NCBI GenBank assembly: GCA_013314755.1
Contig: JABUFA010000004.1
Location: 62,001-126,000 of the forward strand
DNA length: 64,000 nt
Direction: 5' to 3'
DNA from: Chthonomonadia bacterium
GTDB lineage: Bacteria; Armatimonadota; HRBIN16
Shown: positions 1 through 64,000 of the stretch, in pieces
Position numbering within the stretch: the stretch's first letter is position 1
Layout of the letters: every line of letters begins with the position of its first letter
The notes under the pieces: generated by a model
What the model was told of the DNA's origin: nothing
Databases searched by the model: none
Seen by the model: only the letters and a program-made list of their open reading frames with translations
Program-made: the position numbers and the translations under genes

Positions 1-309
1 CTCATAAACCTTCTCGCGCAGGCGCGTGGTAAAACGGTTGATAGCCAGCGAGAGGTAGTAGGTCTGCCCGTAGGCGAAAACAAACTTGATGAGGAACGCT
101 CCGATAACAATCAGGCTCACCCGGTTCAACAGGCTGACGTCGCCGTACTGCTGGGCGGCGTTAACCACGTCGCGAGTCAGCGCAAAAATGCGCAGAGTAA
201 TCAGCTGTGCTCCACCGGCGCAAATCAAGCCAAGCACAATGTATTTCAAATGCGGCTTGAGGTCTCGCCACAGCCGTCTTTGCAGTTGTCTATCTTCTCC
301 TGCTGCCAT
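1..309 (-). CDS. ABC exporter, MsbA-like, N-terminal fragment (partial)
   Basis: Only the first 103 codons are in the window; the gene runs off the left edge. The start is ATG at 307-309. The peptide begins MAAGEDRQLQRRLWRDLKPH, then has a hydrophobic helix (about residues 24-42) and a second one (about 65-85), as in the first two transmembrane helices of type I ABC exporters such as MsbA, which fuse a membrane domain to an ATPase. It overlaps the end of lpxB by 20 nt, so it is the last visible gene of the LPS operon. That position suggests export (flipping) of the lipid A core across the inner membrane. The ATPase half is outside the window, so MsbA itself is inferred from context; another lipid or peptide exporter is possible. 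Confidence 0.7.
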   Translation of the reverse strand, partial: MAAGEDRQLQRRLWRDLKPHLKYIVLGLICAGGAQLITLRIFALTRDVVNAAQQYGDVSLLNRVSLIVIGAFLIKFVFAYGQTYYLSLAINRFTTRLREKVYE

Positions 310-1462
310 TGTCAATACCCAAACACTCCAGAAGCAGGTGCGCCGCGCGTTCGGTAGCGCCCGGCTCCCCCAGTAACGATTTTACCTCCTGCAGTGCCTC
401 ACGCTGTTGCCGGTGTCCTTCCGTGCCCGGCAGAAGCGCCAGCGAATGCGCCACAATATTTTCGGGCGTCGCGGAGTGCTGGAGCAGCTCCGGGCAGATA
501 CTGCGCTCTGCTATCAGGTTCGGCAACCCGATAAAGGTCAGGTTCAGCGACCGTCGGCGAATGTAGTACTCCAGCTCCATCAGGCGCGAGCCGCGATACA
601 GAATAATCATCGGCGTGCCCAGTATCGCTGCTTCCAAGGTCGCCGTGCCCGAACAGCACCACAGCAGGTGACTGTGTGCCATCACATCATACGTCATCTC
701 CCGCACGACGTGCCACCGAATGCTCGTGCCTGCGAAGGCGCACTGTACCATATCCTCCTGCACGGACGGCGCCAGCGCCAGCACAAATTGAGCGTTAGGA
801 TTTCGCTCCGCAAGCAACTCACCAGCCCGGCGCATAACGGGCAGAAGCGAATGCACCTCCTGGCGGCGACTGCCCGGCAACAGTCCAATGCGCAAACCGC
901 TCCGGCTCAGTCCCAACCGCCCACAAAACTCCTCCTCGCTCAGCGAAGGATGCACCCTGTCCAGCAGGGGATGCCCCACGAAATGGGCATTGGCGCCTGC
1001 CTGGCGCAGAAGTTCGGCAGACCAGGGAAAGGGCGTGACAATGCAATCGGTACATGCCGGCAGGTCGTTTCGGCGAGGCAGATAGCGGCGCCACGAGCCG
1101 GGCGGAAAGTAGTAGAATACCCGGATACCTCTCCCTTTCGCCCATTTCGCCAGCGGCACATTGAACGCCCCGAAATCCACCAGCACCAGCAGGTCGGGCG
1201 GTTGCTGTGCCAGCTTGCGCTTCACCCTCTGCTGTGCCAGCCACAACGCGGGAGCCATCCGCAGTGCCTCCACCACGCCCACCGCACCCCATCCACTGCT
1301 GTCGTACAGTAATTCCACGCCTGCGGACGCCAGCCGCCGCCCGCCGATACCCCATACCCGTATCCGGGGAAGCTGCCTGCGCACCGCCTGGACTAAATCG
1401 GCGCAGCTGGTGTCGCCGCTCGCCTCACCCGCCACACAGACGATGGTAACCGAACTGTTCAC
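290..1462 (-). CDS. lpxB: lipid-A-disaccharide synthase LpxB
   Basis: Transfers 2,3-diacyl-GlcN-1-P (lipid X) onto UDP-2,3-diacylglucosamine to make lipid A disaccharide, at the inner face of the cytoplasmic membrane (GT19). The 390-residue length matches the family. The N-terminus carries the diagnostic GEASGD motif (residues 13-18), and the C-terminal half has the nucleotide-sugar region around LLPGSRRQEV and CCSGTATLEAA. The start is GTG at 1460-1462, inside a GTGA overlap with the stop of lpxA, which indicates translational coupling. It is followed by the ABC exporter with a 20-nt overlap. No lpxH or lpxI is visible in this window. Confidence 0.95.
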   Translation of the reverse strand: MNSSVTIVCVAGEASGDTSCADLVQAVRRQLPRIRVWGIGGRRLASAGVELLYDSSGWGAVGVVEALRMAPALWLAQQRVKRKLAQQPPDLLVLVDFGAFNVPLAKWAKGRGIRVFYYFPPGSWRRYLPRRNDLPACTDCIVTPFPWSAELLRQAGANAHFVGHPLLDRVHPSLSEEEFCGRLGLSRSGLRIGLLPGSRRQEVHSLLPVMRRAGELLAERNPNAQFVLALAPSVQEDMVQCAFAGTSIRWHVVREMTYDVMAHSHLLWCCSGTATLEAAILGTPMIILYRGSRLMELEYYIRRRSLNLTFIGLPNLIAERSICPELLQHSATPENIVAHSLALLPGTEGHRQQREALQEVKSLLGEPGATERAAHLLLECLGIDNGSRRR

Positions 1463-2280
1463 CTCATTCCGCGCGGGTCGTTGGCACGCCCCCCAAACCC
1501 CTTGCGGATACTGCGCAGGAAGTCCAGCAGGTAATCTCGCTCGGGACTGGGTTCCACCTCTTCCTCTATCGCCTCAATCGCCTGCGACATGTTCAGTTTG
1601 GAGCGGTAAAGCAGTTTGTACGCCTGTCGCAGTCCCGCTCGCACCGCAGGAGGCACACCGTGTCGCCGCAAGCCAATCGTGTTCAGGTCCAGCACCTCGG
1701 CAGGGCGTCCATCCACCATCATGAAGGGAGGTACGTCCTGCACCACCTTGGACATCCCTCCCAGCATCGCCAGCTTGCCAATACGGGTGTACTGGTGCAC
1801 ACCTACCATCCCGCCGAAGACTACGTAATCTTCCACGATAACATGTCCGCTGATGCCTGCCTGATTGGCAATGATAATCCCGTTGCCCAGCCTGCAGTTA
1901 TGCCCGATATGCACGTAACCCATAATCATGTTATCGTTACCAATAACGGTAGCTTCTTCTTCACCCGTGGCGCGGTGGATGGTCACAAATTCGCGAATGA
2001 TGTTGTTATCGCCGATTCGCAGGTAACTGCGCTCTCCCTTGAATTTGGTATCCTGGGGAGGTCCACCCAGAATCGCGCTGTGGAAGATGTGACAGCCCGA
2101 TCCGATGGTTGTCCACTTCTCTACCACCACATGCGACTCGAGGATGGTGCCCTCCCCGATGTACACATGAGCGCCAACGATGCTGTAAGGTCCTATCACC
2201 ACATCTGGAGCCAGCTCCGCTGTGGGATGGATAATCGCCGTCGGGTGAATTCTGGAATGCGCCATAGTCTGTATGCCCAT
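1459..2280 (-). CDS. lpxA: UDP-N-acetylglucosamine acyltransferase LpxA
   Basis: First step of lipid A synthesis: transfers a 3-hydroxyacyl chain from ACP to the 3-OH of UDP-GlcNAc. The sequence is a left-handed beta-helix of hexapeptide repeats (residues about 10-195) followed by a helical C-terminal tail. The repeat segment GYVHIGHNC holds the likely catalytic histidine (His127 counted from this start). The 273-residue length is typical. The start ATG at 2278-2280 directly abuts the fabZ stop codon; a second Met at residue 6 (MAHSRIHPTA) is an alternative start and aligns better with the usual N-terminus. The 3' end overlaps lpxB by 4 nt. Confidence 0.95.
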   Translation of the reverse strand: MGIQTMAHSRIHPTAIIHPTAELAPDVVIGPYSIVGAHVYIGEGTILESHVVVEKWTTIGSGCHIFHSAILGGPPQDTKFKGERSYLRIGDNNIIREFVTIHRATGEEEATVIGNDNMIMGYVHIGHNCRLGNGIIIANQAGISGHVIVEDYVVFGGMVGVHQYTRIGKLAMLGGMSKVVQDVPPFMMVDGRPAEVLDLNTIGLRRHGVPPAVRAGLRQAYKLLYRSKLNMSQAIEAIEEEVEPSPERDYLLDFLRSIRKGFGGRANDPRGMR

Positions 2281-2793
2281 TTACTGAGAGTTCCCTTCGT
2301 CTACTGTGGAGTTTGCCAGTTGCTCCTGCGTGTGGTTGCCGTTCTTTCTGCGCTCAACCAGCGCGAAAATCATCTCGGCTTCCGCCACCACCTGACCATT
2401 AACGCGCCCGACCACGCGCACCTTGCCCGTACTGCCCCGAAAACGGAGCACCTCCACCTCCGTGATGAGTGTATCCCCCGGAACCACCGGCTTGCGGAAA
2501 CGTACTTTGTCAATACCGCCGATGTACGCCAGCTTGTGGCGGTGCTCCGGCAGGGAGAGCATCAACACGCCCCCCACCTGCGCCATCGCCTCCACCACCA
2601 GCACGCCGGGCATGATGGCTTGACCCGGAAAATGCCCGTTAAAGAACTCCTCATTGATCGTGACGTTCTTCAAGCCGACAGCTCGCTTGCCCGGCTCCAG
2701 CTCCAGAATGCGGTCCACCAGCAGTAATGGATAGCGGTGCGGCAGTATCTCGCGAACCGCCTCTACGTCCAGAACGCCGTTTGGTCCTATCAT
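2281..2793 (-). CDS. fabZ: 3-hydroxyacyl-ACP dehydratase FabZ
   Basis: Dehydrates (3R)-hydroxyacyl-ACP in fatty-acid elongation and so competes with LpxA for the same substrate, which is why it is commonly found inside lpx operons. The hotdog-fold signature is clear: FNGHFPGQAIMPGVLVVEAM, with catalytic His54 and Glu68. The core ends near residue 145; a polar tail of about 20 residues, rich in N, Q and E, extends beyond the usual end. It overlaps lpxC by 4 nt (ATGA). In several diderms FabZ is fused to LpxC; here they are separate but translationally coupled. Confidence 0.95.
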   Translation of the reverse strand: MIGPNGVLDVEAVREILPHRYPLLLVDRILELEPGKRAVGLKNVTINEEFFNGHFPGQAIMPGVLVVEAMAQVGGVLMLSLPEHRHKLAYIGGIDKVRFRKPVVPGDTLITEVEVLRFRGSTGKVRVVGRVNGQVVAEAEMIFALVERRKNGNHTQEQLANSTVDEGNSQ

Positions 2794-3617
2794 GTCGATT
2801 CCCCCTGTATTGCTTGTCGTAGTGCCAGGGCAAAGGCGGTGTTCAGGGTGTGGCTCGGCTTTACCGCCACAAACAACGCCCTCACCTGTGCCCCTACCAG
2901 CACCATATCGCCGATGAAGTCCAGCACCTTATGCCTGAGCACCTCATCCGGGAAGCGAGGAGGCACACTGTAGTGGTCGGGGAATATCACCAGCGCGTTA
3001 TCCAGACTGCCACCCAGCGCCTTGCCCCGAGCCAGCAGAGCCTCTACCTCTTCCCAGAAGCCGAAGGTGCGGGCAGGTGCTATCTCCTCCTGATAGTTTA
3101 TTTTATCCAGATTGAACCATGCTACCTGCGTGCCCACCAGCGGATGGTCGTAATGTACCGTGCTGATTAACAGCCGTTCAGGATGGGGCATCGCCCAGAT
3201 TCCGCGATCGCCAGCCATCACCGACACCGGGCGTGTGAGGGCAACGCACCGACGCTCCACCGCCTGCTCACACAAACCAGCTTGCTGAAATCGCTCCACC
3301 CAGGGCAGGGCACTGCCGTCCAGCACCGGTATCTCCTCGCCTTCTACCTCGATATGGGCGTTGTCCACGCCAGTGCCCGCCAGTGCCGACAGCAGATGCT
3401 CCACCGTCATCACCCGCACGCCGTCCATCCCCAGCGCGGTGCACCTGTCGGTAGACACCACATACTCCGCCAGCGCAGGGATTCGCTGACCGCCCGCGTG
3501 AAACACTATCCCCGTGCCCGCATCCGCCGGCTTCACCGTTACCCGGGCGTGTTTGCCGGTATGCACGCCAACCCCTTCCATGCATACCTCTTCCGCCAGC
3601 GTGCACTGCCTACTCAC
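2790..3617 (-). CDS. lpxC: UDP-3-O-acyl-GlcNAc deacetylase LpxC
   Basis: Zinc-dependent committed step of lipid A synthesis. Zinc ligands expected for the family are present: His74 in VEHLLSALAG, His229 and Asp233 in LRHKVLDFIGD; His256 in the segment VKPSHTLN is the likely general acid. The ARTFGF motif is at residues 182-187. At 275 residues it is slightly shorter than the E. coli enzyme but complete. The start is GTG at 3615-3617, which overlaps the lpxD stop by 8 nt. Upstream in the same operon lies lpxD and downstream fabZ. Confidence 0.95.
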   Translation of the reverse strand: MSRQCTLAEEVCMEGVGVHTGKHARVTVKPADAGTGIVFHAGGQRIPALAEYVVSTDRCTALGMDGVRVMTVEHLLSALAGTGVDNAHIEVEGEEIPVLDGSALPWVERFQQAGLCEQAVERRCVALTRPVSVMAGDRGIWAMPHPERLLISTVHYDHPLVGTQVAWFNLDKINYQEEIAPARTFGFWEEVEALLARGKALGGSLDNALVIFPDHYSVPPRFPDEVLRHKVLDFIGDMVLVGAQVRALFVAVKPSHTLNTAFALALRQAIQGEST

Positions 3618-4644
3618 CTTTCGTTTCCTCCTCGCCGATACCCAGCCTCTGCTCCAGCACCTTCACCCTCTCAAACAGCTCGGGCAGGCGGCTGGCATAC
3701 GCCATAGCGCGCAACTGCTTGCCGTGCTCGCGGGCGGGACTGCCAAAATAACGCTGTCCTCCAGCCAGGTCTCCGGCTACGCCGGATTGCGCCAGAACGA
3801 TGGCGCCATCGCCGATGGTCACATGGTCTGCCACACCTACCTGTCCCGCCAGAACCACATAACGCCCCAACCGCGAACTGCCAGCAATTCCCACCTGCGC
3901 CACCAGCAGACAGCCCTCTCCAACCTGCACATTATGCCCAACATGTACCAGATTGTCAATCTTGGTGCCGGAGCCAATGCGCGTCACGCCCGTCTTGGCG
4001 CGGTCAATGCAGACGTTTGCTCCTATCTCCACATCATCGCCGATTTCCACACCCCCAAGATGTGGCACTTTGCGGTGCACACCATCCACCGTAACGTAAC
4101 CGAAGCCATCCGCACCGATGACGCTGCCGGAGTGCACAATCACCCGATTGCCCAGCTTCACCCCGCGCATCAGCGTGACGTTCGGATAGAGCACGCACTC
4201 TTCGCCAATCTGCACATCCTGCCCAATGTAGCACAAGGGATACAGCACACTGCCCCGTCCAATCCTCGCGCCCGCCTCAATCACGCATCCCGCGCCGATA
4301 GCCACATCGTCCGCCAGGTCGGCGTCGGGAGAGATAACGGCGTTCAGGTCAATGCCCTGGGGATGCTGAGGCTCTGGGGCGAACATCTGCAATACCTGCA
4401 GGAACGCCTGTCGGGGCGAATCCACGCGCAACAGCGGCTTGGCGATGGTGGGAGCATCCAGCCACACAATCACCGCCGACGCAGGACATCGCTCCGCCAT
4501 GCGCAGGTAGCGTGGCGACTCGGCAAACACCACGTCTCCTTCCTGCGCAAACTCCACCGAGGAAACTCCGGTAATAAGGGCGTCGGCGTCGCCCTCAACC
4601 TGCGCTCCTATCTTCTCCGCCAGCGCACGTACGGTAAGTTTCAT
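3610..4644 (-). CDS. lpxD: UDP-3-O-(3-hydroxyacyl)glucosamine N-acyltransferase LpxD
   Basis: Adds the N-linked hydroxyacyl chain in lipid A synthesis. The protein (344 residues) has the LpxD N-terminal uridine-binding domain (about 1-100), a long hexapeptide-repeat beta-helix (about 105-300) containing NLVHVGHNVQVGE with the catalytic His, and a C-terminal helix. The reading frame is open further upstream, but I place the start at ATG 4642-4644 (MKLTVRALAEKIG) because it matches the family N-terminus and makes a 4-nt ATGA overlap with the stop of the preceding lipoprotein gene. Confidence 0.94.
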   Translation of the reverse strand: MKLTVRALAEKIGAQVEGDADALITGVSSVEFAQEGDVVFAESPRYLRMAERCPASAVIVWLDAPTIAKPLLRVDSPRQAFLQVLQMFAPEPQHPQGIDLNAVISPDADLADDVAIGAGCVIEAGARIGRGSVLYPLCYIGQDVQIGEECVLYPNVTLMRGVKLGNRVIVHSGSVIGADGFGYVTVDGVHRKVPHLGGVEIGDDVEIGANVCIDRAKTGVTRIGSGTKIDNLVHVGHNVQVGEGCLLVAQVGIAGSSRLGRYVVLAGQVGVADHVTIGDGAIVLAQSGVAGDLAGGQRYFGSPAREHGKQLRAMAYASRLPELFERVKVLEQRLGIGEEETKGE

Positions 4645-5663
4645 GGTATCTCGCCTCTCATCTGCCGGGCAATCTGGGCGGTAACATCTGGCACTCCCTC
4701 TCGCCCTTGCCACACAGGTATCCAGCGATGCTGGCGACATATCGCCTCAGCCCATCGCTTCACATCCTCCTCAATGAGAGAGCGCAGGGGCTGTTGGGAT
4801 AGCATCGGAGTTGAAAGGGGGCGCATCGTCTGGCGCGGCGGCATTACCGTAACACGGTCGAAACGAACCGGCTCGGCACTGTCGGCAAAGGCGCGTATCT
4901 GTCCACTGGCGCGGATGCGCTCGGCTTGCAGTCGCTGTGCGCTTTGCTCACGCAGTTCCTCGCGCTTGCGCTCGTATTCCTGCTGGATGGCTTGCATCTG
5001 TTCGCGAAGGCGGCTCGCGGTCTCCTCTTCTATCTGCGCCAGCCTGCGCTGAAGAGCCTCGGACAGCGATTGCTGGTCTGCCTCCATCTCCTTCAAGCGA
5101 GGGGTCAGCACGTCGCGCTGGTCCGGGCGGATGCGCAGAAGGCGCTGCACCACACGCCTTCTGATTTCGGCGTCCGCCTGCCGGGGCTGGTACTGTCGCA
5201 ACGCCTCCTCCACCTCCTGCGCCGCCTGACGGATGAGCTGCTGTCGCACCACTTCCATTTGCGCCCTCTGTTCCGCATCCAGCTGGTTCAGCTCCTCTTG
5301 CAGAAGGCGTGCCTCCATCTGCTGAAGGCGAGCGGTCAGCGCCTGCTGTTGCTGGGCAGAGGTCTGAGCGAGGCGCTCGCGTCGCCTCTCCGATTCGGGC
5401 GTCTGCATGGACTGAACGGTCATCTCGGGCAGGGCAAGCGATGAGGGCATGTTACCAATCCCCGCCGAGCTGGAGGGCGGGAGAGATGGCATGAGCGTTT
5501 GCGCCTCCCACAACGGATGGTATACCAGCAACGCCTGCCACTGCACATAGACCATCCTCGGTTGTGGGCTTCTGGTGCAACCGCTCAGCCAGCCCCCTGC
5601 CGCCAGCATAGCCACCATCGCGACGGCTGAGGCTCTACTTCCGATTAAGTCGCTTGATGACAT
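4641..5663 (-). CDS. coiled-coil lipoprotein, divergent OmpH/Skp-like
   Basis: I do not recognise a named family. The predicted start is ATG at 5661-5663 (MSSSDLIGSRASAV), which overlaps the end of ompH by 29 nt; the frame is open further upstream. A hydrophobic stretch followed by GWLSGC is a lipobox-type signal, so the mature protein should be lipid-anchored at its N-terminal Cys. Residues about 95-260 are Glu/Arg/Gln-rich heptads (two long coiled-coil blocks). The last 45 residues (EEDVKRWAEAICRQHRWIPV, then DVTAQIARQM) parallel the C-terminus of the adjacent OmpH (AVAAVAQEKGLAVVFDS, then DITSDVIKRL). I infer a membrane-tethered paralogue of the periplasmic chaperone. Function is not proven. 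Confidence 0.7.
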   Translation of the reverse strand: MSSSDLIGSRASAVAMVAMLAAGGWLSGCTRSPQPRMVYVQWQALLVYHPLWEAQTLMPSLPPSSSAGIGNMPSSLALPEMTVQSMQTPESERRRERLAQTSAQQQQALTARLQQMEARLLQEELNQLDAEQRAQMEVVRQQLIRQAAQEVEEALRQYQPRQADAEIRRRVVQRLLRIRPDQRDVLTPRLKEMEADQQSLSEALQRRLAQIEEETASRLREQMQAIQQEYERKREELREQSAQRLQAERIRASGQIRAFADSAEPVRFDRVTVMPPRQTMRPLSTPMLSQQPLRSLIEEDVKRWAEAICRQHRWIPVWQGREGVPDVTAQIARQMRGEIP

Positions 5664-6267
5664 CGCTGGTGATGTCGTTGGAGGCGAACAGCACCTGCGT
5701 GCTGTCGAACACCACAGCCAGCCCCTTCTCCTGAGCGACCGCTGCAACCGCCTTTCGGATCTCCCCCAGCATCTGGTTGATCATCTCCTCGCGGCGTGCG
5801 CTCAGCTGACGCTCAAACTGGTCCTGAAGCTGCATAACCGCTTCCTTGTTGCGGTTCTCAATTGCGGTGAGCTGGTTGATGCGCTGAACATCCTGGTCCG
5901 AAGCTGGGTTTTTCTGACGCAGCTGCGAAAGCTCCTGGTTGAGCTGCTGAGACTTTTGCTCAATCTGCTGCATTCGCTGTTTCTGCTGGTCTGTTGGGTT
6001 CGAGAGGCTCGCCAGGTTCTCGTATTCGGTGATCTCTGCCTCTTCAAGCAGTAGATTGTTTGCCCGCCACTGCAGTTTGGCGCGCATCTGGTCGCTCATC
6101 TGCTGAAGCTGGCTCTCCAGCACTTTGCGCTGTTCGTATTCGTCCACCACCCGCTTCAGGTCTACCATGCCGAAACCGCCACCTGCGCCGCGCGCCTGCG
6201 CCCACGCGCCCGCGGTCAGGCTGAGAATACCTGCCACCGTAATCAGCAGGCTCAAAACTCGTCTCAT
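5635..6267 (-). CDS. OmpH/Skp family periplasmic chaperone
   Basis: 210 residues with a signal peptide (MRRVLSLLITVAGILSLTAGAWA, cleavage probably after AWA), a beta strand FGMVDLKRVVDEYEQ, a long helical hairpin rich in Gln/Glu (about 50-170), and the closing strand GLAVVFDSTQVLFASNDITSD. This is the OmpH/Skp layout: a trimeric jellyfish chaperone that carries unfolded outer-membrane proteins through the periplasm to BamA. ATG at 6265-6267 is preceded by a GAGGAGG Shine-Dalgarno. bamA lies 36 nt upstream in the transcript. Confidence 0.9.
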   Translation of the reverse strand: MRRVLSLLITVAGILSLTAGAWAQARGAGGGFGMVDLKRVVDEYEQRKVLESQLQQMSDQMRAKLQWRANNLLLEEAEITEYENLASLSNPTDQQKQRMQQIEQKSQQLNQELSQLRQKNPASDQDVQRINQLTAIENRNKEAVMQLQDQFERQLSARREEMINQMLGEIRKAVAAVAQEKGLAVVFDSTQVLFASNDITSDVIKRLNRK

Positions 6268-6303
6268 CGGGTACTCCTCCTCGTTGTTCTTGCTGATGAT
6301 ACC

Positions 6304-8088
6304 TCAGAATACATTGCCGATGCTGAAGTGCGTACGCGCCCCCTCACTGCCGAAGCCGTAGTCCAGCCGCAGGGGACCGATAGGCGTGCGCACCCGGATG
6401 CCGATGCCTGCGCCCACCTGCGGCTTGAAGTTCGAATGCTGGGTGAAGTCGTTGATTGTGCCGTAGCGCCCGCCCCAGGCGTCGCCTGCATCCACGAACA
6501 GCACGCCCACCAGATTCTGCGCCAGCGGAGCACGATACTCCACGCTGAACAGTGCCACGTTTTCGCCCCAGAAGCGGTCTTCGGGATAGCCGCGCAGGCT
6601 CTCTGCGCCGCCCAGGAAAAACTGCTCGAAGAAGGGCAGCTTGCCGAACGCTCGTCCGGCGTACAGCCGGAAGGCAAACACATGCCGCTTGTCCGCCAGC
6701 GCACGCCGCCGCCCCTGCGGAGAGAAGTAGCGACGCAGATCGATAGACACCTTGTTAAAAGATCCCTTGCCCACAAAACCGCCGGATATCGCTGTGCCAA
6801 TATCCTTCAGGTCCGCCAGGGCGGTCTCGAAGCTGATGGAATCGAAGCTGCCGGTGGCGGGGTCGAAATCCACATCGCGCGTATTGTGGGTCAAACGCAG
6901 GGACAGCGCACTCACCGTGCCATCCTGCTTGATGAACACTTCGGTAGGCAGAACGGCAGGATTATTGGTGCGCACCGACTCCGAGCGCAGGCTCACATAG
7001 GCGCGTGTGCTCTCCGATAGCGGGCGGCTGAGGGTAACAATCCCGCCACGCCGACGCTCATCGTAGCGGTCTTCATCGCCGATGGTGCCCGGGTCGGTGG
7101 TGAACAGCCCCCTGCTGAAGCGATAGAGTGTTTTGTCGAACAGGCTCAGCGACAGTGAGGTGTTGCGCCTGTCCAGCCAGGGTTCGGTGAAGTTAATCTC
7201 GTAGCTGTTGGTGTTGGCGGGTCCGCCGCGCTCCAGCCTTACACCCAGCGTCTGCCCCATACCCCGAAAGTTCGTTTCGTACATTTCCAGAAAGCCCACC
7301 AGCTGCTGGCGGTTGTTGTACGAGGCACCGACGGAGAACAGCCCGGTGCGGCGCTCCACCACGTTCACGGTGATAATCACCTTGCTCAGGTCGGAGCCGA
7401 GTTCCGCTTTGTAGCTGATGTCCTCAAACAGTTCGGTGTTATACACTCTCTGAAGGTCCCTCTGGATCTGCTCAAGGTTATACAGCGACCCGGGGCGGAT
7501 GTAGCGCATTTCGCGAAGCACCACACGCTCGCGAGTCTTGCGCAGACCGCTGACCTTCACCGCCTCAACGGTAACCTCCTTGAGGGGCAGATTCAGAATG
7601 GTGGGGTTTTCCCGGTCCAGCCCCACCGTCTCTGGGTCAACGTTCACCAGATACCCTTTCTGCATATACATGCGGGTAATCGCCTCGATATCCGCCGCGA
7701 GGTCATTATGGTTGAGCAGATTACCCGGTTTGGTGCGCATGACCTTCAGTATCTCGTCGGTAGGGAAAACGGTGTTGCCGGTGACACGCACCTCGCTCAG
7801 GCGTGGATATTCTTGCACCTCGTAAACGATTCGTACACCCTGTGGAGTGTTTTCCGTGCGCGGGATGACATCGCTGAAAAACCCCATATCACGCAGGGCA
7901 GCACGGTCCTTAAGCAGCAGGTTCTGGTCAAAGTCCATGCCGGGTTTCGCCGAGATTTTGGCAAGGATAGCCTCCTGAGGCACGTTGACGTTGCCGCGAA
8001 CGACGACCTCCGCAATGCGCTGAGCCTGTACAGCACCTGCAATCGCCCATAGTGCGATGCAAAACACCAGTATCCGCAGTGTCTTCAT
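6304..8088 (-). CDS. bamA: outer-membrane protein assembly factor BamA (Omp85)
   Basis: Core of the beta-barrel insertion machinery in the outer membrane. The predicted mature order is signal peptide (MKTLRILVFCIALW to VQAQ), then about three POTRA domains (residues roughly 24-270) rather than the five of E. coli, then a 16-strand barrel. The barrel has the conserved loop motif ESLRGYPEDRF and ends in a C-terminal Phe (SIGNVF), the usual outer-membrane targeting signal. The length is 594 residues, in line with short Omp85 proteins. The start ATG at 8086-8088 was chosen because it begins the signal peptide; the frame stays open for 28 more codons into the end of the sigma-factor gene. A GGAGGAGGG motif lies about 15 nt upstream. 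Confidence 0.93.
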   Translation of the reverse strand: MKTLRILVFCIALWAIAGAVQAQRIAEVVVRGNVNVPQEAILAKISAKPGMDFDQNLLLKDRAALRDMGFFSDVIPRTENTPQGVRIVYEVQEYPRLSEVRVTGNTVFPTDEILKVMRTKPGNLLNHNDLAADIEAITRMYMQKGYLVNVDPETVGLDRENPTILNLPLKEVTVEAVKVSGLRKTRERVVLREMRYIRPGSLYNLEQIQRDLQRVYNTELFEDISYKAELGSDLSKVIITVNVVERRTGLFSVGASYNNRQQLVGFLEMYETNFRGMGQTLGVRLERGGPANTNSYEINFTEPWLDRRNTSLSLSLFDKTLYRFSRGLFTTDPGTIGDEDRYDERRRGGIVTLSRPLSESTRAYVSLRSESVRTNNPAVLPTEVFIKQDGTVSALSLRLTHNTRDVDFDPATGSFDSISFETALADLKDIGTAISGGFVGKGSFNKVSIDLRRYFSPQGRRRALADKRHVFAFRLYAGRAFGKLPFFEQFFLGGAESLRGYPEDRFWGENVALFSVEYRAPLAQNLVGVLFVDAGDAWGGRYGTINDFTQHSNFKPQVGAGIGIRVRTPIGPLRLDYGFGSEGARTHFSIGNVF

Positions 8089-8122
8089 TGTCGAACCAGG
8101 TTCCCTCCTCCTGACATGTCCA

Positions 8123-8689
8123 TCAGCCTCGGTAGTAAGGCTCCAGTTTGCGGCGCAGAAGCGCCCTGGCACGCGAGATGCGTGTTTTTACCGTATCCAG
8201 CGGCAAGCCGGTCACCTCGGCTATCTGTTCGTAGCTCATCCCCTCCAGGTCACGCAGGATGGCGAAGGCGCGATAACGCGGAGGCAGTGACTGTACCGCC
8301 TGTTGCACCCTCAGCCTCAGCTCCTCTTTTTCCAGCATTTGCAATGCTGAAGGCGAAGGGTCTGGCACCTGGGTGAACAGGCTTTCGTCACCTGCCTCTA
8401 CAGGTTCATCCAGTGAGCGACTGATGAACTCCTGTTCGCGCCGAAGCCGCCGCAGATACGAGCGATACTCGTTGATGGCAATCCGATACAGCCACGTGTA
8501 AACGCTTGCCTCTCCACGAAATCGTCCAAACGCCTCGTACGCCTTCACGAACGTGTCCTGGGTCAGGTCCGCTGCAAGATGCTCGTCTGATACAATATGA
8601 CGGAACAGATTATAAATCCGGGCGTAGTATGCATCCACGACCTCGGCAAACCGGCGACGGCGCTCCTCATTGTCCTCGTAAAATGCCAT
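8123..8689 (-). CDS. ECF-type RNA polymerase sigma factor
   Basis: 188 residues with sigma region 2 (about 15-85; motifs HLAADLTQDTFVKAYE and TWLYRIAINEY) and region 4 (about 125-182; LPPRYRAFAILRDLEGMSYEQ and the DTVKTRISRARALLRRKL helix-turn-helix end). This is a group 4 (ECF, RpoE-like) sigma factor. It sits between tamB (56 nt upstream) and bamA (34 nt downstream) on the same strand. No anti-sigma gene is next to it, which is unusual for this class. An envelope-stress role, controlling outer-membrane assembly genes, is inferred from position only. The ATG at 8687-8689 is the only well-placed start. Confidence 0.93.
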   Translation of the reverse strand: MAFYEDNEERRRRFAEVVDAYYARIYNLFRHIVSDEHLAADLTQDTFVKAYEAFGRFRGEASVYTWLYRIAINEYRSYLRRLRREQEFISRSLDEPVEAGDESLFTQVPDPSPSALQMLEKEELRLRVQQAVQSLPPRYRAFAILRDLEGMSYEQIAEVTGLPLDTVKTRISRARALLRRKLEPYYRG

Positions 8690-8745
8690 GGCTCTCTCGC
8701 GGATATCTCTCTTTCACGACGCGCCGCCCTTGTTGCTGTTTCACT

Positions 8746-11700
8746 TCAGAAGCGAAAACTTCCTTCTATCCCCAACTGCGTCTGCTGCCGCTCGTCTACT
8801 GAAAAGCTCAACTGCAGGCGACGCAATAACCGTGTCCACTCCGGTAGTTCGTAAAGTATCTTCAGGATGTACCTGTCCTGCTGGGCAGAGACCGTTCGCC
8901 AGTAACTCAGACTGAAACCGTCCCACAGTCGTTTCACCAAAGTCACCGTCAACGGCTCATACCGGTCGTACTCAATGCGAAACTCGCGCAACTGCAAAGC
9001 CTCTTCAATGCCGCGCTCCAGCGGAGAGAACAGCTGCGGCACATACGCCGAGGTGAAGAGATTGACCACCTCGCGCTGAAGAGCCTGCTCCATGTTGCGC
9101 CCTGCCAGAATCTCTTCCAGCGTGCCAATCCCCAGCGCCCGCGCAATGCGCTGGGTAGACAGGTCGGGTGGGTCGGAGCGAAACTCGGTGTGCAACCCTT
9201 CAGGGGAGGTGATGGCTCCGCTCGCCACCACAGTAACCCGATAACGACGTACCCCACCCGCAGGTGAGGCGATATTCAGATTGGTGCTTGCCTGCACGTT
9301 CACGTTCACCCGAAACGGGTTCTCGCCGGGCACGGGATAGTCCAGCGTGACGAACCCTCCGGGCTCCAGCCGGAACCGCGCCGTAGGAAAGGACACATAG
9401 CCCCGCTCCAGCCCCAGCTGCCCGTGCAGAACAGGCTCTTGTAAAGAACCACTGAGCACAATATCACCCGAAGCCTGCGTTGAAAGGCGAGGGCTGTTCA
9501 ACCACATCCCCTCACCCACGCGCAGGACCACGTTCTCGAAACGCGGATTAACCGCCAGAGGACGCGCCTCCGCTCGCTGTTCGGGGAAGCTGGCAGGCAG
9601 AACAAACGCTCCTCCGCTCGCCACTATCGTACCCGAAATCTGTGGGCTTTCCGCGTTACCCGTAATCCGCAGTTCGCCATCCAGGAAGGTGCGTATCTGC
9701 TCTCCATACTGCTCCGATAGGTTGTGCTCATCCAGCCAGAACCGTTCGAGGCGCAGGGTAGCGTCGATGTGCTCCTGCTCTTCTCCTCCAAAGTGTACCT
9801 CACCCGAGGCGACGATGCGCCCACCGCGGGGCGTATCTCCCACTGCAGAGAACTCCGTCAGACGGATGGCGTTGTTTTGAAACTGCACGGAGGCTCGCAC
9901 ATCCCGGAAGCCCGTTCTCATCTGAGCCATTCGCAGAGTCTCGGCATTTAACAACAGATTTCCTGAAAGCTGGGGCACGGCTCGTGTACCCGCAAGACTT
10001 CCCCTCAGCGACCACTGTCCCTTCGCCTCGCCAACCTTCGCAGAGGGCAGGTACGCCAGCAGGGCATTTAACGGCTGAGGAGGCGCCTCTATGTGCACGT
10101 CTATCGGCTCGTCGTCCGGCACGCCGAGGGGGTCCCAGTGGAAAGGCAGAGTGCCCCAGATGCGCACCTGCCCATCCTTCTGCGCCAGCGTAATCTCTGA
10201 TATATCTATATTTCCTTCAGAAATCTGCACTTTTCCGCTCAGCACCCGCTCGGCACGCACCGCCCCAATCTGAGGCTCCCTGAGTGCAAGTGTTAGAGTT
10301 ACGTCCGGTTTGTCACTCGCGCCAGCGACCTCCATGGTCGCCATCTCCAGCCTGCCGCGCAGTTCGGTCGCCTGGGGAAGCCATTTCTGAAACCAGGCGA
10401 GGTCAAAATTGTAAGCCTCCGCGCTGAGATTCAGCTCGCCTTCGGGACTATACGTGCCGGAAGCCATCAGCCGATGCTCGCCGTTCGCCAGAACAGCGTT
10501 TTGCAAGCGCCACTCGCCTGCGGAGTTCCTCTCCACCTGCGCCCGAAGCGCGCCCAGCGTTCTACCGTCCACCTCCAGGTTGTCCACATTCAGTGAAGCG
10601 GTGACGTCCGGGCTGCCGCTTTCGCCCGACAGGCTGAATGGAACGGTAGCAGTGCCCGAAATGCGCCCTATCTCGCGCAACACCTCGCCCAGACGGGGCA
10701 GTTTCTGACGAAGCCATACGCTGTCCATCGCCCTCTGGCTCAACGATTCCAGCGAAGACACCGACAGCGTTCCCTCCGCAGTCACGGTATGGGATTCTCC
10801 CTCCACCTGCAGGGCGCGAAGTGTCAACAGGAAATCCGCACCGGCTACCCGGATATTCTCAGCCTTCATCGCCTTTGGATGCCACTCGACCTGCGCGTAA
10901 CCTTCCCCTGCCTGCAGAACGTCCCATACCGCATCGCTCAGCACAATCTCCCCACGAAAACGCGGCTCCCGCTCGTTGCCCATCACCATGCCTTTCACGG
11001 ATACTTCGCCGCTGATGTCCTGGGGAACATCCTCCGGCAGGATGGAGCGTATCTGCGCCAGGGGCAGACCTTCGCCCTCGATGCGGAACGCCAGCTCGCC
11101 TGTGCTGTCCCGCTCACCCTGTGCTCTGATAACGCCCTCGCCCAGCCGCGCCGAAAAGGATGTCAGCCTCACTGCGCCATCTTCATACCGAACCGCCCCA
11201 TTCAACGCGGATAGCGTCCAGTCCCTCACCTGAGCGGTCGGCGCACTTACCGTCACATCCGCCACCGGCGAACGCAGGGCGCCTTCCACATGCAAAAACA
11301 CCCGACCTATCGCCTCCACGGGCACGGCATCTTCGCCTTCTACCGGCTCACGTAACGCCGACAGCACCTCCTGAGCATCCACGTTGCTGGCGATGCCGTC
11401 CAGCAGTATCTGCGCCTTTTCGGGATCCAGCGGCTCGCGCAGTTCACCCTGCCATACTACCTCCATGGGCGGGCGGCGCAGGATTCCACCCGTCACCTGC
11501 ACCCTGTCGGGGGACGCCTCTACCCGCGCCACCAGATAGTCCATCGTCCAGCGACGCCACTGCAGATCGGTCGCCTCCACAACCCCGCGAAAAACAGGCT
11601 GGCGAAACGTGCCGCTGAGTTCTCCTCTGGCATACACCCACGCCGAGGGCACATCCCCCTGATGCTGAAGTTTAGGAGCAAGACGCTCCACCCAGGGCGC

Positions 11701-13305
11701 GAGCAACACCTCATCTGCCCGCACACGCAGGGCTACCTGCCCTCGCTTCAGGTCCACCTCTCCCGATACGTAGCCGGTGCCCGTCCAGTCCTCCAGCATC
11801 GCCCCGTCGACATAGAGCATTCCAGGTGTCCAGCGTATTCGCGCCTGCGCGTACTCGCACCGCCAGAACGCCCCTGCCAGACGCTCGCCCCGCAGGTTCG
11901 CCACCACCAGCGGTTTCTGCAGGGAGCCGCTTGCCAGCCCCTCACCATGCAGAACACCACGCACATCCTTCGGCACGTACGGGCGCAGACGTGCCAGGTC
12001 TACCCCGTCAGCATTCCACCGCGCACCGAACTGCCAGCCTTTCCCCTGCCTCCACGCCACCACCTGCCCCTGCGCACTGCCACCGGCAACCTTCAAGCGA
12101 ACCCCTTCCAGAAACACAAAGTGAGGATTCAGTATAACTTTTATGCTAATATCCTGTATCTTTATGCCCTCAACTTCCGCACGAGCGGTACGCACCTGTC
12201 CTCGCAACTCGGGGTCTGAGAACGTTCCCTGCAGGTTTAGACCGGCGTCCACAGGTGCGTTCAACGTGAGCTGTGGCGCATAGCGGCGAAGCCACCCGCG
12301 CAGTTCACCCGGTGGTATCTTCTGGGCATCCAGCGTGACGTTAAGCGATATTTGCGGCTCCCACCCTACCGCTCCCGAGGCGACTATCCGCCCAGAGCCT
12401 GCGCGGGCAGTCACTTTCCCCACAGCAATGCCCCTCTCAAACCTGCTCTCAGCCTGCAGGTCTGCCAGAGCCACCATTCCTTGGGGCGACTTCCAGCGTA
12501 TCCGCGATGACCTGACCACCACATCGCCACTGTAGTGGATGCGACTTTGCGCGTCGGTATATACCCACACCGTGCCTGCTGTTCGGGCGTCGCCGACGTC
12601 CAGCGTCCGAACCTTTGTGTACGCCAGCAGTTTAGCGACAGGCACATCTGCGGCGTCAACCCGCAGACGCCATTGCCCATGATGCAGCCAGCCGGTGACC
12701 TCCGCTTTCAGATGGGGGCTTGCCCGCGCATGGGTGAAGTGAAAGGCGGTGACGCCCGCCGCCAAGCGAACCTCGCCGTCCACCTGCCACAGGGTCGCCT
12801 GCAAGGAGGGATGAGCCCTGTAATCCTCAAAGTGCAGAGTGCCGTCCGTGATGTGTACCGTCCAGAACGCTTCGGCAGGAGCGCGGCGTTTGGGCAGAAG
12901 CGGGGAAAAGTTCCAGCGACCGTCGGGCAGGCGCACCGCACGCGCTACCGGGTGGGAGATGCGAATACTCGGCTGGCGTGTATACAGATTGCTGACCACT
13001 ACCTCCCGCGCGGATACAAGCGCCTTCTGTGGGGAATAGGGGTCGCCCAGAAAAACGTTGCGTGCCACCACCCTGCCGTTCAGCAGGTCGGTGGAGATTT
13101 CACCCACCATGATTGGCGTTCGCCACTCGTTTTGCACCCATGCGATGCCAGCCTCTATCGCCTGTTGCTGCAGGCGAGGGAGCACCTGCCACAGGTAAAA
13201 CGCGCAGACACACAACACCCATATCAGCGGTGCAAGCAGCACCAGCCAGGCAATCGTCCGGCTGACTCGCGCCGAGCGCGACTGTGCACGTGAGCGATAG
13301 GTCAA
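8746..13305 (-). CDS. tamB: TamB-like translocation and assembly protein (DUF490/AsmA-like)
   Basis: 1519 residues. One N-terminal transmembrane helix (about 17-42), then a very long repetitive beta-rich region full of short strands of the type SGEVDLKRGQVALRV, and a C-terminal TamB/DUF490 domain that includes FVTLDYPVPGENPFRVNVNVQAS and ends GIEGSFRF. Proteins of this kind form a periplasm-spanning hydrophobic groove between inner and outer membranes; proposed roles are outer-membrane protein assembly with an Omp85 partner and phospholipid transport. The nearby bamA is the obvious Omp85 partner. The start is TTG at 13303-13305, overlapping the lipA stop by 4 nt (TTGA). Confidence 0.9.
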   Translation of the reverse strand: MTYRSRAQSRSARVSRTIAWLVLLAPLIWVLCVCAFYLWQVLPRLQQQAIEAGIAWVQNEWRTPIMVGEISTDLLNGRVVARNVFLGDPYSPQKALVSAREVVVSNLYTRQPSIRISHPVARAVRLPDGRWNFSPLLPKRRAPAEAFWTVHITDGTLHFEDYRAHPSLQATLWQVDGEVRLAAGVTAFHFTHARASPHLKAEVTGWLHHGQWRLRVDAADVPVAKLLAYTKVRTLDVGDARTAGTVWVYTDAQSRIHYSGDVVVRSSRIRWKSPQGMVALADLQAESRFERGIAVGKVTARAGSGRIVASGAVGWEPQISLNVTLDAQKIPPGELRGWLRRYAPQLTLNAPVDAGLNLQGTFSDPELRGQVRTARAEVEGIKIQDISIKVILNPHFVFLEGVRLKVAGGSAQGQVVAWRQGKGWQFGARWNADGVDLARLRPYVPKDVRGVLHGEGLASGSLQKPLVVANLRGERLAGAFWRCEYAQARIRWTPGMLYVDGAMLEDWTGTGYVSGEVDLKRGQVALRVRADEVLLAPWVERLAPKLQHQGDVPSAWVYARGELSGTFRQPVFRGVVEATDLQWRRWTMDYLVARVEASPDRVQVTGGILRRPPMEVVWQGELREPLDPEKAQILLDGIASNVDAQEVLSALREPVEGEDAVPVEAIGRVFLHVEGALRSPVADVTVSAPTAQVRDWTLSALNGAVRYEDGAVRLTSFSARLGEGVIRAQGERDSTGELAFRIEGEGLPLAQIRSILPEDVPQDISGEVSVKGMVMGNEREPRFRGEIVLSDAVWDVLQAGEGYAQVEWHPKAMKAENIRVAGADFLLTLRALQVEGESHTVTAEGTLSVSSLESLSQRAMDSVWLRQKLPRLGEVLREIGRISGTATVPFSLSGESGSPDVTASLNVDNLEVDGRTLGALRAQVERNSAGEWRLQNAVLANGEHRLMASGTYSPEGELNLSAEAYNFDLAWFQKWLPQATELRGRLEMATMEVAGASDKPDVTLTLALREPQIGAVRAERVLSGKVQISEGNIDISEITLAQKDGQVRIWGTLPFHWDPLGVPDDEPIDVHIEAPPQPLNALLAYLPSAKVGEAKGQWSLRGSLAGTRAVPQLSGNLLLNAETLRMAQMRTGFRDVRASVQFQNNAIRLTEFSAVGDTPRGGRIVASGEVHFGGEEQEHIDATLRLERFWLDEHNLSEQYGEQIRTFLDGELRITGNAESPQISGTIVASGGAFVLPASFPEQRAEARPLAVNPRFENVVLRVGEGMWLNSPRLSTQASGDIVLSGSLQEPVLHGQLGLERGYVSFPTARFRLEPGGFVTLDYPVPGENPFRVNVNVQASTNLNIASPAGGVRRYRVTVVASGAITSPEGLHTEFRSDPPDLSTQRIARALGIGTLEEILAGRNMEQALQREVVNLFTSAYVPQLFSPLERGIEEALQLREFRIEYDRYEPLTVTLVKRLWDGFSLSYWRTVSAQQDRYILKILYELPEWTRLLRRLQLSFSVDERQQTQLGIEGSFRF

Positions 13306-14210
13306 CGCACCTGAACACTCCCCTGCGAGGCTTCCAGCTGAGCCAGACGCTCTGCCATCACCTTGCGAGAGAACGCCTCGGCGTTGTACGAACTGCGCAC
13401 GAAGGGCGCAGATGCCACAAACAGAAAGCCCATCTCCTCACCGATACGCTTGTACTCTGCAAACACGCTGGGATGCACGTACTCCACCACGGGCAGATGG
13501 TTCATCGTTGGGCGAAGGTACTGCCCGATGGTCAAACAGTCGACCCCAGCGTCGCGCAGGTCGCGCATGGTCTGAATCACCTCTTCGCGCGTCTCCCCAA
13601 GCCCCACCATCAAGCCCGATTTGGTGTAGATTTTGGGGTTGGTGCGCTTCACGTAGTACAGCAGGTCTATGGAGCGCCAGTATTTCGCCTGCGGGCGCAC
13701 CAGATGCTGTAGACGTTCCACCGTTTCCACGTTATGATTGTAGATGTCAGGTTCGGCGTCGGCAACGGTCTTGATGCACCAGCGAATGCCCTTGAAATCG
13801 GGGGTCAACACCTCCACGATGGCACCCGGAATCTCATGGCGCACCGCGCGAATGGTCGCTGCGAACTGTTCTGCCCCGCCATCCTTCAGGTCATCTCTCG
13901 CTACCGAGGTAATCACCACATGCTTCAGCCCCAGATGCTTTGCCGCCAGCGCCACACGCCGCGGTTCCAGCGGGTCTACCATCTCGCCGCGACCGGTCTT
14001 AATCGCGCAGAACCCACACGCCCGGGTGCACACATCGCCCAGAATCATGAAGGTAGCGGTATGCTTGCTCCAGCATTCGGTGAGGTTTGGACAGCGTGCG
14101 CTCTCGCACACGGTGTGTAACTGCAAGCCCTTGATCAAGCCGTCCACTTCCTGTATCTGTCCGGGTCGCGGAGCGCGTATGGTCAACCATTCGGGTAATC
14201 TTCGGTTCAT
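13302..14210 (-). CDS. lipA: lipoyl synthase LipA
   Basis: Radical SAM enzyme that inserts two sulfurs into octanoyl groups on lipoyl domains. Both iron-sulfur signatures are visible: the auxiliary cluster CESARCPNLTEC (C-x4-C-x5-C) and the radical SAM motif CTRACGFCAI (C-x3-C-x2-C). The 302-residue length is normal and the C-terminal serine of the auxiliary cluster is in the VRSSYNAEAF segment. It is the first gene of the outer-membrane cluster, with a strong promoter about 30 nt upstream and a GAAGGAAGG ribosome site. lipB is not present in the window. Its coupling to tamB looks positional rather than functional. Confidence 0.96.
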   Translation of the reverse strand: MNRRLPEWLTIRAPRPGQIQEVDGLIKGLQLHTVCESARCPNLTECWSKHTATFMILGDVCTRACGFCAIKTGRGEMVDPLEPRRVALAAKHLGLKHVVITSVARDDLKDGGAEQFAATIRAVRHEIPGAIVEVLTPDFKGIRWCIKTVADAEPDIYNHNVETVERLQHLVRPQAKYWRSIDLLYYVKRTNPKIYTKSGLMVGLGETREEVIQTMRDLRDAGVDCLTIGQYLRPTMNHLPVVEYVHPSVFAEYKRIGEEMGFLFVASAPFVRSSYNAEAFSRKVMAERLAQLEASQGSVQVR

Positions 14211-14246
14211 ACAGCCTTCCTTCGCTTTGGAAATACCTTTATTAGC

Positions 14247-14276
14247 ATTATATCTCTCTGGAAGGGCACATGTAAA
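14247..14276 (-). promoter_or_regulatory. sigma-70-type promoter of the lipA-tamB-bam-lpx cluster
   Basis: On the minus strand TTTACA (complement of 14271-14276), an 18-nt spacer, then TATAAT (complement of 14247-14252). The predicted start of transcription is near 14240, about 30 nt before the lipA ATG. It is the only good promoter match I saw upstream of the 12-gene minus-strand run. Confidence 0.6.
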
Positions 14277-14343
14277 GTTCGGTGGGATTAGAGGTCAGAG
14301 GTAAGTCCAAAGCCTGGGACTTTCCTTCGAAGGGTTGTTCCCT

Positions 14344-14449
14344 TGCGATTGGAAATCGCAGGCTACGCACAACAAAACCTGCTGAAGCAGGTTATAGCCT
14401 CCGCAAGGAGGCTTCGTTTTGGGTAGCCCGCAACTTCCAGTTGCTGGGT
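14344..14449. repeat. mosaic of four short hairpin-repeat modules
   Basis: This occupies most of the gene-free stretch 14277-14526. Four perfect short inverted repeats follow one another: TGCGATT-GGA-AATCGCA (14344-14360), AACCTGCT-GA-AGCAGGTT (14376-14393), AGCCTCC-GCAA-GGAGGCT (14396-14413) and GCAACT-TCC-AGTTGC (14430-14444). Closely related modules in the same order occur at 47318-47424, and one related type at 29521-29538. They do not encode protein. They resemble REP-like interspersed elements; the mobilising enzyme, if any, is not in this window. The rest of the gap shows only a weak TTGCAG-17-TAGAAC promoter candidate (14467-14495) for the next gene. Confidence 0.75.
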
Positions 14450-14526
14450 TGCTTCCATAGTGCCGGTTGCAGGAATAGAGTCAAACATGTAGAACAGCTA
14501 ATCCATCCCGTTCAGGAGGTCGTGCG

Positions 14527-15408
14527 ATGCGATACGAAGCGTTTACAGACTCCCGTGACTTGCTTGATGAGCCATCTGCCCTGCGCGAGCGGATGCAGGA
14601 AGAGGGCTACCTGTTCATCTCCTCGCTGGTGCCTGCGGATGCGGCTGGCGAGGTGTATGATGCCATCATGCGCATCTGTCGGGAGGAAGGCTGGGCAGAC
14701 CAGAATAACCTCGCGCTGGGTGAGCCGCGCCTCGAGGGACACGAAGGCTGGTGGGAAGTCTACGACCGCGTGCAGTGCTTGGAGGAGTTTCACGCGCTGG
14801 CGCACCATCCAAACATCATCCGGGTGATTGAAGCCATCGTTCAGGAGCCGGTGCTGGTGCATCCGCGTAACATCGCGCGCATCACCTTCCCCGCCACCAC
14901 CCACTACACCACCCCTCCCCATCAGGACTATCCGCTGATTCAGGGCACGCCGGAGACTTACACCGTGTGGATACCGTTGTGCGATTGCCCCATCGAGCTG
15001 GGCGGACTGGCAGTTCTGCCCGGTTCGCATCGGATGGGATTACTGCCCGTGCACGCCGCCAGCGGACCGGGTGGTTTGAGCGTGGATACCTCGCGCTGGG
15101 GCGACCGGTGGCGGGCGCAGCACATGCGGGCAGGAGATGCGCTGATATTCCACAGTTATACCGTGCACCGCGCGCTGGTGAACGTCAGCCAGCGCAGGCT
15201 TCGCGTGTCGGTGGACTATCGCTATCAGGGCGTGTCCCAGCCGATTGTGGAAGACTCCCTGCGCCCCCATTACGAACGCCTCAGCTGGGAGCAGGTATAT
15301 CGGGGCTGGAAGCGAAAGGACATCCAGTACTACTGGCAGAAGTTTGCTTTGAACGTCGTACCGCGCAACTTCGAGATAATGCGCCCGGAGGAGTACCGAC
15401 AGCCATGA
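14527..15408 (+). CDS. phytanoyl-CoA dioxygenase (PhyH) family protein
   Basis: 293 residues with the Fe(II)/2-oxoglutarate dioxygenase facial triad: His132 and Asp134 in TPPHQDYP, and His214 in FHSYTVHRAL, followed by an Arg (RLRVSVD) that would bind the 2-oxoglutarate carboxylate. The PhyH family hydroxylates very varied small molecules, so the substrate cannot be deduced. The start ATG is preceded by TCAGGAGGTCG. It overlaps the next gene by 4 nt (ATGA), implying a two-gene unit with the secreted protein downstream. Confidence 0.85.
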   Translation: MRYEAFTDSRDLLDEPSALRERMQEEGYLFISSLVPADAAGEVYDAIMRICREEGWADQNNLALGEPRLEGHEGWWEVYDRVQCLEEFHALAHHPNIIRVIEAIVQEPVLVHPRNIARITFPATTHYTTPPHQDYPLIQGTPETYTVWIPLCDCPIELGGLAVLPGSHRMGLLPVHAASGPGGLSVDTSRWGDRWRAQHMRAGDALIFHSYTVHRALVNVSQRRLRVSVDYRYQGVSQPIVEDSLRPHYERLSWEQVYRGWKRKDIQYYWQKFALNVVPRNFEIMRPEEYRQP

Positions 15409-16358
15409 AGTGTTTGCGCTGGGCTGGGCTGGTCAGTCTGCTGCTAATGTGCGGGTTCACCCGGACTCAACCTCAACAGGAGGGAGTGCGTATGCTCGTT
15501 GTCGCCGAGAACCCCGCCCCTCGACGGCTTCCGACGCTGGCGGTATGGGAAGACGAGAAGCTGGCGCCGGGCAGGAAATTGACGATGGTCGCCGCCACGT
15601 TCCCGGACGTGCCCGGATTTACCTGCGATTCCTGGTGCTATGAAAGCGATGTGGAGTTCATCGACGCGCGCGCATTGCCCGGTGGAAACCTGCAGTTACG
15701 TCATCGCTGGCGGGCACATCCGCAGGTGCTGTTGGTGACCGTTGTCACTCCCGAACCGGGTGCGGTAGAGTTTCGCGCACATCTGGAGCACGCCGAAGGA
15801 CAGGGCGAGATGCCCGCGGAACTTCCCTTCGTGAACCTGTGCTGGCAGGTGCGAAGGTCTCCCCAGTTCGCCAGCGCACCCGACCCGTATCCTGGGTTCG
15901 TCAAACGCTGTTTCATTTTTACCGCGAAGGGCAGGGTGTTTCTGCACCAGACAACGCGCCGTAAAATCCCCGTGCGCCCGGCAGATGACCCTTACAATAA
16001 TCCTCCGTGGGTGCAGATGTACGTCGGCACGTGGGTTTCTCTACCGCAGGCTTCGCCCGGCTCCTGGGCGGACTACAGCCCCGACCAGTATGTGACGCCG
16101 GTCATTGGGGTGGTCTCGCGCGATGGTAAGCATCTCGCCGCGCTGGCGAACGACTCGGCAACCACCATGGCACAGGCGTGGCACGACTGCCTGCACAACA
16201 ACCCCCAGTGGCTACCAGCAGATGCGCCACCTTCCAAACGCGAATGGAGGTTAAAGGTATACACTATGCCGAACGACCCCAAAGCCCTGCTGGAGCGCGT
16301 GCGCAAGGATTTCGCCAACGCCATGCAACATGTCCCGCCAGATTACAAGCCGGAGTGA
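15405..16358 (+). CDS. secreted protein of unknown function
   Basis: 317 residues. The frame is open well upstream, but the ATG at 15405-15407 gives a short signal-like N-terminus (MKCLRWAGLVSLLLMCGFTR) and a 4-nt overlap with the PhyH-like gene, so I use it. The LLLMCG segment could also be read as a weak lipobox. The mature part is rich in Trp, Pro and Asp, with predicted beta strands (ALPGGNLQLRHRWRAHPQ) and four scattered cysteines. I recognise no catalytic motif. Its tight coupling to PhyH suggests a joint pathway, possibly breakdown of an extracellular compound. Confidence 0.7.
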   Translation: MKCLRWAGLVSLLLMCGFTRTQPQQEGVRMLVVAENPAPRRLPTLAVWEDEKLAPGRKLTMVAATFPDVPGFTCDSWCYESDVEFIDARALPGGNLQLRHRWRAHPQVLLVTVVTPEPGAVEFRAHLEHAEGQGEMPAELPFVNLCWQVRRSPQFASAPDPYPGFVKRCFIFTAKGRVFLHQTTRRKIPVRPADDPYNNPPWVQMYVGTWVSLPQASPGSWADYSPDQYVTPVIGVVSRDGKHLAALANDSATTMAQAWHDCLHNNPQWLPADAPPSKREWRLKVYTMPNDPKALLERVRKDFANAMQHVPPDYKPE

Positions 16359-16396
16359 GGGGGGCTGTTGGGTGAGCAGTGAGTGTAACGTAATTT

Positions 16397-16783
16397 CTAC
16401 CAAACAACTTTCACGCCGTACTTGGTAAACACGGGGTCGTGACTGATCAGTACAGTTCCCTCCACATTTGCCTGGGCAACCAGCAGGCGATCAAATGGGT
16501 CTTTGTGATGAGTCGGCAGTTGATCCAGCGCCAGTACATGCGCCAAAGTAATTGGCAAGATTCGAAGGTCGTTCGCTTGCTGCTGATTCTCGATGACTTT
16601 CGCCAGAGGCAGACTCATCTGCAACTTGCCCAGCTGCAGTTTGATTTGCATTTCCCAAATGCTGGTAACACTTAGCCACAACTCGTTCGCTCGGTCCTGG
16701 CACAGCGCCAAAACATTTGGTGAAAGCCTAGCAGGTTCGCTATCCCACCAGATGAAGGCGTGCGTGTCCAACAGCAGTTTCAT
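16397..16783 (-). CDS. VapC-like PIN-domain ribonuclease toxin
   Basis: 128 residues from ATG 16781-16783. The N-terminus MKLLLDTHAFIWWDSEP has the first PIN acidic residue (Asp6), the middle has the conserved Glu in SIWEMQIKLQLGKL, and the end has KDPFDRLLVAQA and LISHDPVF with the remaining acidic residues. PIN toxins of this LDTHAFIW subtype cut RNA. I prefer this start over GTG/ATG sites five codons upstream because it gives an ATGA 4-nt overlap with the antitoxin stop, the usual toxin-antitoxin coupling. Confidence 0.88.
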   Translation of the reverse strand: MKLLLDTHAFIWWDSEPARLSPNVLALCQDRANELWLSVTSIWEMQIKLQLGKLQMSLPLAKVIENQQQANDLRILPITLAHVLALDQLPTHHKDPFDRLLVAQANVEGTVLISHDPVFTKYGVKVVW

Positions 16784-17022
16784 GCGTTCCCTGTCCAAAT
16801 GGTCTCTGGTAACGGCTCATCAAAATCTTCGCTTGTCGAAATGGCTCCCGCATGTAAGCCAGCGACACGCGGCGAAGACGTTGGAGTAACGGGTACTAGG
16901 CGAGCAACAGGAACATCGCTCTCGGTCAGGATAATCTCCACGCCCGAGGCTATCAGGGACATCAACTCCATGAAGCGGTCCTTAGCTTCCTGCAGGTCAA
17001 AGGTTTTGGTTGGCGTCTCCAT
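16780..17022 (-). CDS. Phd/YefM-type antitoxin
   Basis: 80 residues. The N-terminus FDLQEAKDRFMELMSLIASGVEIILTESDVPVARLVPV matches the Phd/YefM DNA-binding fold (helix, helix, then a strand ending in PVARLVP). The C-terminal part, rich in Ser, Pro and acidic residues, would wrap around and neutralise the PIN toxin encoded next. The gene order antitoxin-toxin and the 4-nt overlap are standard; the pair should autoregulate its own promoter just upstream. Confidence 0.85.
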   Translation of the reverse strand: METPTKTFDLQEAKDRFMELMSLIASGVEIILTESDVPVARLVPVTPTSSPRVAGLHAGAISTSEDFDEPLPETIWTGNA

Positions 17023-17063
17023 TTCTTCCTCACGTACGACCGTGCTTGCTCATCGCACTTCCT

Positions 17064-17092
17064 ATTGTAGCAAAGTTAGATAACACCGTCAA
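17064..17092 (-). promoter_or_regulatory. promoter of the toxin-antitoxin pair
   Basis: On the minus strand TTGACG (complement of 17087-17092), a 17-nt spacer, and TACAAT (complement of 17064-17069). The predicted start is about 35 nt before the antitoxin ATG. Confidence 0.55.
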
Positions 17093-17102
17093 CAAATGCA
17101 CG

Positions 17103-17411
17103 CTACCCCCGCCTCCTGCGCCACAGATGGTAGATGACCAGCGCCTGCAGAAGGGTTAGCAGGGTTAGCATCAAGCTTTTGAACACGTACACCGAGATGA
17201 AGAAGCCAGTCAGGCGACGAATGAGCAGGATGGCTACCAGCCCAAACAGCAGATTTGCCCCGTACACCAGCACCCAGCATCCGATGAACTCCAGCGATTC
17301 GGCAACTGCTTGCCAGACGTCACGTCCACGGATCCCTGAACGACGCCGCATATAAAGGTAAGCGAAACAGGAGGTGAGCAGGATGAGCAGAGGCACGTAG
17401 AGCCTGTCCAT
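17103..17411 (-). CDS. small membrane protein of unknown function
   Basis: 102 residues from ATG 17409-17411 (a TTG four codons upstream is an alternative). Three hydrophobic segments are visible: YVPLLILLTSCFAYLY (residues about 4-19), IGCWVLVYGANLLFGLVAILLI (about 42-64) and SLMLTLLTLLQALVIYHLW (about 79-97), with a strongly basic C-terminus (RRRRG). It follows the YdcF-like gene with one base between them, so the two are probably co-transcribed. I recognise no family. Confidence 0.6.
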   Translation of the reverse strand: MDRLYVPLLILLTSCFAYLYMRRRSGIRGRDVWQAVAESLEFIGCWVLVYGANLLFGLVAILLIRRLTGFFISVYVFKSLMLTLLTLLQALVIYHLWRRRRG

Positions 17412-17412
17412 C

Positions 17413-18036
17413 TCAATCTCCAACCTGATACAGCCACCGCGCCAGCACTTCGCGCAGGGTATAGTACATCAAACCCAGCCTGCCGTCCGGTCCATCGGTG
17501 GTCACGGGAGTATCATCTGCTACCACAGGGAGCACCTTCAACCCCAGCCTCTCAAAGCGGGGAGAGGCTCTCGGCAGATGGAGCGAACTGGTCACGAGCA
17601 GAATCCGCTTTGCGCCCCTGCGCTGTAACTGCTTCGCGATATTTTCCGCTTCCTCGGCGGTGGTGTCAGCGTCGGTTTCCAGCAGGATTGCCCCCTCGGG
17701 CACGCGCAGCTGACGGGCGAGGGAGGCACGCACCTCCGCCTCCTTCGGAGAACCTTCGTAAGCGGGTCCCGAAAACACGATGACAGGCGCCAGTCCGCGA
17801 TGATATAATGCGATGCCCTGAACCGCCCTTCGCAGGGAGGATTCTCCAAGCGTGCCGTCACGATGCACACCTGCCCCCAGCACCACAATCGCATCTGCCG
17901 GCTGAATCTTAGAGGAGACCGCCAGCTTCTGCGCGAACAGGTTAGGCAAAGGTGTGTAAGCGGTTACCAGCACGCCAAGCACAAACAGCAGTCCAAGCGT
18001 GCGCATTACCGGCTGAATCGAGAAACGCCTGGTCAT
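17413..18036 (-). CDS. YdcF/ElyC-like DUF218 protein
   Basis: 207 residues. An N-terminal membrane anchor (RTLGLLFVLGVLVTAY) is followed by the DUF218 fold: DAIVVLGAGVHRDGTLGESS, IVFSGPAYEGSPKEAE with an acidic pocket, ETDADTTAEEAEN, and LLVTSSLHLPRASPRFERLG. Members with this anchor (ElyC, SanA) affect cell-envelope integrity at low temperature and lipid-carrier handling; the exact reaction is unknown. I start at ATG 18034-18036 because the longer open frame would run into the preceding gene and lacks family features. Confidence 0.82.
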   Translation of the reverse strand: MTRRFSIQPVMRTLGLLFVLGVLVTAYTPLPNLFAQKLAVSSKIQPADAIVVLGAGVHRDGTLGESSLRRAVQGIALYHRGLAPVIVFSGPAYEGSPKEAEVRASLARQLRVPEGAILLETDADTTAEEAENIAKQLQRRGAKRILLVTSSLHLPRASPRFERLGLKVLPVVADDTPVTTDGPDGRLGLMYYTLREVLARWLYQVGD

Positions 18037-18098
18037 CTTGTATTCCGTGTTCGTCGGCGAGAGGTCATGCTCCTGCCGGAACGCCCGCCACAAGCCGG

Positions 18099-18809
18099 CT
18101 AAGGTAACCAGATACTTCCCGTTTCGAGGTCGCCAAGCACCTCGCCACCTGCGCACCAGGCGCGTGCGGACAGCCACGCGCAGAAGAGGGCATCTACTTT
18201 GTCCTCAAAGGGTTTCAGCACAGGGGGTATCTCCGCCGTCCACGCGGGCAGGTGTAACGGTGGCTCTGGCAGAGTAGCCAGCAGGCGGATGTATGCCTGC
18301 ATCTGCTCGCGTCGGTAGGCAAGGCTCCTACCCCTTCGCGCCTTATACTCCAGAATGCGAGGCAGAGAGAACAGCTTCACCAGCCCAGCGTGCGGATACA
18401 CCTCAAAGACCACCCGACAGGGTTCCCCCTGCGGCGGCGCGGTGTCTACCCTTATCCCCAATCTCTCACCAAGCAGACGGCACAATCGCTCGCCGCGCGG
18501 AGGGTCACCCAGAAGCTGCCGATTCGCGGGATGGCATCCGGCGTGCTGTCGAGCAAACCGCCGGCGCATCAGCCCCTCTACGGGACGCTCGCCCGTGCAG
18601 TTGGGCACAATCAGCGGCGCATCCACCGCGACGCACAGCACCTCCGCCCCGCCAAACGCGCCGAGTATCTCACAGATTTGCTCATCGGTTTGCACCACGC
18701 AGGTGGGCATAGCCTCGTGCAAACGGTCATCGCGAAGGGTCAGTACTGCAATGCCCGACGGTCGTCGCTCGCCCCATGCCAGGTCAATGCCCACGAACAC
18801 CCTGCGCAT
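18099..18809 (-). CDS. DUF429 family protein, RNase H-like fold
   Basis: 236 residues. The start is ATG at 18807-18809 (MRRVFVGIDLAWGERRPSG); GTG three codons upstream is possible. The opening FVGIDLAWG with an Asp, VAVDAPLIVPN with a second Asp, FEVYPHAGLVKLF and the late FEDKVDALFCAW with further acidic residues fit the DUF429 family, predicted to have an RNase H-like fold. The biological role is unknown. It overlaps the end of the MFS gene by 26 nt, so it belongs to the same transcription unit. Confidence 0.8.
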   Translation of the reverse strand: MRRVFVGIDLAWGERRPSGIAVLTLRDDRLHEAMPTCVVQTDEQICEILGAFGGAEVLCVAVDAPLIVPNCTGERPVEGLMRRRFARQHAGCHPANRQLLGDPPRGERLCRLLGERLGIRVDTAPPQGEPCRVVFEVYPHAGLVKLFSLPRILEYKARRGRSLAYRREQMQAYIRLLATLPEPPLHLPAWTAEIPPVLKPFEDKVDALFCAWLSARAWCAGGEVLGDLETGSIWLP

Positions 18810-20052
18810 CGTGTTCACCCGTGCGCTCGCGGATGTAGCGAATCACCACCGTGCCTACCAGCCAGTACACCATCGCCAGCACCATCAGCGCGCGGTACCC
18901 TGCGCCCATCGCGACCTGCGTGTTGATGGCGTAGGCGATGGGTCCCGCAATCAGCGGCGCCACGACCTGCGGAAGGGTGTCGGCAATACCCCACACGCCC
19001 ATATACTTCGCAGGTGCTTCCTGCGGCAGAAGGTTGCACGCCAGCGCCCAGTCCACCGCCTGAAACACGCCGAACCCCGCGCCGAAAACGCCCACCGCTA
19101 TATACACTACGGTCAAATCCCTCGCCAGCAGGAAGCCCATCCCCGCCAGCAGGCAGATAAGACAGGAAAGCGCAAGGATTAACCGCTTGCTGTAGCGGTC
19201 GCTGAGTTTGCCCGCCGGAATCGTGGCGAGCACGCCGGTGATGGTAGATAGTATCATGAAGTTGGTAATCAGCCCAAACGCCTCTTTGCGGTAGCCCAGC
19301 GTATCGCGCAGGTAGTACAGCAGGCAGAAGTTTACCGTGTAGATGCCCATCATAATCGCCAGGCGGCTGACCAGAAGCCACACGAAGCTGGGATAGGGTT
19401 TCAGCGCGACGCGGTAGCTGGAGGTGATAGACTCCCACAGCGTTGGCGCATTACCGGTGTACGGTTCCTCGCGTATCAGCCAGACGTTGACCAGCATGAA
19501 GGCGTTCAGGAACAGGGCGAACAGCACCATCAGCCAAAATAGTCCGCGCTCCGTGCCCAGAAGCAGGCTGGCGGCAAAGGGTCCACCGATGCGTCCCAGC
19601 AAGGTGCAGATGCCCATCCACGCAGAGGCAGTGCCGTGATACTGCCAGGGGATGCGGTCGGGGATAAGCGCCTGATAGGGACCGTTGGCAACGTTCAGGA
19701 AGAACTGAATGGCGATGTACACACCCAGCAGAGTCCATATCGTCCGCGCGGCGGGGAAAGCGAACAGCGCAATGGTGGTCAACAGCGTGCCCACTATCAG
19801 ATAGGGTCGGCGTCGCCCCATTCGGTGACGGCTGCGGTCGCTGATGGCGCCGAAGAGAATCTGCGTGGCGGAGGCAACAAACGCGCCGATGCTGGTGACC
19901 ACCGCCAGAGCACGATCCTTCTCCTGCGAGCCGACAATCTGCTCCACCCGGTCGGGCAGTACCAGAATCAGCACCGCGCCCCAAAAAAACGAGAGCGCGA
20001 ACCAGAACAGGCTGATACCCAGATAATCGCGAAGGGTCGGTCTCAATGGCAC
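18784..20052 (-). CDS. MFS sugar transporter, GPH/SLC45-like
   Basis: 422 residues with about 12 transmembrane helices. The cytoplasmic loop DRSRHRMGRRRPYLIVG between helices 2 and 3 is typical of glycoside-type MFS carriers (GPH and SLC45-like), and the second half has the matching loop GKLSDRYSKRLIL. I use GTG at 20050-20052 (VPLRPTLRDYLGISLFW), four bases after the stop of the upstream gene; ATG at 20083-20085 is an alternative. It sits beside a GH42 gene read from the opposite strand, so uptake of an oligosaccharide or galactoside is plausible but unproven. Confidence 0.82.
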   Translation of the reverse strand: MPLRPTLRDYLGISLFWFALSFFWGAVLILVLPDRVEQIVGSQEKDRALAVVTSIGAFVASATQILFGAISDRSRHRMGRRRPYLIVGTLLTTIALFAFPAARTIWTLLGVYIAIQFFLNVANGPYQALIPDRIPWQYHGTASAWMGICTLLGRIGGPFAASLLLGTERGLFWLMVLFALFLNAFMLVNVWLIREEPYTGNAPTLWESITSSYRVALKPYPSFVWLLVSRLAIMMGIYTVNFCLLYYLRDTLGYRKEAFGLITNFMILSTITGVLATIPAGKLSDRYSKRLILALSCLICLLAGMGFLLARDLTVVYIAVGVFGAGFGVFQAVDWALACNLLPQEAPAKYMGVWGIADTLPQVVAPLIAGPIAYAINTQVAMGAGYRALMVLAMVYWLVGTVVIRYIRERTGEHDAQGVRGH

Positions 20053-20056
20053 TCTC

Positions 20057-22057
20057 TCACTGCCAGAACTGGTATGTAGGCACATCATACATGATGCCGA
20101 TGATATTGGCAATACTGCCCACCACGAACTGCCCCAGAATCAGCCCGAAGAAGAACGGCAGGGAGCGACGATACAGCCTGAGCCCGCCATAGCGCAGGAT
20201 GAGAATCTTGATCAGCCATGCCAGCAACAGCGGCATCCACACCAGGTTCATCTCCCAGCTGCCGCTAACGGCGAAGCCGAGCGGATGGAAGGGCCACCAC
20301 GTGAAGCGCGTACGCATCCACTGCAGAAAGAAGGAGATTAACAGCCCCACCCCGATGGCGAGCGTGGCGGTGATGTTGGCATCGGTTGGCATCTGGAGCC
20401 AGGTGGTCAGGCGGGTATACGACTCGCCGCCGAACGAAGCACGCGATTTGCCCACCGCCCCGTAGTCGTAGTTTAGGTGCAGCATCGCCCAGAACGCCGC
20501 CAGCGAACCGATAACGCCCGCAAAAATCATCCCCCAGTACCACCCGCGCAGGTTGGAACGGGTCTGCTCCGCGAGTTTAAACGCCTCCAGCTGATGGGGC
20601 ATGGGATGGCTTCGGTAGGCGCGGTTGATGGTGTACAGCAGGGACATTGCCGTCAGGTCGTGGTTGCTGAACTGGCGCGTGCCGAACACCTCGGGCAGGA
20701 TGGAGTCGGGACCGGTGAAGTGCAGGTCGTGCACCGGCGTGCCGAACTCTGCCCTCATGCGCGTGATGGCGATAGACAGCACAAAGTAGATGGCGAAGAA
20801 AGCGATACCCAGCCCCCAGTTCATGCCCAGCAGACTGCCGAAGTAGACCAAAAACGCCATCCCCGCGATAATCCCCAGCACCGCCCACCGGTAACGGATA
20901 GGCTCGTCCGAGTCGTCCACGCTGGAGGGCAAACCCATCGCCCGGCGGAACACCTCGCGCAGGTAGCCCCGGCTTAGCCACACACTGAACAGGAAGAACA
21001 TCAGGTACGCGCCAAAGCACTGATTGTTGTCATAGGGAAAGCGCGGGTCGCGGTCCCACGCCATCGCTACCGACACCACCCGTTCCATCTTCCATACGAT
21101 ATAAAAGAACCAGCAGGAGAACAGGAAATCCACCGGAAGCAACATGCCAAAGCCAATCATGAACGGATACCACGACACAGGCGTCCAGCCAATCGCGTTC
21201 CACGGCTTCTGGGTTACCAGCGGTCCGAGGTCAAAATAGCTCAGGTCACCCAGCCCCGGACTGAGCACGCGGGGCACCGCAGGAAACCACAGATGCAGGA
21301 TATTGAGGGTGTCCGCCGTACCAGCCAGCAGGAAAGCGAACCAGAACAGGCGATTGCGGAATATCGCCGGCAGACGCCCCTGGTCCACCCCTTCTGTCAT
21401 CACCAGCGGAAGGGCAATCACGGGATAGGTCAGACGTTCGCGATGAGTCCATTGCTTGCGCAACAGCACGTTGATACACAACATCACAAACAGCGAGACG
21501 CACAGAAACAGGCTCCACATCAACACCGGTATCGCCCAGCCCAGAACATACTTCAGGCGGTAAAAGGTGTCGTTGCCCTGAAAGTAGCCGGTGTACACCT
21601 CGGGGTCGGATACCATCAGCCATTTGGGCAGATACTGGAAGAACAGCTCCTGCCAGCGATTGGAGGAATCGGCGAAGCGATAGGGCCAGGCGAGCGTCGG
21701 AGTGAGCACCTGCACCATATCGTGCCCGCACAGCGCAGAGCCAATCGCCAGCATCATGTAAACTGCCATCAGCTCCGCCTGGCTCAACGCCCATCGGGGA
21801 CGAATCCGCGCCATCAGCAGATTCAATATCGCCAGTACCAGGATGATGAAGATCACATTGAAGAACAGCGAGATGGTGGTGGGGTGTGCAGAGTAACGGA
21901 TGATTTCCATCTGCACCACCCAGTAGGCATTGAGCGGCACCAGCAGCGTGCCCAATAGCAAAGACCGCCAGGTGATCGCCCGGGCTGTCCATCGCACCGC
22001 CTCGCCCTGCAGGGTCTGCTGTATTTTTGCCTCCTCGACGGTTGGAACGCTCGCCAA
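20057..22057 (-). CDS. large polytopic membrane protein, DUF6785/DUF6784-like
   Basis: 666 residues with about 14 hydrophobic segments and few soluble loops. I recall similar proteins as DUF6785/DUF6784, of unknown function. The frame is open for another 123 codons upstream, but that extension is low-complexity shadow sequence antisense to the GH42 gene start. I place the start at TTG 22055-22057, six bases after a GGAGG motif, giving LASVPTVEEAKIQQ. Notable conserved-looking stretches are MRAEFGTPVHDLHFTGPDSILPE (written here only as a location near residue 430) and WWPFHPLGFA. Context (GH42 opposite, MFS carrier next) suggests a carbohydrate transport or signalling role. Confidence 0.72.
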   Translation of the reverse strand: MASVPTVEEAKIQQTLQGEAVRWTARAITWRSLLLGTLLVPLNAYWVVQMEIIRYSAHPTTISLFFNVIFIILVLAILNLLMARIRPRWALSQAELMAVYMMLAIGSALCGHDMVQVLTPTLAWPYRFADSSNRWQELFFQYLPKWLMVSDPEVYTGYFQGNDTFYRLKYVLGWAIPVLMWSLFLCVSLFVMLCINVLLRKQWTHRERLTYPVIALPLVMTEGVDQGRLPAIFRNRLFWFAFLLAGTADTLNILHLWFPAVPRVLSPGLGDLSYFDLGPLVTQKPWNAIGWTPVSWYPFMIGFGMLLPVDFLFSCWFFYIVWKMERVVSVAMAWDRDPRFPYDNNQCFGAYLMFFLFSVWLSRGYLREVFRRAMGLPSSVDDSDEPIRYRWAVLGIIAGMAFLVYFGSLLGMNWGLGIAFFAIYFVLSIAITRMRAEFGTPVHDLHFTGPDSILPEVFGTRQFSNHDLTAMSLLYTINRAYRSHPMPHQLEAFKLAEQTRSNLRGWYWGMIFAGVIGSLAAFWAMLHLNYDYGAVGKSRASFGGESYTRLTTWLQMPTDANITATLAIGVGLLISFFLQWMRTRFTWWPFHPLGFAVSGSWEMNLVWMPLLLAWLIKILILRYGGLRLYRRSLPFFFGLILGQFVVGSIANIIGIMYDVPTYQFWQ

Positions 22058-22180
22058 AAGCAAACCTCCGCACTGGTGTCTATACCCATAATTCGCCCTG
22101 CCACCCCCAAAACCTTCGGCAGGATGTTGACGGCGATGGCGCGAAAACCCCTTCTGGAAATCCGTGTGAAGGAGAGGCAG

Positions 22181-24148
22181 ATGCGCGTTGGTGTGGACTA
22201 TTACCCCGAACACTGGGACGAAGAGCGATGGCCCGTTGACGCCCGGTTGATGCGCGAAGCAGGCATCAGCGTGGTGCGTCTGGCAGAGTTTTCGTGGTGC
22301 AAACTGGAACCGCAAGAAGGCAAATACGATTTCAGCTGGCTGGATCGTGCACTGGATGTTCTGCATCGGGAGGGCATTCAGGCGATACTGGGCACACCCA
22401 CCGCCACGCCGCCCGCGTGGCTTCATCAGCGTTATGATATCTATCCCCGCGATGCCAGACGCTACCCGCTGGGCTTCGGCACCAGGCTACAGCGATGCCT
22501 CAACCATCCCGTGATGCGCCGCTACTCGCGCCTGATTACCGAAGCGATGGTCAGCCACTACGCCCAGCACCCCGCCGTCATCGGCTGGCAGACGGATAAC
22601 GAGTTTGAAGCCAACCTGTGCTACTGTGACGTGTGCGCCGACCTGTTCCGCCAGTGGCTTCAGCGCAAATACGGCTCGCTGGAGGCATTGAACAAGGCAT
22701 GGGGAACCATCTTCTGGAGTCAGGAATACTCCAACTGGAGCCAGATCCCCCTACCCTGGGTTGCGCGATGCGGGCAGGCGCATAACCCCTCCCTGTGGCT
22801 GGAGTACCGACGCTTCGCCTCCGAATCCACCGTCAGCTTCCAGCGGGAGCAGGTAGAGATTATCCGTCGCCTCGCACCGCATCACTTCATCACGCATAAC
22901 CTCATGGGCTTGCATGATAGCGTGGACTACTTCGCGCTGGCGCAGGACCTGGACTTCGTCTCATGGGACAACTACCCGGGCGGCAACTGGAAGGAGGCAG
23001 GGCACGCTGACCTGGCGCACGACGTGATGCGCGGCATCAAGGGCAAAAACTTCTGGGTGATGGAGGAACAGAGCGGTATCCCGGGCTGGGACCGCATCGG
23101 ACGTCGCCCCGCGCCGGGGCAGATTCGCGCCTGGGCATGGCAGGCGGTTGCACATGGCGCGGACGCGGTGGTCTTCTTCCGATGGCGATCCTGCCTGTAT
23201 GGAACGGAGCAGTACTGGCACGGCATCCTGAACCATGACGGCATCCCCCGCCGGCGATACCGCGAAGTATCACGCTTCGGCGAGGAGATGGCGCGGCTGA
23301 GCGGGGAACTGGACGGCACAACCGTCAGGAACCAGGTAGCCATTCTGAATTCGTATGAACAGAACTGGGCGTTGCAGATACAGCCGCAGGTAGACGGGCT
23401 GAGATGGTGGGACCAGGTGCGCCGTTACTACTACTCCCTGCGCCGGCTGGGCGTGGGCGTGGACATTGTGCCCATTGACGCCGACCTGAGCGGTTATCGC
23501 CTGGTGATTGCGCCGAGCTGGTATCTGATGACCGAAGAGGATGCCGAGCGGTTCAGGGGATACGTCCAGCGTGGCGGCATTCTGGTCATCAACCCGCGCA
23601 CCGGTGTGAAGAACGCGCTGAACGTCTGCCGGACAGAACCTCTGCCCGCCCTGCTGAGCGAGATAGCTGGCGTGGAGATAGACGATTACGACCCGCTGGG
23701 CAATGACGGAAACCGAGTGCGTTTGCAGTCGGGCGAGGAGTTCGCCACTTCCGTGTGGGCGGATGCGCTGATACTGAAAGGGGCGGAGCAAGTAGCCGAG
23801 TACACCCATTCCATCTTCGCCGGCGAACCAGCCATTGCCCGCCACCGCTTTGGAGATGGCACGGTGTACACCTTCGGCACGTATGGCGAGCCTGCGCTGT
23901 ATGATACCCTGCTGGAGCGTATGCTGAACGAAGCGGGAGTGGAACGCCTGCGGGACGTGCCCCCCGATGTGGACGCCTGCTGGAGAGAGGGAGAGCGTGC
24001 ACGCTATCTGATACTGGTCAACCTGAGCGGCGAGGAGCGCGTCGTGCCCGTGCCGGGGGGAGCATCGCCTGTGCTGGGCAACGCACCGCAGGCTGGTCAG
24101 GCGCACCTGCCGCCGTATGAAGTGGGCATCTATCGGGTGGAGCGGTAA
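22181..24148 (+). CDS. GH42 beta-galactosidase
   Basis: 655 residues; start ATG 22181 is preceded by AAGGAGAGGCAG and opens MRVGVDYYPEHWDEERW, the standard GH42 start. Asn140-Glu141 in GWQTDNEFE is the acid/base, and Glu295 in FWVMEEQSG the probable nucleophile. Cys106, Cys147, Cys149 and Cys152 match the four-cysteine zinc site of the Thermus-type enzymes. A trimerisation domain (about 400-600) and a short C-terminal beta domain follow. There is no signal peptide, so the enzyme is cytoplasmic and likely hydrolyses imported beta-galactosides. The next gene begins immediately after its stop codon. Confidence 0.93.
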   Translation: MRVGVDYYPEHWDEERWPVDARLMREAGISVVRLAEFSWCKLEPQEGKYDFSWLDRALDVLHREGIQAILGTPTATPPAWLHQRYDIYPRDARRYPLGFGTRLQRCLNHPVMRRYSRLITEAMVSHYAQHPAVIGWQTDNEFEANLCYCDVCADLFRQWLQRKYGSLEALNKAWGTIFWSQEYSNWSQIPLPWVARCGQAHNPSLWLEYRRFASESTVSFQREQVEIIRRLAPHHFITHNLMGLHDSVDYFALAQDLDFVSWDNYPGGNWKEAGHADLAHDVMRGIKGKNFWVMEEQSGIPGWDRIGRRPAPGQIRAWAWQAVAHGADAVVFFRWRSCLYGTEQYWHGILNHDGIPRRRYREVSRFGEEMARLSGELDGTTVRNQVAILNSYEQNWALQIQPQVDGLRWWDQVRRYYYSLRRLGVGVDIVPIDADLSGYRLVIAPSWYLMTEEDAERFRGYVQRGGILVINPRTGVKNALNVCRTEPLPALLSEIAGVEIDDYDPLGNDGNRVRLQSGEEFATSVWADALILKGAEQVAEYTHSIFAGEPAIARHRFGDGTVYTFGTYGEPALYDTLLERMLNEAGVERLRDVPPDVDACWREGERARYLILVNLSGEERVVPVPGGASPVLGNAPQAGQAHLPPYEVGIYRVER

Positions 24149-24910
24149 ATGGGCTGTGACGTGCTGAAAGGCAAAGTGGTGCTGGTGACGGGGGCATCGC
24201 GCGGCATCGGGCGGGCGTGTGCGCTCGCGCTTGCCGAATGGGGTGCGACGGTTGCCGTGCATTATCGTTCCCATGAAAAGGAGGCTTATGAGATGCTGGC
24301 AACCCTGCCCGGCGAAGGGCACTTTCTCCTGCGGGGCGATGTCTCCGATGCTGAGGTGTGTCGCCAGTTGGTAGACGAGACGATACATCGCACGGGACGG
24401 CTGGACATTCTGGTGAATAACGCGGGCATCTACGAGCCGCTTCCCTTCAGCGAGCCCGACTACAACCGCTGGCAGGACGCCTGGCAGAGGATGTTTGCCG
24501 TCAACTTTTTCAGTGCGGTAAACCTGAGCTACCATGCGGTGGCGGTCATGCGCCGGCAGGGGAACGGGAAGATTATCTTCATCGCCTCGCGGGCAGGCAT
24601 CCGCGGAGAGGCGAACCACAGCCACTACGCCGCCTCCAAAGGGGCGATGGTGGTGCTGGCGCGAAGCATGGCGGTGGAGCTGGCACGCGAGAACATTCAG
24701 GTGTACGCGGTTGCTCCCGGCTGGGTAGCCACCGATATGGCAGCGGAGCCGTTGAAACAGCGTGGAGACAGCATCGTGGCGCAAATCCCGGTGGGGCGCG
24801 TGGCAGACCCCATGGACGTGGGCAAAGCCGTTCGCTTCCTCGCCTCCCCAGACGCCGACTACCTGACGGGCATCACTCTGGACGTAAACGGAGGTTCCTA
24901 CATCCGCTGA
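24149..24910 (+). CDS. short-chain dehydrogenase/reductase (FabG-like)
   Basis: 253 residues. Classical SDR features: the nucleotide-binding GASRGIG (residues 15-21), NNAG near residue 90, and the catalytic set Asn119, Ser147, Tyr160 and Lys164 (in HYAASKG). The C-terminus DYLTGITLDVNGGSYIR is typical of FabG-type enzymes. The stop of GH42 and this ATG are adjacent (TAAATG). Because of that coupling I infer a sugar or sugar-alcohol oxidoreductase rather than the fatty-acid enzyme, but substrate is not determinable. Confidence 0.88.
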   Translation: MGCDVLKGKVVLVTGASRGIGRACALALAEWGATVAVHYRSHEKEAYEMLATLPGEGHFLLRGDVSDAEVCRQLVDETIHRTGRLDILVNNAGIYEPLPFSEPDYNRWQDAWQRMFAVNFFSAVNLSYHAVAVMRRQGNGKIIFIASRAGIRGEANHSHYAASKGAMVVLARSMAVELARENIQVYAVAPGWVATDMAAEPLKQRGDSIVAQIPVGRVADPMDVGKAVRFLASPDADYLTGITLDVNGGSYIR

Positions 24911-25935
24911 TGGATTTGCAGGAGCAGGTTGTACGTTTTCGCGACATCATGCAGGCTCTGCGCGAGCAGATTGGGCGTGTCATCGTGGGACACGAGGAGG
25001 TGGTGGAGGGCACGCTGTTGTGTGTGTTCGCCGGCGGACACGCTCTGCTGGAGGGCGTGCCGGGGCTGGGCAAAACCCTGCTGGTGCGCACGCTAGGGCA
25101 GGTGTTATCCCTGCGTTTCTCGCGCATTCAGTTCACTCCCGACCTGATGCCGGCGGACATCACCGGAACCAACTTGCTGGCGGAAGACGAGAGCGGGCAT
25201 CGCCGCTTCCAGTTCCAGCCGGGTCCGGTGTTCGCTAACATCGTGCTGGCGGACGAGATTAACCGCGCCACCCCCAAAACGCAATCTGCCATGCTGGAGG
25301 CGATGCAGGAGCACGCGGTCACAGTGGCTGGTGTGCGCTACGACCTGCCAGAACCCTTCTTCGTGCTCGCCACGCAGAACCCGATTGAGATGGAGGGAAC
25401 CTATCCCCTGCCCGAGGCGCAGTTAGACCGCTTCATGTTCAAACTGCTGGTGGGGTCGCCCTCGGTGGAGCAGTTGAACGCCATCATTGACCGAACAACG
25501 GGCGCAGAAGTGCCCCAGGCGGATGTGGTTGCGGACGGCGAGACGGTGCTGTGGATGCAGAGGCTGGCGCGGCAGGTGCCGCTGGCGGAGCCGGTGCGCG
25601 AGTTCGCCTCCCAGCTGGTGCACTTCACCCACCCCGACGTCGGCGACGCCCCCGAGATGGTGAGGCGATATGTACGCTTCGGCTCCAGCCCGCGCGGTGC
25701 TCAGGCGCTGGTGCAGACGGCAAAGGTGCGTGCCCTCAGCGAGGGGCGCTATAACGTGGCGATAGAGGATATTGAAGCCGTCGCCTATCCCGCCCTGCGC
25801 CATCGCATCCTGCTGAACTTCGAGGCGGAAGCACAGGGAATCACCCCCGAACAGGTGATAGACGCTGTACTGGAGCACGTCCGCCAGCGCAGTGAAGTGC
25901 GCCTGCCTCTGGTGCCTGAAGGCACATCGCAGTAG
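24910..25935 (+). CDS. MoxR-family AAA+ ATPase
   Basis: 341 residues. Walker A EGVPGLGKTL (about 48-57), Walker B IVLADEINRA (Asp115-Glu116), sensor 1 LATQNPIE, and the downstream segment YPLPEAQLDRFMFKL are the MoxR signature. MoxR ATPases act as chaperones that load cofactors or activate partner proteins, usually with a DUF58 and VWA-domain protein encoded next. Here no such partner follows; instead a rhomboid protease begins 28 nt downstream. The start ATG overlaps the SDR stop by one base (TGATG). Confidence 0.93.
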   Translation: MDLQEQVVRFRDIMQALREQIGRVIVGHEEVVEGTLLCVFAGGHALLEGVPGLGKTLLVRTLGQVLSLRFSRIQFTPDLMPADITGTNLLAEDESGHRRFQFQPGPVFANIVLADEINRATPKTQSAMLEAMQEHAVTVAGVRYDLPEPFFVLATQNPIEMEGTYPLPEAQLDRFMFKLLVGSPSVEQLNAIIDRTTGAEVPQADVVADGETVLWMQRLARQVPLAEPVREFASQLVHFTHPDVGDAPEMVRRYVRFGSSPRGAQALVQTAKVRALSEGRYNVAIEDIEAVAYPALRHRILLNFEAEAQGITPEQVIDAVLEHVRQRSEVRLPLVPEGTSQ

Positions 25936-25962
25936 CCGAATCGTGAGCCGGAGCATCTCCGG

Positions 25963-27123
25963 GTGAACAGAAGGATGAACATATCCTGGCGCCGCTTTCC
26001 TCTGATAACCACTGCAATATGCCTGCTGATGGCGGCGGGCTATCTGTTGTGGCAGGGAGAGATGTCGTTGCGGTCGCTGTACCTTGTGCCCCAGCGGTTC
26101 GCCTTCTGGTCGCCATTCACTTCCTGTTTTCTGCACGTCTCCGCAGCGCATCTGGTGGGAAATCTGTTGTGGCTGATTGTCTTCGGCACGATGGTTGAGC
26201 GAGCGGTCAGACGCGCCGAGTATCTGCTGGTGCTGGTCGCTGGAGGCACGGTCGCCTCGTTGACGCAGGCGTGGGTGATACTGACCTTCCAACCCGACCG
26301 TGCCGGTGTGCCCATTATGGGCGCATCGGGGATGGTGGCGGCAGTTATCGGTGCGTTCGCGGTGCGCTTTTTCGCGGAGAACGTGCAGGTCTGGAAGGTA
26401 TCCATGCCCAGCCTGTTGCCCGTCGCGCTGTGGTTGATTGCCCAGCTGGCAGGCGCGATGCGCACGCTGATAGAGGGCGGAGGAACGGTCGGCTACTGGG
26501 GGCATCTGGGAGGTTTCATCACCGGGCTTGTGCTGGCTCTGTCTCTGCGCATGACGCGCGCGGGCGCACGCAGTTATCTGCTCCAGCAGATGACAACGGC
26601 GCAGAGGCAGGGCGACCTGTTGCAGGCATTGCGCATCGCGCAGGGATGGTGCGAGCTGGAACCCGGCTCGGTACAGGCGGCGCTGACCGCGGCACGGATC
26701 GCGCACACCGTCGGCGAGGAAAGCCTGTCTGCCAAGTACTATCAGCAGGCGTTAGCGCTGTGCGATGCCCAGGATGAGACAAAGACGGGGGTGGATACCT
26801 TTCTGGAAGCGCGTCAGCACGCCGTGCCGCTGCCGCCCGAGGTGTGTTTGAGGTGGTCACTGCGGGCGGAACAGGCGGGTTACTGGCAGGAGGCGCTGGA
26901 GGCTTTACAGAACCTTGCCGATACGGCGCAGGGTACGCCCGAAGGGGAGAACGCGCTCCTGCAGAGCGCGCGCATCACCCTGCAGTATTTGAATCAACCC
27001 CTGCAGGCGGTTGCTCTTCTGGAGCGGTTTCTGAAGCAGCATCCGAACAGCCCCCTCACCGCGTATGCTCTTGACCTGCTCCGCCAGGCAAAAAGCGAGG
27101 CAGGACGGAAAGGGAACAGATAA
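25963..27123 (+). CDS. rhomboid-family intramembrane protease with C-terminal TPR-like domain
   Basis: 386 residues. The first 200 contain six hydrophobic helices and the rhomboid catalytic pair Ser122 in GASGM and His181 in YWGHLGGF; the HLVGNLLW segment supplies the conserved Asn67. Residues about 205-380 are alpha-helical pairs with a TPR look (ARIAHTVGEESLSAKYYQQA, then EALEALQNLADTAQGTPEGE). The start is GTG at 25963, with ATG at 25975 as an alternative. Rhomboids cut transmembrane substrates; the TPR part probably recruits a cytoplasmic partner. The gene follows the MoxR ATPase by 27 nt and is closed by a hairpin. Confidence 0.87.
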   Translation: MNRRMNISWRRFPLITTAICLLMAAGYLLWQGEMSLRSLYLVPQRFAFWSPFTSCFLHVSAAHLVGNLLWLIVFGTMVERAVRRAEYLLVLVAGGTVASLTQAWVILTFQPDRAGVPIMGASGMVAAVIGAFAVRFFAENVQVWKVSMPSLLPVALWLIAQLAGAMRTLIEGGGTVGYWGHLGGFITGLVLALSLRMTRAGARSYLLQQMTTAQRQGDLLQALRIAQGWCELEPGSVQAALTAARIAHTVGEESLSAKYYQQALALCDAQDETKTGVDTFLEARQHAVPLPPEVCLRWSLRAEQAGYWQEALEALQNLADTAQGTPEGENALLQSARITLQYLNQPLQAVALLERFLKQHPNSPLTAYALDLLRQAKSEAGRKGNR

Positions 27124-27127
27124 CGAT

Positions 27128-27151
27128 AAGGGCGGGGTATCCCCCGCCCTT
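27128..27151. terminator. GC-rich hairpin between convergent genes
   Basis: A perfect 10-bp stem, AAGGGCGGGG and its complement, around a TATC loop. It lies between the rhomboid stop and the stop of the converging secreted-protein gene, so it can serve both strands. No run of T follows on either side. Confidence 0.55.
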
Positions 27152-27160
27152 ACCCGGATA

Positions 27161-28315
27161 TCAGTCTCCAATCTCCCCGAAGCTCTGGACAAGGATGCCG
27201 AAGTCGAAGAGGGTTACTTCGTTATCTCCGTCCAGGTCTCCCGAGACGAGGAAAAAGTCTTCCACCACGGGCTCTGCAGGCGAAGAAGCCATCACCGACT
27301 TAGCGCGAACCAGATAGGGCGGTCCCATCACCACGCGCACGTCATGTGTCACATCAGGGGTAAGAGGCAGAGTGAACATGCGCACTCCATCCCCTACCAG
27401 CTCCAGAGGCACGGTGACAGGGTGACCGTCAATCTGCAGTTTGGCTTCGGTCATGTCCACGCCGGCGTTGTTGGACACCTGTCCCACGAAGTTGTAACTG
27501 CCCTGCACGCTGATGGAGAAGTTGCCGAGCGGGCTTCCACCGAACCAGTAGTTTCCCGTACCCTGCCTCCAGACGTTATCGCTCGTGCCGATGAAATACC
27601 GCTCCATGTGTAACCTGTTGCCCACGTCGTTCCAGAACGCGCCTGCGCCCAGCGGATACAGAGCCGTTATCTCCAGCCCACCCCCATCGTTGCGCAAGCC
27701 GAGCGAGTTGGCACCGTTGGCGAGGAACAGGGCAGGAACGTTTGTGCCGGTGAATACCAATTGCACCAGCAGGTCGTGCGAATACTGCCTGCCCTGTGCA
27801 TCGGTTCCCGCGTTGTACACCACCCCGCCCATGTCCAGCGTCAGAACGTATGTACCGTCTGCGGGGATGGTTCCGGTGAAAGTAGCGATGACGGGGAAAC
27901 CGCCGGCAACAGGGTCATCCCCAATGTAGCCGGAGAGGCAACCGTACACGGTGACGGAGGCATTGACCGTACTTCCAGCTGCACCGCCCGCAACGTACAG
28001 GATTTGCAGAGCGTCCAGGCGCGCCGGTCCCAGCAGGGGAATCTGCTCACGGAAGACCTCGCCGCTGGCGGGTCCGAGCACCCAGTAGGCCCCATCGTAG
28101 GCGAGCTGTGCGAGTGAAGTTGCGTCATACAGCATCAGTGTCGGTCCCTGAAGAGGCGTCTGTGGGCGCAGGTTATCAGCCGGCAGTCGTACCTGTTTGA
28201 CTGCTCCCAGCAGTGCAGGGTGCACAGGTCTGATGCGCGGGAGAGACTGTGCCTCACACCAGTTCACCAGCAGGAGCAAGCTGAGTGCCGTCATGGCAAC
28301 CACAAAAGGTTTCAT
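27161..28315 (-). CDS. secreted protein with dockerin-like C-terminus
   Basis: 384 residues from ATG 28313-28315, which follows an AAGGAGGG ribosome site and opens a signal peptide (MKPFVVAMTALSLLLLVNW). The body is beta-rich, with an Ig-like segment near residues 270-345. The last 25 residues, SGDLDGDNEVTLFDFGILVQ, contain an EF-hand-like calcium loop (DLDGDNEVTLFD) as in type I dockerin repeats, but only one copy where dockerins have two. It probably mediates attachment or calcium-stabilised packing outside the cell. No enzymatic motif is visible. Confidence 0.7.
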   Translation of the reverse strand: MKPFVVAMTALSLLLLVNWCEAQSLPRIRPVHPALLGAVKQVRLPADNLRPQTPLQGPTLMLYDATSLAQLAYDGAYWVLGPASGEVFREQIPLLGPARLDALQILYVAGGAAGSTVNASVTVYGCLSGYIGDDPVAGGFPVIATFTGTIPADGTYVLTLDMGGVVYNAGTDAQGRQYSHDLLVQLVFTGTNVPALFLANGANSLGLRNDGGGLEITALYPLGAGAFWNDVGNRLHMERYFIGTSDNVWRQGTGNYWFGGSPLGNFSISVQGSYNFVGQVSNNAGVDMTEAKLQIDGHPVTVPLELVGDGVRMFTLPLTPDVTHDVRVVMGPPYLVRAKSVMASSPAEPVVEDFFLVSGDLDGDNEVTLFDFGILVQSFGEIGD

Positions 28316-28334
28316 CGCGAATCCCTCCTTCAGG

Positions 28335-28363
28335 AATATAATTGGTAAGGCTATTCTACGCAA
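28335..28363 (-). promoter_or_regulatory. promoter of the dockerin-like secreted protein
   Basis: Minus strand TTGCGT (complement of 28358-28363), 17-nt spacer, TATATT (complement of 28335-28340). The leader would be only about 10-15 nt, just enough for the ribosome site. Confidence 0.5.
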
Positions 28364-28386
28364 TTTGCGGAAAATACGCAATAGAT

Positions 28387-28416
28387 TTGCGCGGGGCAGG
28401 TAGCGTCTGGTATAAT
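28387..28416 (+). promoter_or_regulatory. promoter of rpmB
   Basis: TTGCGC at 28387-28392, 18-nt spacer and a perfect TATAAT at 28411-28416, about 34 nt before the rpmB ATG. Divergent from the promoter at 28335-28363. Confidence 0.55.
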
Positions 28417-28449
28417 AGCCTGCGGTTACCATGTGGAGGTTTTTCGGCA

Positions 28450-28665
28450 ATGGCTCATGTGTGTGAAATCTGCGGCAAAGGGGTTCAGCACGGACAGAAC
28501 ATCCGGCACGTGCACTCGGGCGCATGGGCACTGCGCGCGCCCCGTACCAAACGGGTATGGTACCCAAACCTTCAACCGGTGCGTGCGGTGATTAACGGTA
28601 GCGTGCGCCGAATTAAGGTATGTACTCGCTGTCTGAAAGCGGGCAAAGTGAAACGTGCACTGTAA
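28450..28665 (+). CDS. rpmB: 50S ribosomal protein L28
   Basis: 71 residues, start ATG 28450 after a GGAGG site. MAHVCEICGKGVQHGQN and the later KVCTRCLKAGKV supply two CxxC pairs, the zinc-ribbon (C+) form of L28. The basic segment RAPRTKRVWYPNLQPVRA matches the family. Structural protein of the large ribosomal subunit. It stands alone between divergent and convergent neighbours and has its own promoter and a hairpin at its end. Confidence 0.95.
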   Translation: MAHVCEICGKGVQHGQNIRHVHSGAWALRAPRTKRVWYPNLQPVRAVINGSVRRIKVCTRCLKAGKVKRAL

Positions 28666-28698
28666 AAGTAGTGCCCCTGCACTTCTGGACATTGGAAA

Positions 28699-28724
28699 GC
28701 GTCCCCGCCGGTCGGCGGGGACGC
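28699..28724. terminator. GC-rich hairpin between rpmB and hsp20
   Basis: A perfect 11-bp stem (GCGTCCCCGCC and its complement) with a GGTC loop, placed between the convergent ends of rpmB and the Hsp20 gene. It lacks a T tract. Confidence 0.55.
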
Positions 28725-28753
28725 CTGCATCTGGAGGATGATGAGGGGGCAGG

Positions 28754-29254
28754 TTATTCGACCTGAACCTTCACCGCCTTCGCCTTCGCGGATTCGACTT
28801 TGGGCAACCGCACCTCCAGGACGCCGTTGCGCAGGGTGGCTTTCACCTTGTTCGGGTTAATCTCGACCGGCAGGTCGTAGCGTGCCTCGAATGTGCCGTG
28901 CCCGCCCCACGCGCTGCGGTAGTGCACCGTCACGTTCTCATCGCTGATGAGCGGCTTGCGTTCGCCACGGATAATCAGCGTGTCGGGCGTCGCTTCCACG
29001 TGGATGTCCTTCATCTCCACGCCCGGCAGGGTGGCGAACACAATCAGCTCATCGCCCGTCTCGTAGATGTCCACCGCCGGCTCGAAGCCCACTTCGATGT
29101 CGGTGCTCCAGCGGGTCAGCGGGCTGAACGGGAACAACCGGTCGAACCAGCGATCCATCTCACGGTGCAAGCGCTCCATCTCCGCGAACGGGTCCCAGCG
29201 GCGGATGCCACCATTGGTCTCACGGCGAGCGAGCGTCAGTTCACGGCGTGCCAT
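28754..29254 (-). CDS. small heat-shock protein Hsp20
   Basis: 166 residues. The alpha-crystallin domain spans about residues 55-150 (FEPAVDIYETGDELIVFATL, GVEMKDIHVEA, and the closing NGVLEVRLPKV), with an N-terminal arm carrying RRWDPFAEMERLHREMDRWF. A holdase chaperone that binds unfolding proteins. The start is chosen as ATG 29252-29254, eight bases after AAGGAGG; ATG 29258-29260 and a GTG lie closer to the ribosome site. Upstream is an HspR-type inverted repeat that overlaps the predicted transcription start. Confidence 0.93.
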   Translation of the reverse strand: MARRELTLARRETNGGIRRWDPFAEMERLHREMDRWFDRLFPFSPLTRWSTDIEVGFEPAVDIYETGDELIVFATLPGVEMKDIHVEATPDTLIIRGERKPLISDENVTVHYRSAWGGHGTFEARYDLPVEINPNKVKATLRNGVLEVRLPKVESAKAKAVKVQVE

Positions 29255-29295
29255 ACTCATCACCTCCTTGACTTATGTGTATATCAGGCAATTTA

Positions 29296-29316
29296 CTTGA
29301 GTGTTTTCCGCTCAAA
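29296..29316. promoter_or_regulatory. HAIR-like operator (HspR-type) upstream of hsp20
   Basis: CTTGAGT-N7-GCTCAAA. The published HspR box (HAIR) is CTTGAGT-N7-ACTCAAG, so the left arm matches 7 of 7 and the right arm 5 of 7 with the exact spacing. It covers the predicted transcription start, about 40 nt before the hsp20 start codon, a position suited to repression. No hspR gene is in this window. Confidence 0.6.
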
Positions 29317-29325
29317 TCCACCTAT

Positions 29326-29354
29326 AATATACCACAGATTTTTGCAAGATGCAA
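29326..29354 (-). promoter_or_regulatory. promoter of hsp20
   Basis: Minus strand TTGCAT (complement of 29349-29354), 17-nt spacer, TATATT (complement of 29326-29331). The start of transcription is predicted near 29319, inside or beside the HAIR-like operator. Confidence 0.5.
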
Positions 29355-29443
29355 GGGGGCGAAAGAAAAATCGATAGGAGTATGCTGTTAAGGTGCGTTT
29401 GCAAAGAGACCCAGCCCGTTTGTCTATGGTAAGGATGTTATTT

Positions 29444-29538
29444 TGTCATGCTGAGCCATAGCGAAGCATCTCGTTGTCAAGGGGAAAAAGCATTCCTGCG
29501 GAGGCTGACCTTTTTGGAGTGCTGAAGCTTGCTTCAGC
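29444..29538. repeat. interspersed repeat remnants
   Basis: In the 409-nt gap between hsp20 and the next gene. At 29444-29472 is an imperfect hairpin of the type GTCATGCTGAG-n-AGCGAAGCATC, a sequence style I have seen as a dispersed repeat in several thermophile genomes. At 29521-29538 is GCTGAAGC-TT-GCTTCAGC, the same module as at 47375-47393. Apart from these and a poorly spaced TTGACT-14-TATACT promoter candidate (29605-29630), I see nothing in the gap. Confidence 0.55.
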
Positions 29539-29663
29539 GAGGCTAACCTGCATGTTACCTGCGAATTCGGAGCGCCGGGAGCAGGAAGATAATGCCGTCT
29601 ACCCTTGACTTTTTTTTCGAGTGGTATACTGCAAGCAAGAATACGGGGAAAGGAGGAAACACC

Positions 29664-30824
29664 ATGCGTCATCGCCTGCTACTGGTAACCCTGTTCCTGC
29701 TATGGGCGTCTAAACTGTGCTTTGCAAACTACGAACTGGTAGGAACACTGTATCCCCTGCGCTGGGGACAGCAGGAGGGCAGTGCCGACCTGGTGAACCC
29801 GCCCAACAGGCTGGGACAACCCCTTTGCGTGAAGATGGGCAGCACCTTCGGTTGCCGACTGGTTGAGACTGGTGGAGGGGTGATCGGTTGGAAGGTGAGT
29901 TCTGCGCGGTTGATCAGTCGCACCAGCGGTCAGGTATACTGGTCGGTCACGGACTCTGGAGTGGGCAACCTGATTCCGCCCAGTGCGACCTACTGGTTGC
30001 CGAACATTCCCTCGTGGGTGGATTATGCGCGGCTAGAGATGTCGTTTGTGATACTGTATTGGGGTCCATGGGGTCCGACGTATTATCTGACGCCGATATA
30101 CAGTTCAGAGGAGGTGTTCATCGTGCTGGATGAGCCGAAGGCGCCGATGAACCCGGCATGGGTGAGTGTGCTCAGGAAGAGCTGCGTGTGGGCACGGCAG
30201 ACGAACAACCTCTATGACACTGGTCGGGCTATCACCTTCGGGGTGTTTTTTCAAAGACCGGGATTTGCTTATCCGGACGATACTGCTACATATTGGCTTA
30301 TTCCACCATCTTATACCGTTTTCAGGCTAAGAGCCCTGCTTGATGCGTGGGAATCGGGAAGTTGGACTTCAGGAAATTGCAACGACGTCTCCTGTTTCAC
30401 CATGCTTGCCTTCAATAGTATTGGTTTAGACTTCTCTGTTAGAAGGCTATCGCAGACCGCGTATGGGAGCTTTATAACAAATCCGCTCTGTAAAATCGGC
30501 AGTGACCCTACGCTGGACCAGACTTACTCATCATGGGAATGGATGTGGCATCAGATATGTGTTCCATCAGGCGACCCAGATCCTCCAAGCAACCAAGCTC
30601 GCATTTGGGATCCTACGGCTGCGCAGAAAGAAGACCTGAATGGTAACGGCTATCGTAATCCTCCCGCTCACCACCCGGATAATCTTTGGCCCCAGAAGGA
30701 TTACTGGCAAAAGCCTCATACTCAGATACCGGGTGCTTGGTTGGGGCTTGTCAACTTCCCTGTTCCCAGCGAACCGCAGTTGTCGGGTCCGGGGACCTGG
30801 AAGTGCGGTGTTACAACGCAGTGA
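29664..30824 (+). CDS. secreted transglutaminase-like protein
   Basis: 386 residues. ATG 29664 follows AGGAGG and opens a signal peptide (MRHRLLLVTLFLLWASKLCF, cut probably after CFA). The N-terminal half is beta-rich. The second half has the transglutaminase-like triad layout: Cys239 in SGNCNDVSCFTML, His296 in EWMWHQICV and Asp316 in RIWDPTAAQ. Members of this fold act as peptidases, peptide cyclases or cross-linkers. The residues are read by pattern, not alignment. The stretch from about 30230 to 30650 is AT-richer than its surroundings, which hints at a different origin. The gene is followed 19 nt later by a stalk-domain protein. Confidence 0.65.
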   Translation: MRHRLLLVTLFLLWASKLCFANYELVGTLYPLRWGQQEGSADLVNPPNRLGQPLCVKMGSTFGCRLVETGGGVIGWKVSSARLISRTSGQVYWSVTDSGVGNLIPPSATYWLPNIPSWVDYARLEMSFVILYWGPWGPTYYLTPIYSSEEVFIVLDEPKAPMNPAWVSVLRKSCVWARQTNNLYDTGRAITFGVFFQRPGFAYPDDTATYWLIPPSYTVFRLRALLDAWESGSWTSGNCNDVSCFTMLAFNSIGLDFSVRRLSQTAYGSFITNPLCKIGSDPTLDQTYSSWEWMWHQICVPSGDPDPPSNQARIWDPTAAQKEDLNGNGYRNPPAHHPDNLWPQKDYWQKPHTQIPGAWLGLVNFPVPSEPQLSGPGTWKCGVTTQ

Positions 30825-30843
30825 TAGAAGGAGGCTATGAAAG

Positions 30844-31944
30844 ATGATGCGAACAGCGTTAGTGGCATTGACAGTCATCACGATAATCGGAGGCGTTCTT
30901 GCAATGCGAGCACACTTAGGAGGAAGGGGACAAGATGGTCCGAACCTCCAGACGGACGCCCTCTATCTGGAAGAACTCAGGGCGTCGGTTGCTCTCCAGC
31001 CTGATGAGGTCCCAGGTTTCAACAAGGCGCGAAACAGCAATGTTGTCCCGCTGGGGGGAAAGATATTCGCACAACGCCTGGCTTCTCCATTTGCGGAACA
31101 CAGTCCCCTTCACGCGAAGTTGCAAGGTGTAGAAACCATCTACTTTCTCCAAAGCCTTCGGCGTGACGGCAATGGGCGCGCAGGAAGGGACCCTTCGTTT
31201 TTAGAGGTTACACTCATGATTTACCCAGGACGTGACCTCGCGCATGATGCTGGTATCTTGACCACAGAATCCCAGACGGCGCCGCCAGGCGAGCCTGGCA
31301 TGCCAGAAGGTTCTTTCACAGGGTTACCGGTTGGCGAGAAGTCCTGGGCAACAGCTCCTAAATCTGCGGAGTTCTCTCCCGGTGCCAAGGATGCCAACCT
31401 GGTCGTTTGGGACAACTCGATAGTAATCAGGGTCACCATCTCGTATTCTCCGGTAGACCCCCGCGCGCGAACAATGCTGTTCGCCTCTATTGAAGATACG
31501 GACCTTGAATGGGCGGAGTACGCAGTGCGGCTCTTGCTTGCTCGTACTCACTACTTTCTTTTGTCGAGCGGCAAATCTTTGACTACAGTGCCTGTCATGG
31601 TGCGTGACAATCGATTGGAGGTGAAACAGACACCGGAAGGGGTGTTACTGGTCCCACTGAAAGCAATGGCTCGGGCGTTAGGGGGGCAGGTACAAGAGAA
31701 CGCAGGTATTTACTGGCTCAACGCGGGTGGGAAGTGGTGGACGTTGCCACTGGGCAGTCGGACGATTCTTGCGGGGAAACAGCCCGTTCAACAACCACCT
31801 TCCAATCGCATGGGTGCCTACAGGGTGATGGAGCCACCTGAGGGAAGTGTTAACCTGCGGATTCCCGTTCTAACATGGGAGAACGAGATTTGGGTCGACG
31901 CCGAGGCTCTGGGGCGTATAATTGGTTATCCAATCCAGCCGTGA
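30844..31944 (+). CDS. membrane-anchored protein with copper-amine-oxidase-N-like domain
   Basis: 366 residues with an N-terminal hydrophobic anchor (ALVALTVITIIGGVLAM). Residues about 255-366 resemble the Cu_amine_oxidN1 stalk domain: VMVRDNRLEVKQTPEGVLLV, PLKAMARALGG, then LTWENEIWVDAEALGRIIG. That domain is common in surface proteins of Gram-positives and Armatimonadota and has no enzymatic activity itself. The central part (about 100-235) is unrecognised. A ribosome site GGAGG precedes the double ATG. It is probably co-transcribed with the transglutaminase-like gene and may act with it at the cell surface. Confidence 0.65.
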   Translation: MMRTALVALTVITIIGGVLAMRAHLGGRGQDGPNLQTDALYLEELRASVALQPDEVPGFNKARNSNVVPLGGKIFAQRLASPFAEHSPLHAKLQGVETIYFLQSLRRDGNGRAGRDPSFLEVTLMIYPGRDLAHDAGILTTESQTAPPGEPGMPEGSFTGLPVGEKSWATAPKSAEFSPGAKDANLVVWDNSIVIRVTISYSPVDPRARTMLFASIEDTDLEWAEYAVRLLLARTHYFLLSSGKSLTTVPVMVRDNRLEVKQTPEGVLLVPLKAMARALGGQVQENAGIYWLNAGGKWWTLPLGSRTILAGKQPVQQPPSNRMGAYRVMEPPEGSVNLRIPVLTWENEIWVDAEALGRIIGYPIQP

Positions 31945-31968
31945 GGCGCACGAATGCGTATCGGATAG

Positions 31969-32052
31969 GGTTTCTTGCGTCCGGTTTTCCCCTATCGTGG
32001 CGAGTTGATTGCCCCTCTGCAGGAGGTGAAACAGGCGCTGGGTATGCCATAA
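31969..32052 (+). pseudogene. remnant tail of a duplicated stalk-domain gene
   Basis: In the same frame as the preceding gene, after its stop and one further stop at 31966-31968, the sequence reads PYRGELIAPLQEVKQALGMP followed by a stop at 32050-32052. This parallels the end of the preceding protein (NEIWVDAEALGRIIGYPIQP stop). It has no start or upstream body. I infer the 3' scar of a tandem paralogue that was otherwise lost. Confidence 0.4.
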
Positions 32053-32059
32053 CAGGGGG

Positions 32060-34573
32060 TCATCCATCCTGCTCCATATCCCACACACACCGAAAGCCGA
32101 TGGTGGAACATCGGTCCAGCCCGGCGTACAGCAGGATGAATTTGGCGTGGGTATCTGCGGGTTGCCTGCCGCCCGGGAAATACCAGATGGACCCCTGCGC
32201 CTGATACCGACTGCCCCCGCGCAGGATGACAAAGCGGGTGTGTCCGTCGTCGCGCACTCCTTCTGTCCATTCCCACACGGTTCCCCACTGCATCTTATCT
32301 CCCATCTGCTGGACAGCGTGCTGCCATTCCCACTCGTCGGGCAGGCGACCACCAGCCCATTCCGCGTAGGCGCGTGCATCGCTGATGTCCACATACACCA
32401 CCGGCTCGTTCTGCAGGGCAGGTGGGCATCGCCTGCCTCCCCAGTGCTTCAGGAAGTTTGTGGGTTCCGAAGGGGTGTAACCAGTGGCGTCCAGGAACGC
32501 CTGAAACTGCGCGTTGGTCACAGGGGATGGCATCACGCGGAAAGGCTTCAGCTGTCGGGTCACGCGGTGCTCCATCTGTTCATGGAACGGATTGCCGGTC
32601 AGGAAGCGCGCCCATCTGTCGCTCGGCGTGTCCGGGTCGGGGTAGCAACCGCACTCGCGGCGCTGGTGCCTGACGATGAACGTGAAGGTTCCCCCTGCGA
32701 CCGGTAATGAGTCCTGCGGAGCGGGCACGGCACGGTGACGGCGCGGCGGGGTGTGCGGTTCCACAACGGACAATGCGTGCACATGTCCATCACGTTCGGG
32801 AGGCTGGCGGTCGGTATGGTGCAGATGTCCCTGGTGTTCCAGCAGGCGGCGCAGTTCTCCCCTGGGTGCGCTGTCGTGCAGTGCCAGCACCGCGCCAAAG
32901 CGCTCCACCGGCAGTTCCACCTGCCATCTGCCCTCACGCCGGACGGGGCGTAACGGCTCACCGCGCCACAGGTCGTACCAGTGCCAGCCTTCTCCACGCA
33001 ATGGCGGCGGAATGCTGAGAGCCGTTATGGAGGTGCTACCTTCCTGTCGGTACAGCGTCCAAAGCCAGCGGTGAGGCTCGCGCCAGCAGGACGCCAGCGC
33101 ACCGTGTGTCCCTGTGGGGTAGCAGGGTAGCCACTCTGCCCCTGTGAACATGTCCGCGAAGGCACGCCACACCGGAGCCATCCTGCGCAGTGTTACTCGG
33201 TCCTCCCAGCGCCAGGGATTCCACGTGCCGAAAACGTTCTCCCAGACGAGCATTCCGCTGCCGTTCAGCCATGCGGAAGCAAGCTCGTGGGTATGGTCGG
33301 TATCCCAGCGGCGGATCTGGTGCTGCATGTGGCGAGGCTCTATCCATTTGAGGTGCAGAACGCCGATGTTCTCCCATGCCTGAAGCCACTGTGCCCATGA
33401 AGCATTGCACTGCTCCATTTCGTGGATGGCGGGATGTCCTTCGGGTTCAAAGGCAACGCCCTTTCGGCGGCGGTCAACGCGCTGGCGAAGCTGGGGCGGC
33501 GCTTCTACCATTGTGTCCAGAAAGATACCGTCCGCTCCAATCTGCGCCACCATCTCGGCAAGCGCGTCGGCGTCGGGTTTACCTTCCCGGCGCGTGCCCA
33601 CATCCCACGGCATGTACGGGATGAACACCCGGACGTTGTGACGGTGGAACTGCTCCACCACCCGGCGTACTCCCGGCAGTCCACCCGGCATATCGCGCCA
33701 GAAGTCAAACTGGTTGCGCTCGTCCGCTCCGATGCGCGGATAGGCATGCCAGAGCACCACCGCATCGTAGCCACCGAACTCCCGCTGGGCATCCGCCAGC
33801 AGTTCATCCACCCGGTAGCGGTTGCGTGTGGCATCCCAGAAGACGCTATCGTAGATGAACAGAAAGCCGCACACGAAACACCGCTGTGTCCACAGCAGGT
33901 CGCGGCGGGTGTACAGCGAGTCGTCAAATCCGAGATGCTTACGTTTGGGCCGGGCGGACATTCGGCGTTTGCGCTCGGAGCTGGAGGGATATTGCAGGCT
34001 GAGGACACGCAGGAGCAGGCTACCCGGTGCTGGGTCTACGGTGGCATCCTGCCCCACAATCGGGCGTGCCCAGGCGCGCGACACATCAAAGGAGGGCACT
34101 TTTGCTTCTAACCGAAAGGCGTGCCAGCGCCCGTCGGCTGGGATGTTTGCTTGCGCGACGGCGGAAGACCATCCAACCCACGCGCCGCCGGCTCCCTGTG
34201 CCCTGTCGCACCAGTCGAAGGCGAGCAGTAAGGGCGCACTGCCCGAAAGTCGCTTCGCTTCGCCTGTTACCAGCACCGTCTCGCCCGGTTGAAGGTCCAA
34301 CAGCCACGCCTCTTCGCGCCCCAGTCGCACCCATGCCCGAACGCCGTCATACTGCAGGCGGATATTCCAGTGGCGGGCGTCGTGCAGATGCTCGCGCACC
34401 CAGCGGCGATACTGCTCTGCCTGTTCCAGCCACTGTTCCCACCGTTCGGGGCTTTCGGGAGGGGCGATGTAGTGTGCGTTCATACGCAGGAGGTTCCACG
34501 CAGGCAGGTTTGCCTCCCAGCTGCACCCTTCGCCGGGCGTCCACAGCGATTTATAGCCGAACAGCGTCTGCAC
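32060..34573 (-). CDS. TIM-barrel hydrolase-like protein fused to an FGE/sulfatase-modifying-factor-like domain
   Basis: About 837 residues. The middle part has TIM-barrel strands and acidic ends (GYDAVVLWHAYPRIGAD, NVRVFIPYMPWDVGTR, QIGADGIFLDTMVEAPP), as in alpha-amylase/GH36-like glycoside hydrolases. The last 180 residues are an FGE-sulfatase domain: SPVTNAQFQAFLDATGY, YVDISDARAYAEWAGGRLPDE, WEWTEGVRDD, FVILRGGS and IGFRCVWD. The cysteine pair used by true formylglycine-generating enzymes is not evident (only DRCSTIGFRC), so this domain may bind rather than oxidise. The start is uncertain: GTG 34571-34573 leaves room for the divergent argD promoter; ATG 34643-34645 and ATG 34481-34483 are alternatives. 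No signal peptide is obvious. Confidence 0.7.
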   Translation of the reverse strand: MQTLFGYKSLWTPGEGCSWEANLPAWNLLRMNAHYIAPPESPERWEQWLEQAEQYRRWVREHLHDARHWNIRLQYDGVRAWVRLGREEAWLLDLQPGETVLVTGEAKRLSGSAPLLLAFDWCDRAQGAGGAWVGWSSAVAQANIPADGRWHAFRLEAKVPSFDVSRAWARPIVGQDATVDPAPGSLLLRVLSLQYPSSSERKRRMSARPKRKHLGFDDSLYTRRDLLWTQRCFVCGFLFIYDSVFWDATRNRYRVDELLADAQREFGGYDAVVLWHAYPRIGADERNQFDFWRDMPGGLPGVRRVVEQFHRHNVRVFIPYMPWDVGTRREGKPDADALAEMVAQIGADGIFLDTMVEAPPQLRQRVDRRRKGVAFEPEGHPAIHEMEQCNASWAQWLQAWENIGVLHLKWIEPRHMQHQIRRWDTDHTHELASAWLNGSGMLVWENVFGTWNPWRWEDRVTLRRMAPVWRAFADMFTGAEWLPCYPTGTHGALASCWREPHRWLWTLYRQEGSTSITALSIPPPLRGEGWHWYDLWRGEPLRPVRREGRWQVELPVERFGAVLALHDSAPRGELRRLLEHQGHLHHTDRQPPERDGHVHALSVVEPHTPPRRHRAVPAPQDSLPVAGGTFTFIVRHQRRECGCYPDPDTPSDRWARFLTGNPFHEQMEHRVTRQLKPFRVMPSPVTNAQFQAFLDATGYTPSEPTNFLKHWGGRRCPPALQNEPVVYVDISDARAYAEWAGGRLPDEWEWQHAVQQMGDKMQWGTVWEWTEGVRDDGHTRFVILRGGSRYQAQGSIWYFPGGRQPADTHAKFILLYAGLDRCSTIGFRCVWDMEQDG

Positions 34574-34607
34574 ACTGCCTGATTCGGCGCTGCGGGGTGC
34601 GTTCTCC

Positions 34608-34637
34608 TTGCCCGAACCGTACGAAATGCGATACCAT
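34608..34637 (+). promoter_or_regulatory. candidate promoter of argD-radA
   Basis: TTGCCC at 34608-34613, 18-nt spacer, TACCAT at 34632-34637. Each box matches the consensus at four of six positions. The downstream leader is about 18 nt with an AGGGGAGG ribosome site. Confidence 0.3.
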
Positions 34638-34661
34638 AATGACATCAGGGGAGGTGAACCA

Positions 34662-35885
34662 ATGGAGAAGACGAGTCTTCTGGAAGAACTGATGCAGATG
34701 GATGAGCAGTACGTCGTGCCCACCTATGCGCGTCAGCCGGTGGTGTTTGTGAAGGGATGCGGTGCGCGTCTGTGGGATGCCGATGGAAGGGAATATATTG
34801 ACCTGCTCGGCGGGATTGCGGTGGATGCGGTTGGGCACTGCCATCCGCGGGTGGTGCGTGCCATCCAGCAGCAGGCGGAGAAGCTTCTGCATGTCAGCAA
34901 CCTGTTCTACACCGAACCGCCGTTCCGCTTAGCACAGAAGCTCACTACCGTTGCGGGCATGGACAGGGTGTTTTTCTGCAACAGCGGTGCGGAGGCGAAC
35001 GAGTGCGCGCTTAAAATCGCCCGCAAGTGGGGCAAGCGCAGACAGCCGCACTCGGAGGAGATTGTGGCGGTGGAGGGTGCGTTTCACGGCAGGTTGTTCG
35101 GCACGTTGTCGGTGACGGCGCAGGCGAAGTACCAGAAGCCCTTCGAGCCGCTGGTGCCCGGCGTGCGTATTGTAAAGCGCAACGATATTCAGGGTTTGCA
35201 GGAAGCGATTACTGGCAGAACCTGTGGAGTGATACTGGAGCCGATTCAGGGCGAAAGCGGGGTGCATCCGCTGGATGTTGAGTTCATCCGTGAGGCGCGG
35301 AAACTGTGCGATGAGCACGGCGCCCTGCTTATCTTTGACGAGGTGCAGACGGGCATGGGGCGCACGGGGACATGGTTCATGTGGCAGGAGATAGGTGTCA
35401 AGCCCGACATTCTGACCACAGCCAAAGCGCTGGGCGGCGGCTTGCCCATCGGTGCGTGCATGGCTTGTGGCGAGGCGGCGGAGGTGCTGGACAGAGGCGA
35501 CCACGGTTCGACCTTCGGTGGTGGACCGGTGGTGACCGCCGCCGCGCTGGCGACGATTGAAGCCATAGAGGAGGAGAATCTGCTGGAAAACGCCCGCGTG
35601 ATGGGAAACTACCTGCGTGAGCGCATTGCTGAGTGGCGCAAGAAGTACCCTGTGACGGAGATTCGCGGTGCAGGGCTGATGATAGGGTTTGACATTGAGG
35701 TGCCGGTGGCGCGGCAGGTGGTTCCGGAGGGACTGGCGCAGGGGGTGGTGGTGAACGCAACAGGCGATAACACCATCCGATTACTGCCCCCGCTGAACCT
35801 GTCGCGCGAAGAGGCAGACGAGGGACTGCGCCGGCTGGAAATCGCGCTGGAGCACGCCCTGCAGAAGTACCGGGAGACAGAGTAA
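34662..35885 (+). CDS. argD: class III aminotransferase, acetylornithine aminotransferase-like
   Basis: 407 residues. PLP-binding Lys255 sits in TTAKALGGGLPIGA, Asp226 in LIFDEVQTGMGRTG, and the phosphate-binding NSGAEANECALKIAR is present. Overall length and the FHGRLFGTLS segment fit ArgD (arginine synthesis; N-acetylornithine to the semialdehyde) or its close relatives acting on 4-aminobutyrate or ornithine. No other arginine gene is nearby, so the substrate is assigned by similarity only. ATG 34662 follows AGGGGAGGTG. radA starts 2 nt after its stop, so the two are co-transcribed. Confidence 0.82.
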   Translation: MEKTSLLEELMQMDEQYVVPTYARQPVVFVKGCGARLWDADGREYIDLLGGIAVDAVGHCHPRVVRAIQQQAEKLLHVSNLFYTEPPFRLAQKLTTVAGMDRVFFCNSGAEANECALKIARKWGKRRQPHSEEIVAVEGAFHGRLFGTLSVTAQAKYQKPFEPLVPGVRIVKRNDIQGLQEAITGRTCGVILEPIQGESGVHPLDVEFIREARKLCDEHGALLIFDEVQTGMGRTGTWFMWQEIGVKPDILTTAKALGGGLPIGACMACGEAAEVLDRGDHGSTFGGGPVVTAAALATIEAIEEENLLENARVMGNYLRERIAEWRKKYPVTEIRGAGLMIGFDIEVPVARQVVPEGLAQGVVVNATGDNTIRLLPPLNLSREEADEGLRRLEIALEHALQKYRETE

Positions 35886-35887
35886 AC

Positions 35888-37258
35888 ATGTCCAGAGCCA
35901 GCTCGCGTTTCGTTTGCCAGCAGTGCGGGTATGAATCCCCGAAGTGGCTGGGTCGCTGTCCCGAATGCGGGGAGTGGAACAGCCTGGTGGAGGAGGTTGT
36001 TGCTCCCCAGCCGAAGCGCCAGCCTGCGGCAAAGGTATCCGTGACGGGCGTACAGCCTGTACGGCTCTCGGAGGTGTCTACTGAATCGCTGCCGCGACTG
36101 CATACCGGCATGGAGGAGCTGGACCGGGTGCTGGGTGGTGGGATTGTGCCCGGTTCGCTGGTTCTGCTGGGCGGTGACCCGGGCGTGGGCAAGTCCACCC
36201 TGCTTACTCAGGTGGCGGATGTGCTCAGTGTGGAGCATCCGGTGCTGTACGTGTCGGGAGAGGAGAGCGCGCATCAGATTAAACTTCGTGCGAAGCGGCT
36301 GGGCGTGACCGGGCAGAACCTGTACGTGCTGGCGGAGACGAACGTGGAGACCATTCTGGCGCATATCAACGCGCTTCAGCCGGTGCTGGCAGTGGTGGAC
36401 TCGGTGCAGACCACGCAGACGAATCTGCTGGAGAGTGCACCGGGCACGGTGGCGCAGGTGAGGGCGTGCGGGGTGGCGCTTCAGCGCGTTGCGAAAGAGC
36501 AGAACATCGCCATCTTTCTGGTGGGGCACGTGACCAAAGAGGGCGCACTAGCAGGACCGAAGGCGCTGGAGCATCTGGTAGATACCGTGCTGACTTTTGA
36601 GGGTGATCCGCATCTGAACTATCGCATCCTGCGCGCCACCAAGAACCGTTTCGGCAGTACCGACGAGGTGGCGCTGTTCGAGATGCGCGAGCAGGGGCTG
36701 GTGCCGGTACAAAACCCCTCGGAATGGCTGTTGTCCGAACGCGCGTTGCACAGCCCCGGCTCGGTGGTGACCGCCATCATGGAGGGCACGCGCCCCCTGC
36801 TGGTAGAGGTGCAGGCGCTGGTGACCCATTCCTACCTCAGCCAACCTCGTCGCCAGGTGACCGGGCTGGATTACAATCGGGTGAACATGGTACTGGCGGT
36901 GCTGGAGAAGCGAGCGGGCATGCGCCTGAGCGACAAGGACGTGTTCGTGAACGCGGCGGGAGGCATCTTCGTGCGTGAACCTGCGGCGGACCTGGCGGTT
37001 GCGCTGGCGGTGGTCAGCAGTCTCAAGGATAAGCCCCTGCCCGCCGACATGGTGGTGTTCGGGGAGCTGGGTTTAGGTGGCGAGGTGCGTTCGGTGGTGC
37101 ATACCGAACAGCGGGTACGCGAGGCAGGGCGATTGGGCTTTTCGCGGGTGATGCTCGCGCGGCGGGACGCCCGGGCACTGCGGGCACGTGGGGTGGAGAT
37201 AGCGCTGGACCCCGCCTATACCATCCGCGACGCGATTGGGGTTGTGACGGAAGGGTAG
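35888..37258 (+). CDS. radA: DNA repair protein RadA
   Basis: 456 residues in the usual order: N-terminal zinc finger (Cys10, Cys13, Cys24, Cys27), RecA-like ATPase with Walker A GGDPGVGKST (95-104), the RadA-specific KNRFG motif (252-256), and a C-terminal Lon-protease-like domain. RadA is a branch-migration helicase that helps RecA-dependent recombination. It follows argD by 2 nt and is closed by a hairpin at 37270-37294. Confidence 0.96.
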   Translation: MSRASSRFVCQQCGYESPKWLGRCPECGEWNSLVEEVVAPQPKRQPAAKVSVTGVQPVRLSEVSTESLPRLHTGMEELDRVLGGGIVPGSLVLLGGDPGVGKSTLLTQVADVLSVEHPVLYVSGEESAHQIKLRAKRLGVTGQNLYVLAETNVETILAHINALQPVLAVVDSVQTTQTNLLESAPGTVAQVRACGVALQRVAKEQNIAIFLVGHVTKEGALAGPKALEHLVDTVLTFEGDPHLNYRILRATKNRFGSTDEVALFEMREQGLVPVQNPSEWLLSERALHSPGSVVTAIMEGTRPLLVEVQALVTHSYLSQPRRQVTGLDYNRVNMVLAVLEKRAGMRLSDKDVFVNAAGGIFVREPAADLAVALAVVSSLKDKPLPADMVVFGELGLGGEVRSVVHTEQRVREAGRLGFSRVMLARRDARALRARGVEIALDPAYTIRDAIGVVTEG

Positions 37259-37269
37259 CGTAGAATCTA

Positions 37270-37294
37270 AGGGCACAGGTTTGCCCTGTGCCCT
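37270..37294. terminator. GC-rich hairpin between radA and the pseudopilin gene
   Basis: 10-bp perfect stem AGGGCACAGG and its complement around TTTGC, between two convergent stop codons. No T tract. Confidence 0.55.
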
Positions 37295-37314
37295 CAGCGT
37301 TCCCGATGTCTTAA

Positions 37315-38115
37315 TCAGCGCAGAGAGCGCGGAGTGTCAGTGCACTGTCCCGCGCGCCGCAGGTCGTAGTTGCAGTTGGGGTCTATCACGATGCCCCAGA
37401 GTTCGTACGAGCCACCGTAAGGTCCACCAGCAACCAGCCACTCGTCCCGCTTGCGTCCCTTAATGGGGTCGGTTGGGGTGGTGGGGTTGGGGTTGCGTCG
37501 TGCACGCACCACCTTAGCGTGTCCATCGGCATAGGCACAGTTGACCATTTCGTTGTGACGCGGCGCTATTGGGCTGTAGAACTGCACGTTCAGCCAACCA
37601 TCGTAGAATGCGCTGGTCTCGGCGGGGTACTGCAGCTCCGCCATGCGAATCGGTGCCACAGCGGTGTTGCTGCCCAGGGGCGCGCCCCAGTTGCCATCCT
37701 CGAACAGCGCGTAGTTGCCGTTGTAGGAGGCGTAGCGGAAGTTACCCGGCGTGGTCAGTGCGCCGCCGGTCAATACCTGTATCATGCCGGGCCAGTCGAT
37801 CTCTGTCGGGTTGGAAGCACAGCGCAGAATATCCGCGTTTTTCACGTAGGGCACATGCGCATCGTAGAAGCTGAACCACACGTTGGGCGCGACAAAGTAC
37901 AGGTTCATCGCGTAGGTTTCGTCGTAATCCTGCGCGTACATCTGCACCGCCAGCGCGATTTGCTTGGTGTTGCTCAAGCACGAGGTCGCACGTGCCTTCT
38001 CGCGTGCCTGCGCGAACACCGGGAACAGGATGGCAGCCAATATCGCGATTATCGCGATGACAACGAGCAGTTCGATCAGCGTGAACGCTCGTCGGCTGGT
38101 GGGATGGATTTGCAT
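37315..38115 (-). CDS. DUF1559 / type II pseudopilin-like protein with H-x9-DG motif
   Basis: 266 residues. The N-terminus [16 protein letters not shown] is a class III prepilin signal with the conserved Glu at position 5 of the mature chain; position -1 is Ala rather than the usual Gly. After the hydrophobic helix comes [12 protein letters not shown] and [20 protein letters not shown], then a beta-rich head, and the [16 protein letters not shown] segment that gives the H-x9-DG motif. These proteins are highly expanded in Planctomycetes and Armatimonadota; function is largely unknown (secretion pseudopilus or surface fibre). A consensus promoter and a GAGGAGGG ribosome site precede it. Confidence 0.9.
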
Positions 38116-38141
38116 CGAAGACCCTCCTCTTGGATTGTTTT

Positions 38142-38158
38142 GCCGAGGCTCACTCGGC
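38142..38158 (-). other. hairpin in the 5' leader of the pseudopilin gene
   Basis: A 6-bp stem, GCCGAG with its complement, around a 5-nt loop, lying in the roughly 60-nt leader between the promoter and the ribosome site. It may stabilise the mRNA. A regulatory role is speculative. Confidence 0.3.
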
Positions 38159-38180
38159 TCCGTTGTTTCCTCATCACTTT

Positions 38181-38209
38181 ATCATAGAATGATTAAACGT
38201 ATATGTCAA
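38181..38209 (-). promoter_or_regulatory. consensus sigma-70-type promoter of the pseudopilin gene
   Basis: Minus strand TTGACA (complement of 38204-38209; six of six), 17-nt spacer, TATGAT (complement of 38181-38186; five of six). The best promoter match in the window, which suggests high expression. Confidence 0.7.
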
Positions 38210-38243
38210 TACTTTGCGTGCACAGGTGTATGAATCTGGTATT

Positions 38244-39731
38244 CTAACTGGAGGGACGGTTTGGCATGGGACGAACTCCCGAGAGTGCCCGCTGCCAGCG
38301 TTCCCGACCGAAATAGGCGAGGGGCTTTCGTTCCCACAGGGTGCCGCAGATGACCAGGTAAAGGATGGCGTAGATGATGACCACAGCCAGAAGTTTACCT
38401 GTAGAGTCGAGCGGTATCAACGGGGTGAGCAGTGCGGTAGCTAGGGCGGAGAGGATCGAAGGTATCCAGCCTCTGGTGACTGCCTGGAGAACTTCGGACA
38501 TATTGAACACGCCGTATACCCTGAGCCCTGCCAGCATCAACAGCCCGCGCGTGTACATGGCGATGGTGAAGCACTTGGCAACGGAGAGAGCATCCCATTC
38601 GCCCGCGCTCCAGACCAATCCGGCTCCTGCTACCGCAAGCCCCGCCCATGTGGGGTACACAGCCAGCTGGGGGCGGCGTGTTGCCCAGTAGAAACTGCTG
38701 AGAATACCTCCCGCCAGTGAATAAGCCAGCGCATAGCACGCCAGCCATTGGAGCACGGGGACCGAGGGTGACCACTTCGCGCCGAACAGGGTATGCACGA
38801 ACAGCGCGGCATGAAATATCAGGAAGAAGTATATCGGTGAAAGCACAAACGAAAGGGTGCGCAAAGCCTTCAACAGCACCGCCTTCTGTTGTTCCAGGTT
38901 TGACAGGGCGGATAGTACGGGAAGAAGCACCCGGTTAGCCTGCAGGACGAAGTAGCCTACGGGCACACTGATCCAGTTGTAGGGCAGGGCGTAGAATCCC
39001 AGCATCCGCGCACCTTGCCAGCGTGCCAGATAGGCATTGTCGGTGTTCAGGAGAAGGAAGGCACTGATACGCTCGATGACGATCCACCTGCTGTAGCGAA
39101 ACAGGGCACGTAACAGATGCCAGTCCACCCCTCCGCTTGGTCGCCATCGGCTGAGTATCCACACGCTGAGGGCAAGCACTGCCGAGCGGGTCAGGCTACC
39201 TCCGACGATACTCCACACCCCATAGCCCCAGTAAGCCATCAGCACCATAACCACTGCGCTGGCAACTGGTGCGGCGAACTCTACCATTGCCTGTGCCCGC
39301 CACCGCTGGGCTTTCTGCATCAGTGCAATCGGCACGGAAGCCGCTGCAGAGACCACCAGGTTGACTGCCAGCACCTGCAGAACCGGGGCTACCTGTGGCT
39401 GTCGGGCAATATGTGCTATAAAGCCTGCGCCGAGATACACGGCGGTTGCCAGCAGGGTAGCCGTGGTGAGTATGGCATAGAAGCTGGTGCTGGAGGCACG
39501 CTGGTTGCTGTCGGAGTGCACAATAAGCGCCTGGGTCAGCCCAAGGTCGGGTATCAGCTGGATGGCGTTAATCACTACCATCGCCGTGCTGAACAGACCA
39601 AAGTGTTCGGGGAGTAACAGCCTCGCCAGTATGACACTGCTAATCAGGGTAACCGCCCGCGCCCCGATGGAGCCGAGGGTCATCCACATCACGCCGCGTG
39701 CAAAGGTTTTTACGGCACTATCCGCTCGCAA
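38244..39731 (-). CDS. polysaccharide flippase (Wzx/MATE-like)
   Basis: 495 residues with about 14 hydrophobic helices. The opening FARGVMWMTLGSIGARAVTL followed by ARLLLPEHFGLFSTAMVV is the polysaccharide-biosynthesis (PST/Wzx) family start. It would flip lipid-linked glycan repeat units across the cytoplasmic membrane. The start is TTG 39729-39731, nine bases after GGAGG; ATG 39687-39689 (MWMTLGSIG region) is an alternative. It faces the putative hydrolase gene on the other strand, with a 14-bp palindrome between them. Confidence 0.86.
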   Translation of the reverse strand: MRADSAVKTFARGVMWMTLGSIGARAVTLISSVILARLLLPEHFGLFSTAMVVINAIQLIPDLGLTQALIVHSDSNQRASSTSFYAILTTATLLATAVYLGAGFIAHIARQPQVAPVLQVLAVNLVVSAAASVPIALMQKAQRWRAQAMVEFAAPVASAVVMVLMAYWGYGVWSIVGGSLTRSAVLALSVWILSRWRPSGGVDWHLLRALFRYSRWIVIERISAFLLLNTDNAYLARWQGARMLGFYALPYNWISVPVGYFVLQANRVLLPVLSALSNLEQQKAVLLKALRTLSFVLSPIYFFLIFHAALFVHTLFGAKWSPSVPVLQWLACYALAYSLAGGILSSFYWATRRPQLAVYPTWAGLAVAGAGLVWSAGEWDALSVAKCFTIAMYTRGLLMLAGLRVYGVFNMSEVLQAVTRGWIPSILSALATALLTPLIPLDSTGKLLAVVIIYAILYLVICGTLWERKPLAYFGRERWQRALSGVRPMPNRPSS

Positions 39732-39827
39732 GTTTACGAACCTCCAGCTGTGTTCTTGCCCCGATTTAGCAGATTACCAGAACCTGCGCTGTTTGTCCAT
39801 CCACACTGAGTTCATTCAGGGCTGGCT

Positions 39828-39841
39828 CCTATAATTATAGG
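39828..39841. promoter_or_regulatory. palindromic bidirectional -10 element
   Basis: CCTATAATTATAGG, a perfect 14-bp palindrome. It contains TATAAT on the plus strand (39830-39835) and on the minus strand (39834-39839). The plus-strand copy sits 7 nt before the ATG at 39843, the spacing of leaderless genes. Clear -35 boxes are not visible. Confidence 0.45.
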
Positions 39842-39842
39842 G

Positions 39843-41834
39843 ATGGAGGGATTACGGATACCAATGGTTCGGGCATCGCTGGGCGTGCTGATATGGATAT
39901 TTGTTGTGCTGGTGTCTGGCGTACAGGCACGGCTGGAGCCTCGCGATATTCTGATGACGCTGGGTAACATGGAGTACGCCTCCTGGAGCAACATCCCCGA
40001 TGGCTGGTATGAGATAGGTAGTAAGGGTTTTTCATACACTGTTGGGCTCGATTCATCCACGGCATCTCAGGGGCAATCCAGCCTTTATTTTACATGTGAC
40101 CCGGTGGCAGAATACACCAGCTGGGGGATTCGTCTGCCCACAGGCATTGGGCGCAACGGGCTGAAGCGCGGTGACAGGCTCACCCTTACAGCAGACGTGC
40201 GCACAGGCGAAATGAACCGCGCAAAGGTGATTCTGGTTGTTGACGCTTTGCGAGCGGATGGAACCGCCTCTGCGCGAAGTCAGGTAGAGGTGTCGATTCC
40301 CAATCTGCCGTGGCACGGCGTGCGTGTGGACCTTACTGTGCCCGAGGACGCGGCGCTGGTGGGCGTGTCTATCATGGCGGGTATCAGTGCAGGTGGCAGA
40401 GCGCAGTTCTGGGTGGATAATGTTCGCCTCACGAATGGAGAGCAGATAGAGGTTCCTGTGCGCTCTACACGAACAATACCCACCTTTACTTACTTTCGCT
40501 TACACCCCGACGTCTATGAGTCTGCTCGTCGCTATGACAAGGTGATTCTCGCTCCGCAGAACTGGTTGTATGCGCGTCCTCTCAGATACTACAACCCCAA
40601 TATTGAGGTTTATGTGCACTTTAGCGCGGTTTCCACCATCTCCACGCAGGAGGGACAATGGGACCCGCTGGATTACAGCTGGGTGAATCAGAACCGACCT
40701 CAATGGTTCCTGACCGACAGCAGTGGAGTGCGCATTCAGGAGCGTTACTATCCGGGCGCGTATCTGGTGGACATCGGCAATGTCGAGCTTCAACAGAGAT
40801 GGGCGGAGCGGACGGTGCGCTTTGCTCTTCGGTGCGGATTCACCGGAGTTAGCATGGATAACGTGGTAAAAGGGTTCCTGTATGATAACACTTCTACCTG
40901 CTCGCAATACGCCAGCAATGATGCCTATCATGAGGCAATGACCCGGTTTTTGCAGGAGGTAACCACGCGGATACACCAGGCAGGTTTGAAGGCAGGAGCA
41001 AACTTTGGATATGTGTGGACCGCCAGCGAGTATCCTTATAGCGCGTGGATGAACTATGTGGACATGGCGTTGAGCGAGAACTGGGTGCGCTGGTGGTCTC
41101 TGCGCCTGCAATCTTACGGTATGGTAAGCGTGCCGATGCAGATCGAGCACCTGCTGGCCCTGGATAACCAGGGCGACAAGCTCAGTCTGATACAGGGGCG
41201 TGCTACTGAAGCGGAAGTGGAGATGCGTCGCTACCTTTATGGGTTTGCTCTGCTGAACTACAACAGCCGCACCTGCTTTCAGACGGCAAATGCTGGCTAC
41301 ACGGAGATCCCCCACTACCTGAACGATTATGAGCTGGCTATAGGGACGCCTGTCGAACGCTACACCCTGATCGCTGGAGACCTGAGCAATGGCGGGCTAC
41401 TTCGGCGGCGGTTTACCAGAGGGCTGGTGGTGGTCAATACGCACCCCTCACAGGCGTTTGCCGTTACTCTGGATGACAGCTACATCGACGCCGATGGCAA
41501 GCACTATCCGCCGGGCGCGTATAACCTTCCAGCACAACGTGCGCTGATTCTGGCGAAGCCAGCGAATCACCTCGAGATTACCACAAGACAGAGTGTGACA
41601 AACCCCAAACCAGGTGAACAGGTGGTTATCACTGTCAATGTCAGGAACACCAGCGCCCAGACCCTGCGTTCCATCTGGCTGAGAGTGCCTGTAGCGCCGA
41701 ACCTGCGCTACATGGCGGGAAGCGCCAGCTATGGCGGCATGTACGACCCGGCCTGGCGCGTGGTAGCGTGGGTTATCGACGAGCTGCCTGCCGGAGCCTC
41801 CGTTGAGCGCAGTTTCAGCGTTCAGGTGGAATAA
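39843..41834 (+). CDS. secreted putative glycosyl hydrolase (GHL15-like) with C-terminal Ig-like domain
   Basis: 663 residues. A signal peptide follows the start (VRASLGVLIWIFVVLVSGVQA). Residues about 30-200 form a carbohydrate-binding-like beta domain (SSLYFTCDPVAEYTSWGIRL, AQFWVDNVRL). Residues about 215-540 look like a TIM barrel of the hypothetical glycosyl hydrolase 15 type: PQWFLTDSSGVRIQE, GFTGVSMDNVVKG, and DMALSENWVRWW with candidate acidic residues. The last 90 residues (NPKPGEQVVITVNVRNTSAQ) are a DUF11/Ig-like module. ATG 39843 may be leaderless; ATG 39864 is an alternative. Likely role: trimming of the surface glycan made by this locus, or degradation of external polysaccharide. 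Confidence 0.72.
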   Translation: MEGLRIPMVRASLGVLIWIFVVLVSGVQARLEPRDILMTLGNMEYASWSNIPDGWYEIGSKGFSYTVGLDSSTASQGQSSLYFTCDPVAEYTSWGIRLPTGIGRNGLKRGDRLTLTADVRTGEMNRAKVILVVDALRADGTASARSQVEVSIPNLPWHGVRVDLTVPEDAALVGVSIMAGISAGGRAQFWVDNVRLTNGEQIEVPVRSTRTIPTFTYFRLHPDVYESARRYDKVILAPQNWLYARPLRYYNPNIEVYVHFSAVSTISTQEGQWDPLDYSWVNQNRPQWFLTDSSGVRIQERYYPGAYLVDIGNVELQQRWAERTVRFALRCGFTGVSMDNVVKGFLYDNTSTCSQYASNDAYHEAMTRFLQEVTTRIHQAGLKAGANFGYVWTASEYPYSAWMNYVDMALSENWVRWWSLRLQSYGMVSVPMQIEHLLALDNQGDKLSLIQGRATEAEVEMRRYLYGFALLNYNSRTCFQTANAGYTEIPHYLNDYELAIGTPVERYTLIAGDLSNGGLLRRRFTRGLVVVNTHPSQAFAVTLDDSYIDADGKHYPPGAYNLPAQRALILAKPANHLEITTRQSVTNPKPGEQVVITVNVRNTSAQTLRSIWLRVPVAPNLRYMAGSASYGGMYDPAWRVVAWVIDELPAGASVERSFSVQVE

Positions 41835-41893
41835 CACCCTGTGTATTTAGCGGGTTTTTGCCCCGGGTTCTGGTAAAGTTTGGCAGGGGCGTG

Positions 41894-41899
41894 TATAAT
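41894..41899 (+). promoter_or_regulatory. -10 element upstream of the O-antigen ligase gene
   Basis: A perfect TATAAT about 43 nt before the start codon, preceded by TG. No good -35 box is visible, so the call rests on the -10 alone. Confidence 0.35.
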
Positions 41900-41942
41900 G
41901 GGGATACCGCCGTAGTAACGGATGTGTGAGGGGTGCATTTGA

Positions 41943-43529
41943 ATGGGCAACGCGTTCCGGGCGACGGTGCAATACTACTATCAGCTGCTGACGGGATGGT
42001 ATCGCCTTAGCGAGAGGGTGTCGGATTTCGCGAACCTTTCGCGTCGCATCAGCCTGCTTATCCTGCTGGTGAGCCTGGGGATAGCCTACCTGCTTGCGCT
42101 GGCTATCGCGCAGGAGATGTGGATTGGTGTTGGGTTGTTAATGGTGGTATTTGTCGCCCTGCCTCTGTTTGCCCTGCGTCCTGAGTGGCTTATCATCAGT
42201 GTTGCTTTCGCAGTTGCTTCCCTCATTTCACCTGTGTTCTGGGATGTACTGGCTTTTGCCGAGCAGGGGATTACCCTGCCGAACATTCTGGTGTTTTATG
42301 GGATGCTGATCTTGCTGTTTCGGTTTATCCTGTCTCCTGCGTCGGTGCGCCCGTTGTGGAGTACTCCCACAACGATAGCTGTCCTGCTCTTTCTGGTGCT
42401 GTCTGTGGTGTTGCCCTTCCTGTATCATGCCGGCATAGCAGGGCTTTCTTATCGCAAAGAGCTGGCAGAGATACAGCACATGATTTTGTGGCTGGTGTAT
42501 TTTCTGTGCATCAGTTTGTGTACAAACGAGCGTGCCTTCAAGATATTGCAGGTCGGTGTTCTGGCTGTCGCTGCGATTGGCGCTCTGCCGACCATTCTGC
42601 AGGCGCTGGTAGGTGAGCAGGCGCTGTTCTTCCTGAAGCTCACCCAGAAAGACATTCGCCTGGAGCAGATGGAAGGGCTGACACGAGTGATTCCGCCGGG
42701 CGAGAACCTGATGCTGGTAGCGTTTTTCGTCGCTTGGCAAATGGTTGCAGTGTCGTCGGGAGCGAAGCGCCTCGGCTGGAGTGCGCTGACCGCGCTGTAC
42801 GGCTTCGCTTTGCTGATGACGCTCACTCGCCACTCGTGGTTTGCGGTGCTGTTTGGGCTGGGCGTTTTCTGGCTGTTCAGTGATGTTCGCACAAAGGTCA
42901 ACAGCACTATCGTACTGGCGCTGGTGGGTGCTCTGATTGGTTCTGCGGTTCTGCTGGTGCGTTCGCCGGCTGTGAGCAATCCCGATGACTTCTTTGCTCG
43001 TATCTACAGACGTTTTATGAGCACCTTTGCGGAAGACCCCCAGCGCTACGGACTAACGACAGTGAGCTCCGTCGGTCAGCGCGTTTATGAAATGCGGGTC
43101 ATTCTGGACCACATTCCCGACTCACCGTGGATGGGGGTTGGTTGGTCAACCCGTTTGCCACTGAAGATTGCCTGGGAGCCGTATCGTGGGCACACGGTGA
43201 ATATGACAACCTACGTGCACAACTCTTTCTGGTGGATTGTGGCAAAAGGCGGGATTATCGGCACGCTGGGGCTGCTGATACTGTGGGTAACGGGCATCTG
43301 GCGCGGGTATCAGCTGTATCGCAGAGCCACCGACCCGTCGGCGCGCGCATGGCTACTGGCGCTGTGGGTGGGGTTTCTTGGGTTAATATTGGCGGCGCAA
43401 TTTGAACCCGTTTTCTGGATTCGCAACCGGCTTATTGCCGCTGCCCTCACGCTGGCGTTGATGGAGCTAGTATACTACTTCAGCCATCTGCAAGCCAGCA
43501 AAGCACGTTCCGAATCGACAGCCTCCTGA
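41943..43529 (+). CDS. O-antigen ligase / polymerase family membrane protein (WaaL/Wzy-like)
   Basis: 528 residues with about 11-12 hydrophobic helices and one long external loop (about 350-425). That loop carries the family pattern: RVYEMRVILDHIPDSPWMGVGW and later TYVHNSFWWIVAKGGIIGTLG, the H-N-x-F-(x)n-G segment of the Wzy_C/O-antigen ligase domain. It would ligate or polymerise glycan on the periplasmic face. Three bases separate its stop from that of the converging GT4 gene. Confidence 0.85.
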   Translation: MGNAFRATVQYYYQLLTGWYRLSERVSDFANLSRRISLLILLVSLGIAYLLALAIAQEMWIGVGLLMVVFVALPLFALRPEWLIISVAFAVASLISPVFWDVLAFAEQGITLPNILVFYGMLILLFRFILSPASVRPLWSTPTTIAVLLFLVLSVVLPFLYHAGIAGLSYRKELAEIQHMILWLVYFLCISLCTNERAFKILQVGVLAVAAIGALPTILQALVGEQALFFLKLTQKDIRLEQMEGLTRVIPPGENLMLVAFFVAWQMVAVSSGAKRLGWSALTALYGFALLMTLTRHSWFAVLFGLGVFWLFSDVRTKVNSTIVLALVGALIGSAVLLVRSPAVSNPDDFFARIYRRFMSTFAEDPQRYGLTTVSSVGQRVYEMRVILDHIPDSPWMGVGWSTRLPLKIAWEPYRGHTVNMTTYVHNSFWWIVAKGGIIGTLGLLILWVTGIWRGYQLYRRATDPSARAWLLALWVGFLGLILAAQFEPVFWIRNRLIAAALTLALMELVYYFSHLQASKARSESTAS

Positions 43530-43532
43530 AAT

Positions 43533-44660
43533 CTACCTGCCCGCTGTTCGGTGGTATTCTATCGCCTGTTGATAGACCTTACAGGTTTCGGATGCTCGGG
43601 TTTGCCAGCTGAGGGAACCCTGAGCCAGCTGTCGGACATGATGACTCATGCGTTCTCTCAGAGTGTCGTCCTGTAACAGACGGAGCAGGGCATCTGCCAG
43701 AGCCTGGGCGTTGTTTGGCTCCACCACGAACCCGGTTTGACCGTCCTCTACCATCTCCGGCAAGCTTCCCGTGCGGGTGACCACAGCCGGCTTACCGAAG
43801 GCGATGGCGGTTGCCAACACGCCACTCTGCGTAGCTTCCACGTACGGCAGAACCACGATACTGCATCGGGTGAACAGCTCGGCGACCTGCTCAGAGGGGA
43901 TAAAGCGGTCGATCAACTCGCATTGAGGGTCTTTGTTAATGCGCTCGCGATAGGTATGCAGGTCATGCCCCCTTCCGGCGATTATTAATTTCGCCTGTGG
44001 GCAAAGTGGTTTGATACGCTCCCATGCCTCCAGAAGCACTCCCAGTCCTTTGTAGGCGTTGATACGCCCGAAGAAGAGCACGGTGCCCGGTTGCTCTGTC
44101 CATTCGCTTTGCTGCCAGCGCAGGTAGAAGTCGCGCGGTCCATGCGCAATGGCGGTCACTCGTTCCGCACACAGGTCGGGGTAGGCTTCCAGCAGTTGCC
44201 GTCGGGTATCCTGACCGGGCGTGATAATCCAGCCGGCGTGTCGTCTGAGGGCTTCAACCAGCGGGCGGCGGCTGGAGTAGTACTTCATGGTCTCCTCTTC
44301 ACCTAAGTGGGGCACAGGATCGTGTACCGTGAGTACCAGCGGATAGCGGCGCTGGCGGAGCAGTAACCAGATGAGAAAGGGATCGAGGGTTTCCTGGACG
44401 TGAATCAGGTCACAGCCGAAGCGCCGGGTGGCTTGCCAGACCCCTACCGCCCGATGCCACCAGTACAGGGGGTTTTTCAGCTTGATGCGAGTTTCCACAC
44501 GTACGGGCACGGCGGGTTCAATCACCTCACGCCAGCGGCTGCCGACATCGCGCGCTGCGCCTACGGTTGTCACCACGAACAGCCGGTGGTGCTTTGATAA
44601 CTCGTTGATCAGCCCAACGCTTGCGGGCAGGAACCAGTATGCTCCAAAGTAGATACGCAT
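43533..44660 (-). CDS. glycosyltransferase family 4
   Basis: 375 residues from ATG 44658-44660 (MRIYFGAYW); a GTG ten codons upstream would overlap the preceding gene. GT-B fold: N-terminal acceptor domain with HVQETLDPFLIW and TVHDPVPHLGEEE; C-terminal donor domain with VLFFGRINAYKGLGVLLEAW and the EATQSGVLATAIAFGKPAVV segment, which carries the E-x7-E-like nucleotide-sugar site of GT4. Cytoplasmic enzyme adding a sugar to a lipid-linked glycan; donor unknown. It follows the zinc-ribbon-cupin gene by 8 nt. Confidence 0.88.
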   Translation of the reverse strand: MRIYFGAYWFLPASVGLINELSKHHRLFVVTTVGAARDVGSRWREVIEPAVPVRVETRIKLKNPLYWWHRAVGVWQATRRFGCDLIHVQETLDPFLIWLLLRQRRYPLVLTVHDPVPHLGEEETMKYYSSRRPLVEALRRHAGWIITPGQDTRRQLLEAYPDLCAERVTAIAHGPRDFYLRWQQSEWTEQPGTVLFFGRINAYKGLGVLLEAWERIKPLCPQAKLIIAGRGHDLHTYRERINKDPQCELIDRFIPSEQVAELFTRCSIVVLPYVEATQSGVLATAIAFGKPAVVTRTGSLPEMVEDGQTGFVVEPNNAQALADALLRLLQDDTLRERMSHHVRQLAQGSLSWQTRASETCKVYQQAIEYHRTAGR

Positions 44661-44668
44661 CGGAGGGG

Positions 44669-45556
44669 CTACCTGTCCTCCACCTGCCACGAGTAGGGTA
44701 TCTCGCCGGAGTGGGGGTCACAGCGATATTCGTCGGGGTCGGCGTAGTCGTAGAGGCGCGTGGGGAAGTTAAGGATGCCGGCTCCCTCGGAGGATAGCGC
44801 CATGAAGCCATGCCACACCCGCTCGGGAATCTGCACCAGCAGGGGGCGTTCGGGCGTCAGGATAATCTCGTTAATCATGCCGCGCGTAGGAGAGCCTTCT
44901 CGCTCATCGTACAGGACGACCTTTGCCGTGCCGTACACGCCGAAGAAGTGGTCCTTTTGCTTCAGGTGCAGATGCCAGCCCTTCACCACGCCGTAGTTGA
45001 CGTGGGTGATGTATGCCTGCGCGAAGCCGTCGGGGAAGCATTCGCGGTAGATGGGGTCGTCACAGCGCAGAATCTCGCACAGGTTGCCCCGTTCATCGTA
45101 CAGGCGGTTCAGCCGTTTCACGCGCAGATCGTGGATGTAGCGGGTGGCCATGCTGGCGATATGGGGCACGGACAGCTCGCCGGATAGATGCTGGGCACGA
45201 TGTCTGGCGCAGAGATAAAGGTTTCCCTGCGATTCGGGCAGGGGGATGGGTTCGGTTGCGGGTTCAAAGCATCCCACCATCTGGCAGATGTATGGGTTGG
45301 TGCCGCCTGCTCCGCGTTTCGCGGTGGAGCCCTGCGACGTCGCCCGACATACTGCCGAGCAGTAGGGCGCAGTGGGCGCGTATTTTGATACCGTCTTTCC
45401 GCAGGCTGGGCAGGTCACCGTCTCCGTGCTCTGGTGTGCCATGTGGTAGCACTCGTCACTGCAGTAGTATATCCGCTGCGAAGCCAGCCCTGCGCGGCTC
45501 ATCTCCTGCAGGAACTCGCGCCCACAGTATCGACAGCGCATCTGTTTGAGTAGCAT
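44669..45556 (-). CDS. zinc-ribbon modules fused to an RmlC-like cupin
   Basis: 295 residues. The first 120 contain three cysteine/histidine clusters: CRYCGREF with YYCSDEC, CPACGKTV with YCSAVC, and ICQMVGC with LYLCARHRAQH, so at least two and probably three small zinc-binding units. Residues about 145-290 are an RmlC-like cupin (dTDP-4-dehydrorhamnose 3,5-epimerase type): GWHLHLKQKDHFFGVYGTAK, YDEREGSPTRG and IPERVWHGF. The family normally lacks zinc ribbons. ATG 45554-45556 follows AAAGGAGCG. With the GT4 gene it probably makes a deoxysugar or a related acyl sugar for surface glycan; the ribbons could bind nucleic acid or stabilise an assembly. Confidence 0.78.
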   Translation of the reverse strand: MLLKQMRCRYCGREFLQEMSRAGLASQRIYYCSDECYHMAHQSTETVTCPACGKTVSKYAPTAPYCSAVCRATSQGSTAKRGAGGTNPYICQMVGCFEPATEPIPLPESQGNLYLCARHRAQHLSGELSVPHIASMATRYIHDLRVKRLNRLYDERGNLCEILRCDDPIYRECFPDGFAQAYITHVNYGVVKGWHLHLKQKDHFFGVYGTAKVVLYDEREGSPTRGMINEIILTPERPLLVQIPERVWHGFMALSSEGAGILNFPTRLYDYADPDEYRCDPHSGEIPYSWQVEDR

Positions 45557-45568
45557 CGCCCGCTCCTT

Positions 45569-45913
45569 TTAGCCCGGTGGCCAGGTCATCTGCCTGCCGC
45601 CTATCAGATGGATATGCAGGTGAAACACGCTCTGCCCGGCGTGCGGTCCTACATTCGCTACCAGCCGATAGCCTGTCCTGTTTATCTTCATCTCCCGCGC
45701 GATGTGCGCCGCGATGCGAAGCAGTTTGCCAGCCAGCGCATCGTGCTCTTCTTGCAGAGCATCTACATCGGTGATGTGCTCTTTGGGGATAACCAGTATA
45801 TGCACCGGCGCCTGCGGGTTGATGTCTTTAAAAGCGTAAATATGCTCATCCTCGTACACGCAGATAGAGGGTATCTGCTTCTGCGCGATTCGGCAAAAGA
45901 TGCAATCGTCCAT
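45569..45913 (-). CDS. HIT family hydrolase
   Basis: 114 residues. DDCIFCRIAQKQIPS at the N-terminus with one CxxC, and the histidine triad HLHIHLIGG near the C-terminus, identify a HINT-type nucleotide hydrolase that cleaves AMP-linked substrates. I start at ATG 45911-45913, eight bases after GGGAGGGC; ATG 45917-45919 is too close to the ribosome site. This start lies inside the mtaB reading frame (68 nt of overlap). Confidence 0.9.
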   Translation of the reverse strand: MDDCIFCRIAQKQIPSICVYEDEHIYAFKDINPQAPVHILVIPKEHITDVDALQEEHDALAGKLLRIAAHIAREMKINRTGYRLVANVGPHAGQSVFHLHIHLIGGRQMTWPPG

Positions 45914-47216
45914 CCTCATGCCCTCCCAAAGTACTGACCAGTTCACCCATCGCACCGTCGTCGCTCAGGCTCAGCAGGCGTACCCACACCAGCTGCCCTG
46001 CGAGGTGCGCCCCGCCAGCAAACTCGACGGAGACATAGTTATCGGTCAATCCTTTCATCAAGCCGCCTTTACCCTGCTTACCTTCCACCAGCACGCGCAG
46101 GGTGCGTCCCAGTCGTTGCGCCACAAATCGCTCGCGATAGCGTCGACAGAGCTCCGCCAGCTCGTGACTGCGACGCTCCTTCTCGGCGTCGGGCACCTGG
46201 TCTTCCATCTGGGCGGCTGGCGTGCCGGGGCGCGGGCTGAAGCGGAAGATGTGCGCTCGCGCGTACTGCACACTCTCCACCACCTTGCAGGTCTGGCGGA
46301 AGGCGGATTCGTCCTCACCCGGAAAGCCCACCATGATGTCGGTGGTGATGGCTAAATCGGGTATCTTTGTGTATAGTTTTTCCGCCAGGTTCAGTACGTC
46401 CTGCTGGCGATAGGGGCGGTTCATCCGTTGTAGGATGCCGTCGTCCCCGCTCTGCAGGGGGATGTGCAGGTGCGGGCAGACCTTCGGCTCGCTCGCGCAG
46501 ACGTCAATCAGCCTGTCGGTTACCTGCGTCAGTTCAATGGAGCTGATGCGGATGCGCTCCAGCCCGTCGATACGCGCCATCTGCTGGATTAACCCGGCGA
46601 GGTCAACACCGCCGCTGCCCGTGTCCGCGCCGTATGAACCGATAAGCACGCCCGTCAGCACCACCTCTCTAAAGCCCTCGTCCACCAGCCGGCGTATCTC
46701 GTCCAGCACCTCGTGAGCGGGGCGGCTGAACATGCGCGGGCGCGTGAAGGGAATGGAGCAAAAGGAACAACAGACATTACAGCCATCCTGAACCTTCACT
46801 ACCGCGCGGGTGCGTTCATAAGGAGTGCTCAGGGCGCGTGGTGCGGGGTCGCGCTGAACCTCCTTGCGGATGTCGGGGAAGGCGTCCAGCACATAATGCA
46901 CCGTGCGCATCTTGTCGGTGTTCGGCACCACCAGCGCTGCCTCGCCGACGCGCTCCCCACGCAGGATGGTGAACTGCGCGAAACAGCCGGTGAGCACCAC
47001 GCGGGCGCCTGGGTTCTGCCGAGCGGCGCGGCGGACGATTTGCAGGGACTTTTTCTCAGCCAGCTGCGTTACCGAGCAGGAGTTCACCACATACAGGTCT
47101 GCCTGCTCGTCAAAGCCGACCACCGCAAAGCCCTGTTCTTCAAAGCTATCAATGATGCGCTGAGTTTCGTACTGATTGACCTTACAGCCCAGCGTGGTAA
47201 AGGCGACGCGAATCAT
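45846..47216 (-). CDS. mtaB: tRNA t6A37 methylthiotransferase MtaB
   Basis: 456 residues. An N-terminal UPF0004 domain with TLGCKVNQYE, NSCSVT and LTGCFAQ supplies the three auxiliary-cluster cysteines; the radical SAM motif is in DGCNVCCSFCSIPF (C-x3-C-x2-C); a C-terminal TRAM domain follows. It adds a methylthio group to N6-threonylcarbamoyladenosine at tRNA position 37. The TRAM domain should end near GELVSTLG; the last 25 residues run over the start of the HIT gene in another frame and look like a read-through tail. Confidence 0.94.
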   Translation of the reverse strand: MIRVAFTTLGCKVNQYETQRIIDSFEEQGFAVVGFDEQADLYVVNSCSVTQLAEKKSLQIVRRAARQNPGARVVLTGCFAQFTILRGERVGEAALVVPNTDKMRTVHYVLDAFPDIRKEVQRDPAPRALSTPYERTRAVVKVQDGCNVCCSFCSIPFTRPRMFSRPAHEVLDEIRRLVDEGFREVVLTGVLIGSYGADTGSGGVDLAGLIQQMARIDGLERIRISSIELTQVTDRLIDVCASEPKVCPHLHIPLQSGDDGILQRMNRPYRQQDVLNLAEKLYTKIPDLAITTDIMVGFPGEDESAFRQTCKVVESVQYARAHIFRFSPRPGTPAAQMEDQVPDAEKERRSHELAELCRRYRERFVAQRLGRTLRVLVEGKQGKGGLMKGLTDNYVSVEFAGGAHLAGQLVWVRLLSLSDDGAMGELVSTLGGHEDGRLHLLPNRAEADTLYLRVRG

Positions 47217-47317
47217 GGCTGTTGTCGGTTAAAGCCCTTCTTCTGAAATCCACCTTAGTTTACCCAAGCTTTGCGAGGTAAAGCAAACGTAACATCCCAG
47301 CGAAAGATTTCTAACCT

Positions 47318-47424
47318 TGCGACTGAAAGTCGCAGGCTACACGGAACGAAACCTGCTGACGCAGGTTCTGGGTTGCTGAAGCCATGCTTCAGCACATCAT
47401 GGATAGCCCGCAACTTCCAGTTGC
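47318..47424. repeat. second copy of the hairpin-module mosaic
   Basis: Between mtaB and cobA. Modules in order: TGCGACT-GAA-AGTCGCA (47318-47334), AACCTGC-TGAC-GCAGGTT (47350-47367), GCTGAAGC-CAT-GCTTCAGC (47375-47393) and GCAACT-TCC-AGTTGC (47410-47424). The first, second and fourth match the 14.3-kb copy, including the shared spacer AGCCCGCAACTTCCAGTTGC; stem bases co-vary (GATT/AATC against GACT/AGTC), which keeps pairing. It may also act as the 3' end of the sulfate operon. Confidence 0.75.
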
Positions 47425-47434
47425 AGGGGTATTT

Positions 47435-48208
47435 CTACTCTACCATGGTGGACAGGGCGAGTGCAGGCATTTCAGATGGCTGAAGACCCAGCAGGTGCTG
47501 AGCGATGCGCACCACTTCGCCCACTATCAGCGTGGCGGGGGCAACGCAGGGAATATCCTCGTCCAGCAGGGTCTGCAGGGTTCCCCAGTATACGCGCTGG
47601 TCGGGTAGAGTGCCGTTCTGGACAACGGCAACAGGGGTGTCTGCAGCTCTTCCGTGACGTATCAGCGCTTCGGCAATGGGTTTGAGGTTCTGCACGGGCA
47701 TCAGGAAGATGGCGGTGGGCAGATGGGAGGCGGCTTGCCAGTGCGACGGCTCATCGTCGGCAGTGCTCCCCGTGAACACACCGAAAGCGCGCGCTAAACC
47801 ACGAAAGGTGACAGGGATGCCTGCGCTGGCAGGCACTGCAATGGCGGAACTGACACCGGGCACGACCTCGTACGGGATACCAGCCTGCGCCAGCGCGAGA
47901 ATCTCCTCACCACCCCGACCGAACACGAAGGGGTCACCTCCCTTCAGGCGTACCACCTTTTTGCCGGCACGTGCACTGGCAATCATGCGCTGGATAATCG
48001 CCTGCTGGCGTGCGGTGCTGTCCTCGCCGTGCTCCTTGCCCACGTATTCACAGTGCGCGCCGGGCGGTGCATACGCCAGCACCAGAGGATGTACCAGCCG
48101 GTCGTACAGCACCACATCCGCGCTTTGCAGACAGCGTATTGCCTTCAGCGTGATGAGTTCAGGGTCGCCCGGTCCGGCGCCGACGAGATATACTTTACCT
48201 GTCGCCAT
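47435..48208 (-). CDS. cobA: uroporphyrinogen-III C-methyltransferase (SUMT)
   Basis: 257 residues. The SAM-binding start VYLVGAGPGDPELITLKA, RLKGGDPFVFGRGGEE, and VPGVSSAIAVPASAGIPVT are diagnostic. It dimethylates uroporphyrinogen III to precorrin-2, the first step to siroheme. It overlaps the precorrin-2 dehydrogenase gene by 14 nt and ends the sulfate operon. No cobalamin genes are nearby, so its job here is siroheme for the sulfite reductase. Confidence 0.95.
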   Translation of the reverse strand: MATGKVYLVGAGPGDPELITLKAIRCLQSADVVLYDRLVHPLVLAYAPPGAHCEYVGKEHGEDSTARQQAIIQRMIASARAGKKVVRLKGGDPFVFGRGGEEILALAQAGIPYEVVPGVSSAIAVPASAGIPVTFRGLARAFGVFTGSTADDEPSHWQAASHLPTAIFLMPVQNLKPIAEALIRHGRAADTPVAVVQNGTLPDQRVYWGTLQTLLDEDIPCVAPATLIVGEVVRIAQHLLGLQPSEMPALALSTMVE

Positions 48209-48854
48209 ATCCGCTCGATGTTTCCTCCCGTACCAGGTTCATAAAGACCGTATGCGCCTGCTCCTGTTGATTGCGTTCCAGCAACTCGGGCACGCCGGAG
48301 TCCAGTACCTTCTGCCAGAACCTCTGCCGACGCTCATAACCCGTCATGTGCTTTTTTACCAGCGCGCGTCGCTCGCCCAGAAACTGCGCCAGTAAGCCAA
48401 TCGCCTCTGACAGAATCTGATGCCGAATCTGGTCGCGCAACCGCTGTGCCAGAAGCGGACTACAGCCCGAAGTGGAAACCGCAATCTGCACCGGACCACT
48501 GCTCGCGATTGCCGGCGTGATGAAGTTACAGTGCTCTGGCTCGTCGACGGCGTTGAAGAGATGATTCTGGGAGTGCGCCCACTCGTATAGCTGGCGATGA
48601 AGGGCGGGGTCATCGGTGGCGGCAATCACCAGGAAGCGCCCATGCATGTCTTCAGGCTGGCAGCGGCGACGCACCCAGTGAAGAACGCCCTGCTGGTGCC
48701 AGTGCTGAATCCGTTCGGTTGCTTCGGGGGCGATGACCGTCACTCTTGCGCCGGCGTCCAGCAGGGCACGAACCTTTTCGGTTGCCACCTTTCCTCCGCC
48801 TATCACCAGGCAATCGCGTGCCTGCAGGTCAAGGAACACCGGGTAATAGCCCAT
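48195..48854 (-). CDS. precorrin-2 dehydrogenase / sirohydrochlorin ferrochelatase (CysG N-domain type)
   Basis: 219 residues. YPVFLDLQARDCLVIGGGKVATEKV is the NAD-binding start; FNAVDEPEHCNFITPA and VSTSGCSPLLAQRLRDQI are typical of Met8p/CysG N-terminal domains. It oxidises precorrin-2 to sirohydrochlorin and may insert iron. Three bases separate it from the reductase gene; it overlaps cobA downstream. Whether it also chelates iron cannot be read from sequence. Confidence 0.93.
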   Translation of the reverse strand: MGYYPVFLDLQARDCLVIGGGKVATEKVRALLDAGARVTVIAPEATERIQHWHQQGVLHWVRRRCQPEDMHGRFLVIAATDDPALHRQLYEWAHSQNHLFNAVDEPEHCNFITPAIASSGPVQIAVSTSGCSPLLAQRLRDQIRHQILSEAIGLLAQFLGERRALVKKHMTGYERRQRFWQKVLDSGVPELLERNQQEQAHTVFMNLVREETSSGYGDR

Positions 48855-48857
48855 GTC

Positions 48858-50483
48858 CTATCCCTCCACTACTTCGGCAGGTGCCGGGGGCAGCGGGGGC
48901 ATCTCCACTCCCTCGGCGAACTGCACCTGCATCAGCGATGCCAGCTCCTCGTCGGTGTGGCGGTCAACGAAGTCGCTGAAGTCCTCTTCCGGGTCGCGCA
49001 GGGCAAGGTAGTTGTTCAGCAGACGCTCCAGCGCGACCTTCACCTCGCTGGCGGGCACTTTGCGCCAGATGGGGCGAACGAAACGGGCATCCCTGCCCAG
49101 CCGGCCGCCCAGTGCGATGTCGTAGCCCTCTACCTTCTCATCGCCTACCCGTACCAGGCATCCCTGGAGCCCGATGTCGCCAATGTGGTGCTGTCCGCAA
49201 TCGTTGGGACAGCCATTCAGGTTGATGCGGATGGGTTCGTCCAGCGGGACGGTGCGCTCCAGGTGTTCCACAATCTCCACAATCAGTCGCTTCGTTTCGG
49301 TGATAGCCAGATTGCAGAACTCGTTGCCCGTGCACGCTACCGCCGCGCGTCGGAAGGGCGTGGCTTCGTGCGGCAGGTTTACCTTTTGCAGTTCGGTAAG
49401 CAGGGTATCCACACGCTGGGTCGGCACGTAAGGGATAAGCAGGTTCTGCTGGTTGGTGGTACGCACGATGCCCTGACCGAACTCTTCCGCCAGCGATGCT
49501 ACCGCCAGCATCTGTTCGGCGCGGATGCGTCCACTCAACACCGCCACGCCCACCCAGTTCAGCCCCTGCTGCTTCTGTGGATGGACGCCGATATGGTCGC
49601 GGTATACCCGGTACGGCTCTTCCCACTCGATGGCAGGCTCGGGTGTCCAGTCCAGCCGGGCACGTACCTCCTGCTCGAACCGCTCGATGCCCCAGTCCGC
49701 CACCAGGAACTTCAGGCGGGCGCGTTTGCGGTTGTCACGATAGCCGAAGTCGCGGAAAATCTCGGTAATGGCGCGGATGACGTCCACGAGCTTTTCCGGC
49801 GGCACGAACATATTTAGCTTCTGGGCAAACATGGGGCGGCTGCTCAAGCCCCCTCCGACGCGCACGTGGAAGCCGTACTCCCATTCGCCGTTCGCCCTGC
49901 GGCGGCGCACCGCGGTTGCCCCCACATCGTTAATTTCGGGCTGGGCACAGTGCACCGCGCATCCCGCCACGGACATCTTGTACTTGCGCGGCAGGTCAGA
50001 GAACTCGCGATTGTTCAGGAAGTAGCGAGTCACCGCCAGCACATAGGGGCGACCGTCCAGAATCTCGTCGGGGTCTATGCCTGCGACGGGACAGCCGACC
50101 ACATTGCGTGTGATGTCGCCACATGCACCAGACGTTGTTAGTCCGACGCTGTGTAACCGTTCGAAGACATCGGGCATATCCTCAATGGTAAGCCAGTGGA
50201 ACTGGAAGTTCTGGCGGGTGGTGATGTCCGCAAAGCCTTGCGCGTACCGTTCGGCAATCTGCCCCAGCGTGCGCATCTGTTCGGCGGTCAGCTCGCCGCC
50301 GGGTATCTTCACGCGAAGCATGAAGTGCCCAACTTTGGGCTTCTGCTCGTACAGCCCGTACCAGCGGAAGCGATACAGGTCGTCTGGCGGGATGGAGCGG
50401 TAGCCGGTGCGGGCGTATCGGAGGATATCCTCGTAGACATCCAGCCCGTCTTTCTCCTTTTTGATGCGTTCCTGTTCCAGCAT
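48858..50483 (-). CDS. siroheme/[4Fe-4S] sulfite (or nitrite) reductase
   Basis: 541 residues with two ferredoxin-like half domains and two siroheme-binding domains, as in NirA/Sir. The cluster ligands are Cys384 and Cys390 in ACTGNEFC and Cys425 and Cys429 in NGCPNDCG. N-terminal TTRQNFQFHW and the siroheme-contacting segments are normal. Sulfite and nitrite reductases cannot be separated by motif; the neighbours sat and cysH point to sulfite to sulfide. Reductant is likely ferredoxin since no flavoprotein subunit is encoded nearby. Confidence 0.93.
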   Translation of the reverse strand: MLEQERIKKEKDGLDVYEDILRYARTGYRSIPPDDLYRFRWYGLYEQKPKVGHFMLRVKIPGGELTAEQMRTLGQIAERYAQGFADITTRQNFQFHWLTIEDMPDVFERLHSVGLTTSGACGDITRNVVGCPVAGIDPDEILDGRPYVLAVTRYFLNNREFSDLPRKYKMSVAGCAVHCAQPEINDVGATAVRRRRANGEWEYGFHVRVGGGLSSRPMFAQKLNMFVPPEKLVDVIRAITEIFRDFGYRDNRKRARLKFLVADWGIERFEQEVRARLDWTPEPAIEWEEPYRVYRDHIGVHPQKQQGLNWVGVAVLSGRIRAEQMLAVASLAEEFGQGIVRTTNQQNLLIPYVPTQRVDTLLTELQKVNLPHEATPFRRAAVACTGNEFCNLAITETKRLIVEIVEHLERTVPLDEPIRINLNGCPNDCGQHHIGDIGLQGCLVRVGDEKVEGYDIALGGRLGRDARFVRPIWRKVPASEVKVALERLLNNYLALRDPEEDFSDFVDRHTDEELASLMQVQFAEGVEMPPLPPAPAEVVEG

Positions 50484-50500
50484 GGTGAAGACTCACCTCC

Positions 50501-51223
50501 CTATCCTGACCTGACGTGCAGACCACACTCTTTCTGTTCGGGAGTTTCCCACCACCAGCGTCCGGCGCGGATGTCTTCGCCCGGCTGGATGGCGCGAGTG
50601 CATGGCGCACAGCCAATGCTGGGAAAGCCTCTATCGTGAAGCACGTTGTACGGCACGTTGTGGGCGCGGATATACTCCCACACCTGTTCTTCACTCCAGT
50701 CAGCCAGCGGGTTGAGCTTCAGGATGCCGCCATGCGCATCGTCCACCTCTACCTTGGGGATGCTGGCGCGGGTGACCGCCTGCTGCCGGCGCAAGCCGGT
50801 AATCCACGCCTGTAATCCCTGCAGGGCGCGTCCCAGCGGCTCGACCTTTCGGATGTGGCAGCATTCCTTGCGGTTTTCCACCGACAGGTAGAAGGAGTTC
50901 GCGCCTTTGGTGCGCAGGAGCTGTTCTACCAGTGCGGTCTGCGGGAAGTACACTTCGAACTCGATGTGGTAGCGCTGTCGGCATCGCTCCATCACGTCAT
51001 AGGTTTCCTGGTGGAGCCTGCCGGTGTCCAGCACGAAGATGCGCGGCTGGGGGGTAATCTTCACCAGCATATCCACCAGCGCCACGTCCTCCGCGCCGAA
51101 GCTGCACGCCAGCGCCATCCGATTGCCAAACTGCTCCACCGCCCACTTCAGCAGTGCCTGCGGGGGCAGAGCCTCAAACTGAGCGTTCAGGCTGTCGATG
51201 TCCGTTGGTAATAATGTGTTCAT
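50501..51223 (-). CDS. cysH: adenylylsulfate (APS) reductase, [4Fe-4S] type
   Basis: 240 residues. The cluster motif is complete: Cys121-Cys122 in KECCHIRK and Cys205, Cys208 in GCAPCTRA, which marks the APS-specific rather than PAPS-only group. Catalytic Cys233 is in KECGLHV. SFGAEDVALV (about 41-50) is the nucleotide-binding loop. It makes sulfite directly from APS, so no APS kinase is needed, consistent with the absence of cysC in the operon. It lies 15 nt after the SemiSWEET-like gene. Confidence 0.95.
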   Translation of the reverse strand: MNTLLPTDIDSLNAQFEALPPQALLKWAVEQFGNRMALACSFGAEDVALVDMLVKITPQPRIFVLDTGRLHQETYDVMERCRQRYHIEFEVYFPQTALVEQLLRTKGANSFYLSVENRKECCHIRKVEPLGRALQGLQAWITGLRRQQAVTRASIPKVEVDDAHGGILKLNPLADWSEEQVWEYIRAHNVPYNVLHDRGFPSIGCAPCTRAIQPGEDIRAGRWWWETPEQKECGLHVRSG

Positions 51224-51238
51224 GCCGTAACCTCCTGC

Positions 51239-51535
51239 CTATAGTCCAAGTGTTGTGTTGCGCAATCGTTCATAGTATCTGCGTCGCCAGCGATAGTAAA
51301 GCACCTGCAGGAGCAGAGTAACCCTCAGCATCAGCCCGCCAAGGAATCCCCATGCCAGCACGTACTCCCCGCGCGAGTGGCTGTACAGCATCAGCAGAAA
51401 CCGCCCCGTGACGTTCAGCAGGGGGAAGAGCAGAGCGAACTCTTCCGCCTCCTTGACGCGATAGAGCCGAATCAATTGAGGCAGGTATGAGCCCTCCATC
51501 AGCCACATCGCGACCGTTGCGACCCACTGCCACAT
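51239..51535 (-). CDS. SemiSWEET-like PQ-loop membrane protein
   Basis: 98 residues with three hydrophobic helices (about 1-17, 33-50 and 57-80). The first helix ends in YLPQLIRLYRVKEAEEF, a PQ-loop motif, and the length fits the three-helix SemiSWEET family, which dimerise to form a small-solute channel. It lies between sat (1 nt apart) and cysH (15 nt apart) on the same strand. No sulfate permease gene is in the operon. Transport of a sulfur compound is a guess; family members known to me move sugars. Confidence 0.65.
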   Translation of the reverse strand: MWQWVATVAMWLMEGSYLPQLIRLYRVKEAEEFALLFPLLNVTGRFLLMLYSHSRGEYVLAWGFLGGLMLRVTLLLQVLYYRWRRRYYERLRNTTLGL

Positions 51536-51536
51536 G

Positions 51537-52679
51537 CTAAACGCTCCCTACTGTCATGCTTTGAACCAGCACCTGAGCCACTTCTGGGCGGGTGAACTCG
51601 GGCGGCAACGGCTTCCCTTCGCTGAGCAGTCTGCGTACCTGCGTGCCGCTGAGGTTAATCCTTGCATCCACATCGTGCGGGCAGGTCTTAACCGACGCCA
51701 TTCCTCCACAGCGTGTGCAGTAGAAGGTGTGGTCAAAGAACAGCGGCGTGATGCCCAGTTCGCCTGGCTGGAAGTGCTGGAAGACGTGATGCGCGTCGTA
51801 GGTTCCGTAGTAGTTCCCCACGCCAGCATGGTCCCTGCCGACGATGAAATGGGTGCATCCGTAGTTGCGCCGCACGATGGCATGGAAGATGGCTTCTCGC
51901 GGTCCGGCATAACGCATTGCCGCTGGATTTACCGCCAGCACCACCCTGTCGGCGGGGAAATAGTTTGCCAGCAGCGCCTCGTAGCAAGCCATCCGCACCT
52001 CGGCGGGGATGTCGTCCGATTTGGTCTCACCCACGATGGGATGGATCAGTAACCCGTCTACGATTTCCAGCGCGCACTTGATAATGTACTCATGAGCGCG
52101 ATGTATCGGGTTGCGGGTTTGGAAAGCCACCACTGTGCGCCATCCGCGCTGGGCAAACTGCTGGCGTGTCTGCTGAGGGGTCAGACGGTAGGCGGGAAAG
52201 TCGCGATGCTGTGGCAGCTGAAGGACTTCCACCTCGCCCGCCAGATACACCTCGCCCTGGGCGTACAGGGCGGCGACGCCGGGATGGGCACTATCGGTGG
52301 TGCGGAAGACGCTTTGCGCCTCGCGCTCCTTATCGTAACGGAAGCGTTCGCGCACGTGCAAAACAGCCAGCGGAGTGCCATCCGGAGCACTGAGTCCTAC
52401 CGGGGACCCCTCCTTCACCGCTGATGCTACCTCGTGCGATACCGCCAGCGTGATGGGGATGCTCCACGGTGTACCATCGCTCAGGCGCATATCGTCCAGC
52501 ACGCTGTGGTAGTCGCGCCGGGTAAGGAAGCCGTACAGCGGGGTGTATCCCCCGTTGCCCAGCAGTTCCACGTCCGATACCTGTCTGTGCGTCAGGCGAA
52601 TGGTGGGCAGATGCGCGAACCGCTGTAACCACTCGCTTCGCCTCGTTTCGTCGTTTACCCGCAGAGGGCGTAAGTCCAT
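51537..52679 (-). CDS. sat: sulfate adenylyltransferase
   Basis: 380 residues; the monofunctional (ATP sulfurylase) form without an APS kinase tail. [11 protein letters not shown] and GRDHAGVG are the nucleotide-binding motifs, and [18 protein letters not shown] holds a zinc-type cysteine set. It activates sulfate to APS. First gene of the six-gene operon; a promoter and a near-palindromic operator lie just upstream. Confidence 0.96.
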
Positions 52680-52694
52680 TTTTCGTATCCTCTA

Positions 52695-52717
52695 TTGTTG
52701 ACTAAATTAATCAACAA
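52695..52717. promoter_or_regulatory. near-palindromic operator downstream of the sat promoter
   Basis: A 23-bp inverted repeat: arms TTGTTGA and TCAACAA (7 perfect pairs), one mismatch, then three more pairs about the centre. It lies about 10-30 nt after the predicted transcription start and 16 nt before the sat ATG, a repressor position. It resembles boxes I associate with Rrf2-family regulators of sulfur and Fe-S genes; that assignment is inference. Confidence 0.5.
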
Positions 52718-52732
52718 AGTATCTTGATTCAT

Positions 52733-52762
52733 AATATACCATGACCTGTACGCCCATGTCAA
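52733..52762 (-). promoter_or_regulatory. promoter of the sulfate-assimilation operon
   Basis: Minus strand TTGACA (complement of 52757-52762; six of six), 18-nt spacer, TATATT (complement of 52733-52738). Predicted start near 52726, with a 47-nt leader containing the operator-like inverted repeat. Confidence 0.6.
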
Positions 52763-52827
52763 GCAGGCGAATGGAAATCCCATCGCTAATCTGGAGATGG
52801 CAAGCATTGCTTTGAGGGAGGTGCACC

Positions 52828-54840
52828 ATGGCGACAGCAAACAGCCTGCGTCTGACGCCGCGGGCACACATTGGCAGGCTCAGCGCGTCGGACGAACCGT
52901 CGCCGCTGGATGGGGCGGTCTGGTACACGGCTCACGCCGAGGGCGACGGGCTGGAGTACTCGTTCCCGAAAGGCGCACTGGTGGATATGCGCTATCTTAC
53001 TGCCGATATGCTTCTGGATGGCAGGTTTCTCGCGGTGTTCGCCCTGCGCCTGCACGAGTCGACGACGGGCAGGACGTTCCAGCTGATGTTTGGACTGCTG
53101 AATCAGTGTTCGGCGCGGCTTCGCGTGCCGCTAGAGGCGGTGAACCAGAACCGCTGGCAGTATCCGCGCGAGGGGGCATGGCTCAAGCCGATGTGCGGCG
53201 GCGATGTGGTGGACCTGAAGGAGGTAGACCGCATCACGCTGACCGTTTTGCGCAGGGCAGATGAGCCTGTTCGCTGGTGCATGACCCCGCTGGTGGCTAC
53301 TGCGCAGACGCCGCCGAAGCTGGAACAGCCTGTTCTGCCGAAGGGGGCATTGCTGGACATGCTTGGGCAGAGTCGCCTGCACGATTGGTCGGGCAAAAGC
53401 AGGACACCTGAAGAGGTCACCGAGCGATTGCGCAAACAGCTGGCGGAGGCGTCGTCAGCTTCCCTGCCCGATGGTTTTTCGCGCTGGGGAGGCTGGAAGG
53501 AGCTGCGCTTCGAGGGAACGGGCTTCTTCCGCACAGAGCACGACGGCAGGCGGTGGTGGCTGGTAGACCCTGACGGCTATGCGTTCTGGTCTGCCGGGGT
53601 GGATTGCGTGCGGGTGGACACCGAAGCCGCGTACGATGGTTTGGAAACCGCCTTAGAGTGGCTTCCCGACCCCAATGGCGAATACGCGGAGGTGTATCGT
53701 ACGGCGGGGGGATGGATGCGTCGCAGTATCAACTATCTGGCGGCGAACTTCATCCGCGCCTTCGGCAGGGAGCGATGGTACGAGTGCTGGGCGCAAATCG
53801 CGCTGGCGCACCTGCGGCGGTTTGGCTTCAATACGGTGGCGAACTGGTCGGACTGGCAGGTTGCCCGCGAGGCTGGCTATCCGTATGTGCGTCCCCTGCA
53901 CTTTGAGGCGAAGCATACCCCGTCCGTTTTTCGCGATTTCCCGGATGTGTTTGACCCGCGCTTCGAGCAGGACGCTGATGCCTTCGCTGAGCAGTTACGT
54001 GAAACCGCAGACGACCCCGCGTTTATCGGCTATTTCCTGATGAACGAGCCAACGTGGGGCTTCGCTGTGCAGACGCCTGCGGAGGGGATGCTGCTGAACA
54101 CCCCTGCCTGCGCGACGCGGCGTGCCCTGGCTGATTGGCTTCGGCAGAGGTATGGCAGTGATTCCGCGCTATCTTCGGCGTGGGGAATGGATGTGCGGCT
54201 GAGCGATGTGACGGAAGGCAAGTGGCATCATGCACTGACCGATGCCGCCCGCGAGGACCTAGCACGGTTCAGCAGTGTGATGGTGGCGAGGTTGTACGAG
54301 ACCCTCAGCACAGCGTGTCGGCGGGTGGACCCCAACCATTTGAACCTGGGAGCGCGCTACTATACCGTTCCTCCTGCGTGGGCGGTGGAGGGTATGAAGT
54401 GCTTTGACGTGTTCAGCATCAACTGCTACGAGAACCGCGTGCCGTCGCATCGCCTGCGCCCGCTCAGCGAGGCATTGAACATGCCCATTCTCATCGGCGA
54501 GTGGCACTTTGGTGCGCTGGATGTGGGGCTGCCTGCCAGCGGCATCGGCAGGGTGCGCAATCAAGTGGAACGCGGCAGAGCCTACCGCGTGTATCTGGAA
54601 ACGGCGGCAGCGGAGGCGTGGTGCGTGGGGGTACACTATTTCACGCTGTATGACCAGTCTGCGCTGGGGCGATTCGACGGCGAGAACTACAATATCGGCT
54701 TTCTGGATGTGTGCAACAAGCCGTATGAGCCGCTGGCGGAGGCGGCACGCACCAGTCACGAGCGGATATATCGTGTGGCATCGGGACTGGAACCGCCATA
54801 CGATGAACCGGTAGAATACCTGCCCAAACTGTTCATGTGA
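52828..54840 (+). CDS. GH50-like (agarase-type) glycoside hydrolase
   Basis: 670 residues. An N-terminal CBM-like beta domain (about 1-215) is followed by a TIM barrel. Asn406-Glu407 in GYFLMNEPTW is the clan GH-A acid/base and Glu558 in PILIGEWHFGALD the nucleophile; the latter segment is close to the GH50 beta-agarase motif as I know it. No signal peptide is present, so it likely acts in the cytoplasm. It is the first of a three-gene unit with two alcohol dehydrogenases. A ribosome site GGGAGG precedes the ATG. Substrate unknown. Confidence 0.75.
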   Translation: MATANSLRLTPRAHIGRLSASDEPSPLDGAVWYTAHAEGDGLEYSFPKGALVDMRYLTADMLLDGRFLAVFALRLHESTTGRTFQLMFGLLNQCSARLRVPLEAVNQNRWQYPREGAWLKPMCGGDVVDLKEVDRITLTVLRRADEPVRWCMTPLVATAQTPPKLEQPVLPKGALLDMLGQSRLHDWSGKSRTPEEVTERLRKQLAEASSASLPDGFSRWGGWKELRFEGTGFFRTEHDGRRWWLVDPDGYAFWSAGVDCVRVDTEAAYDGLETALEWLPDPNGEYAEVYRTAGGWMRRSINYLAANFIRAFGRERWYECWAQIALAHLRRFGFNTVANWSDWQVAREAGYPYVRPLHFEAKHTPSVFRDFPDVFDPRFEQDADAFAEQLRETADDPAFIGYFLMNEPTWGFAVQTPAEGMLLNTPACATRRALADWLRQRYGSDSALSSAWGMDVRLSDVTEGKWHHALTDAAREDLARFSSVMVARLYETLSTACRRVDPNHLNLGARYYTVPPAWAVEGMKCFDVFSINCYENRVPSHRLRPLSEALNMPILIGEWHFGALDVGLPASGIGRVRNQVERGRAYRVYLETAAAEAWCVGVHYFTLYDQSALGRFDGENYNIGFLDVCNKPYEPLAEAARTSHERIYRVASGLEPPYDEPVEYLPKLFM

Positions 54841-54850
54841 GGAGAGGACG

Positions 54851-55882
54851 ATGTTAGCTGCGGTACTGACCGATTTCAACCGTCTGGAGCTGCGCGAAGT
54901 GCCGACCCCCGAACCCGGCGAGGGGGAGGTGCTGGTGCGCATCAAGGCGTGCGGCTTCTGCGCGACCGACTACAAGGCAATCAAGGGCATCCGTCGCAAC
55001 GTGCGGTTTCCCCTGATTCCGGGGCATGAACCCGCCGGCGTGGTGGCTGGTGTGGGCGCGGGTGTGAAGCATGTGAAAGAGGGCGACGAGGTGATTATCC
55101 AGCCGAGTGGGTTCTGTGGCACCTGCCCGCAGTGCCGGATGGGACTGCACCATTATTGTTCGCAGTCCTTCGTGACCGGCGGCGACGGTCCCGAGGACGT
55201 GCGTCCGGGCAGTTTCGCGGAGTACACCGTCACCGCCGCGACGTCGGTGTATCCCAAGCCAAAGCACATCAGCTTTGACGCCGCCTGCCAGACCGAGCCT
55301 GTCAGCGGCGCGTGGAAAGGGGTGGTCCACACCTCGCAGATGCAGGTGGGGGACGACGTGGTGGTCATCGGCACGGGAGGCATCGGGATGTACTGCCTGA
55401 TGGTGGCGAAGGCGGCGGGCGCGGGGCGACTCATCGCCATAGACATCAGCGACTACGCGCTGGAGACGGCGCGTCGGCTTGGCGCCACACACACCATCAA
55501 CCCCCTGCGCGAAGACGCCAGAACAGCCGTGTACGACATCCTGCCCGACGGTCCCGACGTGATTATCGAATCGGCGGGTCCGATTGAGGCGGTGAAGCTG
55601 ATGGTCAGCCTGCTTCGTCGGGGCACGCGCTGGAACGTGTTCGGCATCACCACACACGAGACCTTTGAGCTGGACGGTGGTCTGATGCACTTTCTGGAGG
55701 CGCGGATGGACGCCAGTTTCGGCACAAATCCGCTGGCGATGCAGAAAGCCATTCGGCTCATCGAGCGCGGGCTGGTGGACCCCGAAAAGGTCATTTCGCA
55801 TCGCTTCCCGCTCACCGAAATCCACAAGGCGGTGGAGGTCATGGAAAGCCCCAAACGCAACAAGGTGATTATCTATCCATAG
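54851..55882 (+). CDS. zinc-dependent medium-chain alcohol dehydrogenase
   Basis: 343 residues. GHEPAGVV, structural-zinc cysteines in GFCGTCPQCRMGLHHYC, catalytic Cys in CGFCATDYK, and the nucleotide loop GTGGIGMYCLM identify the sorbitol/threonine dehydrogenase group. The gene starts 10 nt after the GH50-like stop and has GAGGAG upstream. Probably oxidises a sugar or sugar alcohol released by the neighbouring hydrolase. Confidence 0.9.
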   Translation: MLAAVLTDFNRLELREVPTPEPGEGEVLVRIKACGFCATDYKAIKGIRRNVRFPLIPGHEPAGVVAGVGAGVKHVKEGDEVIIQPSGFCGTCPQCRMGLHHYCSQSFVTGGDGPEDVRPGSFAEYTVTAATSVYPKPKHISFDAACQTEPVSGAWKGVVHTSQMQVGDDVVVIGTGGIGMYCLMVAKAAGAGRLIAIDISDYALETARRLGATHTINPLREDARTAVYDILPDGPDVIIESAGPIEAVKLMVSLLRRGTRWNVFGITTHETFELDGGLMHFLEARMDASFGTNPLAMQKAIRLIERGLVDPEKVISHRFPLTEIHKAVEVMESPKRNKVIIYP

Positions 55883-55894
55883 AGGAGGTGGAGG

Positions 55895-57049
55895 ATGTTC
55901 GATTTTACCTTTCATAACCCGACGCGAATCCTGTTTGGTAAGGGCGCAATCGCACGCATCCGCGAGTATATCCCGCAGGGCGCGCGCGTGCTGATGACAT
56001 ACGGAGGCGGGAGCATCAAACGCAACGGCGTGTACGAGCAGGTGCAGGATGCGCTGAAGGACTGGCAGGTGTGGGAGTACGGCGGAATCGAGCCGAACCC
56101 GCGCTATGAGACGCTGATGCCTGCGGTGGAGCTGGTCAGGCGCGAGGGGATTGACTTCCTGCTTGCGGTGGGCGGCGGCTCCGTGCTGGACGGCACCAAG
56201 TTCATCGCGGCGGCTGTGCCGTTCGAAGGGGAGCCGTGGGACATTCTGGAGAAGCGTGCGCCGGTACATGCCGCCGTTCCGCTGGGCGCGGTGCTGACAC
56301 TGCCCGGCACTGGCTCGGAGATGAACGGCTATGCGGTCATTAGTCACTCCGCCAAGCGTGCCAAGCTGGCGTTCGGCTCACCGCTGGTCTATCCGCGCTT
56401 CTCGGCGCTGGATCCGGAGACCACTTTCTCCCTGCCACCGCGCCAGACCGCCAACGGCATTGTGGACACCTTTGTGCACGTGATGGAGCAGTACCTGACC
56501 TACCCCGTGGACGCGCCCCTGCAGGACCGGATGGCGGAGGCGATCCTGCTGACGCTGATTGAGCAGGCTCCGCGCGTGATGCAAAATCCGACTGACTATG
56601 ATGCCCGGGCGAACATCATGTGGTGCGCGACCGTTGCGCTGTGTGGCATCGTCGGCGTGGGGGTTCCACAGGATTGGGCGACACACGCCATCGGGCATGA
56701 AATCACCGCGCTGTACGACATTGACCACGCCCGCACGCTCGCCATCGTCCTGCCCGCGGTGATGCAGGCGAAGCGAGAGGCAAAACGTGCCAAGATACTG
56801 CAGTATGCCGAGCGCGTGTGGGACATTCGGGAAGGAGACGAGGAAGCGCGCATCGATGCAGCTATCCAGCGCACGCGCGAGTTCTTTGAGAGCGTGGGCA
56901 TCCCCACCCGTCTCTCGGCGTACGGCATCGGCAGGGAGGCTATCCCCGCTATCGTGAGTCAATTGCGGGAGCACGGGATGACCGCCCTCGGTGAGCACGG
57001 CGACATCACGCCCGAGGTGGCGGGCAGTATTCTGGAGCTTTGCCTGTAG
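55895..57049 (+). CDS. iron-containing alcohol dehydrogenase (YqhD/BDH-like)
   Basis: 384 residues. GGGSVLDGTKF (NADP-binding), LPGTGSEMNGYAVIS, and the metal ligands in IVDTFVHVMEQY and GHEITALYDIDHARTLA fit the YqhD branch of type III alcohol dehydrogenases, which reduces aldehydes with NADPH. 12 nt after the zinc enzyme. The pair plus the GH50-like enzyme make a plausible catabolic unit closed by a hairpin. Confidence 0.9.
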   Translation: MFDFTFHNPTRILFGKGAIARIREYIPQGARVLMTYGGGSIKRNGVYEQVQDALKDWQVWEYGGIEPNPRYETLMPAVELVRREGIDFLLAVGGGSVLDGTKFIAAAVPFEGEPWDILEKRAPVHAAVPLGAVLTLPGTGSEMNGYAVISHSAKRAKLAFGSPLVYPRFSALDPETTFSLPPRQTANGIVDTFVHVMEQYLTYPVDAPLQDRMAEAILLTLIEQAPRVMQNPTDYDARANIMWCATVALCGIVGVGVPQDWATHAIGHEITALYDIDHARTLAIVLPAVMQAKREAKRAKILQYAERVWDIREGDEEARIDAAIQRTREFFESVGIPTRLSAYGIGREAIPAIVSQLREHGMTALGEHGDITPEVAGSILELCL

Positions 57050-57067
57050 CGGCTTTACCACAAACGT

Positions 57068-57095
57068 GGGGACCGTCCGCGCCCGGGCGGTCCCC
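57068..57095. terminator. GC-rich hairpin after the alcohol dehydrogenase gene
   Basis: 12-bp stem with one T-G pair (GGGGACCGTCCG and its partner) and a 4-nt loop, between convergent stop codons. No T tract. Confidence 0.55.
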
Positions 57096-57122
57096 ATATC
57101 TGTTCGTTCTGCCATCTGTCTA

Positions 57123-60100
57123 TTAGCGCCTGCCCTCCGCGCCAACGACAAGCAATTTCGTTTCCAGGCTCTGCATGGTGATGGTTCCTCTGCGCGGCGT
57201 TCCTTCATCGGGCGCGCGGTAGGAGAGGGGAGAGCCATTCGCACGCAGGCTGAGGCACACCGCATCGTGCCGATAGTTGCACAGGTTGATAACCGTCCTG
57301 CCGTCCAGTTCCGCAGTGCGCCAGGCGACGCCCCATATCGGATTGCCCTCAGCATCTACTACCTGCACGCGCGGCTTCACACCCCACGCCGGCAGGGCTG
57401 TTCGCAGCACCGGCCACAGGTCGCGGGCGGAGCTTTTGCCGTAGGTGAACGGGATCCGTGCGCCGGGAGCGACACGCACCTCGCGCGTCTGTCCGTACTC
57501 GTTGTGCGAAAGCAGGTCACCGTCGCCGACGAAGACAATGCGCCCGCGGTATCTGAGCAGGGTTTCCAGCGCACGGTCGCTCAGGTGACGCTGGTTTGCC
57601 ACCAGCAGGACGAGCGCGGATGGCAGGATGCCCTCTTCCAGTTGCCTCTCCGAGATGAAGCCCACTTTGACGCCGGTGAAGCTCAGCGCCTCGTACAGCT
57701 TGCCCTGACAGTCGGAATGCGCTCCGCCGTCCCACACCTTGCCCGTGACGCTATCTATCAGCATCACATCGGCAGGAGCGTTCTGCAGGGCGGTGACCTC
57801 GCGCGCGTATCGGTTCAACAGCAGGTTCACACGTCCAACCGCCTCGGCGCAGGCGGGACGGTGCATGATACTGCCGGCGAAGTCGCTGCGCGGGTCGTAG
57901 GTGCGTTCCCATACCCATATCGTGGTGGCGGACTGCCCGTGAATCGCCGCCTGCCACAGCACGGTATGCACATGCTGAGCGGGCACGGGGCGCGTCTCGC
58001 GGTCAGGTATCAGGTGGTTTTCGCTGTTGAACACAGGCACGTTCCTCACCGAACGCTGAAGGTCATGCGACATGGCGTTCAATAGCCATCCCTGCGCATA
58101 GTCGCCCTCGCCGTGGTTGTACCAGCAGATGCTGTCGTTGCCGTTGATGTCGCTGAACCGGGAGAAGAGATAGGCGTCCGCGCCATACACCACGTCGCCT
58201 TCGTTCACCAGGGTCCAGCTCATGGCCTTGGCGTGGATGGGCAGGTTCGGAGCGACCTCGCGGATGGCGTCTGCCAGCATCCCGTGCCATCCGGCGAAGA
58301 ACTCCTGATTGAAGCGGATATAGTCGTACCAGCTGGGCAGGTGGCTCTGGGCGTTGCCGTCAAACGGGTTGGGCAGGGGAACCTCTTCAAAGCGGGCGTA
58401 TGACGTGCCCCATCGGCGGTTCAGCGTGGCGATGTCTCCGTGTCTCTCCTTCAGCCAGCGATGCCATTCCTGCGTAGCGTATTCGCACGGCTCCTCGAAA
58501 CTCACCGGTTCGTTGCTCAGGCAGATACTGTGCAGGGCGGGATAGCGACTGATAGCGGGGATAAGGGTCTGGATGTACCGCCTGAGCAGTGCCTTGCTCT
58601 CCGGCGCGTGCAGGCAGTACTGCAAGAAGCCGTTGCGTCGCTTGCGCAGGTGGGGATATTTGTCCAGCATCCACGCGGGGAAATAGTGCGGGCTGATGAG
58701 CAGGTTCACCGCCACGTTCGCCCGTTCGGCGCGTTCCAGCACCGACTGCAGTTCGCGGATGGGTTCTTCGTTCACTTCCGTTTCCGACGGAAAGATGGCG
58801 CTGGGTCCGACCTCAATCTGGATGATGTTGATGCCGTACGCCGGGAACTTTTCGATATCGGCGCGCACCTGCCCGAAGTGTCCGTAGCCTGTGAAGAAGA
58901 GTGGTCGCCCCGTCTCATCTGTCAGGGTGCCGTTCGCCACCACAGGGCGTTTGCCGCGGCACTGCCATAGCGTGACCTCTCTGGATGGCTGGCGAATCTC
59001 CTGCCGAAGGTGCGCTTCCACCTCCTGCAGTTCCTGCAGCTGCATCAGCGCGCGGCGCAGTTCGGGGTAGGTAACGCTTCCGTCAGGCGCGGTTACCTTG
59101 TGGTCCAAATCCTCCCGCACGTATCGCACGAAGTTCTGCAGGACGGTGAGGCTGATACGCGCCCACTGGGTGGGTTTGCCGGCTCTCTGCAGGTCGGCAA
59201 CAGCCTTCTCATATGCGGGCAGTCGCGCCTCTATCGCTTTCAGCAGACGCAGTGCGCCGGTACGGGAGTAAAAGCGCACAGAGGTCTCGGCAGATAGGGA
59301 CTCCATGTTCGCTTTCGCCTCCAGAATCAGCTGGCGGGGTTGTGCATCCACCTCCACTGCTTCGCCGCGCACGGCAACCCGGTGGAAACCTGCGCCGAGC
59401 CGGACGCTTCGGGTGGACTGCCCTGCCCCTTTCATGGTAGCACGCAGTTGAACCGCTGTCTCACGCGGCAGGGCAAGCACGAAGGAGGCTTCAAACGCGC
59501 CGTCGCCCTGTATCTCCAGCGCGGGCTGGACAGGCTCCATACCGGGCGCGTCTGGTATCGGGTCATCGTCGCTGTGTGGTGTTGCCGTTTCGCCCTCTTC
59601 CAGTTTAATATCGTCAATCCAGATGCCGGCGGTTGGGCTTTCGGTAATCAGGCGCAGATGGAAGGGCACGTCGCCCTCGCCGGGGGTGAACGTCATGCTC
59701 ACCCGTCGCCAGCGGTCGGGCGATTTGGGCAGGCGCATTCGAAACTGCCAGCCGCCTCCGCCGCCCAGCCAGGCGATGCCCGGGTCGGGGCTGTACACGT
59801 ACGCGCTCAACGTGTAGCGTTTGCCTGCCTGCAGGGGGATCGGGGACAGGTACTCCGCCATACCGTACACGTGCGCCCCGAAGGGTGTGGAGTTGGTGAT
59901 GAAGATGCTGCGCCTTCCGCTGCGGGCACGGTCGGTAACGATGCGCAGGGTAGCGTCGGTGTTGCGCGGTGACCAGCTCCAGCCTGCGGGTATCCCCTCT
60001 GGCGTGACCTGTTCAAAGCTGCTGTTGGCGACCAGATTGGGTTTGGGAGCGAGCGGCTCGGTGCGAATGTCGCTCAGACGCAGTTGTTGAGACGAGGACA

Positions 60101-60149
60101 GAGAACAGAGCCACATCAAGATGATGACCGAAAGCCATATCGCGCGCAT
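57123..60149 (-). CDS. large secreted GH42-like glycoside hydrolase
   Basis: 1008 residues with a signal peptide (MRAIWLSVIILMWLCSLSSS). Order: CenC-type carbohydrate-binding domain (about 35-190), a beta domain and a helical linker (about 205-390), then a TIM barrel (about 410-740). Asn546-Glu547 in CLSNEPVS and Glu710 in VPVFNSENHLI are the GH-A acid/base and nucleophile. A Rossmann-like segment (LVLLVANQRHLSDRALETLL, about 850-900) and a beta end follow, as in GH42 trimer domains. It acts outside the cell or in the periplasm, unlike the cytoplasmic GH42 at 22181. A hairpin separates it from the lipoprotein gene upstream. Confidence 0.83.
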   Translation of the reverse strand: MRAIWLSVIILMWLCSLSSSQQLRLSDIRTEPLAPKPNLVANSSFEQVTPEGIPAGWSWSPRNTDATLRIVTDRARSGRRSIFITNSTPFGAHVYGMAEYLSPIPLQAGKRYTLSAYVYSPDPGIAWLGGGGGWQFRMRLPKSPDRWRRVSMTFTPGEGDVPFHLRLITESPTAGIWIDDIKLEEGETATPHSDDDPIPDAPGMEPVQPALEIQGDGAFEASFVLALPRETAVQLRATMKGAGQSTRSVRLGAGFHRVAVRGEAVEVDAQPRQLILEAKANMESLSAETSVRFYSRTGALRLLKAIEARLPAYEKAVADLQRAGKPTQWARISLTVLQNFVRYVREDLDHKVTAPDGSVTYPELRRALMQLQELQEVEAHLRQEIRQPSREVTLWQCRGKRPVVANGTLTDETGRPLFFTGYGHFGQVRADIEKFPAYGINIIQIEVGPSAIFPSETEVNEEPIRELQSVLERAERANVAVNLLISPHYFPAWMLDKYPHLRKRRNGFLQYCLHAPESKALLRRYIQTLIPAISRYPALHSICLSNEPVSFEEPCEYATQEWHRWLKERHGDIATLNRRWGTSYARFEEVPLPNPFDGNAQSHLPSWYDYIRFNQEFFAGWHGMLADAIREVAPNLPIHAKAMSWTLVNEGDVVYGADAYLFSRFSDINGNDSICWYNHGEGDYAQGWLLNAMSHDLQRSVRNVPVFNSENHLIPDRETRPVPAQHVHTVLWQAAIHGQSATTIWVWERTYDPRSDFAGSIMHRPACAEAVGRVNLLLNRYAREVTALQNAPADVMLIDSVTGKVWDGGAHSDCQGKLYEALSFTGVKVGFISERQLEEGILPSALVLLVANQRHLSDRALETLLRYRGRIVFVGDGDLLSHNEYGQTREVRVAPGARIPFTYGKSSARDLWPVLRTALPAWGVKPRVQVVDAEGNPIWGVAWRTAELDGRTVINLCNYRHDAVCLSLRANGSPLSYRAPDEGTPRRGTITMQSLETKLLVVGAEGRR

Positions 60150-60242
60150 GGTGAGATCCTCTTCCGGGACAGGTTTTGGGGAATCTCTTCTGCAAAGTCA
60201 GCAACAGTCCTGCCCTAACCTGCTTTTGGACATCCGGTGCGC

Positions 60243-60268
60243 AGGGGCAACCCGTGCGGGTTGCCCCT
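60243..60268. terminator. GC-rich hairpin between the lipoprotein and GH42-like genes
   Basis: A perfect palindrome with 12-base arms (AGGGGCAACCCG and its complement) around TG; the effective loop is 4-6 nt. It sits 12 nt after the lipoprotein stop (minus strand). No T tract. Confidence 0.5.
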
Positions 60269-60279
60269 GAAGGTTCCGG

Positions 60280-60666
60280 TTAGAACGGCGGACCCGGGGG
60301 TGGCACGCGGATTTCGGAGGAGGTTGCCTCGTTGCCGTTTCGGTCCACCGCTTTCACCTGCAGGCGAACGGTGTCGGCGGGCAGTGTCGCCTGATACTGC
60401 TCCGGCGTGCCCGGCACCGCCTGCATGGCGACCTGCGTGGGCGTGGGGTCTGTGCCCACAGCCAGCACCATCACCGCCTGCACGCCGCTGCCCACGTCGA
60501 ACACCTGCACCTGTACCAACACGCGACTGGTGCCGGCTTCGCGGGTCACCGAAGGCGTGCCAACCACCGGCGGGGTGGGGTCAAAGAGTGCTTCCTCGCC
60601 ACCGCCGCCGCACCCAGCCAGCGTCAACACCGCCAGTAATCCCAGAGCGACCATTGTTCTTTTCAT
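60280..60666 (-). CDS. small lipoprotein of unknown function
   Basis: 128 residues. MKRTMVALGLLAVLTLAGCGGGG is a type II signal with lipobox LAGC, so the protein is lipid-anchored. The rest looks like a single Ig/fibronectin-like beta sandwich (SRVLVQVQVFDVGSGVQAVM, VRLQVKAVDRNGNEATSSEI) with a Pro-rich end. It starts 14 nt after the giant secreted protein gene, so the two are likely co-transcribed. Confidence 0.8.
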   Translation of the reverse strand: MKRTMVALGLLAVLTLAGCGGGGEEALFDPTPPVVGTPSVTREAGTSRVLVQVQVFDVGSGVQAVMVLAVGTDPTPTQVAMQAVPGTPEQYQATLPADTVRLQVKAVDRNGNEATSSEIRVPPPGPPF

Positions 60667-60680
60667 CGTGCCACCTCCCT

Positions 60681-63600
60681 TTATCGTGTCAGGGTGATGG
60701 GTAGCGTGTGGCGAACCGTCTGCCCATCCGCGCTGACCGCCTTAATCTCCAGCAGATAACTGCCAGCAGGCAGGGCAACGCCGTTCGCATCACGCCCATC
60801 CCACGTGATTTGCTGAATGCCCGCCGAACGGGTGGAACCGTTCACCAGCCGACGAACCAGCCTGCCCGCAGAGTAGACGCTCGCCTCCACCTGCGCCGGG
60901 GCGTTCAGGTTGAACGAGACAGTGTATCGTCCACCTGCACTGCGTTCACCGCTCACCCGAACCTGCGTCAGCCGAAGCAGTCCGCTCTGAGAGACCATCT
61001 CAATGCGGAAGCGATACACGCCACCCTGTCGGCTCACCGCGAAGGTGTGCGAACTGCCTGTGCGCAGGAAGCGACGCTCGCCCGTCTGCAGGTCTACCAG
61101 CACGGGGTTCACCGTGCGCGGGGCGCGATGCACACCCTGCCACAGGAGCGTTGCGGTTTCCTCACTGTCTGCCGGCACGTGCACCTCCACTTCCCACGGC
61201 TGGGTAGCGCGTCCATCCGCACGCACGTCCACCGCGAGTGGCTGTCCCCCTCGCACCAGCATCACCTTTGGCGCGGGAGCGGACGCGGGCGGGTCTGGCG
61301 GCAGTCCGATGGCGATGTCCTGCGTGGAGTTGCTTGCGCCGAAGACCGCTTCGGCACTACCGGAGCCGTTTTGCACCACCAGGCGCACCGCCCATGCGTC
61401 CGTCGTACCCTCTGCCGCGCGAGTGATGCTCGGAATGACGCCATCGGAGGGTTGCAGGAGCAGTTCGCACTCTTCGTGGGCGAATACCCAGTAGCCGCGC
61501 CACGGCTCAATGGTGCTCAACGCACCGGGTATCACCAAGGGGTTGTACACCAGCACATAGCGTCCGGTGGCTGGGTTTGCGCCGTCCTGCAGCCATCCCC
61601 AGGCGTGGTCTTCTATCCAGCCTGCCTGTCGCGCCTCGCGCAGAGTCACCTCCTGTCCCAGCCGACGCACTTTGATGGCGTTCACGTCCCACGCGATGGG
61701 GTCGGCGGAGGTGCTGGCGATGAAGTTCCAACCGCGCTTGAGCGCAATCGGGAAGGAGATGGGCAGAGGGTTACCTGCAATCTGCAGGGACACCGGTTGC
61801 GTGGCGGAGTACCAGTATCCCACGCCGACCAGCAGGTTGCCGGGTGCGTCCACGTAGGACTGCCTGCTGGCATCCCAGACCTTCATCGGTGTGCCCCCTG
61901 CGCCGATGGCTTGCCTGCTGGTATCCGGCAACGCGAGGCTCACCGCAAAAGTGCCGATGCCCACCAGACTTGCGGGGACCTTCGCCGACACTTTGAACGA
62001 GCGGGTGCTTGCGAGGCTCCACTGCTGTCCGTCGCTGGCGTATGCCTCCAGCTGGTAGGTTCCTGCGCTCAGCGCGTTGCCCGAAGGCACGCGGAACACC
62101 GCCTCTTCGCCGCTGGCGTAGCTGGGCTTGCTCCAGCCGGTGGTGCTGACGGTCTGGTCATAAACGGCGACCTGCTGTCCGCCTCTGGAGATAACCAGTC
62201 TGTAGCGCAGACCGTCGGACAGGTCGGCGTCGGTAGAGCGCAGGCGGAACACCGGAGCAGCGGAGGTAACCGCTCCAGCGGCAGGGCTGATGATTTCCGG
62301 TGCTTCGGGAGCCTGGTCCACGGTGAAGGTGCGCTCCCAGCTGCCGTTGCCCCATTGTCTGCCGTCATAGGCAAATGCCTGCCACTGGTATGCGCCCGTT
62401 GCCAGCTGCGCGCTCTGTAGCACGGTGAATACCGCCTCTTCGCCGCTGGCGTAGCTGGGTTTGCTCCAGCCAGTGGCGTCCACGCTCTGGTCAAAGGTGG
62501 CGACCACCTGCCCTGCCCGCTTTACCACGATGCGGTACTGCAGGCTGTCGCCGTTGGCGTCGGTCGCTCGCAGGCGGAAGGTTGGCGTGTGCGGTACGAA
62601 GGTGTTGCCTGCCGGTTCCAGGAGCTCCGGCGCAGAGGGCGCAGAGTTGACGATAATCGTCCGACTCTCACTGCCGTCGCTCCACTGCTTGCCATCGTAC
62701 ACGAACGCCTGCCACTGGTAGGTGCCGGGCACCAGCGCACGGGCAGATGGCACGGTCAGCGTGGCGTCTTCGTTGCTGGTGTAGCCTGTTTTGTTCCAGC
62801 CGGTGGTGTCCACCGTCTGGTCGAAGGTCGCCACCACGGTGCCGCCGCGGGTGAAGACGATTTTGTATCGGAGCGTGTCGCTCGGGTCGGCGTCGGTGGC
62901 GCGCACCACCAGTGTGGGCGTGCCCAGCACGATGGTGTTTGCGGGCGGGCTGACAAGCACCGGCGCGTTCGGCATCTGGTTGACGATAAATCCGCGTCGG
63001 TTACTGCCCTCGCTCCAGCGGATGCCATCGTAGGCGAACGCCTGCCACTGAAGGGTTCCCGTCGGCAGGGCGCGTGAAGCAGGAACGGTTAGCACCGCCT
63101 CTTCGCCGCTGGCGTAGTCGGGTTTGCTCCAGCCGGTGGTGTCGGCGGTTTGGTCAAACACGGCTATCTGCGTGTCGCCCTGGTAGATAACCACCTTGTA
63201 TTTCATACGCGCTCCCGGTGAGGAGGTTGCCTTTATGCGGAAGGTAGGCGTGGGCGAAACCACCGCGCCAGCTGTCGGCTGGAGGAGCACCGGGATGGGC
63301 GAGATGAACTCGTAAACCGCCAGCAGGCTATAGTCGGCGTCCATCGTGAGGGTGATGGTGCGGTTCGTAGAGAAGTCCGCTCCGTTGCGCACCCACTTGA
63401 TGAACACGTTGTCGTTTGGCGCGGTTGGCGGGGCGGTCAGAGTAACCTGCGTGCCGCCATCGTAGACCCGGCTGAAGGGGGTGGAGCCGTCGCCCTGTCC
63501 GTTGATGTCGGCAGGGGTGACCGAGATGGCGACTCCGCTATCGGGCTCAGTGGAGCTGACCTGAAGGGTATGCGTGACCGCGCCGGTGACAATCATGGAG

Positions 63601-64000
63601 TACGCCTGCCTGCCCACCGGGCGCAGGATACCCTTATGGGTGACGGTGATGGTGTACACACCCGCCTGCGGATTGGGAACCACCACCTGCTCGACGTTAT
63701 CCAGCACGTTATCGCCCGTGGTTGCGGGGGCAGATGGGTTTGCCGGGTTGAGCACCCAGGGCATGTAGGTGGTGGAGCCGTTAGTCACGCGCAGGTCCAG
63801 GTCGTTCACCAGCATCCGGTCAGGTGGGTCCAGAGAGGCTGGTGGCGGAGTTCCGGGTGGGTCTGTCCAGACGATGGTCACCCTCAGCGGCTGGCTGCCG
63901 TCGGAGACCACGCGGATGGTGTGCGTTTCACCGTTGCGCAGGGTTCTCTCCTGAATGGTGTAGGGGTTTTTCACGCTCTGGGAGATGACCTCTGCAGCGG
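60681..64000 (-). CDS. C-terminal part of a giant secreted subtilase-like protein (partial)
   Basis: Open through the right edge; at least 1106 codons are here and the start lies outside. The first 130 visible residues (LRVTIVWTDPPG, MLVNDLDLRVTNG, DNVEQVVVPNPQAGVYTITV) match the jelly-roll domain that follows the catalytic domain in many S8 subtilisin-like proteases. Then come an FN3/PKD-like segment, four Ig-like repeats of about 110 residues (61983-63302), a beta domain with ALKRGWNFIAST, and a FlgD-like Ig module at the end (VNGSTRSAGIQQITWDGRDANG). The protease assignment rests on the visible domain only. Confidence 0.7.
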   Translation of the reverse strand, partial: AAEVISQSVKNPYTIQERTLRNGETHTIRVVSDGSQPLRVTIVWTDPPGTPPPASLDPPDRMLVNDLDLRVTNGSTTYMPWVLNPANPSAPATTGDNVLDNVEQVVVPNPQAGVYTITVTHKGILRPVGRQAYSMIVTGAVTHTLQVSSTEPDSGVAISVTPADINGQGDGSTPFSRVYDGGTQVTLTAPPTAPNDNVFIKWVRNGADFSTNRTITLTMDADYSLLAVYEFISPIPVLLQPTAGAVVSPTPTFRIKATSSPGARMKYKVVIYQGDTQIAVFDQTADTTGWSKPDYASGEEAVLTVPASRALPTGTLQWQAFAYDGIRWSEGSNRRGFIVNQMPNAPVLVSPPANTIVLGTPTLVVRATDADPSDTLRYKIVFTRGGTVVATFDQTVDTTGWNKTGYTSNEDATLTVPSARALVPGTYQWQAFVYDGKQWSDGSESRTIIVNSAPSAPELLEPAGNTFVPHTPTFRLRATDANGDSLQYRIVVKRAGQVVATFDQSVDATGWSKPSYASGEEAVFTVLQSAQLATGAYQWQAFAYDGRQWGNGSWERTFTVDQAPEAPEIISPAAGAVTSAAPVFRLRSTDADLSDGLRYRLVISRGGQQVAVYDQTVSTTGWSKPSYASGEEAVFRVPSGNALSAGTYQLEAYASDGQQWSLASTRSFKVSAKVPASLVGIGTFAVSLALPDTSRQAIGAGGTPMKVWDASRQSYVDAPGNLLVGVGYWYSATQPVSLQIAGNPLPISFPIALKRGWNFIASTSADPIAWDVNAIKVRRLGQEVTLREARQAGWIEDHAWGWLQDGANPATGRYVLVYNPLVIPGALSTIEPWRGYWVFAHEECELLLQPSDGVIPSITRAAEGTTDAWAVRLVVQNGSGSAEAVFGASNSTQDIAIGLPPDPPASAPAPKVMLVRGGQPLAVDVRADGRATQPWEVEVHVPADSEETATLLWQGVHRAPRTVNPVLVDLQTGERRFLRTGSSHTFAVSRQGGVYRFRIEMVSQSGLLRLTQVRVSGERSAGGRYTVSFNLNAPAQVEASVYSAGRLVRRLVNGSTRSAGIQQITWDGRDANGVALPAGSYLLEIKAVSADGQTVRHTLPITLTR
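61983..63302 (-). repeat. four tandem Ig-like coding repeats
   Basis: Each unit of about 110 residues has the same landmarks: PTFRLRATDAD, VATFDQTVDTTGWSKPSYAS, GEEAVFTVPS and TGTYQWQAFAYDGRQWS. The DNA is also similar between units, which favours recombination and unequal copy number between strains. Confidence 0.85.

Follow-up and report, generated by a model that had tools for sequence, protein, structure and literature searches.

A non-canonical RmlC-like cupin behind three N-terminal Cys/His clusters in a Chthonomonadia bacterium

Analysis of a 64,000-nucleotide stretch of a Chthonomonadia genome (the window) revealed one gene in which three N-terminal Cys/His clusters precede a cupin of the RmlC type. 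We consider it probable that the product is a non-canonical RmlC for dTDP-L-rhamnose whose N-terminus has been extended in two layers, with the zinc ribbons as accessory parts. The cupin would epimerize dTDP-4-keto-6-deoxy-D-glucose en route to dTDP-L-rhamnose, with H195 as the base. The first layer would be a C4...CxxH finger added at the N-terminus and common to the genus; the second would be a pair of C4 treble-clef ribbons resembling the zinc ribbons of YacG and HNH nucleases, placed ahead of the old start codon in this lineage only. The ribbons would hang off a flexible linker, probably as an accessory module for binding or stability.

The gene, its start site and its locus

The gene is a minus-strand open reading frame, from a single assembly of 88 contigs, and it lies among the following features:

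44669..45556, minus strand: whole fusion gene, 295 aa, as an open reading frame read from the sequence (also G000:C33:106672-107556)
45563..45568, minus strand: Shine–Dalgarno sequence AAGGAG preceding the ATG at 45556, read from the sequence
45569..45955, minus strand: HIT-domain gene upstream of the fusion gene, syntenic in congeners (domain match and synteny)
43533..44660, minus strand: GT4 glycosyltransferase gene downstream of the fusion gene (domain match and synteny)

The initial annotation had read three Cys/His clusters and an RmlC-type cupin in one gene, and the reading frame, the positions of the clusters and a PF00908 match are all present. The AAGGAG, graded as strong, lies directly past the HIT stop codon and a few bases before the ATG. 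In seven congeners the gene is found at the same site, in the order MtaB–HIT–cupin, and encodes exactly 217 aa; these proteins start with M(S/N)(R/L)SAxGTNP and carry the third cluster only, followed by the cupin. In the present genome an extension of about 78 residues, containing clusters 1 and 2, separates the HIT gene from the position of the homologous start; the codon there is GCG, versus ATG in the congeners. An internal start that would yield a plain cupin was rejected, as there is no ATG, GTG or TTG at the homologous position, and none was found in frame between codons 48 and 92. The extension is read in frame because the old start position no longer holds a start codon, and the view that this is one gene rather than a start artefact was upheld.

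An assembly or sequencing artefact that fused two genes appears extremely unlikely. The sequence is known from the one assembly in 88 contigs, and no independent record of it was found, but the insert has the correct syntenic neighbours on either side (HIT and cupin), is free of stop codons, follows a clear Shine–Dalgarno sequence and has the composition of its host (61.1% GC in the extension versus 61.2% in the remainder of the gene). No misjoined source is visible, because the insert occurs nowhere else in the genome. The fusion looks like a real, slightly unusual, single gene.

Downstream, the GT4 gene probably starts at the ATG at 44660 rather than at the GTG at 44690. GT4 and Wzy_C genes (43533-44690 and 39843-43529) lie beside the conserved MtaB–HIT–cupin block and are themselves much less conserved (62-63% for GT4 versus about 86% for MtaB). 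Wzy and GHL15 genes on the strand opposite to the cupin occur in the window and not in the congeners. A sulfate-assimilation row (47435-52679, minus strand) comprises genes for ATP sulfurylase, PAPS reductase, sulfite reductase and sirohaem synthesis.

The cupin and the rhamnose pathway

The C-terminal half of the protein carries the following features:

44669..45142, minus strand: RmlC-like cupin, residues 139-295 (profile match; model pLDDT mostly above 90; 3ejk at TM 0.86 by target length)
44951..44974, minus strand: metal-cupin motif 1, H195-x-H197...D202 (alignment; motif definition from PMC3765361)
44810..44812, minus strand: H249, third His of the cupin motif (alignment)

The PF00908 profile matches residues 141-272 with 46.1 bits (curated cut-off 27); the canonical RmlC equivalog TIGR01221 (NCBIfam rmlC) gives 32.4 bits, below its cut-off of 155.75. 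Structure searches with the cupin model returned 3ejk at the top and then RmlC-type epimerases, and 3ejk is also the closest PDB sequence. We place the cupin in the RmlC superfamily, as a non-canonical member. The catalytic base His of RmlC is kept as H195, which is unchanged across relatives. The Lys position is taken by D202 (H203 in one alignment) and the Tyr position by F264 or T266, depending on the alignment, and neither residue is kept. A late Asp, which we take to be another RmlC feature, aligns with S283. The roles of His, Lys and Tyr in RmlC have been described, with K74 and Y134 as the Lys and Tyr (PMC9095892). The chemistry may differ from that of RmlC because these two residues are replaced. 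The initial annotation, which proposed an RmlC-like sugar epimerase and named absent catalytic residues as grounds for abandoning its reading, thus holds for the fold and the His, and not for the Lys and Tyr.

On sequence alone, G189...H195-x-H197-x4-D202-x6-G209 follows the pattern of metal-cupin motif 1, G(X)5HXH(X)3,4E(X)6G (PMC3765361), with Asp replacing Glu, and H249 is present. The HxH...D...H set is nearly invariant in relatives, and K192, W194, H195, H197 and G209 are invariant in all 76 of 76 sequences. The HxH...D...H pocket may hold a metal ion.

The cupin could act otherwise on a nucleotide-linked 4-keto sugar, either as a zinc-dependent C3 epimerase like the CapF cupin or as a 3,4-ketoisomerase like FdtA and QdtA, although we think this unlikely. 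The K192-G-x-H195-x-H197 stretch resembles Lys285-Gly286-x-His288-x-His290 of the CapF zinc cupin (PMC5393024), FdtA too has a His-x-His pair, which was chosen for mutation (H49N/H51N structure 2pam), and the fusion cupin matches the Cap5F (2e-7) and QdtA (2e-6) profiles, with Pfam Polysacc_synt_C and FdtA near cut-off. These parallels have to be set against the nearest PDB sequence and fold, 3ejk, which belongs to the RmlC superfamily, and against the genome content and the rml neighbours of relatives. The genome encodes RmlA (513 bits), RmlB (435 bits) and RmlD (312 bits), each above the curated cut-off, and the fusion protein is its sole PF00908 protein. The fusion gene stands apart from rmlA, rmlB and rmlD, which are on other contigs.

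Neighbourhoods outside the genus link the family to the pathway. Of 25 bacterial relatives outside the genus, 14 have a homologue of rmlA, rmlB or rmlD within 1.5-5 kb of the cupin-family gene; among 80 viral relatives 13 do, and some of the RmlB matches there are weak (about 25% identity). Such homologues were found at none of 26 control loci, and none were seen in tiles of the window or of five congener stretches. On a Priestia plasmid, RmlA, RmlB, RmlD, the cupin and a glycosyltransferase are encoded consecutively, an order that we take to resemble that of spsIJKL in B. subtilis. The spsIJKL genes are the rhamnose genes of that organism (PMC7439481). Genome content and neighbourhood together lead us to infer that the cupin half most likely performs the RmlC step.

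Elsewhere in the phylum, 33 of the 35 relatives that have both RmlD and the cupin family of the fusion gene are without a canonical RmlC; the associations of the cupin family with RmlD and with canonical RmlC are, taken alone, not significant (Fisher p 0.20). It is suggested that non-canonical cupins fill the RmlC step across the phylum. Among 61 phylum relatives, RmlD is above cut-off in 55 and canonical RmlC is present in only 6. Two further families of the phylum have the cupin and RmlD genes directly side by side on one strand (G043:C219:1127-2517 and G039:C137:12689-14046), and viral contigs (L070-L149, for example L070, L074 and L076) carry the cupin family with RmlA, RmlB and RmlD in apparently complete dTDP-rhamnose sets.

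The N-terminal clusters and their two layers

The clusters and the extension are located as follows:

45449..45535, minus strand: ribbon 1, C8-x2-C11...C32-x3-C36 (sequence; hairpin then helix in the model)
45347..45412, minus strand: ribbon 2, C49-x2-C52...C66-x3-C70, YacG-like (profile and sequence matches; hairpin then helix in the model)
45200..45286, minus strand: third finger, C91-x4-C96...C116-x2-H119 (kept in 8 of 8 gene-carrying members of the genus; none found beyond the genus)
45323..45556, minus strand: lineage-specific N-terminal extension, residues 1-78 (missing from seven congeners; no close relative in its own genome, the congeners or the phylum)

The Cys and His residues concerned are 8, 11, 32 and 36; 49, 52, 66 and 70; and 91, 96, 116 and 119 (123). 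Residues 1-125 contain so many C-x(2-4)-C or C-x2-H pairs that just 0.14% of whole-protein shuffles reach the count, and 2.25% reach it when the N-terminus alone is shuffled. A phmmer search matched ribbon 2 to YacG structures (E 1.7e-4); the YacG profile PF03884 gives 19.3 bits, below its cut-off of 25.5, with the N-terminus alone and over the first half of the profile only. Clusters 1 and 2 match the HNH family PHROG 1271 (E 8e-6) in its zinc-ribbon part only, and the HNH catalytic motif is absent from the fusion protein. Structure prediction, one of the checks that the initial annotation had proposed, gave the hairpin-then-helix form for both ribbons in an AlphaFold2 model built from a deeper alignment (an earlier model from a shallow alignment was poor, with pLDDT 62). 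Residues 61-90 form a low-confidence or disordered linker in this model (pLDDT 30-44). The N-terminal clusters look like genuine zinc-ribbon/treble-clef modules, with ribbons 1 and 2 resembling the YacG/HNH type, and the ribbons probably bind structural zinc.

A cupin match (E up to 1e-15) was obtained in 121 of 291 phylum genomes, and outside the genus it comprises the cupin only. No alignment from outside the genus reaches the third finger, the lowest query start being residue 104; no cluster of that type was found in the upstream parts of the extra-genus loci that were read, and two or more upstream Cys pairs were found in 0 of 80 viral relatives. The complete architecture of three clusters and cupin had no other carrier among the 291 phylum genomes or the genome, viral and plasmid collections searched, consistent with the initial impression of an unusual N-terminus. 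In these comparisons the third finger characterizes the genus, and clusters 1 and 2 are confined to this lineage, represented by one genome. What had been described as a zinc-ribbon array therefore contains modules that look real but is not one unit: one finger is genus-wide and two ribbons are lineage-specific.

Two further congeners, G004 and G008, were set aside as uninformative, as the gene was not found there; the G004 contig stops about 300 bases past MtaB, probably at an assembly gap. Because the host species is the most divergent among the sampled congeners, the genus by itself does not separate gain here from loss in the other congeners; the absence of ribbons 1 and 2 in all outgroups favours gain rather than loss. 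No separate ribbon gene was found just upstream of the cupin in congeners, and a donor of the two ribbons was not found in the same genome, 60 relatives, the 291 phylum genomes or the phage, plasmid and viral collections. The only viral hit, L156, was rejected as a ribbon relative; it shares the CRYCGREF stretch only, within a different protein.

The extension might be a passenger with no selected function, acquired recently when a piece of a small gene of the zinc-ribbon or HNH type came to lie before the cupin. Its restriction to a single lineage, the HNH nuclease family as best profile match for clusters 1 and 2 and the junction at the disordered linker would all fit such an origin. In the other direction, the strong Shine–Dalgarno sequence, the lack of a start at the old position, the intact Cys spacing of both ribbons and the host-like composition suggest that the extension is translated and undecayed, and the donor gene was not found. 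A neutral passenger is a plausible reading of the fingers, and so is an accessory module that serves binding or stability; as an overall explanation, we regard the passenger as doubtful.

The initial annotation had proposed a moonlighting regulator that senses nucleotide sugars or a scaffold for a glycan enzyme complex, next to the GT4 gene. Such a protein, whose zinc ribbons would bind nucleic acid or a partner protein while the cupin senses nucleotide sugars, seems quite improbable to us. Ribbon 2 does resemble YacG, a gyrase-inhibiting zinc protein, and the ribbons of HNH nucleases, and the ribbons have no other known function. However, relatives without the two ribbons hold the same locus, the ribbons occur in one genome only and the sequence carries no signs of DNA binding. 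Nothing was found to support the sensor, and the genome context points to ordinary dTDP-L-rhamnose synthesis. The scaffold likewise found no support, and is weakened by the neighbourhood in congeners, as three of the seven stretches have no GT4 gene adjoining the cupin (one of the three ends soon after). It is highly improbable that the lineage acquired the zinc-ribbon array as a control on its only rhamnose epimerase, acting through bound nucleic acid or a bound partner protein; if true, sugar supply would be coupled to another process.

We thus return to a non-canonical RmlC with accessory ribbons. Catalysis is expected to proceed without ribbons 1 and 2, because other phylum genomes, including the seven congeners, have the cupin without them. 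The protein would show how a housekeeping sugar enzyme can grow step by step at its N-terminus, by adding zinc modules at a gene junction. More testable is a second point: in this phylum, in Priestia, on haloarchaeal plasmids and on viral contigs, the RmlC step seems to be carried out by a widespread RmlC-like family that has neither the Lys nor the Tyr of the textbook enzyme.

Comparison with known systems

The fusion protein shares with RmlC (dTDP-4-dehydrorhamnose 3,5-epimerase, PF00908 / TIGR01221) the cupin fold, a PF00908 score above cut-off, the position of the catalytic His (H195) and a genome with RmlA, RmlB and RmlD. It differs in lacking the active-site Lys and Tyr, in having Ser283 in place of the late Asp, in scoring far under the TIGR01221 cut-off and in possessing both HxH...D...H and N-terminal zinc modules. 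The proteins of about 155 aa named 'dTDP-4-dehydrorhamnose 3,5-epimerase family protein' (from Priestia, Haloarcula, Eisenbacteria and other loci; PDB 3ejk) belong to the same cupin family, with about 30-54% identity, and often lie beside rml genes, but are without N-terminal fingers; 3ejk moreover has Lys where the catalytic His aligns.

The C-terminal cupin of CapF (Cap5F), which is epimerizing and holds zinc, has the same Lys-Gly-x-His-x-His stretch, whereas CapF is an SDR–cupin fusion with a different substrate and weak sequence similarity (2e-7). The 3,4-ketoisomerases FdtA and QdtA share the HxH pair and the cupin fold, but they are shorter and their profile similarity is weak, and the context of the fusion-cupin family is one of rml genes. 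Ribbons 1 and 2 follow the CPxCGK...YCSxxC treble-clef pattern of YacG and of the HNH-nuclease zinc ribbons (PHROG 1271); unlike those proteins, the fusion protein has neither the C-terminal tail of YacG nor an HNH motif, and its ribbons are joined to a cupin.
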